37,359 nucleotides of DNA from Gammaproteobacteria bacterium (GTDB lineage: Bacteria > Pseudomonadota > Gammaproteobacteria > Pseudomonadales > Pseudohongiellaceae): NCBI GenBank assembly GCA_026710425.1, contig JAPORB010000075.1, positions 1 through 37,359 on the forward strand, written 5' to 3'. A program made the position numbers and the translations under genes. A model generated the notes under the pieces. That model was not told the origin of the DNA. It saw only the letters and a list, made by a program, of their open reading frames with translations, and made no database searches. Below are positions 1-37,359 of this stretch, in pieces (the first letter of the stretch is position 1; each line of letters starts with the position of its first letter).

Positions 1-265
1 CCTTGTCCAGTTTGCTGCCCTTAAAGACCGGACGCTTTTTTTCGCCTTTGAGGAGGTTGATTTCATCTTTAAGGAGATTGATCTTATCCTTGAGGAGATT
101 GTTTTGATCTTCCAGAGTGTTGTTTTGATCTTTGAGTAAGGCGAGTTCTTCATCCTCCAGCTGCTGTACCCGTTCGATTAACTGCCCTGTCAGCTCCAGT
201 AAGTCCTGAGCTGACGGTGTTTGTTCCTCAGGGGGTATTTCAGGGATGATCGGTTGTTGCTTCAT
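1..265 (-). CDS. IS66-like transposase, N-terminal part (runs off the left edge)
   Basis: An open frame begins at the ATG complementary to 263-265 and continues without a stop to base 1, giving about 88 residues of a longer protein. It opens with a Pro/Glu-rich stretch (MKQQPIIPEIPPEEQ), then a long leucine-heptad coiled coil (LLELTGQLIERVQQLE followed by repeats of LLKDxIN), and then GEKKRPVFKGSKLDK. A leading coiled coil followed by a basic linker is the usual N-terminus of IS66-family TnpC transposases, where it precedes the zinc-binding and DDE domains; those would lie outside the window. The heptads are near-repeats at DNA level too (about 40-130). The family call rests on this N-terminus only. 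Another coiled-coil DDE transposase is possible, and whether the copy is intact cannot be judged. Confidence 0.6.
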   Translation of the reverse strand, partial: MKQQPIIPEIPPEEQTPSAQDLLELTGQLIERVQQLEDEELALLKDQNNTLEDQNNLLKDKINLLKDEINLLKGEKKRPVFKGSKLDK

Positions 266-338
266 CTCAGACTTCTCAATCCAGTAGGGCTTTGCCAACT
301 TCCACCGACATTTCGCAGTCGGCACCGCCAAGCGTCCT

Positions 339-464
339 TCACATGCAATCACTTGGCAAAAAGGTTTTGAGCAACATCAGCGGTTCGATATGATGAGCAT
401 CTTGATAATAATAACTGTAACGGCATCCTGAGCTGGGAGTTAAGTGCAAAAAAGGCGGAATCGC
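339..464 (-). pseudogene. Possible remnant of an HNH endonuclease (DUF222-like) core
   Basis: Reading the minus strand towards a stop at 339-341 gives a short peptide containing AIPPFLHLTPSSGCRY and then YYQDAHHIEPL. Many DUF222/HNH endonucleases carry an IPP segment, a GCR(F/Y) motif and a DAHHI.HW motif in this order. The spacing is compressed here, the second zinc Cys is missing, and the frame stops soon after the HHI. It has no start codon or ribosome site. This is at best a decayed fragment. It could also be chance similarity, so it is a weak call made because it lies between a transposase and another broken nuclease gene. Confidence 0.25.
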
Positions 465-685
465 AGTAGATGAGTTCACTTCCCTGATAGTCGTACTGCC
501 GAGGATACTGAAGGGCGGGTTTAATCTGCTACAGAGGATGGTCGTCGCTGGAAGCGGTCAGCACAAGTTAATCAAGGCCAGCACCAACATTTGGCATTGC
601 CACGGGTTATTGAGAAGTTACAAAGCACCTATTAAGAATGATGGTTGGTCTGAAAGAAAATAACTGACTTGCGGTGGTCTTGTGA

Positions 686-1577
686 TGTATTAAAGATGGC
701 GATTTGGCTATTCTATGTCAAGGAACTATATATGTTCTTGCAGTTGGAGAAATTATTGGTCCTTATGAATTTCATGAAGAGTTTAATGATGTTGATGGTT
801 GGGCTTTAGGCCATGTTCGAAGAGTTCGCTGGCTTTGGAAGGGCACAAAAGAATTCGATGTCTATACTTTGAAGTTTGGCGACACTACACAAATTTTGAG
901 TGAAGATTCAATAGTGAGAGTTTGGCTAAAGAATTTGGATATTTCTATTCAATCGCAAGTTGCACCACTACGTCAAATTCCAGAAACCAAGAATATTGCA
1001 GTAAAATATGATGATATATCCAGCTACTTATTTGGAAAGGGAGTCGCTAGTGATAGAATAAATAATCTAATGAGTCAGATAGGAGAACTTGTTCGAATTG
1101 CAAAGTGGTATAATGATAGTGATAAAAACAAGCCATCCAAGGTTGAAATAATAAACTATCTCGTTGTTCCACTACCACGAACTTTGGGATGGACACCACA
1201 ACTTATGGCAATCGAATGGAACAACATAGATATTGCATTATTTTCAGAACTTCCTCGGAAATATGGCTTCCTTAATCTAGTAGTTGAAGTCAAAAAATTA
1301 AATGCTCCGGCCTTGTCTGCATTCAAACAAGCAAAAGGTTATGCACTCAAATCAAAAAAATGCAGACGTGTTATTGTTACTGACGGTTTACGGTATGGTG
1401 TGTTCACGAAAAATCGAAAAAAAGGAATTTTCTCTTGCCGCATATATGAATTTGACACGCCTCCGCAGTAAATATCTATTATATAATTTTATGGGAGTCG
1501 AGAGGGCATTTTGGGTTATGGTCCCTGACTGGAAGCTGGAAGTGAGATATTCTCCAGATATATACACCAATTATTAG
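686..1577 (+). pseudogene. Restriction-endonuclease-like protein, 5'-truncated and frameshifted
   Basis: The frame opens just after a stop (683-685) and reads CIKDGDLAILCQGTIYVLAV, joining directly to GEIIGPYEF and HVRRVRWLW. That resembles the middle of a PUA/EVE-like domain, so the true N-terminus is missing; the TTG at 704 is only the first formal start. Further on is a PD-(D/E)XK-type nuclease core as in HsdR-N-like proteins. Numbered from 704, it has D176 (NNIDIALF), E195-V-K197 (LVVEVKK), Q209 (KQAKGYA) and VIVTDGLRYGVF. The frame stops at 1471, but frame +3 carries the continuation FSLAAYMNLTRLRSKYLLYN...FWVMVPDW, ending at 1577. The switch falls at the A7 run at 1417-1423, consistent with one extra A. 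Base composition is clearly AT-richer than rhlB next door, which suggests acquisition. Probably a defence-gene relic. A sequencing error in the homopolymer could explain the frameshift but not the missing 5' end. Confidence 0.65.
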
Positions 1578-1757
1578 TGATATGAATTATAATATTTTAG
1601 GCACCAATCTGAATAGCCTAGATAAGCTTTCTAGAATTTGTGCTCTCCCTCTGGGTCGTTTAGGCAAATCATAGGGTTAATTTCTAACTGGGTTATTAAC
1701 ATCAGATAGCTTACCTGGTTACTCACCAATCAAAAGGAACAAGCTAAGAAGTATATT

Positions 1758-3023
1758 ATGATGAACGAAATGCTATCTGAAAAAATCGGCTTTGACAGCT
1801 TCGATTTACAACAGCCATTACGCGATGCAATAGACAAACTTGGGTTTGAGCATTGCACGCCAATCCAGGCGAGCAGTCTTTTATATACCTTGAGAGGGCA
1901 TGATGTTACCGGTCGTGCGCAGACCGGCACTGGAAAAACAGCCGCTTTTCTCATCACCATTATTAATGACTTACTGTCCAACCCCATAGAAGAAAAACGC
2001 TATATCTCGGAACCGCGGTCTCTGATTGTTGCACCAACACGAGAGTTGGCAATACAGATTGCCAGCGATGCCGCCCAACTCACTGCTTGCTGTGATCTGC
2101 ATACAGTGACTCTAGTGGGAGGAGAGGATTACCAAAAACAACATCGGGCACTGGACGCGAAACCAGTTGATCTCGTTGTGGCCACTCCAGGACGTCTTCT
2201 GGATTTTGTGCAGGCCGATAATCTGTATCTGGGTTTGGTGGAGTTGCTGGTTCTGGATGAGGCCGATCGCATGCTGGATATGGGGTTCATTCCCCAAGTT
2301 CGCCAGATAGTGGCTCGTACTCCGAAGAAAGACTGCCGCCAGACTTTGTTGTTCAGTGCCACATTTACCCCCGAGATCAGTGAAATGGCACAGCGCTGGG
2401 CAATGGACCCCGTCATGGTGGAAGTGGAGCCGGAAAAGGTGGCCGCCGAGGCGGTGGAACAGAAGGTTTACCTGGTGACTACCGATGAAAAGTACCACCT
2501 GTTATACAACTTGCTGAGAGATGACGGTGCAGAAAAAGTCATGGTATTCAGTAACCGAAGGGATCAGGTGCGCAAACTTGCGGATAATCTGTATCGTAAT
2601 GGAATCAACTGTGGATTACTGTCCGGTGAGATCCCCCAAAACAAACGCATCCGCACTCTGGGTGAGTTCAAATCTGGCAAACTGCCAGTTCTGGTGGCCA
2701 CCGATGTGGCGGGTCGGGGGCTGCATATTGAAGATGTGTCGCATGTAGTGAACTACACATTGCCCGAGGAGCCTGAGGACTATGTGCACCGTATCGGTCG
2801 TACTGGCCGGGCGGGTGCAGTGGGCACCTCAATCAGTTTTGCCTGCGAGGAAGATTCCTTTCTGCTGCCGGGTATAGAGGAAAAACTGGGACAAAAGTTG
2901 GAATGTATCCACCCGGATGGGGCCTTGCTGACCAAAGCACCAGACTTTGAGCGGGTTTCCCGCTTTAGACCAAAGGGGGCTTCTCGACCACAACGAGGGA
3001 AACGTCCTGCCCGAAGACGCTAG
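1758..3023 (+). CDS. rhlB: ATP-dependent DEAD-box RNA helicase RhlB
   Basis: Unwinds structured RNA using ATP. In the family RhlB works with RNase E/PNPase in mRNA turnover. The 421 residues contain every expected motif in order: Q-motif (GFEHCTPIQ, 29-37), Walker A AQTGTGKT (54-61), PTRELA (93-98), TPGR (143-146), DEAD (167-170), SAT (200-202) and HRIGRTGR (354-361). A basic Arg/Lys-rich tail follows from about residue 400, of the kind that helps RNA binding. Length and the YTLRG.D..GRAQTGTGKTAAFLI signature match RhlB better than RhlE, SrmB or CsdA. The start is one of two tandem ATGs (1758, 1761) with only a weak ribosome site. It is convergent with gatB (57 bases apart), and no clear hairpin terminator is visible between them. 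Confidence 0.92.
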   Translation: MMNEMLSEKIGFDSFDLQQPLRDAIDKLGFEHCTPIQASSLLYTLRGHDVTGRAQTGTGKTAAFLITIINDLLSNPIEEKRYISEPRSLIVAPTRELAIQIASDAAQLTACCDLHTVTLVGGEDYQKQHRALDAKPVDLVVATPGRLLDFVQADNLYLGLVELLVLDEADRMLDMGFIPQVRQIVARTPKKDCRQTLLFSATFTPEISEMAQRWAMDPVMVEVEPEKVAAEAVEQKVYLVTTDEKYHLLYNLLRDDGAEKVMVFSNRRDQVRKLADNLYRNGINCGLLSGEIPQNKRIRTLGEFKSGKLPVLVATDVAGRGLHIEDVSHVVNYTLPEEPEDYVHRIGRTGRAGAVGTSISFACEEDSFLLPGIEEKLGQKLECIHPDGALLTKAPDFERVSRFRPKGASRPQRGKRPARRR

Positions 3024-3080
3024 CACTGGCGGTTCGGTTTTAGACTTGCAAGTAGCTGATCGAAAACTTCTGACCTTTCC

Positions 3081-4517
3081 TCATGACATTTTCTCGCGCA
3101 GCAGCTTGTTGACCTGTCCAGGATTGGCCTTACCTTGGGACAGTTTCATGGCCTGCCCCACCAGAAAGCCCAGTACCTGCTGTTTGCCAGCTATGAATTG
3201 CTGCACCTGTTCGGGATTGCTGGCAATGACATCATTGACAAGTGCCTCAAGAGCACCGCTGTCCGTGACCTGTCTGAGACCTTTGGCCTCAATAATATCA
3301 TCCACAGCAGATTGATCCTTGATCATGGATTCAAATACGGTCTTGGCAATTTTGCCGGATATGGTGTCATCCTTGATACGGGCAATTAGAACAGCTAGGC
3401 GATCAGCCTGAATTGGGGATTGTTCGATAGACAGATCTTTCCTGTTAAGCAGGGCCTGCAGATCACCTGTCACCCAGTTGGCAGCAAGCTTGGCATCGCC
3501 ACTGTCTTTTGCCACAGATTCGAAATAGTCAGCCATCTCCCGAGTGGCAGTCAAAACTCCGGCATCATAATCGCTCAGTCCATAATCAATGACGAAGCGC
3601 GCCTTTCGTGCATCAGGCAGTTCCGGCAATGTCTGACGAATTGCCTCAATGTAGGCTTCGTCTATCTCAACCGGCAACAGATCGGGTTCGGGAAAATAGC
3701 GGTAATCGTTGGCAAATTCCTTACTGCGCATGGGGAAAGTCTCATCCCGATTTGCATCGTAGCGTCGGGTTTCCTGAACAACCCGGCCACCATCCTCAAT
3801 GACATCTTGTTGCCGTCGCACTTCAGTTTCGATGGCTTTTTCTACAAATCTAAATGAATTAATGTTCTTGAGTTCGGTCCGGACACCGAGTTCGGTCTCA
3901 CCTGAGGGCCGAATTGAGATATTGACATCACATCGCATGGATCCCTGAGCCATGATGGCATCCGAAATATCCAGATAACGCACGATAGAGTGCAACTTTT
4001 TCAGGTAGGCGACTGCTTCCCTGGCACTTCGAATCTCGGGTTCGGAGACGATTTCCAGCAGCGGCTCTCCGGCTCGGTTAAGGTCAATGCCGGACATGCC
4101 ATGAAATACCCCATGCAATGACTTGCCTGCATTTTCTTCAATATGAGCACGGGTTACGCCAATAATGCGTTCGCTGCCATCATCAAGGGTGATACACAAG
4201 CTACCCCTGCCCACTGTCGGTAAATCGAGCTGGGTAAGCTGATAGCCCTTGGGTAGGTCAGGATAGAAATAGTTTTTGCGGTCAAAGACAGAACGCTTGC
4301 TGATTTCGGCACCGATGGCCAGACCGAACTTGACCGCCATGCGTAAAGCCTCCTCGTTCAATACCGGGAGAGTGCCGGGCATGGCCAGGTCAAAAATATT
4401 GGCTTGGGAATTCGGTTCGGCACCAAAACGTGAGGCAGTGCCAGAGAAAAGTTTGGAGCGGGTGGATAATGAAACATGCACTTCTAGACCGATGACAGTT
4501 TCCCATTCCATGGTCAA
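3081..4517 (-). CDS. gatB: Aspartyl/glutamyl-tRNA(Asn/Gln) amidotransferase subunit B
   Basis: Subunit B of GatCAB, which turns Glu-tRNA(Gln) and/or Asp-tRNA(Asn) into the correctly charged amide forms. GatB carries the ATP-dependent activation of the mischarged tRNA and binds the tRNA. The 478-residue protein opens with the diagnostic [13 protein letters not shown] and has the [13 protein letters not shown] region. The helical and YqeY-like tail occupies about residues 330-478. Length is normal and the frame is clean. Its ATG overlaps the gatA stop by four bases (ATGA at 4514-4517), implying translational coupling. It is the last gene of the gatC-gatA-gatB unit. Confidence 0.96.
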
Positions 4518-5968
4518 TTCACCTTTAGGGCAGGCTTTTGCCGGTGAAAATCGGTCGCAAGCTGAAATTGATGGGCGACATTCAGTACCCGGGATTCCGC
4601 AAAGTCATTGCCGATAATGTGAAGTCCCGCAGGCAATCCGCCACATAACCCGGCAGGGATGGAGATACCCGGTAATCCGGCAAGATTGACGGCAATGGTA
4701 TAAATGTCCTCCAGATACATGGCGACTGGATCGGTTTTGCTGCCTAGCGTGAATGCGGTGTGAGGGGATGTGGGACCGATAATCACGTCCACTGAGTTAA
4801 AAGCTGTATCAAAATCGTTTTTGATCAGCCGCCGGATTTTTTGCGCCTTGCGGTAATATGCATCAAAGTAACCCGCGGACAGCGCGTAAGTCCCTACCAT
4901 TATGCGCCGTTTCACTTCCTCACCAAACCCTTCACTGCGACTGCGCTTGTAAAGATCCTCGAGATCAACAGGCTGCTCACATCGATAGCCATAGCGCACT
5001 CCGTCATAACGAGACAGGTTGGCCGAGGCTTCTGCTGGTGCAACCACATAGTAGGCACTGACCGACAGATGGTTGTTGGGAAGATCAATATCGATCACAG
5101 TAGCTCCCAACTTTTCAAACTCGGCCAGTGCATCACGAATCCGCAATTCCACCTCGGCACTCAGACCCTCGGCAAAATGCTGCCTTGGAAGCCCAATTTT
5201 CAGCCCTTTCAGTCCTTGTCCAATCCCGGCTTGGTAGTCCTCGGTTTCCAGCTCGGCGCAGGTGCTGTCGCGGCGGTCCGGTCCAGCCATAACATTCATC
5301 ATCAAGGCCGCATCCTCGGCACTCTTGCACAACGGACCGGCCTGATCCAGGCTGGAAGCGAAGGCGATCATACCCCACCGCGATACCCTGCCATAACTAG
5401 GCTTGAAACCAGTTATACCGCAAAAGGCGGCAGGTTGCCGAATTGAACCACCGGTATCAGTGCCTGTCGCCATTGCACAAAGGTCAGCGGCCACCGCCGC
5501 CGCCGAACCGCCTGAGGAGCCCCCTGGCACCCGTTCGGTATCCCAGGGATTGCGCACTGGACCGAAAAAGCTGGTTTCGTTGGATGAACCCATAGCGAAT
5601 TCATCCATGTTGGTTTTTCCAAGCATAACGGCACCAGCCGCATTGAACCTCTCCACCACGTAAGCATCATACGGAGCCGTGAAATTATGCAGCATGCGGG
5701 ACCCACAGCTAGTGATCTGATCCTTGGTGCAGAAAATATCCTTGTGGGCCAGAGGAATTCCGAGCAGAGGTGAAGAGTCGCCTGCGGCCCTCCTGGTGTC
5801 GGCGGCCCGTGCCTGCTCCAAAGCAGACTCCTCACAAATTGTGATGAAAGCGTTGAGCTGATTATTCAAGGCACTAATGCGGTTTAGGTAGGCCTTGGTT
5901 AGTTCGACACTGGAGATTTCACCAGAATGCAGAGCCCTGGCGAGTTCGGTAGCGGTTTTTTCAATCAT
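4514..5968 (-). CDS. gatA: Aspartyl/glutamyl-tRNA(Asn/Gln) amidotransferase subunit A
   Basis: The glutaminase subunit of GatCAB; it releases ammonia from glutamine and channels it to GatB. The 484 residues show the amidase-signature catalytic triad: Lys76 (AHKDIFCT), cis-Ser151 in [14 protein letters not shown], and nucleophile Ser175 in [15 protein letters not shown]. The spacing between them is that of the family. The C-terminus ends shortly after the LPAGLHIIG segment, as usual. The start is the ATG at 5966-5968, giving [13 protein letters not shown]. No good Shine-Dalgarno lies just upstream. A 200-base gap separates it from gatC, which is more than usual for this operon. Confidence 0.96.
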
Positions 5969-6168
5969 AAACAGACTGCACAGAGGAAGTCGAATAAAGT
6001 CAGTAGACAGACGTAAGAAAACAGGTCATAAATTTTTGGATGTCTGCCGGAGTGGCGTAAATTTTCGGCTGAACTATCTTCAGTTAGGTGCATCAACATC
6101 ATTAATCAGCGTTGGCTTCCGGGTAATATCCAGACATCACCAGCAGGCAGACACCGAACTTAGCAAGA
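5969..6168. other. Unusual non-coding gap between gatC and gatA
   Basis: These 200 bases lie between the stop of gatC and the start of gatA. In most bacteria with this operon the two genes are nearly adjacent. No open frame of credible coding character, hairpin terminator or recognised repeat was seen. The gap may hold an internal promoter or be the scar of a lost insertion. Confidence 0.4.
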
Positions 6169-6456
6169 CTAATCAAGTACTTTCGGAACCAGAAACAGAC
6201 CGGACTCCACTGCCGGTGCCAATCTCTGCAATTCCTCCCGGCGGTCAGTTTCAGTGATCTCATCTGGTCGCAGACGCTGCCTGACATCCCTCGGGTAGGC
6301 CAAGGGCTCTACATTTTCGGTGTCCACGGACTGCATCCTGTCGATCAGATCAAGAATATCGTTGATCCGTGAAGTCACCTCTTGTGCCTCGGCATCACTG
6401 ATGTGCAGCCGAGCAAGTTGAGCGACTTTCTCAACTTCCAATCGGTCGAAGGCCAT
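6169..6456 (-). CDS. gatC: Aspartyl/glutamyl-tRNA(Asn/Gln) amidotransferase subunit C
   Basis: The small stabilising subunit of GatCAB, which wraps around the GatA/GatB interface. At 95 residues it has the normal family length and the expected elements: VEKVAQLARLHISD at the N-terminus, the RINDILDLIDRMQSVDTENVE helix, and the EPLAYP...LRPDE segment ending in FLVPKVLD. The ATG complementary to 6454-6456 follows a GGAG with seven-base spacing, which supports this start. It is the first gene of the gat unit, transcribed away from mreB. Confidence 0.94.
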   Translation of the reverse strand: MAFDRLEVEKVAQLARLHISDAEAQEVTSRINDILDLIDRMQSVDTENVEPLAYPRDVRQRLRPDEITETDRREELQRLAPAVESGLFLVPKVLD

Positions 6457-8154
<1,698 letters not shown>

Positions 8155-8259
8155 AGCCTTTGGCAGGTATTCCTCGGCCAGTCATTGATTAGCCAGTGTT
8201 TATCCATTGACACCTTCCCAACCATTCCCTGTTACCCTGCGCTACCCAATCCATAATCA

Positions 8260-9225
8260 TTGAGGGAACTGGTCATCGACAAGACTCTATTTATCAAGGG
8301 CGTGGCACTCGAATACCGCGTACTTGCCTTCCTGTTGCTGACTGTATGCCTTATGTTTGCTGACAGTCGTTTTAGCTACATGGATCGGGTGCGTTTCTCT
8401 CTGGGTTTCGTGATAACCCCGGTCTACTGGATTGCCAACATACCGGCTCAGCTGACTTTCTGGGTTGACGATGTATTCGTCTCCCGTACTGATTTGCTGA
8501 CTGAAAATAACCAGTTGCGGGAGGATTTGCTGGTTGCACAACGCGAGTTGCAGCTTCTGGAGTCACTGGCGCGAGAAAACAGCCGTCTGCTGGAGTTGCG
8601 TGAAGCAACGGAGATGATTGAAGCTGAAGTGTTACCGGCTGAAATCATCAACCTATCGCCGGATCCGTTCTTGAAGCGGGTGCTGATCAACAAGGGAGCC
8701 ATGGATGGTGTATTTGTTGGCCAGGCCATGCTTGATGCCAATGGGGTGATGGGCCAGGTGGACGAGGTACTGCCTTTCACCAGTTGGGTATTGCTGATAA
8801 CAGATTTTCGGCATGTAACGCCTGTAGAAGTGAATCGCAATGGTGAACGGGCACTGGCCCGCGGGAGCCGAAGCACGGCGATTGAACTGGATCTGGAATT
8901 TGTGACACAGACCCAGGATATGAAGGCTGGCGATCTGCTGGTGAGTTCCGGTATGGGCCAAGTGTACCCCAAGAATTATCCGGTGGCTCGTATAGTCAGC
9001 GTGTATGCTGATCCCGGAATGGACTTTGCCATAGTCAAGGCCCGACCCCTGGCACAAATGGCCCGAACCAGGCATGTCATTCTTGTATTTGAGGGCGTGG
9101 AGACAGTGCTGCCAGAATCGTTGCCAGTACCACAGGGTAACGGGGCCGAAGCAGACATCGGCAGGGAGAATCTGCCTCCACGAGCTGAGCCTGCACCGGA
9201 ACATTCTGAACCGGGATACCCTTGA
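8260..9225 (+). CDS. mreC: Rod shape-determining protein MreC
   Basis: Periplasmic scaffold of the elongasome, anchored in the inner membrane. The 321-residue frame has one transmembrane segment (about 19-36, LAFLLLTVCLMFADSRF), a Leu-rich coiled coil (about 75-115, LLTENNQLREDLLVAQ...), and then the twin beta-barrel domain with the diagnostic INKGAMDGVFVGQAM and DANGVMGQV. The tail after about 285 is Pro/Glu-rich and variable. The start is uncertain: the frame opens at a TTG (8260), with no ATG before residue 45. An alternative GTG at 8302 would leave only a few residues before the membrane segment. It lies 105 bases after mreB, with mreD 27 bases further on. Confidence 0.92.
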   Translation: MRELVIDKTLFIKGVALEYRVLAFLLLTVCLMFADSRFSYMDRVRFSLGFVITPVYWIANIPAQLTFWVDDVFVSRTDLLTENNQLREDLLVAQRELQLLESLARENSRLLELREATEMIEAEVLPAEIINLSPDPFLKRVLINKGAMDGVFVGQAMLDANGVMGQVDEVLPFTSWVLLITDFRHVTPVEVNRNGERALARGSRSTAIELDLEFVTQTQDMKAGDLLVSSGMGQVYPKNYPVARIVSVYADPGMDFAIVKARPLAQMARTRHVILVFEGVETVLPESLPVPQGNGAEADIGRENLPPRAEPAPEHSEPGYP

Positions 9226-9252
9226 TGCTGGCTTCTCAGAGCCAAGGTGCTC

Positions 9253-9741
9253 ATGCAGAAAACAGCTAATGGCCGTTGGGTCATCTTCCTCAGTTTTATT
9301 ATTGCCTATCTGCTGGCAATCGTCCCGTTGCCAGACTGGGCTAGGCCATACCGACCGGAATGGATTTCCATGGTATTGCTCTACTGGGTTATGGCACTGC
9401 CTTACCGGGTGGGAATTGGAACGGCCTGGTTGGTTGGTATCATTCATGATGTGCTTGAGGGCTCCATGTTGGGACTTAACTCCCTTGGGTTGTTGCTCAT
9501 CGCCTATGTGACAATGACCCTACACCTTCGCCTGAGGATGTTCTCTGCCATGCAACAGGCCGGACTGGTGCTAGCGCTGACCGGTATCAACCTGAACCTC
9601 ACCCACTGGTTGCAAGTGGTGTCCGGTCAGACTGTTTCCTCATCATTGCTTTTCATGCTGGGAGCTGTGACCAGTGCAGTGATCTGGCCCTTGTTGTTCC
9701 AACTGTTGCGATATACTCGCCGCTATTTTGATGTTCGATAA
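9253..9741 (+). CDS. mreD: Rod shape-determining protein MreD
   Basis: Integral inner-membrane partner of MreB/MreC in elongation. The 162-residue protein is very hydrophobic, with about five membrane segments (for example WVIFLSFIIAYLLAIVPLP and SMVLLYWVMALPYRVGIG), and the MreD hallmark (A/T)WLVGIIHDVLEGSMLG near residues 60-76. The ATG at 9253 is preferred over the in-frame GTG at 9247 because an AAGG sits five bases before it (9244-9247). It follows mreC after 27 bases and is followed closely by maf, consistent with one transcript. Confidence 0.9.
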   Translation: MQKTANGRWVIFLSFIIAYLLAIVPLPDWARPYRPEWISMVLLYWVMALPYRVGIGTAWLVGIIHDVLEGSMLGLNSLGLLLIAYVTMTLHLRLRMFSAMQQAGLVLALTGINLNLTHWLQVVSGQTVSSSLLFMLGAVTSAVIWPLLFQLLRYTRRYFDVR

Positions 9742-9771
9742 GATGCAGTCCGTTTGTGCACTGGAGCTTCA

Positions 9772-10398
9772 TTGTCTGCAAGTTCACTAGTCCTCGCCTC
9801 AGCATCGCCCAGACGTCGCGAGCTGTTGCGACAGATCGGTGTGCAATTTGAGGTACTGCCCCAGGATATTGATGAATCAGCCAGAATCGGGGAAACACCG
9901 TCGGCACTGGTCTCCCGATTGGCGCAGCAAAAAGCCTGCGCTGCACTGGCCCAAGTGGTCCGGCCCGGAGTGGTTGTGCTTGGGTCTGACACGGTTGTAG
10001 TGTTGGGAGAGACGATGTTGGGCAAGCCACAGTCACAGCCGGAGGCAGTCTCCATGTTGATGAGACTGGCGAATACCGAGCATGATGTGCTTACTGCAGT
10101 TTGTGTGGCAATCAATGAGAAACAGGACACAGTTCTGTCTGCGTCCACTGTGCGTTTTCGTGCCATCAGCGAGGCTGAGGCCAATGCCTATTGGGCCACC
10201 GGTGAGCCAGTCGGCAAGGCTGGAGGTTATGGGATCCAGGGCTTGGGTGCTGTTTTCGTTGAATCCATCCATGGTAGCTACAGTGGCATAATGGGATTAC
10301 CCCTTTATGAGACAGCCCGATTGCTTTATAAATTTGGAGTATCCTGTTGGTTGCCAACTGGAAAAGCCTCAAGCGATGAGCCAGGAAATATTAATTAA
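9772..10398 (+). CDS. maf: Maf-like nucleoside triphosphate pyrophosphatase (YhdE type)
   Basis: Hydrolyses non-canonical or pyrimidine nucleoside triphosphates (dTTP/UTP in the YhdE branch) to monophosphate and pyrophosphate, cleaning the nucleotide pool. Seen here: LVLASASPRRRELL at the N-terminus (the phosphate-binding signature), ARIGETPSALVSRLAQQKA, GSDTVVVLGETMLGKP with the catalytic Asp/Glu, and the late GYGIQGLGAVFVESIHG SYSGIMGLP block. The start is taken as TTG 9772, giving MSASSLVLASASPRR, because a GGAG (9763-9766) lies five bases upstream. The longer TTG at 9754 lacks a ribosome site. The 3' end overlaps rng by 23 bases, as in other gammaproteobacterial mre loci. Confidence 0.92.
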   Translation: MSASSLVLASASPRRRELLRQIGVQFEVLPQDIDESARIGETPSALVSRLAQQKACAALAQVVRPGVVVLGSDTVVVLGETMLGKPQSQPEAVSMLMRLANTEHDVLTAVCVAINEKQDTVLSASTVRFRAISEAEANAYWATGEPVGKAGGYGIQGLGAVFVESIHGSYSGIMGLPLYETARLLYKFGVSCWLPTGKASSDEPGNIN

Positions 10399-11854
10399 TG
10401 TAACGATGATGGAGACCCGTGTGGCTCTGATTGAAAACGGGCTGCTGCAGGAAATCTTCATTGAACGTCATAATAAAAAGAGTCATGTCGGTGATATCTA
10501 TTGTGGACGCGTGGCACGCGTGATACCCGGCATGGAAGCGGCATTTGTGGATATTGGCCTGGCGCGGGCGGCGTTTATCCACAACTCTGATATAACAGTA
10601 CTAGGTGCTGACGGAATTGAAGTCAGGGGCGAAATCTCGAGGCCTATTCAGCAGAAACTGTACGAAGGTCAGCAATTGGTGGTGCAGGTAACGAAAGATC
10701 CGATCAGTACCAAGGGTGCCCGCCTGTCCACTAATCTGGCCCTGCCTTCGCGTAATCTCGTGTATCTGCCCCAAAGCTCATCTCTGGGGCTTTCGCAGCG
10801 TTTGGAAGATGAGGATGAACGGGAGCGTTTGCTGGCCTTGCTGCAGGACATTCTTAAGGCTGAGGGTCAGCCGGTGCGGGGTGGATTTATTGTTCGGACC
10901 GCTGCTGAGGGTGCTAATACCGAAGAGCTGCGGGAGGATGTGCTGTTTCTTAATCGGCTTTGGAATAAGGTGGAACAACGCATCAACCGCAAGCAGGGCA
11001 TCAGGACCGTTTACCGGGAAGTCCCGTTGTACTTGCGTACGATGCGGGACCTGTTATCTCCGCAGATAGAGAGAATTCTGGTTGACGACCAGCAGACGTA
11101 TACCGAGATCAAGGAGTTCCTGGAGGATTATGTCGCAGAGCTGGATCCCAATATTGAGCTACATACTGATGTACGACCAGTTTTTGATCTTTATGGCATA
11201 GAGGACGAGATTATCAAGGCACTGTCTCGTTGCGTAAAGCTCAAATCCGGTGGTGATCTAATCATTGATCAGACTGAGGCTATGACCACCATAGATGTGA
11301 ACACGGGCAGTTATCTTGGAAGTCGCAATCATGCCGAGACAGTGCTTCAAACTAACCTTGAGGCGGCGGCAGCCATTGCCCGTCAGTTGCGGGTCAGAAA
11401 CCTTGGCGGCATCATCATTGTTGACTTTATCGATATGCTTGATCCGGAACATCAGCGACAACTGTATCGTAGCTTTTCCCGGTTGCTGGAAAAGGATAAT
11501 GCCCGAACTAGCATCACTGAAATTTCATCCCTGGGTCTGGTGGAAATGTCGCGCAAGCGCAACCGCGAGAGCCTGGGCCAAACCTTGAACAGTCCGTGTC
11601 CGTTTTGTGATGGCCGCGGCAAACTCAAGTCGGCAGAGACGGTCTGCTATGAAATTTTTCGGGAAATCCTGGCAACGGCGAAAACTTATGAGAAAGACGT
11701 GATGCTAGTGACTGCCTCACAGGTTGTAGTTGACAGATTGCTGGACGAGGAGTCGGACATGCTGGCGGGACTGGAAGAACTGATCGGCAAGGCTGTCAAA
11801 TTTGAGGTCGAACCTATGTATAGTCAGGAGCAGTTTGATTTAGTTATGACCTGA
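10376..11854 (+). CDS. rng: Ribonuclease G
   Basis: Endoribonuclease of the RNase E/G family, involved in 5'-end maturation of 16S rRNA and decay of some mRNAs. The 492-residue product matches the length of E. coli RNase G (489). Features: an S1 RNA-binding domain (about 36-128, with GDIYCGRVARVIPGMEAAFVDIG), the catalytic DNase-I-like domain with metal ligands D307 (TTIDVNTG) and D350 (GGIIIVDFIDM), and the zinc-link CPFC (C408, C411) used for dimerisation. It lacks the long C-terminal scaffold of RNase E, which separates it from rne. The start at ATG 10376 (MSQEILINVT) is the family start; the frame is open further upstream only because it overlaps maf. Confidence 0.95.
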   Translation: MSQEILINVTMMETRVALIENGLLQEIFIERHNKKSHVGDIYCGRVARVIPGMEAAFVDIGLARAAFIHNSDITVLGADGIEVRGEISRPIQQKLYEGQQLVVQVTKDPISTKGARLSTNLALPSRNLVYLPQSSSLGLSQRLEDEDERERLLALLQDILKAEGQPVRGGFIVRTAAEGANTEELREDVLFLNRLWNKVEQRINRKQGIRTVYREVPLYLRTMRDLLSPQIERILVDDQQTYTEIKEFLEDYVAELDPNIELHTDVRPVFDLYGIEDEIIKALSRCVKLKSGGDLIIDQTEAMTTIDVNTGSYLGSRNHAETVLQTNLEAAAAIARQLRVRNLGGIIIVDFIDMLDPEHQRQLYRSFSRLLEKDNARTSITEISSLGLVEMSRKRNRESLGQTLNSPCPFCDGRGKLKSAETVCYEIFREILATAKTYEKDVMLVTASQVVVDRLLDEESDMLAGLEELIGKAVKFEVEPMYSQEQFDLVMT

Positions 11855-12076
11855 TTGTCACTGCCAAGGCTCTTTTAAAGTTCTGCAACGCAGGTGTTGA
11901 GCCTCTTCTTTAAGCAGTCGTGGTCCAGCAACATCTGCGTAACCACAAAGCAGTCTGTCTCCAAGGTTAGGAACTCAAACCGTAACAGACTTGGGTTGGA
12001 TCAAGGTTCAGTTTATTAACACTTTCAGGGATTCTTAGACAGAAACTACTGACTCTGAGCCAGCCGGTGTCTGTCG

Positions 12077-15000
12077 GTGATGAAAGATCAAAGCCGTTCC
12101 AAAACAATGATGCGATTTACTTTGCTCACTCAACTTAAAAGGCAGCTGGTGACTCTGCTGGTAGTGGTCCTGGTGCTGCTTGCCGCCTATGTAAGTCTGG
12201 GGCGTCAATTCATGCCGGCCATTTCCGGATATACCGGTTATCTTGAAGACAGAATTCTGCACAGTACCGGCATTCCGGTTTTGATAGAAGATCTTAAAGG
12301 CAGCTTCAGAGGCTTTAACCCGGTAATCAGGCTCGACAGTCTGCGCATTGCAGCGGATGGAGGTGCTAAGCCGATGACCTCCAGTTCTCTGCTCCTCGGC
12401 CGTGTCACACTTGAGGTGGATATGCTGCATAGCCTTTGGCAGCGACGCTGGGTTTTGAAGGAGTTTCTGATCGAAGATCTGGATTTGCTGCTGCAACAGA
12501 ATCATGAAGGTGGCTGGCAGATCAGTGGACTGGAGCTTCCCCAAGATGATTTGCAGCTGAATCTTGATGCTCTCTATGATGCCTTGCTCGGGATCTCGCA
12601 ACTGGACTTAACGGCGGTAACCGTGAGTCTACAAACCCGTTCAGGCGACTCTTTGGCCTTCAACAATGGCGCGGTGACAATACGCAACCAAGGTGATATC
12701 CACTTCGTTCATTTTGATACCAGCCTGGAGGACGTTCCGGATCTCCTAGGCATTTCAATGGAGTTGCGGGGCAATGAGTTGTCCGGGATGGAGGGCAGTC
12801 TCTATCTCAATATGCCCAAGGGCGACTACTCTCCACTATTGGCAGCACAGAATTTAGGCCCAGTGAATGTTCAAACTCTGGTCGGTCAGGGTCAATTTTG
12901 GCTTGATCTCTCTGCCGGCAAGATCACAACGGCCAGCAGCATTATTGCTCTTGATGAACTTGTGCTTGCAGCAGAGTCGGCTAATCCATTGCAGTTAAAA
13001 GACCTTACCGGCAGGGCGACCGCCTCCTGGGATTCGGTACTGGATTTATGGGAAGTCGCCGTGTCTGACCTAAAATTGAAATATGGTGAGGATTCATTAG
13101 ACGGTTTCGATAGTCTGTTGAGTTGGAGCCCCGGTAAACAACTTACGGCGCAGGCGAATAAAATAAATATTTCGTTATTGAGTGACATGGCAACAGCAAG
13201 TGGATTGCTGGATGAAGCGGTTCAGCAACAGTTGGTAGGGTATGCGCCGGGCGGCAGCTTGAAAAATCTGTTCCTGCGTCTGCCGCTTGATACCACTGAT
13301 CTGCAGCCTGCCCAAGTTCGCACCAATCTTGATGGGGTAGAGTTAGGATCGTTCCGTGGCTTGCCGCGGCTAGAGGGAATCAGCGGTTACCTTGAACTTG
13401 GATTTGATCCGAGGTTGCAGCGACTGAGCGGTCTCGGCGAGGTGGAGTCTGACAGTTTCAGCATTCACATTCCCAATACTTTTAGCGATGCTTGGGATTA
13501 TGACTATGTCAACGGTCGTCTGCACATTGATGCAGACCTCAGTAATGGCGAGCAATTGCGCTTGCTGAGCAGTGTGATTGTTGCAGAGTCGGATGCTGTA
13601 GATGCCCGAGTGAAATTTAAGTCCGGACTAGTTCTAGGGTCGGATGGCAGTCGTGAATCAACCTTATCGTTGATGGTCGGTGCCAAGCGCGCCGATGCTT
13701 CTTTAAAATCTCTATACCTGCCGGATGGCTCGCGATTTCAGACTAGTCTGCGCAACAGTATGGACTATCTGGAAGGGGCGATTATTGCTGGTGATTTGGA
13801 GGACAGTGCAGTGCTTTATCGCGGAAGCACTGTTAGTGGTTCCGACCCAGCCAGCAAAACCTTTCAGAGCTTTTTTCAGGTTGATAACGGTGTGTTGCAG
13901 TTTAGTAAGGAATGGCCCATCGTTGAGCAGCTGAGCGGCTTGGTAATGACTGATGACAACACGGTGGATATGGTCGTGCATGCAGGCAGCAGTCTCGGAA
14001 TCAACCTTGAGCAGACGACAGGTCAGATTCGCAGAGATGCGTCAGGGCGCAGTTTGCTTACCTTCTCAGGCGAGATCAATGCCGATACTGCCATTGGGCT
14101 GGATTACCTGCAACAGACACCAGTAAGTGTTGCCTTGCGAGAGGCCCTGTCCGGCTGGGAGGTAAAAGGTAGTTTTAAAGCCGATGCGGAAGTGACGGTG
14201 CCCATCAGTCGGCAGGACAGTGAGCCGAATGTGCGGCTTGAGTTTGAACTGGCTGACAACGAGTTGAAGATTTCTCCATTTGATCTTGCCATAACTGATC
14301 TGACCGGACCGGTTATTTTCGATTCCCGAACTGGCCTCGAAGAGAGCAATCTAAGTGCCCATTTGCTCGGTGATACTGTGGCATTATCACTTGCCTCAGA
14401 GTTTTCAGACAGGACTCTTGAAGCCGTTAATGTATCCGGCACCGGAAGCACCACTCCAGCTGAGCTGATTGCCTGGCCAGGGCAGAGTGAACTGGTCAGA
14501 ATAGTTCTGGCGCAGATGGGCGGCAACCTTGATTACCAGGCGCAGTTACGCATTGTCCCTTCTGCTACAGAGGGAAACAGCAACACTTTGCGACTGCAAT
14601 CGGACTTACGGGAGATTGATCTCAGGTTTCCGGCGCCCCTTGGAAAGTCAACCGGTTCTGTGCTGCCACTTGATCTCACACTGGAATTTGATGAGGATGA
14701 TCTGTCTGTCGGAGGTAGTCTTGGGCCGGATCTGCGGATGGATGTAGATCTGGACAATCTTCAATTGCAACGGGGATTGCTGACGATCGGTCTGGACGGT
14801 ACAGAGGCACAGAGCTTGAGTTCCGAGGTCGGTTCGGGACTGATCATCGGTGCTGAGCTGGAACGTTTCGAACTGGCGGAATGGACTGCCTTCATGGACA
14901 GACTGGATTCTGCGGTCGGGAAAGCAGGTCAGGCTGGTGTTAATGGCAATGTCTCTGAATTCAGTTTTGCCAGCAACATCGCCTTCATTGACCTTGATGC

Positions 15001-16351
15001 AGACAAATTTTCTCTTTATGACCAGGAACTGTCGCAGGTTGCTATGCGACTGATTCCAGACTTTGAGCGATCAGGGTGGTCGGCTGCAATCAGCAGCGAA
15101 GTGGTAGCTGGCATGGTACTGATTCCGTTTGACAGCGAGGATTACCTTAGGCTTGAACTGGATTATTTGCACCTGCCCGGTGAAGGCGAGGAGACCTTGC
15201 TGGCAGTGAGCCAACCCTTGGCTGACACAGGCGTATTGTCAAACGGCCCAGAACAACAGACGGGCCTTGTTGCCGAGCAGATGAGTAAGAAGGGTGTGGA
15301 GGAAGACAAGGAAGTTCAAGGCATCCCGCATCAAGATACTGTGGTAGTCATGCAACCTCCTGACGATCAGCCTGAGTCGCCCAGTGAAGGCCAAATCCCT
15401 ATGCAGCAAGAGGGATCACTGGAGCGGAAAGATCCGCTTGCAGATATTGATCCACGCAATTTGCCCTTGATGGAATTTTCCACCAATGATTTTTCAATAG
15501 GAGCAAGAAATTTTGGGAGCGGGGGCTTTCGGTTGGTACCAACGAAAACAGGGGCCGAGTTTTACGACTTGAATTTTGATTTTCGCGGTTTACGTCTGGG
15601 CAGAGATGAGATGGACGAGCGTATTGAGAAAGTGGAGCCTTTCTTCAGCTGGCAAATCGATGATGGCAAACCGTTGAGTAAACTGACAGGTGTATTGGTT
15701 GCGGATGATATCGGTGCGGTTCTGGAGGCGAATGGGTATGCGCCGAGTCTTGAAAGCAACTCTGCGTTCTTTGTTACCGAGCTTACCTGGCCGGGGTCAC
15801 CTGCCTTCTTTGCGGCAGAGGGACTTGGCGGTCGTATCGATCTGCTGGTGGAGGAAGGACGTTTTCTCAGAAACTCCGAGGGTGGTCAAGGTGCGTTGCG
15901 GCTCGTGAGTTTCATCAATCTCACAGCAATTTTCCAGCGCTTGCGTTTTAGTGATGACCTGTTGGGTCGCGGGTTGGCTTTTGATGAGATCAGCGGCAAT
16001 TTGACGCTGGAAGAGGGGCTGCTGCATATCAATGACCAGCTTGTTATCTCCGGGCCCAGCAGTCTGTACCAAATTTCCGGTGATGTGGACTTGGCATCAG
16101 AGACTATTGAGGGTGAGATGTATGTGACCTTGCCGCTTAGCATTAATTTGCCTTGGATCGGTTTGCTGACTGCTAATTTTCCCTTGGCAATTGGTGCTTA
16201 TCTGTTCGATCGCATCTTCGGTGATCAAGTCGACAGCCTTTCCAGTGCTGTATATACTCTCAATGGACCGCTGGATGGATTGGAACCGGAGTTCAAACAG
16301 GCATTCGGTTCGCCTCAGGCAAGCGCGGAGCAATTACCAGACGACAATTAG
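12077..16351 (+). CDS. yhdP: YhdP family AsmA-like protein (TIGR02099, DUF3971)
   Basis: A giant inner-membrane-anchored periplasmic protein of the AsmA/TamB-like group. E. coli YhdP is implicated in phospholipid transport to the outer membrane, redundantly with TamB and YdbH. The 1424 residues start with one membrane anchor (about 20-40, LVTLLVVVLVLLAAYVSLG). DUF3971 and repetitive beta-rich AsmA-like sequence follow, and the C-terminus (FPLAIGAYLFDRIFGD...YTLNGPLDGLEPEF) is typical. It is longer than the E. coli protein (1266). Part of the excess is a hydrophilic Gln/Glu/Pro/Ser-rich stretch at about residues 1050-1130. GTG 12077 and ATG 12080 are adjacent possible starts. It is the last core gene of the mre run; the usual nit/tldD successors are absent. 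Confidence 0.92.
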   Translation: MMKDQSRSKTMMRFTLLTQLKRQLVTLLVVVLVLLAAYVSLGRQFMPAISGYTGYLEDRILHSTGIPVLIEDLKGSFRGFNPVIRLDSLRIAADGGAKPMTSSSLLLGRVTLEVDMLHSLWQRRWVLKEFLIEDLDLLLQQNHEGGWQISGLELPQDDLQLNLDALYDALLGISQLDLTAVTVSLQTRSGDSLAFNNGAVTIRNQGDIHFVHFDTSLEDVPDLLGISMELRGNELSGMEGSLYLNMPKGDYSPLLAAQNLGPVNVQTLVGQGQFWLDLSAGKITTASSIIALDELVLAAESANPLQLKDLTGRATASWDSVLDLWEVAVSDLKLKYGEDSLDGFDSLLSWSPGKQLTAQANKINISLLSDMATASGLLDEAVQQQLVGYAPGGSLKNLFLRLPLDTTDLQPAQVRTNLDGVELGSFRGLPRLEGISGYLELGFDPRLQRLSGLGEVESDSFSIHIPNTFSDAWDYDYVNGRLHIDADLSNGEQLRLLSSVIVAESDAVDARVKFKSGLVLGSDGSRESTLSLMVGAKRADASLKSLYLPDGSRFQTSLRNSMDYLEGAIIAGDLEDSAVLYRGSTVSGSDPASKTFQSFFQVDNGVLQFSKEWPIVEQLSGLVMTDDNTVDMVVHAGSSLGINLEQTTGQIRRDASGRSLLTFSGEINADTAIGLDYLQQTPVSVALREALSGWEVKGSFKADAEVTVPISRQDSEPNVRLEFELADNELKISPFDLAITDLTGPVIFDSRTGLEESNLSAHLLGDTVALSLASEFSDRTLEAVNVSGTGSTTPAELIAWPGQSELVRIVLAQMGGNLDYQAQLRIVPSATEGNSNTLRLQSDLREIDLRFPAPLGKSTGSVLPLDLTLEFDEDDLSVGGSLGPDLRMDVDLDNLQLQRGLLTIGLDGTEAQSLSSEVGSGLIIGAELERFELAEWTAFMDRLDSAVGKAGQAGVNGNVSEFSFASNIAFIDLDADKFSLYDQELSQVAMRLIPDFERSGWSAAISSEVVAGMVLIPFDSEDYLRLELDYLHLPGEGEETLLAVSQPLADTGVLSNGPEQQTGLVAEQMSKKGVEEDKEVQGIPHQDTVVVMQPPDDQPESPSEGQIPMQQEGSLERKDPLADIDPRNLPLMEFSTNDFSIGARNFGSGGFRLVPTKTGAEFYDLNFDFRGLRLGRDEMDERIEKVEPFFSWQIDDGKPLSKLTGVLVADDIGAVLEANGYAPSLESNSAFFVTELTWPGSPAFFAAEGLGGRIDLLVEEGRFLRNSEGGQGALRLVSFINLTAIFQRLRFSDDLLGRGLAFDEISGNLTLEEGLLHINDQLVISGPSSLYQISGDVDLASETIEGEMYVTLPLSINLPWIGLLTANFPLAIGAYLFDRIFGDQVDSLSSAVYTLNGPLDGLEPEFKQAFGSPQASAEQLPDDN

Positions 16352-16489
16352 TTTTCTCGTCCAGACTGGAACAAGACTGATTCGGGTACAGGGAGTGTAG
16401 ATGCTGAATTTGCCGGACTGAGTATTGGACAGGAAGTCAGCCTAATCTTTGCCTTGCCCTACACCGTTACTCCATTTCGATGGTTGGAA

Positions 16490-17224
16490 TCATGTGATGC
16501 CGACTGCTGGAATCATATCCCAGGTTTTGCCTCGCAGTTGTCGCCCGTTGGCTTTCTTGGATCGCTTCACGCCATCCTTGCCCCAAGCACCCCACTGCTT
16601 GAAAAAGAAGTGCACGCCTGCTTTTTCGCATTGATCCCTGAGACTAACCGCCCACTCTTCCTTCATTGGTCTCGCTTTTATGCCTGACTCCCCGCCTGTA
16701 ATTAACCAATGAATTCCTTCAAGACTGATACTCCCCAAATTCTCCAGTAGTGGTTCCGCCGAGAGAAATCGGGTCCTGGCGGCAACAGCCTGAAGATCAG
16801 AAATCCTTGGTATCCCATACTTTCTGTTTTCCACTGAGACTCCTATCCAGGCATTTTCAGGTATGCTACGAGTCATGAAAAACTTGCGCATTCTTGCACT
16901 GCGTTTGGTGAGAATCTGGTAGGTGTGCCATGGTGTGTCGTCAATTACAGTCAGAACCTGCTCAATAAATCCAAAGGGAACTGCATCCTGAAACAAATCG
17001 CTCATCGAGTTCACAAAATACATGGTTGGCTTTTTTCGACTCAGGGGTTGTTCAAGGCGTTGCGGGAGCAGGCTTACCTTGAATCCATTTTCATATCCAG
17101 TGGCCCCCATGGCCTGTAGCCGCCTGGACATGGTTTCGGCATAGCAATGCTTGCAGCCTGGTGAAACCTTGGTACACCCGGTCACCGGATTCCATGTTTG
17201 CTCGGTCCATTCAATTTTGCTCAT
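16490..17224 (-). CDS. Gp37/Gp68 family protein (DUF5131, three-Cys-motif protein)
   Basis: A 244-residue protein of the phage Gp37/Gp68 family (PF07505). It opens with SKIEWTEQTWNPVTGC, followed by KVSPGCKHCYAE, so the Cys set is C17-x6-C24-x2-C27. Other landmarks are VNSMSDLFQ, the TPWHTYQILTKRSARM segment, WIGVSVEN, FLSAEPLLENLG, WLITGGESG and FFFKQWGAWG. The three-Cys pattern and beta/alpha layout recall radical-SAM enzymes, but the spacing is not the canonical Cx3Cx2C and the activity is unknown to me. It overlaps the upstream tcmP stop by four bases (ATGA at 17221-17224), so the two are translated together. Members occur in phages and mobile islands, which fits its position in a gap of an otherwise core region. 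Confidence 0.85.
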   Translation of the reverse strand: MSKIEWTEQTWNPVTGCTKVSPGCKHCYAETMSRRLQAMGATGYENGFKVSLLPQRLEQPLSRKKPTMYFVNSMSDLFQDAVPFGFIEQVLTVIDDTPWHTYQILTKRSARMRKFFMTRSIPENAWIGVSVENRKYGIPRISDLQAVAARTRFLSAEPLLENLGSISLEGIHWLITGGESGIKARPMKEEWAVSLRDQCEKAGVHFFFKQWGAWGKDGVKRSKKANGRQLRGKTWDMIPAVGIT

Positions 17225-18083
17225 TTCATAGTCCTTTGCTGCATAACAGATTGAATTACCTTGTCGGCCAATTGTCGTGCTTTCGGTGAGTTATTAGATA
17301 CTGCAAAATAAAATAAAAATAGAGGACGCCCGTTATTATCCAACAGCTTTGGTTCAGCAACGTAGGGGAAAAGAAATTTGAGCCGATTGGTTACCCAGCT
17401 TTGCACTCCTTCTGCATCAATTCGTTCTGTCTGATTGTAATTGTCTTCAGTTTCAAACATATCCTGCATTTTCGATCCGGGTTTTTTGCGGTAAAGCGAA
17501 TCTTCCCAGTCTGATGTTCCCAACAATCTGGTAATTAGACTGGCCCATTCAGGGATAATTTTATTTTGGGCATCAGTCTCAAAATCACTGAAAAGGGGAA
17601 AAGTAGCCACATATCAACCTTTTTAGATTCAGCCACAGATTTGAGCGTTTCCCATTGTAATTCTGTGCTGAATGGATCGATAAAGAGTACTGCCCGATCT
17701 CTCGACCCAAGTGACGAGCAAAATTCTTGCACAAATTTATTCGCATCCTTCTGAGTACAATCAACCTGTTTCTTTGGAAATTCATTATTGGCAATTTCCT
17801 GTATCCTTTCTACATTCTCATGTTCAAGGTCATTGAAATGATACTTATGGAATCTAGGTTCTGTTTTTAGTGCAATGCGCACAGAACCATCAAGAATTTC
17901 CCGCGGTAACAGGTCCTGTTGTGAGTCGATACCAGGAAACTTTTGCTCTCCACTTCCCGCAAAGGCATCTGCATAGTGAAGAGTAAATATCTGATTTTGA
18001 AGAGCTTTTTTATAAAACCCTAAGTATTTTTCCAAAATATTCAACTTAATCTTGGTCCACTGTCCACCAAACTCAATATTCAT
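17221..18083 (-). pseudogene. tcmP: Three-Cys-motif partner protein TcmP, split by a frameshift
   Basis: Two overlapping minus-strand frames together make one TcmP-like protein of normal size. The first (18083 down to 17535) gives FGGQWTKIKLNILEKYLGFY, LHYADAFAGSG, then AVLFIDPFSTELQWETL and VDMWLLFPFSVILRLMPK. This is a Rossmann/methyltransferase-like pattern. The second frame (ending 17221) resumes with NKIIPEWASLITRLLGTSDW, DSLYRKK and a C-terminal PLFLFYFAVSNNSPKARQLA. The junction is inside an A/T-rich run at about 17551-17572 and corresponds to loss of one base (-1 shift). No classic X-XXY-YYZ slippery heptamer with a downstream hairpin was seen, so mutation or sequencing error is more likely than programmed shifting. 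TcmP genes are typically found beside DUF5131 genes, as here. The biochemical role is unknown. Confidence 0.75.
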
Positions 18084-18388
18084 ATTGACCTCTTCCTAAT
18101 ACTGGTTAAATAGACAGCATCATATTTTCATTGCAATACCAAGTTTTCTTTGAGCCAAATTGGTTGATTTTGTCCTCTCTTTTTGTCACTGATTTTGAAG
18201 GTCTCAAGGTATTTTATGGGTCGATAGACGAGAACAGGAATCAGTGTATGATTGCGCTGAAAACTTGCCAAAACAATGTCGCCATATATCCTTGTCCGCT
18301 GAAACCAATGAGTAAGTATTGCGAGTAATGAAGGCAATCATTTAACATAGTGATTTGATTTTTCCAACTGATCGGGAGGTGATAGCAC
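18084..18388. other. Divergent intergenic region between tcmP and the DUF445 gene
   Basis: About 305 AT-rich bases that separate divergent genes and should hold both promoters. Short open frames (for example 18131-18328 plus) have no ribosome site or recognisable motif. No attachment-site duplication was found by eye against the yhdP end of the inserted operon. Confidence 0.4.
18375..18383 (+). promoter_or_regulatory. Extended Shine-Dalgarno site ahead of an ATC start
   Basis: The bases GGAGGTGAT match the complement of the 16S rRNA 3' end at nine consecutive positions. Five bases later (18389-18391) is ATC, in frame with the DUF445 protein and preceding its first membrane segment. No ATG lies in that frame here; GTG 18379-18381, inside the site itself, reads into a stop after five codons. 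The arrangement points to initiation at ATC. Confidence 0.6.
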
Positions 18389-19114
18389 ATCAATAAAAGT
18401 CTAGTCAGTAATGGTCTGGCCCTGCTGTTGGTTATTGCCGGACTTCTGACGAGTGGTCCTTGGCAGGTCTATGTGCTCAACACTGGCCTGTTTGCACTCT
18501 CCGGTGGTATTACCAATTGGCTGGCAGTCCACATGCTGTTTGAACGGGTGCCTGGGCTGTATGGCTCCGGAGTAATCCAGATTCGCTTTGAGGATTTCAA
18601 GCGGGCCATACGGGATCTGATCCTGGATCAGTTCTTCAGGCGCGGGGATCTTGAAGCCTTTTTCCATGGGGCTGGAAACACTTCGGCAATGCTTGGAGAA
18701 AAGCTGAAGTCCAGTGTTGACAATCTTGATTTTGACCAAGCCTTTGAAACACTGATTGATGTCATCATGAATTCCTCATTTGCCGGTATGCTGAGTATGC
18801 TGGGCGGTAGGGAAGCACTTGACACACTGAAAGAACCCTTCATGGAGAAAATCCGCGAGTATTTTCGTCAGCAATTTTTCGGGGCGGATTTTCAGGAACG
18901 AATACAGGAAGCTCTAAAGGGAGTGTTTGATGAGGAGGCCATACTGAGTAGGTTGCAGGGCCTCATTGATCAGCGTCTGGATCAGATGACACCAGCCATG
19001 GTAAAGGAGATCGTGCAGCAGATGATACGCAAGCACTTGGGATGGCTGGTAGTCTGGGGCTGCGCCTTTGGCGGATTGATAGGGCTGACGCTTACCATCG
19101 CCGAAAATCTTTAG
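18389..19114 (+). CDS. DUF445 family membrane protein (apparent AUC start)
   Basis: A membrane protein of the DUF445 family; function not established. From the ATC at 18389 the product has about 241 residues: INKSLVSNGLALLLVIAGLL as the first membrane segment, a second one around LNTGLFALSGGITNWLAVHM, and a family-typical NWLAVHMLFERVPGLYGSGVI motif. A long amphipathic helical region follows, and a final membrane anchor (LGWLVVWGCAFGGLIGLTL). The first conventional start (TTG 18428) would cut the first membrane segment in half and has no ribosome site. The nine-base Shine-Dalgarno match at 18375-18383 sits correctly for ATC. It appears to be a single-gene unit; 550 non-coding bases follow. 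Confidence 0.82.
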   Translation: MNKSLVSNGLALLLVIAGLLTSGPWQVYVLNTGLFALSGGITNWLAVHMLFERVPGLYGSGVIQIRFEDFKRAIRDLILDQFFRRGDLEAFFHGAGNTSAMLGEKLKSSVDNLDFDQAFETLIDVIMNSSFAGMLSMLGGREALDTLKEPFMEKIREYFRQQFFGADFQERIQEALKGVFDEEAILSRLQGLIDQRLDQMTPAMVKEIVQQMIRKHLGWLVVWGCAFGGLIGLTLTIAENL

Positions 19115-19664
19115 GCCTATGGCTCGGGGATGATTAATCAGGAAATTAGCTATCCGCAGCCTTAGGCACCATAAGCTGCTGGCACTTACTGAATGGTTAT
19201 TACACCAGGAAGGTTGTCTGGTCAAAATTTAATCAATACTGTTGCGGTTGTGTGTATGATACGGCTGGCAAAGCCCAGAACAAAAAATATCCATGCTATC
19301 TGTGGCGATCGGAACTAATCCTTTGGTACATTGACAAAAATAGAGGGTAGTTAGTAGTGCAAAATCCGCCAACAGTGATAATATAGGCTGTCTGCAACCT
19401 ACCTGAACTATTGCCGATCAATTTGGGTCACAGGCAACGGGCAGTGAGCCGCAGGTAGCGCATAAACAGCTGCGCTGCTAACAGAAGATGTTGACAGCTG
19501 GTTTGGTAATGCTTTACACATAGGCCAAAGTTGCTGCACTATCCCAAAATCAGTGAGCAGATGCGAGTTGGAAAGAAAGGAGGCAGAGCCTCAACAGAAC
19601 GGGGCAGTTTCGCTCGGTAACTCTTTTAATCAATTAGTTAAATAACAGGATTCAGGAAAAAGCA
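19115..19664. other. Non-coding region upstream of the TetR-like gene
   Basis: 550 bases without a credible gene. Two TTGACA hexamers occur (about 19331 and 19490), but neither is followed by a good -10 at the right spacing. No tRNA, terminator with a T-run or long repeat was seen. Operators for the downstream regulator would be expected near its start, but no clear palindrome stands out. Confidence 0.4.
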
Positions 19665-20252
19665 ATGGCACGTCCAATTGAATTTGACGAGGCAAAGGTT
19701 CTGACCAATGCCATGGAACAATTTTGGAAGGAAGGATTTGAGGCGAGTTCAATCCAGAAACTGCTTGATTGTGCAGATATTAATCGGGGTACGCTTTATA
19801 ACTCGTTTGGTGACAAGGAAACCTTCTTCAAGTCCTGTGTGGACCATTACAACATACTCATTGATGGGCAGATTGATGATTCCCTGAAAAACGAAGCACT
19901 TGGCCCCTGGGAATCCATAAACCGATTTTTCGAACTATCCGTATTGAATACAACCGCTAGACGCCGCAACATGGGTTGTATGCTTGTAAATGCCCTGTGT
20001 GATAGCATCAATCACAATCGCAATCTGAAGCGTGTAATCCGCTCCTCTTTGGCCAACATACGCAAGCCGTTGACAGAACGGTTGAAGCAAGCACAACAGA
20101 AAGGCAAGCTGAAAAAAGGGGTCAGTGTTGAATTTGCGACCGAAATTTTGATGAACTTTATGCATGGAGTGCGGGTCAATTCCCGGGAAGGGAAAAGCCC
20201 TGACCAGTTGAAAGACCTCATCAGTTTCACCATTGGGTCGCTCAAAAAGTAG
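19665..20252 (+). CDS. TetR/AcrR family transcriptional regulator
   Basis: A 195-residue one-domain DNA-binding repressor type. The N-terminal part (about 1-60) has the TetR helix-turn-helix: VLTNAMEQFWKEGFEASSI, then IQKLLDCADINRGTLYNSFG and KETFFKSCVDHY. The C-terminal helical domain, which would bind a ligand, resembles the TetR_C group seen with MARPIEFD-type regulators, including RRRNMGCMLVNAL. The start ATG 19665 follows an AGGA about nine bases upstream. No adjacent divergent target gene is seen; the nearest same-strand neighbour is the orphan exbD 200 bases downstream. Ligand and targets are unknown. Confidence 0.85.
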   Translation: MARPIEFDEAKVLTNAMEQFWKEGFEASSIQKLLDCADINRGTLYNSFGDKETFFKSCVDHYNILIDGQIDDSLKNEALGPWESINRFFELSVLNTTARRRNMGCMLVNALCDSINHNRNLKRVIRSSLANIRKPLTERLKQAQQKGKLKKGVSVEFATEILMNFMHGVRVNSREGKSPDQLKDLISFTIGSLKK

Positions 20253-20453
20253 CCAGAACAGATAAATATGGAGTATTCATAGTAGCCAGCGGCTGTCGGA
20301 ACAATGCTGCCCAAGATCAGATTACCAGCAAACCGAAAGGTATGCTTTGGTCGCAATGCGATTGAGTACATGCGCCGACTCTAGTCAAGGGACTAATCAA
20401 CAATGCACTGCTATACTTGAAATTGACAGCCAATTTGAAGCTAGGAGCCTCTA

Positions 20454-20873
20454 ATGAAAAAAATCTCCGGTAAGCGGTCAGCTGATGATGCCAAGATTGA
20501 TCTGACTCCCATGTTGGATGTGGTCTTCATCCTGTTGATCTTTTTTGTTGTGACTGCAACCTTTCTGTCGGAAACAGCCCTCAATGCTGCCAGCAGCGAT
20601 AACAATGAGAACGAACCACCTCCCGATGATCCCGACAAAAAGAATATCCTCTTTGAAATAGGACCAAACAATGAGATCATTCTTAACGGTAATCCCAGAC
20701 CCATTATTGAAACTCAGATTCGTTCCAATATCGACCAGCTGAAAGCCGAAAATCCGGCAGCTTCAGTCATCATCCAGCCGGACAACTCATCAGAGGTCAG
20801 TACTTTGGTCATGATCATGGATGCCGCCCGACAGGCTGGAATGGCAAACATCTCGATCGTTGAGCCCCAGTAA
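20454..20873 (+). CDS. ExbD/TolR family biopolymer transport protein (orphan)
   Basis: A 139-residue ExbD/TolR-like protein: a short cytoplasmic N-terminus, one membrane helix DLTPMLDVVFILLIFFVV (16-33), and a periplasmic domain. Asp22 in MLDVVF corresponds to the essential membrane Asp of ExbD (D25 in E. coli) that couples proton flow. An Asn/Glu/Pro-rich linker follows the helix. The AGGAG at 20442-20446 sits eight bases before the ATG. ExbD normally works in a complex with ExbB (and TonB), yet no exbB, tonB or TonB-dependent receptor is in the window. It presumably pairs with an ExbB encoded elsewhere or serves another motor. A TATACT at 20412-20417 could be a -10 box. Confidence 0.85.
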   Translation: MKKISGKRSADDAKIDLTPMLDVVFILLIFFVVTATFLSETALNAASSDNNENEPPPDDPDKKNILFEIGPNNEIILNGNPRPIIETQIRSNIDQLKAENPAASVIIQPDNSSEVSTLVMIMDAARQAGMANISIVEPQ

Positions 20874-21016
20874 TCCGTTACCATAAGTCTCCAACCCGGC
20901 AATCGGCAAGGACAATCCCAATCGGCGCAGCACCGACATGTTAGGTGTTGCGAATTTTCTTTAGTTTAAGTGTGCAATTCATGCCATGGCTGTCATGTCG
21001 TAGGCATCTACAGACC

Positions 21017-22996
21017 ATGAGGAACCGATGGAATCAGCAGGAGGCAGCGCGTCTGGACGACTCTGACACGGTCGGGCAGAGGGTCTATTCATCGCGTTTG
21101 CTCGGAGCTGATAGTGATCTGGTACTCCATGGCGGTGGTAATACCTCAGTCAAAGGCACTCTCACGGACGTGTTTGGTGAGACAGTAGAGGTACTGTTCA
21201 TCAAGGGATCTGGCTGGGATTTACGTACCATTGAGGCTTCAGGATTCCCAGCAACCCGCCTGCCCCATCTCCGGCAACTGGCCCAACTGCCCTGTCTCAA
21301 CGACACTGAAATGATGCGCCAACTGCGGCTCGCCCTGTTGGACCCGGGCGGTCCGACCCCCTCGGTCGAAGCCATCCTGCATGCTCTGATTCCGCACCGA
21401 TTTGTGGATCATAGCCATGCCGATGCTGTTGTTACTCTCAGCAATACGCCTGAGGGTGAACAGATTTTGCACGAGTTGTATGGCGATGAGATCCTGATTT
21501 TGCCTTATCTTATGCCCGGCTTCCTCCTGGCAAGGCAGGTTGCAGCGGCGACAGAGGGCGCAGACTGGTCTCGTTTGCGTGGAATTGTGCTCATGCACCA
21601 TGGCATTTTCACGTTTCATGACCAGGCTAAAACCAGCTATGACACGATGATTGAGTTGGTAACCCGCGCCGAGGACTTCATAAAGTCCAAGGGAGCTACC
21701 TCTTTGGCTCGGTCCAGCACTAGCTTGTCTCAAAGTGATCTGCGTTACCTGAGTTTGTTACGAAAGCAGGCAGGTGTCTGCTACGGTGGTCCGGTTCTGA
21801 TACGCTGTAACCTGTCGGAATCAGCTGCCGGGTTCGCGACTCTGGACAATGCGGAGGCATTGGTCCAGCGCGGACCACTCACTCCAGATCATACGATTCA
21901 TGCCAAGGCTTTTGCGGCTGTTTTTGATGATGACCCAGTCAGCGAGCTGGAGACTTTCACTGCTGAGTATGAGCACTATTTTCGGCAGCATGCTGGCCCG
22001 GAACACCAGAGGCTGGATGCCATGCCGCGCTGGGGAATCTGGCGCAGACGTGGTTTGATTTGCCTGGCACCTAACAATAAACGACTGGGTATCGTTGCTG
22101 ATATTTCCCGCCACACCATCAAGGCCATTCAGCAAGCCGAGAATCTGGGTGGATGGACTACCCTATCCCGCAAATCTCTGTTTGAGGTGGAATACTGGGA
22201 ACTGGAACAGGCCAAGCTGAAATCCTCAAACCCACCTGAGACAATGCAGGGGAAAGTGGCTCTGGTATCTGGTGCGGCCTCCGGTATTGGCAAAGCCTGC
22301 ATGGAGGCTCTGGTGCAGCAGGGTGCTGTGGTGGTGGCACTGGATACCAGCGAGATTGACCTGTCGCCAAATATCAACGATTCGGTGCTGGCCCAGCAGT
22401 GTGATGTCACCTGTAGCAGTCAGATCGATAAAGCTTTGTCACAGGCTGTACAGCATTTTGGTGGACTGGATTTGCTGGTGAGCAACGCTGGTTGTTTCCC
22501 TCCAAGTGCTTTGATTGCCGAGTTACCGGACGACAGTTGGGAACAATCGGTTGAAGTGAACATGAGCGCACATATGCGCCTGTTACGGGCCTGCATTCCC
22601 TTGTTGCAGAACGGCTTCGATCCAGCAGTGGTCATAATTGGCTCCAAGAATGTACCGGCTCCCGGTCCTGGCGCGGCGGCCTACTCGGTTGCCAAGGCTG
22701 GTCTCAATCAGTTGGCCCGAATTGCAGCATTGGAGCTGGGCGGGTATGGCATCAGGGTCAATACGGTGCATCCCGATGCGATCTATGACACAGCACTTTG
22801 GACCCAAGAATTGCTGGCCGAGCGTGCTGCCCATTACGGGATGAGTCCTGCCGAGTATCGCAGTGCCAACCTGCTGGGAGCGGAGCTCAACTCATCCGAC
22901 GTGGCCAGCGTAGTAGTCAATCTGTTGGGTCCGGCCTTCAGCAAAACCACTGGTGCGCAGATTGCCATTGACGGTGGCAATGAGCGCGTTGTCTGA
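21017..22996 (+). CDS. Bifunctional class II aldolase / short-chain dehydrogenase
   Basis: A 659-residue fusion. The N-terminal class II (zinc) aldolase has the phosphate loop HGGGNTS (38-44), catalytic-type E118 (PSVEAILHALIP), and zinc His132/His134 (DHSHADAV) and His195 (MHHGIFTF). The C-terminal short-chain dehydrogenase (about 410-659) has SGAASGIG (418-425), Asp463, NAG (490-492), and catalytic Ser543, Tyr556 and Lys560 (YSVAK). This is the architecture of rhamnulose-1-phosphate aldolase/lactaldehyde dehydrogenase fusions (RhaEW, PRK08324-like). No rhamnose gene is nearby. Instead, the 3' end overlaps mtnA by 17 bases. I infer that the aldolase cleaves 5-methylthioribulose-1-phosphate or 5-deoxyribulose-1-phosphate into DHAP plus an aldehyde, and that the second domain oxidises or reduces the aldehyde. 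Start ATG 21017 is chosen; the frame also opens at 20945. Confidence 0.85.
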   Translation: MRNRWNQQEAARLDDSDTVGQRVYSSRLLGADSDLVLHGGGNTSVKGTLTDVFGETVEVLFIKGSGWDLRTIEASGFPATRLPHLRQLAQLPCLNDTEMMRQLRLALLDPGGPTPSVEAILHALIPHRFVDHSHADAVVTLSNTPEGEQILHELYGDEILILPYLMPGFLLARQVAAATEGADWSRLRGIVLMHHGIFTFHDQAKTSYDTMIELVTRAEDFIKSKGATSLARSSTSLSQSDLRYLSLLRKQAGVCYGGPVLIRCNLSESAAGFATLDNAEALVQRGPLTPDHTIHAKAFAAVFDDDPVSELETFTAEYEHYFRQHAGPEHQRLDAMPRWGIWRRRGLICLAPNNKRLGIVADISRHTIKAIQQAENLGGWTTLSRKSLFEVEYWELEQAKLKSSNPPETMQGKVALVSGAASGIGKACMEALVQQGAVVVALDTSEIDLSPNINDSVLAQQCDVTCSSQIDKALSQAVQHFGGLDLLVSNAGCFPPSALIAELPDDSWEQSVEVNMSAHMRLLRACIPLLQNGFDPAVVIIGSKNVPAPGPGAAAYSVAKAGLNQLARIAALELGGYGIRVNTVHPDAIYDTALWTQELLAERAAHYGMSPAEYRSANLLGAELNSSDVASVVVNLLGPAFSKTTGAQIAIDGGNERVV

Positions 22997-24089
22997 AAGT
23001 CCAGTAGTGATTGATCAGGTAACCGTGCCCCGGAGCCTGTGCTATGACCGGTCATTGGATACGGTCTGGATCATCAATCAAACTCAATTGCCTTATGCAT
23101 TAGAGCAAGTCCCTTTGAAGAGTTTGGAGGACTGTTGTCATGCTATCCGTTCAATGCAGGTTAGAGGGGCCCCTTTGATAGGGGTTACAGCTGCCTATGG
23201 TGTTTATCTGGCCTTGCGTGAAGATTGCTGTGCTCTGGAAGCGGCCATTAATGAGCTTTCAAAAACCCGACCGACCGCGGTGAATCTATCGTGGGCCCTG
23301 CAACGATGCCGGAATGAGTTGTCGACTGTGATAACCGAAGAGCGCGCAGAGCAGGCATTGGCCCTGGCGCAACGGCTGGAGGCCGAAGACATTGCGGTCT
23401 GCGCTGGCATCGGTGATCAGGGACTGCGATTACTGGAAGGATTATGGCAGTCCAGAGCGGAAAGTCAGGAGAGGTTGAACATTCTGACTCATTGCAATGC
23501 CGGGGCACTGGCAGCAGTTGACTGGGGTACTGCACTGGCTGTGGTATATAAGGCGGCAGCTGCCGAACTACCGGTACATGTCTGGGTAGACGAAACCCGC
23601 CCTCGAAATCAGGGTGCGGCATTGACCTGCTGGGAGCTAGCACAGCGAAAGATTCCCCATACACTTATCGTTGATAACGTCGGCGGTCATCTGATGCAGC
23701 GGGGGCAGGTGGATGTGTGTCTGGTAGGCAGCGATCGGACCACCCGTCGGGGTGATGTGTGTAACAAGATTGGTACTTATCTCAAGGCACTGGCGGCTCA
23801 CGACAACGACATACCGTTCTATGTTGCTTTGCCGGTTTCAAGCATTGACTTTGCTTGCATGGATGCACATAACGACATCCCCATTGAAGAGCGAAGTGGC
23901 AGCGAGGTGCTAACTGCAACTGGTCGCAATGCTGCTGGTGAGCTGCAGCAGATCTCCTTGGCTCCAGAGGCAACACCGGCAAGCAATTACGGGTTTGACA
24001 TTACACCGGCCCGACTGGTTACTGGTTTGATTACTGAGAAGGGGGTAGTGTCGGCTACTGAGTCCGGGATAGCATCACTCATCGACTAA
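22980..24089 (+). CDS. mtnA: Methylthioribose-1-phosphate isomerase
   Basis: Converts 5-methylthioribose-1-phosphate (and, in some pathways, 5-deoxyribose-1-phosphate) to the ribulose-1-phosphate, in salvage of SAM by-products. The 369-residue protein has the family elements: MQVRGAPLIGVTAAYG (59-74), PTAVNLSWAL (98-107), catalytic Cys172 in ILTHCNAGALA, ETRPRNQGAALT (205-216), and catalytic Asp252 in GSDRTTRRGDVCNKIGTY. These separate it from eIF2B subunits. The start ATG 22980 lies inside the end of the aldolase/dehydrogenase gene (17-base overlap), implying translational coupling. No mtnK, mtnP, mtnB or mtnD gene is in the window, so this is not a complete methionine salvage cluster. Its 3' end overlaps convergent hinT by four bases. 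Confidence 0.93.
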   Translation: MSALSESPVVIDQVTVPRSLCYDRSLDTVWIINQTQLPYALEQVPLKSLEDCCHAIRSMQVRGAPLIGVTAAYGVYLALREDCCALEAAINELSKTRPTAVNLSWALQRCRNELSTVITEERAEQALALAQRLEAEDIAVCAGIGDQGLRLLEGLWQSRAESQERLNILTHCNAGALAAVDWGTALAVVYKAAAAELPVHVWVDETRPRNQGAALTCWELAQRKIPHTLIVDNVGGHLMQRGQVDVCLVGSDRTTRRGDVCNKIGTYLKALAAHDNDIPFYVALPVSSIDFACMDAHNDIPIEERSGSEVLTATGRNAAGELQQISLAPEATPASNYGFDITPARLVTGLITEKGVVSATESGIASLID

Positions 24090-24430
24090 CCGGGAGGCCA
24101 ACCCAGCTGACGACCACCAAGTATGTGCAGGTGAAGGTGAAAGACTGTCTGGCCGCCGTTACTGCCGGTGTTGATGACGTAGCGAAAACCTTCTTCTGCC
24201 AGTCCTTCCTGTTCGGCGATTTGGTTGGCCACCAATAGGAGTTTTCCCAGCAGGGACTGATCCTGTTCACTTGCCTCGTTAATTGATGCGATATGGCGAT
24301 TGGGGATCACAAGAATATGCTTGGGTGCCGCTGGGTTGATATCGCGAAAAGCGGTGATGTCGTCGTCCTGGAATAGTTTTTGCGAGGGGATTTCTCCGGC
24401 CACGATCTTGCAGAACAAGCAGTCTTGCAT
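24086..24430 (-). CDS. hinT: HIT family purine nucleoside phosphoramidase HinT
   Basis: A histidine-triad hydrolase that cleaves AMP-lysine-type phosphoramidates. At 114 residues it has the normal HinT length. Features are DCLFCKIVAGEIPSQKL at the N-terminus with zinc-type Cys residues C4 and C7, PKHILVIPNRHI (36-47), and the triad H98-L-H100-L-H102 in FHLHLHILGG. The H100 position is the catalytic nucleophile in the family. It is convergent with mtnA, the two stops overlapping at 24086-24089, and divergent from the glutamine cyclotransferase gene (133 bases), so it is probably transcribed alone. Confidence 0.94.
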   Translation of the reverse strand: MQDCLFCKIVAGEIPSQKLFQDDDITAFRDINPAAPKHILVIPNRHIASINEASEQDQSLLGKLLLVANQIAEQEGLAEEGFRYVINTGSNGGQTVFHLHLHILGGRQLGWPPG

Positions 24431-24563
24431 CGGGTTTCTCCTTTTTCAATTCTCTGCTAAATGGTACTGAGCAGTCATAGCTGAGCCGCTGGAAGTACTG
24501 AGCCTGTAGCTTTTCAAGCCTAAACATTCTAAATCAGCCTCTGCAACTGGTAACATAACAGAC

Positions 24564-25355
24564 ATGAGATTCCATGACCTGATACGAATGATAATCTTGG
24601 TCCTGACTGGCACCCTGCTGGTACTGGTAGGTGCCACTAATGCTAGTGCCCAGTCAACTGTACCCCGATATGGCTTTCGCATTGTTGGAACCTACCCGCA
24701 TTCTGTTGATGCCTTTACCCAAGGGTTGTTTTTCCATGAGGGGTTTTTGTATGAGGGGACAGGCAAGCGGGGCAGATCAAGTCTCAGCAAGCGCAGACTT
24801 GAGGATATTTCGGTTGAACAGTCTGCAACGCTTCCTCGCCGGTATTTTGGCGAAGGCATTGAGCGGGTCAATGACCGTGTCTATCAACTTACCTGGACAT
24901 CTCATATGGTATTTGTCTATGACCTTGATTCCTTTGAGCAGGTGGCTACCCATTACAACCCGACTCAAGGCTGGGGACTGGCCTGGGACGGAGAACTTTT
25001 GATACTCAGCGATGGAAGCTATGAGTTGCAATTCATCAATCCGCTCAATTTTGTATCACAGCGCAAGGTGGCGGTCACGCTTAATGGCAACCCGATCGAC
25101 AATCTTAACGAACTGGAATACATCAATGGCGAGGTTTGGGCCAATGTCTGGCAGACTGATTTTATACTGCGCATTGATCCAGCAACTGGTCGGGTAAATT
25201 CCATTGTAGATCTTACCGGTCTTTCTGAGCAAACTGAGCTAGGCAGTGCAGAGGCTGTTCTCAATGGCATAGCCTGGGATGCCGCGCAGGAACGGTTATT
25301 CGTAACCGGCAAACACTGGGCAAATCTGTTCGAGATCGAACTTATTAGTCCCTGA
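24564..25355 (+). CDS. Secreted glutaminyl-peptide cyclotransferase (glutamine cyclotransferase)
   Basis: Belongs to the beta-propeller glutamine cyclotransferase family (plant/bacterial type, PF05096), which cyclises N-terminal Gln to pyroglutamate. The 263-residue protein has a signal peptide (membrane stretch about 9-24; AxA site NASAQ near residue 30). The mature part contains [62 protein letters not shown] and LNGIAWD, the repeated blade signatures of the family. This predicts a periplasmic enzyme. It starts a plus-strand run with yjbQ (20 bases on) and the metallopeptidase lipoprotein. Confidence 0.9.
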
Positions 25356-25375
25356 CTGCAAAGACGAATTCATTC

Positions 25376-25819
25376 ATGTGGTTGCACAAGCGAATTACGC
25401 TTATCCCCAAACCGAGGGGATTTCATCTCGTGACAGATGAAGTGCTGGCGCAGTGCCCGGAGATCACACAAATTGAAACGGGGCTCGTCCATTTTCTGCT
25501 ACAGCATACCTCCGCCTCTCTGAGCCTGAATGAGAATGCCGACCCGTCGGTGCGTAGTGATCTGGAATCTCATTTCGAGGTGATTGCTCCGGAAAACGCT
25601 CCCTATTACGAGCATACCCTGGAAGGAGCGGACGACATGCCGGCCCATATCAAATCTGGGTTGCTGGGCTGTGAGCTGACCTTACCGATTCGGCAGGGTC
25701 GGCTGGTGCTAGGGACTTGGCAAGGATTGATCTTAGGTGAACATCGCGACTGGGGAGGATCCCGCACATTGATTATGACCATTCAGGGTGAGAGACGTTG
25801 CGACAAAGGCCACGAATGA
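25376..25819 (+). CDS. yjbQ: YjbQ family protein (UPF0047)
   Basis: A small (147-residue) enzyme-like protein of the UPF0047/YjbQ family, reported to have weak thiamine-phosphate synthase activity; its physiological role is uncertain. Family landmarks: [18 protein letters not shown] (38-55), [17 protein letters not shown] (80-96), the late [20 protein letters not shown], and a final R-T-L-I. The conserved His residues form the presumed active site. The last codons overlap the next gene by four bases (ATGA, 25816-25819), so the two are likely co-translated. Confidence 0.92.
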
Positions 25820-26883
25820 CCGTTCGAATCCATTGGTTAACAATCCTGAAGCTCCTGGCACTCGGAGCCTTGTCTGTTCTGTTGTTATCCTGTGAAGCGG
25901 TGTCCTATTACGCTCAAGCTGCTCGTGGTCAGATATCTATTCTCTCGGCTCGGGAGGACATTCATCGGCTGCTACATGATAAGAAACTGTCTTCCGACCA
26001 GCGTAGCAGATTTGAATTGGTGCTGGCACTGAGGCGGTTTGCGCAAGATGAGCTGGCACTGCCGGTGGCGGACAATTATTCGGCCTTTGTGGAGGTGGGA
26101 AGGGAACATGTGGTATGGAATGTGTTTGCGGCACCGGAGTTTTCCACCAAAGCGGTAAACTGGTGTTATCCAATTGCCGGTTGTGTCACCTACCGGGGGT
26201 ATTTCAATGAGCAGAATGCTTTGCGTTATGCCCGACGGTTAGAAGCGGAAGGATTTGATGTCTATACCGGTGGTGTTGATGCCTATTCCACCTTGGGCTG
26301 GTTCGACGATCCGCTACTGAGTACGGTAATGAAGCGGTCTGACTGGCAGTTGGCTGGACTAATCTTCCATGAGTTGGCCCACCAGGTGGTTTACGTACAG
26401 GCTGATACCACCTTCAATGAGAGCTTTGCCACGGCAGTGGAGCGTGAGGGCATTAGGCGCTGGCTACTAAGCAAGGGCCAAGATGAATGGATTGTTGCGG
26501 CTGATGTTGCCCTGTCCCGACAGCAGGACTTTGTTGAGTTGGTGATACGCTGGCGTAATTGCTTCGCAGAGTTGTATGAGCAGCAGCTCACTACTGGGGA
26601 AATGCGTACCCGCAAACAACTGATGCAGCAGCAAATGCGAGCCGACTATCTATTGTTGAAGCAGCGTTGGGACGGATATGCGGGCTATGATAGTTGGTTC
26701 TCACGCTCTCTCAATAATGCCCAGTTATCGACTGTGGCATCTTATAACGATCTGGTGCCAAGCTTTGATGCTTTGCTTATGAGTCTCAACGGTGACATGT
26801 CGGCCTTCTATAGTGCCGTGCGCCAGTTGGCACAATTGCCGATGGAGGAGCGAGCTGCCCGTTTAGCTAGTATTACGCAGTGA
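25816..26883 (+). CDS. Predicted aminopeptidase lipoprotein (DUF2265, zinc peptidase)
   Basis: A 355-residue predicted membrane-attached zinc peptidase of the DUF2265/PF10023 family. It starts at ATG 25816, overlapping yjbQ. The N-terminus is a lipoprotein signal: hydrophobic 8-24, then LLSC with Cys26 for lipidation. The active-site motif is HELAH (185-189), followed by a third-ligand-type Glu202 in [10 protein letters not shown], the gluzincin arrangement. The segment [15 protein letters not shown] (116-130) is family-typical. Cleavage of N-terminal residues from periplasmic peptides is inferred. Pairing with a glutamine cyclotransferase is suggestive of N-terminal processing in the envelope but is not proof. 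Confidence 0.88.
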
Positions 26884-27306
26884 AAATTCTGACAAGTTGG
26901 CTGTCTGTCAGTTGCACTTAATCTTAGTAGTCTCTATCGGATCGCCAGCAATAAGATTGTTACTATTTGCTGGACGTTGGTCTATGGATGTTGGCAGTTT
27001 ACTCTATGTTCTCATTCCGGGACGGAGTCTTGCGTTGCACTTCGGACTGAAGGAAGGATGTATTATTCAGGTTTTTAGCAAAGAAATTCCTTTTGGACTA
27101 ATCCGATTAAATACATAGTAACTCAATATCTGTTCAGCAGATTTTACCGACACCGATGAAAAGATGGGTCATTGTTAACTGGCCGTGTTTTTTGGGATGT
27201 ATAAGTTTATCAGTGAGATTTCCCACTGCGGATGTGAAATCAAGCATAGCTTGGACTGATAGCTAGACAGCCAACAATATCATCCTGCCCAAACTAAACA
27301 AACTGG
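26884..27306. other. Intergenic region between convergent peptidase and selD genes
   Basis: 423 bases between convergent genes. A 73-codon open frame (26897-27118 plus) has no ribosome site or recognisable sequence and is not called. No strong hairpin with a T-run that would be a terminator was found. Confidence 0.4.
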
Positions 27307-29571
27307 CTATAGCAGTGTGATCAGATGTGAATCCCCAGTTGTCTTGGTCAACTGACCGATGATGGCAGCTTCCCGGTAGCAAGCCTTCTTCAGTTCCTTC
27401 ATGCAATTGGTAACGTTTTCCTGTGGCAAGCTGCACAGTAGGCCTCCGGAGGTCTGTGGATCGAACAATAACTGCAATCTACCCTTTTTGGACTCAGTAT
27501 TTAGCAGATTTCGTGATACTTGGCTGTTGTCGTCATGCAAGGAACTGAAGATCTGTTTTTCAAAACAAGCTAGGGCACCCGGCAAGGCAGAAACTTTTTC
27601 GAGTAAAATTTCGGCATTGCAGCCACTGGCACGAATCACTTCCAGCAAGTGACCGGCTAGTCCAAAACCGGTGATGTCAGTACAGGCCCTGGCACCATGG
27701 CTCACGAGTATTTCGGCTGCTTCGGCATTGGATTGCAGCATGGAGTGGAATGCCTCTTGCATCCAGTGATGCCCGGCCTGATTGCGCATGTCAGCTGCCA
27801 GCAAAGTGCCGGTACCCAAAGCCTTGGTGAGAATGAGTGCATCACCGGCCTGACCCCGGTCTTTGCGTAGCAGCAACCCGGGCTCGGCAAAGCCGTTGAC
27901 GCAAAGACCGAATTGCAAATCCTCCGACTCAGCTGTATGACCTCCTACCAGTGCACATTCAGCTGCATTCAACTCTCGTACACATCCCTGCATAATTTCT
28001 CGCAGTTGTTGCCGACGGTAGTGCTTTCCCGCAAAGGGCAGACCGACAATAGCAAGGGCAGAGTGGGGCTTAATGCCCATGGCATGTATATCACTCAGAC
28101 AATGAACAGTTGCAATGCGAGCAAACAGCCAAGGATCATCAACAAAGCTCCTTAGGTAGTCGACGCTCTGCAGCAACAAGCGACCATCCGGTAATTGAAT
28201 CTGCGACGCATCTTCGATGCCGCCAGGTGTCTGGAGAATAGTTTCATTGAAAGTCAACTCCAGTTCTGACAACACCTCGTTCAAGTCATCAGCGGAGACT
28301 TTGGCACCACATCCAGCACAACGCATGGCATGTTGCTTCAATGTTATCTCAGTGTCAGCATCCACCAGGTCCTTGGCTTGTTGTAGCTTCATTTCCATCA
28401 CAGGGAGTTCGCTGAATTTATTGACGAAGCTTGAATCAATCCAGTGCTTAATCTGCCATATACTGCGCCCCTGCATAAACCATTCACCTCTGGAGGCAAT
28501 GGCCTTGCCGTTACCCATGCTCATCAAAGCCAGAGATTTCCTTTGTGGGAAATACGCTTTGAGGGATTTACCGGTAGCATAACGGCGCAGGTTGTCTGCC
28601 AGTACCTTGCCTTGGCGCACCGCATACACGCCGGATTTCGGACGGGGCTCATCGACCACAGTGGCGACATCACCAGCGGCGAAAACAAAATCATGGCTGG
28701 TGGTTTGCAGGCTGGGTCGTACGCTGATAAATCCGTCTAAGCTGCGTTCCAAGCCGCACTGGAAAGGCCATTCCGGCGCACTGGCCCCGGTGGCATAAAC
28801 AATGGCTTCGGCGGAAAGGGTTTCCCCATCCTCAAACACTAAAAAACCTGATCTACATTCCACCACCCGGGTATCAACTAAGAGCCCGATATTTCTGCGC
28901 CTAAGCTCGGCTGTGGCAAAGTTTCGAACCCGGTTATTATGCATTGCCAGAATCTCCTGGTCAGCAGTGACCAGAGTGAGCTTGAAACTTTCATCCTTGC
29001 CAGGATCTAGTCCACACTCTTGCAACAGTCGGTGTCGAGTGGCAAAGGCCAGCTCCACACTGGCCGGCCCGCCTCCCACTATGACCATGGAGAAGCTGCC
29101 GCCCTCATTGAGTCTTGATTTGATGCTCTGACGCCAGCTTTCCCATTGGGTAATGAAGCGATCAATAGGTTTGACCGCTGTGGCAAACTCACTGGCACCG
29201 ACAATGTATTCGGGATCTGGTTTGGAACCGATATTCAATGAGAGTATGTCGAAAGGGATGTCTGGACGATCCTTTAGGGCAATAGTCCTGGAGGTTAAAT
29301 CAACCCTTTCCACTTCATGCTGGATAAGAGTTGCTCCAGCGAATCGAGACAAAGGCTGCAAGTCGATATGCATTTGTTCAGGCAGATAGCTGCCGGCCAG
29401 ATAGCCAGGCAGAGAGCCGGAGTAGGGAGTGAAGATATCTCGACTGATGAGGGTAATGGCCAGGCCAGGCAATGGTCGCATGCCAAACTGTCGCAGGACG
29501 GACAGATGACTGTGTCCACCCCCCAACAGAACCAGATGTTTGACTGTGGGACTGACGGATTTCATAAGCAC
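27307..29571 (-). CDS. selD: Selenide, water dikinase fused to an FAD/NAD(P) oxidoreductase
   Basis: A 754-residue two-domain protein. Residues 1 to about 385 are a pyridine-nucleotide-disulfide (NDH-2-like) oxidoreductase: FAD loop LVLLGGGHSH (13-22), second dinucleotide loop MVIVGGGPASVE (162-173), and the C-terminal FAD motif FVFAAGDVA (295-303). Residues about 410-754 are SelD, which makes selenophosphate from selenide and ATP: CAGCGAK with C421 and K424 matching E. coli Cys17/Lys20, VDYLRSFVDDPW, and GGHTAESEDLQFG. The catalytic position is Cys, not selenocysteine. This fusion is known in marine bacteria and cyanobacteria; the N-terminal domain may supply reduced selenium. It follows the MFS gene by 18 bases. 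GTG 29571 and ATG 29565 are both possible starts. No selA, selB or selU is in the window. Confidence 0.92.
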   Translation of the reverse strand: MLMKSVSPTVKHLVLLGGGHSHLSVLRQFGMRPLPGLAITLISRDIFTPYSGSLPGYLAGSYLPEQMHIDLQPLSRFAGATLIQHEVERVDLTSRTIALKDRPDIPFDILSLNIGSKPDPEYIVGASEFATAVKPIDRFITQWESWRQSIKSRLNEGGSFSMVIVGGGPASVELAFATRHRLLQECGLDPGKDESFKLTLVTADQEILAMHNNRVRNFATAELRRRNIGLLVDTRVVECRSGFLVFEDGETLSAEAIVYATGASAPEWPFQCGLERSLDGFISVRPSLQTTSHDFVFAAGDVATVVDEPRPKSGVYAVRQGKVLADNLRRYATGKSLKAYFPQRKSLALMSMGNGKAIASRGEWFMQGRSIWQIKHWIDSSFVNKFSELPVMEMKLQQAKDLVDADTEITLKQHAMRCAGCGAKVSADDLNEVLSELELTFNETILQTPGGIEDASQIQLPDGRLLLQSVDYLRSFVDDPWLFARIATVHCLSDIHAMGIKPHSALAIVGLPFAGKHYRRQQLREIMQGCVRELNAAECALVGGHTAESEDLQFGLCVNGFAEPGLLLRKDRGQAGDALILTKALGTGTLLAADMRNQAGHHWMQEAFHSMLQSNAEAAEILVSHGARACTDITGFGLAGHLLEVIRASGCNAEILLEKVSALPGALACFEKQIFSSLHDDNSQVSRNLLNTESKKGRLQLLFDPQTSGGLLCSLPQENVTNCMKELKKACYREAAIIGQLTKTTGDSHLITLL

Positions 29572-29589
29572 GCTAACGCTGTGCAGAGT

Positions 29590-30777
29590 TTATTTATTAG
29601 TTTGCAAAGCGGTACTGACAGCGAGGCGGGTTTCCATTCCCTGCACAGGGTGATCGGGGATCAACATAGAGAGCAGCAAAGAGCACAAGGCAATGGCGGC
29701 CCCAATCAGGAATACGGCACTGTGATTGAATACCCACACCAGCCCCAGGGCGGCCGGTAGTACCACAGCGGCAATGTGGTTGATGGTAAAACTGATCGAG
29801 GAAGTGGCGGCAATATCAGCAGGATCGGCTATTTTCTGGAAATAGGTCTTTATGGCTATGGCCAGGGCAAAGAACAGGTGGTCCAGCAAAAACAGGGCAA
29901 TGGCGACAGCGACACTGTCCACGAATGCATAGCTGACAAACACGATAATCAGTCCAGAGTATTCCAGTATTAGTGCTCTACGCTCCCCGATCAAGCTGAT
30001 TAGTGTGCCAATTTTAGGTGCCAGCCAGAAGGTCAATGCCGCATTTACCAAGGTCAGCAACACCATATTCTCAATTGGGAAATCAAATTTTTCCACCAGT
30101 AGAAAGCCGGCAAACACCACAAAAATCTGGCGGCGAGCACCCGCAAGAAAGGTAAGCAAGTAATACAACCAGTATTGTCGACGCAGGAATAATTGTTTCC
30201 TTTGTGCCACCTTCTCCTCAAAATGGGGAAATGCTGTCCAGCACAATAGGCCGATGCCTACGGCTATTCCGCCAGCCAGTAGATAGAGCAGCATATAACT
30301 GTTCGCAAACAGGGCCAAATACAGGTAGATACCAATGAGGACGATAAATTTGGTGATGGCGCGGGCACTGAGCAATTGCCCAAGTACCTGCGGTGCCTCG
30401 TCTTTCTCAAGCCACTGTAAGCTAAGAGAGCTATGCAGCGTTTCCAGATAATGGAAGCCAACAGACATAATTACCGTGGTGAAATAAAGCCAGCCTGCGG
30501 TGGGATAGAAGGCGGTAATCGCAGTTCCGAACCCAAGTGTGATCAGTGAAAGGATGGCAAAATTCTGTTGCCGAATCAGCAGCATCACCAGAATCGCGGT
30601 AAATGCCAGAAAACCCGGAATTTCCCGCAGGCTCTGCAGCACCCCGATTTCCTCTCCGGTAAAGGCTGCCTGCTCTACGGCGAAGTTGTTCAGCAGCACC
30701 TGCCAGGTTGCGAAGGCAATGGTATTGCCTACAGCCAGCAACAAGAGCAGCGGTTTTCTTTCATTTAGTATCGACAT
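29590..30777 (-). CDS. MFS transporter
   Basis: A major facilitator superfamily permease of about 395 residues with roughly 11-12 hydrophobic segments, including LLLLLAVGNTIAFATWQVLL, IPGFLAFTAILVMLLI and ILEYSGLIIVFVSYAFVDSV. The motif IGERRAL in the middle loop resembles a degenerate MFS motif A. The start is taken as ATG 30777 (MSILNERKPLLLLLAVGN) because it sits just before the first membrane segment; TTG 30813 would add 12 residues. It lies 18 bases upstream of selD on the same strand, so both probably share one transcript. A role in moving selenium or a related solute is an inference from this pairing only. Confidence 0.85.
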   Translation of the reverse strand: MSILNERKPLLLLLAVGNTIAFATWQVLLNNFAVEQAAFTGEEIGVLQSLREIPGFLAFTAILVMLLIRQQNFAILSLITLGFGTAITAFYPTAGWLYFTTVIMSVGFHYLETLHSSLSLQWLEKDEAPQVLGQLLSARAITKFIVLIGIYLYLALFANSYMLLYLLAGGIAVGIGLLCWTAFPHFEEKVAQRKQLFLRRQYWLYYLLTFLAGARRQIFVVFAGFLLVEKFDFPIENMVLLTLVNAALTFWLAPKIGTLISLIGERRALILEYSGLIIVFVSYAFVDSVAVAIALFLLDHLFFALAIAIKTYFQKIADPADIAATSSISFTINHIAAVVLPAALGLVWVFNHSAVFLIGAAIALCSLLLSMLIPDHPVQGMETRLAVSTALQTNK

Positions 30778-30999
30778 GCGAATAACGGGGCTTGGCACCG
30801 AATCTACAGCCAAATCGATTTGGTGAGTCGGATCTGGTTGAGCTTACGGTATGGATTCATTGAATTTCCATACGATTGTGAGAGCTGATGTCTGAAACCG
30901 CCGTATTGCGTGACATGCCAGTGTGAAGAATTGCCCTAAATCAAGTCACGGAAGAGGCCGGATGACGCACACAATGCACAATTGTATCATGTAACCCCT

Positions 31000-32067
31000 A
31001 TGTCTGCGCTTTCTATTTATGCCGGGCCGGTTGCTGCCAGAACCCTCAGGCAGCATGGCATGAACCCTGATCTTTTCGAGGTGATGGTGGGAGCTTCTGG
31101 TGGGCCCAAGTGGTTTGTGCTGTACGGGCTGGATCGGGTGTTATTTTCCGATTTCTTGCCGAAGAAATCTGGAACCCTGATCACGTTGGGTTCGTCAGCG
31201 GGAGCTTGGCGTCTGAGCTGCCTTGGCACGGTCAATCCATTGAAAGCCATTGACGATTTGGCCTTTGGCTACAGCGGTCAAAGATATTCGACGAGGCCGA
31301 GCGAGCAGGAAATCAGCAATAGTATGCGTCGGTTGCTTACGTCTGTGCTGGGGTCTGATGGTCCCAAACAGCTTGCTAATAATCCACGCATCCATACACA
31401 TATTGTTGTCGATCGCTGCAAGGGGGCTGGTGCTTCAAGAATCAGGGCACTGCAGTCCCTGCATCTGGGATTGAGTGCTGCCACCAACGTTCTGAGCCGA
31501 CATTCCCTGTCTTGGTTTTTTCAGCGCATATTGTTCACCAATGACGTAGCGAAGAGTCCTTGGCAACATCTGACAGATATTGATACAGCCCTGGTAGCAC
31601 TCACCGAGAAGAATTTGTTGGATGTTCTCATTGCCAGTGGGTCGATTCCGTTTGTGCTTGAGGGGGTGCGTGAAATAGAGGGTGCCATATCTGGACTGTA
31701 TTGGGACGGTGGCATAACCGATTATCATTTCGATCTGCCATTTTGTAGTCCTGATCGTCTGGTACTTTACCCTCATTTCAGCCCGCGAGTAGTACCGGGC
31801 TGGTTTGATAAACGGCTGAAATGGCGCAAGCCAGACCCAAAACATTTTCAAAATGTGGTGCTGTTGACTCCGTCTGAAGAATTTGTAGCCGGACTTCCTG
31901 GGAGTAAAATTCCAGACCGTACCGATGTCCACGCCTACTCCGAACAAGAGAGGTTGCTGGTTTGGTCAACCGTGTTGAAAGAAAGTCAACGGCTCGGTGA
32001 TGAATTTCAGCAACTGGTGGCGACTGGGGAAGGTTTGCAAAGGATTCGGCCTCTGGAATTTGTTTGA
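31000..32067 (+). CDS. Patatin-like phospholipase family protein
   Basis: A predicted lipid acyl hydrolase of 355 residues. Patatin-type landmarks: a glycine-rich stretch GASGGPKW (31-38) resembling the oxyanion-hole loop, the nucleophile elbow G64-S-S66-A-G68 in ITLGSSAGAWR, and the dyad Asp in YWDGGITDYH (D236). The spacing is compatible with the Ser-Asp dyad of the family. ATG 31000 is chosen over the upstream TTG 30982, which has no ribosome site. No signal peptide is visible, so the protein is probably cytoplasmic. It is divergent from the MFS-selD pair across about 220 bases. Substrate is unknown. Confidence 0.85.
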   Translation: MSALSIYAGPVAARTLRQHGMNPDLFEVMVGASGGPKWFVLYGLDRVLFSDFLPKKSGTLITLGSSAGAWRLSCLGTVNPLKAIDDLAFGYSGQRYSTRPSEQEISNSMRRLLTSVLGSDGPKQLANNPRIHTHIVVDRCKGAGASRIRALQSLHLGLSAATNVLSRHSLSWFFQRILFTNDVAKSPWQHLTDIDTALVALTEKNLLDVLIASGSIPFVLEGVREIEGAISGLYWDGGITDYHFDLPFCSPDRLVLYPHFSPRVVPGWFDKRLKWRKPDPKHFQNVVLLTPSEEFVAGLPGSKIPDRTDVHAYSEQERLLVWSTVLKESQRLGDEFQQLVATGEGLQRIRPLEFV

Positions 32068-32326
32068 ACCAGGCTATTGGCTTCGTAAATGAGTTTGGTA
32101 ATTAATGAAGTTGGATGGAAGTTTGATTTCTGCATTAAGTCATTGGCAAGAAAAGCTGGATAAACTTGAGGCAATAGTTATTAGCAGTGTTTCCAAAACT
32201 TTGCCTTTGCAGAATTCACCATGGGCATCAAGATCTATTGCTGGATGTACATTGTGATTGGTAGTGTCCAGCCCATTATTGTTTAACCATCCAGAGGTGC
32301 CAGCATACAAACCGAGGTAAGACGAA

Positions 32327-32749
32327 ATGAATTACAGTGCAAGTGATTACGGTATACCCGAAAGCTATCGCCATTGGCGGGGAGACAAGGCAGAGGATTA
32401 TATTGGTCCTTTTTTCTACTATATGGATGGAGAGCACCCGCGAACTGCCTTTAAAGTGCAGGAGCACAACTGCAATGCTCATCAATCAGTACATGGCGGT
32501 GTGCTGATGGCTTTCGCCGACTATACCTTGTGTCTTGGTGCCAATGGAGGTAGTAGCGAAAGCGTGGCCACTGTCAGTTGTAATAATGAATTTATCTTTC
32601 CAGCCTATGAGGGAGACTTGGTACTGGGTGAGGCGGAAACCTTAAGACGCGGAAAATCTATTGTGTTTGTACGATGTGCGCTGAAGGTAAAGGATCGGGT
32701 GATTCTGACCGGTAGTGGTGTGATTAAACGAATTCAATCGAGGACTTGA
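32327..32749 (+). CDS. PaaI family thioesterase (hotdog fold)
   Basis: A 140-residue acyl-CoA thioesterase-like protein. The hotdog signature NAHQSVHGGVLMAFADYTLC (50-69) holds the HGG turn and the Asp that typically acts in catalysis in the PaaI group. The beta-strand pattern continues with EFIFPAYEGDLVLGEAETLRRGKSIVFVRC. A GAGG at 32314-32317 precedes the ATG by nine bases. It stands 259 bases after the patatin-like gene. Its physiological thioester is unknown; aryl-acetyl or fatty acyl-CoA are family possibilities. Confidence 0.86.
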   Translation: MNYSASDYGIPESYRHWRGDKAEDYIGPFFYYMDGEHPRTAFKVQEHNCNAHQSVHGGVLMAFADYTLCLGANGGSSESVATVSCNNEFIFPAYEGDLVLGEAETLRRGKSIVFVRCALKVKDRVILTGSGVIKRIQSRT

Positions 32750-33073
32750 AAATTGTTAAAATCATTTGCGATTGCACAATTTGTCTTCAGAATCTGGCAT
32801 CCACTCTTATTGGAATCCCAGGATGCCTTGAAGTCAACTCGTTGAGACTCCACACTTCTAGAATGAAGTAGATCCTCAATATTGATAGGTAAAATTGAGC
32901 TCATAACTCATATAAGACAAATATCTGTAATGTGCTTATATAACTGCGAGAACTCTGTAAAATGAGGATCATTATCAATTCAGCCCTTGATAAGGTATAG
33001 AGTAAGTTCAGATGTCCTGACACCAGCTAACTTGCTTACATGATTTAAGCTGAACTGACAGCCCTTGACGATA
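32750..33073. other. Intergenic region with an orphan Fur-box-like site
   Basis: 324 AT-rich bases between convergent genes. No protein gene is apparent. It contains the Fur-like site described separately and ends in a stretch with TTGCTTAC and GCTGAACTGACAGC that could be part of a small RNA, but no clear T-run terminator is visible. Confidence 0.4.
32958..32976. promoter_or_regulatory. Fur-box-like iron-regulation site
   Basis: The 19 bases TAAAATGAGGATCATTATC match the Fur consensus (GATAATGATAATCATTATC) at 15 of 19 positions by hand alignment and have the expected AATGA/TCATT dyad. It lies between the stops of two convergent genes, so there is no obvious protein-coding target. Confidence 0.45.
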
Positions 33074-34180
33074 TCAGATAATACCCAGTAGCACGGTGAG
33101 CGCAGTTTCGAACTGAGGGTCATCGCGCCGACTTTCCCCGGTAGGATAATTTATTTCCAGCTCCGGTTGCACGCCTTGTCCTTCAAACCTCAGCCCATCG
33201 ACTCGGGTTTGTATAGCAGGATGGTAGTACAGTGTTATGGTTGCGTCCGTGACTTGTTGCTGGATACTTGAATCTGGCAAGAAATCGCCAAGGTAACCGG
33301 CAGTCTTGTTGCCCAGTGTCTCAATTCGGTCTGATTTGCCAAGTTCATAAGCCAGCAATTCTGCACCACTTCGAGTAGATTCATTGATGAGTATGACTAT
33401 GGGGCGGCGATAGGGCTTGATATGCATAGCGGCACTGTATTTCTGATCTCCATATAACGAATTGTTAGTAGGAAAAAGTTGCCATTGCGGTGCACCGGAC
33501 TGAAACAGTCTGAAATGCGCTTGATCCACAAAGCCGAAGCTGTTGCGCAGGTCCAGGACAATACCGTCGGTATGCGCCAGAGACTGCAGCAGGTCCTTAT
33601 AGGCGAACAGATCATTGGTTGCTCTGGACAGTGCCCAAAAACGCACATAGCCGATGACCTTATTGCCAGCACTGAACTGCTGAAGACTGGATAGTGATGC
33701 GCTTCGATAACTGTCAAACAGATTTTCAAAAACCGGCATAACTTTCATGCTCAGGATTTGGTCGCCACGACGCACCTTCAGCGCAAAAGATTGCTTCCGA
33801 GGTTGGTGTATTGCCATCTGTTGCGGAGAAGGGTTAAAGCTGTGTACCTCATGAAAGGTTTCGCCGTCACTGCTCAGAATTACGTCGCCCCTGGTAAGGC
33901 CGACTGAATGAGCTGGATAACCTTCCAGTACGGCACTTACCACATACCCATCTGTACCTTGCTGTCCCTGTATGCCGATATGATTCAGGGGCAGACGCTG
34001 GCGTGCAGTAGGACTATGGAACGACTGTACAAGATAGTAGTCTAGCTGAGCCGAAGTCAGTGTGGGCTTTGACTCGTCTGCCAAGCCCGCTGCACTGGCA
34101 AGGGCTGTTAATAGTATCGACAGTAAGGTCCGCAGGTCAGTCCGCAACGGTCGTGGCTCGTTTGGCAGCGGGACGCTCAT
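33074..34180 (-). CDS. S41 family peptidase with PDZ domain
   Basis: A 368-residue exported carboxy-terminal-processing-type serine peptidase. A signal peptide is likely (hydrophobic LRTLLSILLTALASAAGLA, 15-33). A PDZ domain covers about 70-150 (GYVVSAVLEGYPAHSVGLTRGDVILS). The peptidase core shows DGIVLDLRNSFGFVD (205-219) and the catalytic-Ser region INESTRSGAELLAYELGK with Ser271. ATG 34178-34180 is taken as start; it lies within the 3' end of the glutathione S-transferase gene (44-base overlap), and TTG 34147 is an alternative. The frame is open far upstream only because it runs antiphase through that gene. The protein probably acts in the periplasm; substrate unknown. Confidence 0.83.
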   Translation of the reverse strand: MSVPLPNEPRPLRTDLRTLLSILLTALASAAGLADESKPTLTSAQLDYYLVQSFHSPTARQRLPLNHIGIQGQQGTDGYVVSAVLEGYPAHSVGLTRGDVILSSDGETFHEVHSFNPSPQQMAIHQPRKQSFALKVRRGDQILSMKVMPVFENLFDSYRSASLSSLQQFSAGNKVIGYVRFWALSRATNDLFAYKDLLQSLAHTDGIVLDLRNSFGFVDQAHFRLFQSGAPQWQLFPTNNSLYGDQKYSAAMHIKPYRRPIVILINESTRSGAELLAYELGKSDRIETLGNKTAGYLGDFLPDSSIQQQVTDATITLYYHPAIQTRVDGLRFEGQGVQPELEINYPTGESRRDDPQFETALTVLLGII

Positions 34181-34763
34181 AGTGGCGGTTACGCAGTTCC
34201 AGGTATTTTTCGGGGACTTCAAAATCAAAGCGCAAAGCCCAGTTGAAGGTGTGGGCCAACAGGATGTCAGCGATAGTGAACTGGCCACCAATGGCGAAGT
34301 CGTCATCACCAAGCAGATGATCCAGAGTATTGACAGCCTTGTTGAACTCAAATTTTGCAGTTTCAAACATCTGCGGGATGCGTTGCTTTTCAGGCAAGGC
34401 GAACCAATGTTTGCCTTTACTCCACAGCGGCTGTTCCAGCTCAGCCAGTACAAAACTCACTAGTTCATCCAGTTTGGCATATGACTCCATACTGCTGTTA
34501 GGTAACAATCCGGATTCTGGGTCACAGCGTGCAATGTAATTGAGGATCGCCACTGATTCGGTGAGGATCATTCCGTTATTGACCAAGGTGGGTACCTTGC
34601 CTTGAACATTGAGTTTCAGATAGTCGGGATGACGGGCACTTTGGAGATCATCCATACTGGTTCGCAATTTGGCATTAATGTATTCATATTCAAGTCCGGT
34701 CTCTTCCAGTGCCCATAGACAACGAAAAGAACGCGATTGTCCGAATCCATACAACTTGATCAC
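34137..34763 (-). CDS. Glutathione S-transferase family protein
   Basis: A 208-residue GST. The N-terminal thioredoxin-like domain starts VIKLYGFGQSRSFRCLWALE, with the GSH-site elements VQGKVPTLV and LTESVAILNYIA. The C-terminal helical domain follows, with the FTIADILLAHTFNWAL N-capping segment. The start is GTG 34761-34763, decided by a GAGGAG (34771-34776) seven bases upstream; the longer frame to 34817 has no ribosome site and no family similarity before residue 19. It sits between the PQQ dehydrogenase (51 bases upstream) and the S41 peptidase, which it overlaps, all on the same strand. Detoxification is a family-level inference. Confidence 0.9.
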   Translation of the reverse strand: MIKLYGFGQSRSFRCLWALEETGLEYEYINAKLRTSMDDLQSARHPDYLKLNVQGKVPTLVNNGMILTESVAILNYIARCDPESGLLPNSSMESYAKLDELVSFVLAELEQPLWSKGKHWFALPEKQRIPQMFETAKFEFNKAVNTLDHLLGDDDFAIGGQFTIADILLAHTFNWALRFDFEVPEKYLELRNRHYERPAAKRATTVAD

Positions 34764-34813
34764 TTGTTTGCTCCTCGCATGTCTGGAGATTTTCCTATCA
34801 GACCACAGTATGC

Positions 34814-36823
34814 TCAATCTTGATCTGGCAGTGCCATTGCTGTCAGTGTGCTGCCGGTTTGCAGAATCAGGTACTGTTTATCATTATGCACCCAGGAACT
34901 CATGCCATAGCGAGTTGTTGCGGGTGCTTCTACCCTGCCGATTTCCTCTCCGGTATTTTTGTCAACGGCGAACAGAAAAGGTGTGCCATCACTCTCAAGG
35001 TTGCTGTAAATCAGCATGTCTGGGGTGACCAACATTTGTCCCACGGCACCGGATCCGGTATTACCAATATCCACTCCCGCAAGTATTGGCAGGTTTTTGA
35101 TTCGGTTCGGTGTATAGCCGGCAGGGATCCACCACAGATGCTCACCACTGTTCATGTCGATGGCCGTGATGCGGGAGTAAGGGGGTTTGAACACAGGAAT
35201 GCCGTCGGGATGGCGAGGTGCACGGCTACTGCTGGCCGCTGCATAACGTGACAATGTGACACCGGTAGGATTTTCATAATAGGTATCGGCTTCTTCCCCA
35301 CTGACCAGCACCCGGCTGCCACAGCTGTAGCGCGACATGATATACATTACGCCGCTTTCTGGGTCCGCAGCTGGAGGGTGTGTGATATTCACTGAACCGG
35401 ATGGACACATCAGGGCCGCAATTTTGCCCGATTCATGATCCCGTTGTATGGGTGGATTAAACACTGGTCCCATAATGTACTCTGCTACGGCTGTTATTGC
35501 TTGTTGTTTGATCTCGGGCGTGAAGTCAGCCAGCAATTCTTCGCTGGATCCCACGTATTCGAATGGTGCAGGTTTGGTCGGAATGGGCTGGGTTGGCGAC
35601 AATTTTTCTCCCGGTACAGTGGAGGGTGGCATAGGCAGTTCCTGGATAGGCCAAATGGGCTCGCCGTTCACCCGGTTAAAGACATAGGCATAGCCCTGCT
35701 TGGTCGCCTGAACAACAATGGGCATTTGTCCCTGTTCCATAGAAATATCCAGCAAAACAGGTGCGGTCGGTGTATCGTAATTCCAGATATCGTGATGCAC
35801 CATCTGGAAATGCCAAGCTCTCTCACCGCTTGCAGCGTCCAGAGCAATGAGGCTTGTACCATAGAGGTTGTCCCCGGGATGGTGTCCGCCATAGTAATCA
35901 ATGGTCACGCCATTGGTGGGGATATACACGAGCCCGAGTTCAGGATCTGCAGAAATTGGTGCCCAGGAGGAGATGTCACCGGTGTATTGCCAGGCATCAT
36001 TTTCCCAGGTTTCGTGACCAAACTCTCCGGGTCGTGGAATGACATTGAATTTCCATTTGAATGAACCGTTTCGCGCATCGTAACCAAGGATGTCGCCAGG
36101 CACATTTTCAATGCGGGACTGATTATAGCCCTGTTCGGCCGAGTTGCCGACGACCACGGTATCATTTACCACAATTGGTGGTGATGAGGCGGTGATGTAG
36201 CCGCGCTCCAGCGGGATGCCTTCATAAGGGTCATAAGGGTGCCCAAGGTCCTTGAGCAGATCCACCACACCGGAATCGGGGAAACCCTCCAAAGAAACCG
36301 TTTCGCCAAAGCCTTCAAGCGGCCGACCGGTTTGGGCATCCAGTGCGGTCAGGAAATATCCGGGTGAGATCGTATAGATAATGTCACGGCCATCAATATT
36401 GGCATAACCGACCCCCTTGCCATAGTCGGCTCGCATGGAGTATTCCCAGCGCCCGGTATCAGGTTCCCGATAAGACCAGATTGTGGCACCTGTGGCTGGG
36501 TCAATTGCCACTACATGGCGACGGGCTCCTGCTACGGTAAACAGACGACCGTTAATGTAGCTTGGTGTAGAGCGACCGCTTTGCGCTTGAAAACTTGCCC
36601 CATCCCAGACCCAGGCCACTTCCAGATCCGCAAAATTGGCGGGATTGATCTGGTTTGCTGTGGTTGAGCGCGTATGGGCGAAGTCATTGCCCAAGGTGGT
36701 CCAATCGGTCGAGTTCTGTGCGACCGATTGGGGACTGGTGAGTGGCACAGATAGTGTAATCAATGAAATGAAAGCAATGGTATTAGCAGCAGAGAGTCGG
36801 CGCAAGAGCGATATTTTTGTCAT
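34814..36823 (-). CDS. PQQ-dependent dehydrogenase (quinoprotein, exported)
   Basis: A 669-residue quinoprotein of the eight-bladed propeller group related to alcohol and glucose dehydrogenases. A signal peptide covers about 1-36 (hydrophobic NTIAFISLITLSVPL; cleavage near SVAQNS). The mature part carries repeated tryptophan-docking-type blades: VVAIDPATGATIWSYREP, SLIALDAASGERAWHFQMVHHDIWNYD, ITAIDMNSGEHLWWIPAG and LFAVDKNTGEEIGRVEAP. It lacks a cytochrome c domain (no CxxCH), so electrons must go to a separate acceptor. GGAGGT (36831-36836) lies seven bases before the ATG. Substrate cannot be told from sequence, and no pqq biosynthesis genes are in the window. Confidence 0.88.
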   Translation of the reverse strand: MTKISLLRRLSAANTIAFISLITLSVPLTSPQSVAQNSTDWTTLGNDFAHTRSTTANQINPANFADLEVAWVWDGASFQAQSGRSTPSYINGRLFTVAGARRHVVAIDPATGATIWSYREPDTGRWEYSMRADYGKGVGYANIDGRDIIYTISPGYFLTALDAQTGRPLEGFGETVSLEGFPDSGVVDLLKDLGHPYDPYEGIPLERGYITASSPPIVVNDTVVVGNSAEQGYNQSRIENVPGDILGYDARNGSFKWKFNVIPRPGEFGHETWENDAWQYTGDISSWAPISADPELGLVYIPTNGVTIDYYGGHHPGDNLYGTSLIALDAASGERAWHFQMVHHDIWNYDTPTAPVLLDISMEQGQMPIVVQATKQGYAYVFNRVNGEPIWPIQELPMPPSTVPGEKLSPTQPIPTKPAPFEYVGSSEELLADFTPEIKQQAITAVAEYIMGPVFNPPIQRDHESGKIAALMCPSGSVNITHPPAADPESGVMYIMSRYSCGSRVLVSGEEADTYYENPTGVTLSRYAAASSSRAPRHPDGIPVFKPPYSRITAIDMNSGEHLWWIPAGYTPNRIKNLPILAGVDIGNTGSGAVGQMLVTPDMLIYSNLESDGTPFLFAVDKNTGEEIGRVEAPATTRYGMSSWVHNDKQYLILQTGSTLTAMALPDQD

Positions 36824-37359
36824 TATGGTGACCTCCGTGAAAGGATTGAACCTATCGTTTAGAGTTTATTTCCGGCTAAAGTCTCAAAATCATAGCGTAA
36901 TCCTAGAAGCACGTCATTGGATCTAGGGACAAAGGATGGCTCAGTATACTCGTCTGGAAACTGTGCGGGTAACTTGTTATCCCTAATAGTACAGGCATCT
37001 TAGCAATGATTGATCTTGACAATTGAAAAGACGATGCACAGAAATAAAGGTCGGGAGTAATGGGCATTTTCAGATGCCGGTCCACTATAGCCGAGGCAGT
37101 TGCGTTGTTCTGAAACCCTTGATTTATATGGGCCAAAGGGCATCCTCAAAAAAACTTTACCCCAAAAAATGGTCATTATTGCCTGCTTTTCGGCATATTC
37201 TTTGTTTTTGATGAAATTCCACCCCAAGCCAAAATGCCCAAAAATTATCTTCAGGTGGGATACAGAAACCAAATTATGACTGATTGTATTGCGGAAGTGG
37301 GAAATTGAACACAAGTTGATGGGAATTAGTCCTTTTTTAGCTACAGCGCAAATGCCTCC
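36824..37359. other. Unassigned right end; minus-strand frame open to the edge
   Basis: 536 bases upstream of the PQQ dehydrogenase without a recognised gene. One minus-strand frame is open from the right edge down to a stop at 37000 (about 119 codons; it reads GGICAVAKKGLIPINLCS near the edge), rich in His, Ile and Phe, without a recognisable domain. Plus-strand open stretches are present too (37023-37211). The base composition is AT-richer than the flanking genes. It may be part of a mobile element or non-coding DNA; nothing decides it here. The first 100 bases should contain the dehydrogenase promoter, but none is clear. Confidence 0.3.

Follow-up and report, generated by a model that had tools for sequence, protein, structure and literature searches.

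The aldolase-SDR fusion gene and mtnA

The stretch of DNA analysed here (the window) covers 37,359 nucleotides of a gammaproteobacterial contig and carries, on its plus strand, two tightly packed genes read in the same direction. The first (21017..22996) encodes a single polypeptide of 659 residues that joins a class II aldolase to a short-chain dehydrogenase (SDR), and for which we propose a role as 5-(methylthio/deoxy)ribulose-1-phosphate aldolase and aldehyde oxidoreductase; the second, directly downstream, is mtnA, encoding S-methyl-5-thioribose-1-phosphate isomerase (22980..24089 from an ATG, or from GTG 23007). The domain scan divided the single open frame of the fusion (20945-22996) into an N-terminal Aldolase_II domain (PF00596, 21092..21673) and a C-terminal SDR domain (PF13561/PF00106, the former at 22271..22978), the latter domain containing the N-S-Y-K residues and, following its second strand, an Asp. 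This frame is open upstream to GTG 20945, and the alignment of relatives begins at ATG 21017.

The aldolase residues N42/T43/S44, E118 and H132/H134/H195 and the SDR residues N490, N515, S543, Y556, K560 and D443, which we take to be the catalytic positions of the two domains, are intact and are identical in 112 of 112 rows of the fusion family, in line with what the sequence-only reading of this DNA had claimed. As far as sequence can tell, the fusion thus has the metal-ligand histidines (H132/H134/H195) and the catalytic glutamate (E118) expected of the class II aldolase of a DHAP shunt. Asn 515 is presumably part of the N-S-Y-K tetrad of the SDR, and D443 presumably suits NAD(H). The AlphaFold2 model was confident (mean pLDDT 90.6, pTM 0.88), and its best PDB match was 3m4r, a class II aldolase domain of Thermoplasma acidophilum (42% identity), the other matches among the 50 listed being SDRs. 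The best-scoring family was NCBIfam NF006196, 'bifunctional aldolase/short-chain dehydrogenase' (815 bits, just under the cut-off of 831), but this name carries no substrate.

The MtnA frame (22953/22980-24089) scored 390 bits with TIGR00512 (cut-off 279) and likewise retains the Cys of THCNAG and the Asp of GSDR, which we assume to be functional. An overlap of 17 bases between the two genes had been reported, and it is indeed obtained when mtnA starts at ATG 22980, which is preceded by GGTGG, the fusion stop being at 22996. This length is not certain, because a start at GTG 23007 is possible and would leave a gap of 10 bases, and because, in 8 of 10 syntenic relatives, the in-frame start candidates of mtnA are found 7-135 bases past the fusion stop, those of the other two overlapping it. 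It is therefore the pairing that is conserved, and not the exact overlap. Scans of 20200-24600 gave no excess of promoters (4 found, shuffle mean 3.6) or of terminators (2 found, shuffle mean 3.7).

Gene content of the host genome

The genome holding the window (G000; 3.8 Mb, 99.95% complete) yielded one Aldolase_II domain, that of the fusion, and one IF-2B family protein, the MtnA of the window, which provides the isomerase of a DHAP shunt. Neither mtnB (TIGR03328) nor mtnD (PF03079) had a match in this genome, so that the universal methionine salvage route (MtnBCD), which might have used the MtnA product instead, was not recognised there. Upstream of MtnA, the sequence-only reading had pointed to mtnK or mtnP: mtnK (TIGR01767) had no match in the genome, and its only PNP_UDP_1 protein fell below the cut-off for MTA phosphorylase (238 bits, cut-off 275) but exceeded that for methylthioinosine phosphorylase (NF006599, 301 bits, cut-off 223). 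An amidohydrolase scored 640 bits with NF006549 (cut-off 540), a family that includes the 5'-methylthioadenosine (MTA) deaminase PA3170 of Pseudomonas aeruginosa, and this enzyme could supply methylthioinosine. From these presences and absences, the genome holds a candidate gene for each step from MTA to the MtnA product, and the fusion is the sole class II aldolase or dehydratase found in it that could use that product.

As previously stated from the sequence, no rhamnose gene was recognised near the fusion, among the 19 larger window ORFs that were scanned. Neither RhaA (PF06134) nor a RhaI-type rhamnose isomerase (TIGR02629) was found in the host genome.

Relatives of the fusion and their gene neighbourhoods

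A scan of genome contigs recovered at least 593 relatives of the fusion, the best 80 of which were kept for the neighbourhood survey. Among these best 80, mtnA adjoined the fusion or lay one gene away in 19 loci, always on the strand of the fusion and in four phyla, and by clustering it was the commonest neighbour family after the fusion itself (18 of the 80). All 19 loci come from metagenome-assembled genomes, so their organism names are to be taken with caution. The gene order of the window, fusion then mtnA, was found in ten proteobacterial loci (titled Gammaproteobacteria, Pseudomonadales, OM182 or Proteobacteria), and mtnA lay upstream of the fusion in the other nine, namely four Bacteroidota (two of them, L054 and L055, near-identical), three Sulfurimonas, one Planctomycetota and one Ferrigenium; in L072 and L087, one gene separated the two.

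The recurrent linkage extended in places to mtnK or mtnP. In the Sulfurimonas locus L092, mtnA overlaps a kinase gene identified as mtnK (TIGR01767, 490 bits, cut-off 275) and is itself directly followed by the fusion; this order is repeated in L095, and L087 carries a kinase of that family, the L092 kinase alone having been profile-scanned. In the Ferrigenium locus (L108), mtnA and the fusion are preceded by an MTA phosphorylase gene (mtnP; NF006492, 511 bits, cut-off 437), one predicted minus-strand ORF separating mtnP from mtnA. Three mtnA-linked relatives that were scanned with NF006196 scored 837, 1031 and 1016 bits.

On two trees (116 and 57 rows), the label 'mtnA-adjacent' requires 4-5 changes, at least 3 of them forced by starred branches; these may be gains or losses, and the count excludes rows that belong to none of the context groups (84 of 116 and 22 of 57). 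The smallest starred sets holding the window fusion (2, 9 and 10 rows) are wholly mtnA-adjacent. If the fusion did not act after MtnA, it would be difficult to account for such repeated linkage to mtnA, joined in distantly related lineages by mtnK or mtnP.

Other neighbourhoods were also seen. A UPF0261-family gene was present in 9 of the best 80 loci, among them L059 of Sediminicola luteus, 7 of the 9 also having a PF09370-family gene (both assigned from neighbour clusters of which one member each was scanned), and a plasmid copy of the fusion in Shinella (44% identity) is surrounded by lsrF, a sugar ABC transporter, an FGGY kinase and glycerol-3-phosphate dehydrogenase. Fifty of the 61 fusion loci without mtnA nearby were examined for an IF-2B match in the genome, which was found in 37 and absent from 13; it was lacking in 7 of the 9 genomes with UPF0261-linked fusions versus 6 of the 41 others. 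Members of the family therefore seem not to share a single use, and the UPF0261 and LsrF contexts, often without MtnA, mean that a DHAP-shunt assignment cannot be transferred to every member; it is safest for the mtnA-linked clade of the window.

The fusion was also compared with eight proteins of the rhamnulose-1-phosphate aldolase/lactaldehyde dehydrogenase (RhaEW) type, six with an adjacent rhamnose isomerase and two (L135, L136) assigned by TIGR02632 score alone; the characterised RhaEWs of Chloroflexus aurantiacus and Bacillus subtilis lie outside this set. The window fusion is 29-31% identical to the eight, which group in a fully supported clade of their own, although both trees carry a long-branch warning where L129 and L134 meet the RhaEWs. 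At the site of Asn 515, conserved throughout the fusion family (112/112 rows), all eight RhaEW-type SDRs have Leu or Met. With TIGR02632, the window fusion reached 385.6 bits (cut-off 567.75), versus 953-1075 bits for three rhamnose-cluster RhaEWs scanned. Three RhaEW genomes (G190, G354 and G258) match TIGR02629, and in each this isomerase gene adjoins the fusion; the two of these fusions that were scanned with TIGR02632 gave 1075 and 1061 bits. Glu118 was considered as a marker against RhaEW and discarded: it is Asp in the first three RhaEWs (3/3), but Glu in a Bacillaceae RhaEW-type protein.

Co-occurrence in gammaproteobacterial genomes

The class survey comprised 369 genomes, a full-length fusion being present in 57, the host among them (at least 43% identity, more than 570 bits); three genomes with partial or split matches (G343, G319, G306) were left out of the co-occurrence counts, and the three RhaEW genomes and G232 count among the 309 fusion-free ones. 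In favour of a DHAP shunt, an IF-2B (MtnA-type) protein exceeded the cut-off in 53 of the 57 fusion genomes, as against 170 of the 309 without fusion, these proportions and their Fisher values being uncorrected for kinship. Other observations point the other way. Four fusion genomes have no IF-2B match (G076, G191, G286 and G318; 96, 97, 85 and 79% complete); among MtnA-bearing genomes, mtnB was no rarer with the fusion (22/53) than without it (48/170, also uncorrected for kinship); and the fusion and mtnA were adjacent in only 2 of the 53 genomes in which both places were listed, the host and G343 (a fragment at a contig end), many of the assemblies being fragmented. Genes of the universal methionine salvage pathway are often found in genomes that have the fusion: mtnB was found in 25 of the 57 fusion genomes, mtnD in 25, both in 24 and neither in 31. 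A general replacement of MtnBCD by the fusion is thus rejected, since 24 of 57 genomes carry mtnB and mtnD beside it.

Proposed function and alternatives

The genomic tests that were run support the view, already put forward in the sequence-only reading, that the fusion and MtnA work together in a DHAP shunt, and the fusion probably forms its lower half, with a substrate and a redox direction that we infer from homology and gene content. From a mechanistic point of view, MTA would be deaminated by the candidate deaminase (contig C10, L114), and the methylthioinosine formed would be cleaved to 5-methylthioribose-1-phosphate by the product of a gene on C145 (L003). MtnA would convert this into 5-methylthioribulose-1-phosphate, which the aldolase domain would split into DHAP and (methylthio)acetaldehyde. 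On the model of the homologous enzymes DrdA and FucA (PMC6079011), the metal held by H132, H134 and H195 may polarise the ketose phosphate while E118 moves protons. The fused SDR would then act on the aldehyde with NAD(H), the alcohol being a likelier product than the acid, and the same enzymes could carry 5'-deoxyadenosine to DHAP and acetaldehyde. In this way the fusion would probably dispose of toxic remnants of S-adenosylmethionine (SAM), first cleaving a sugar phosphate and then dealing with the aldehyde, which is reactive. A coupling of the two sites as in RhaEW, whose aldolase and SDR are coupled because neither DHAP nor lactate is reported to form without NAD+ (PMC3870299), would stop the aldehyde from escaping.

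The redox direction of the SDR step is where an alternative survives best. The SDR could oxidise the aldehyde with NAD+ to (methylthio)acetate or acetate, as RhaW does, the aldolase acting as proposed above; RhaEW indeed is described as requiring NAD+ and yielding L-lactate and DHAP (PMC3870299). The presumed preference of D443 for NAD(H) would be compatible with such an oxidation. The chemistry may nevertheless differ between the two types of SDR, given the Leu or Met that RhaEW-type proteins have in place of Asn 515, and the shunt of Rhodopseudomonas palustris is reported to give 2-(methylthio)ethanol through a putative dehydrogenase, and that of Escherichia coli ethanol aerobically and a mixture with acetate anaerobically (PMC5893883, PMC10986504). 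Considering these two precedents and the complete N-S-Y-K tetrad, we lean to reduction and regard oxidation as the less likely outcome, though a serious one.

The fusion could also cleave another deoxyketose-1-phosphate that yields DHAP, its place beside mtnA being historical. The UPF0261 loci, mostly with PF09370 and mostly in genomes without an IF-2B protein, and the Shinella copy beside LsrF suggest such uses elsewhere in the family, but all 10 rows of the starred window clade are mtnA-adjacent, the linkage is seen again elsewhere, accompanied by mtnK or mtnP, and the search of the host genome found no other class II aldolase, and no MtnB, for the MtnA product; we therefore consider this explanation improbable for the window. 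That the window fusion is itself a RhaEW is hardly credible, the shared domain order and the sub-threshold TIGR02632 match (386 bits, cut-off 568) notwithstanding, and rhamnose catabolism is rejected on the failure to find RhaA or a RhaI-type isomerase in the host genome, the family score and the tree, with about 30% identity to a clade apart.

Beyond this locus, we give an even chance to a broader proposal, in which a fused DHAP shunt is widespread in at least four phyla, hidden by annotations that name no substrate or resemble rhamnose enzymes, and passes (methylthio)acetaldehyde straight to its own SDR, thus supplying the dehydrogenase that is putative in Rhodospirillum rubrum and R. palustris. 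If true, many proteins annotated as 'bifunctional aldolase/short-chain dehydrogenase' would serve, at least partly, in the disposal of SAM by-products. The aldehyde step would also become testable with one protein. An aldolase-SDR fusion alone should not be taken as proof of rhamnose use.

Comparison with known systems

The fusion and MtnA are most likely, judging from their sequences and genomic setting, a variant of the known DHAP shunt and not a new kind of pathway. Shunts relying on the aldolase Ald2 are described in R. rubrum, R. palustris and some E. coli, and DrdK-DrdI-DrdA of Bacillus thuringiensis, with the isomerase DrdI, is a counterpart (PMC6079011). In all of these, as would be the case here, an isomerase (MtnA or DrdI) feeds a class II aldolase that releases DHAP and an aldehyde. 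They differ in that, in the parts of these reports covered, aldolase and dehydrogenase are described as separate proteins, the dehydrogenase step being only putative in R. rubrum and R. palustris, whereas one two-domain protein would supply both activities here. The sequence-only reading had seen in this a new domain arrangement for the salvage of SAM by-products. The arrangement itself is already known from the RhaEWs of C. aurantiacus and B. subtilis (YuxG), in which a class II aldolase is fused to an SDR (PMC3870299), and only its use in the salvage of SAM by-products would be new; the portions of the literature covered by our search (among them PMC6302742, PMC6079011, PMC10986504, PMC3870299, PMC5893883 and PMC12632272) mention no such fusion in this role, although North et al. 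(2020) may do so. The window protein shares with RhaEW the order of aldolase then SDR, and differs from it by its MtnA partner, its Asn 515, its separate clade and a host genome in which no rhamnose isomerase was found.

Gene Context of the Fusion Relatives

Neighbour clustering around the best 80 of at least 593 relatives of the aldolase-SDR fusion placed a gene of the UPF0261 (Tm-1-like) family near the fusion at nine loci (L043, L049, L059, L063, L094, L099, L102, L110, and L113), seven of which also carried a gene of the PF09370 TIM-barrel family, both families being named by scanning one member of each neighbour cluster. A profile search of the nine corresponding genomes returned no IF-2B (MtnA-type) match in seven. 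Because of this linkage and this absence of IF-2B, the UPF0261-linked relatives suggest a second substrate for the fusion family.

DeoC/LacD-family genes adjoin the fusion or sit close to it at L069, L076, L098, and L104, a family call made by scanning a single gene, that of L069 (10206-11093); loci with such a neighbour belong to Desulfobacterales, Deltaproteobacteria, Lentisphaera, and Verrucomicrobiales. On a Shinella plasmid, the sugar locus L133 has an annotated lsrF (7053-7934) upstream of the fusion.

In the window, mtnA is followed at 24086-26883 by genes assigned by profile scan to HIT, glutamine cyclotransferase-like (PF05096), YjbQ (TIGR00149), and PF10023 aminopeptidase proteins. 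Whatever their correspondence to window genes, several neighbour clusters were recurrent among mtnA-linked proteobacterial loci. Elsewhere (27307-29571, reverse strand), one protein combines a pyridine-nucleotide oxidoreductase domain with AIRS and AIRS_C domains in the domain scan, a SelD-like fusion.

Domain Features and Comparison With RhaEW

Residues ~240-400 of the fusion (window 21734-22216) form a stretch between both catalytic domains, whose strand and helix order in the AlphaFold2 model, judged by eye, appears to resemble a second, degenerate part of an aldolase fold. In the SDR half of RhaEW-type proteins, Leu or Met occupied the position of the Asn that belongs to the SDR tetrad in all eight proteins examined (L126-L128, L135-L139), a replacement perhaps linked to aldehyde-to-acid chemistry.
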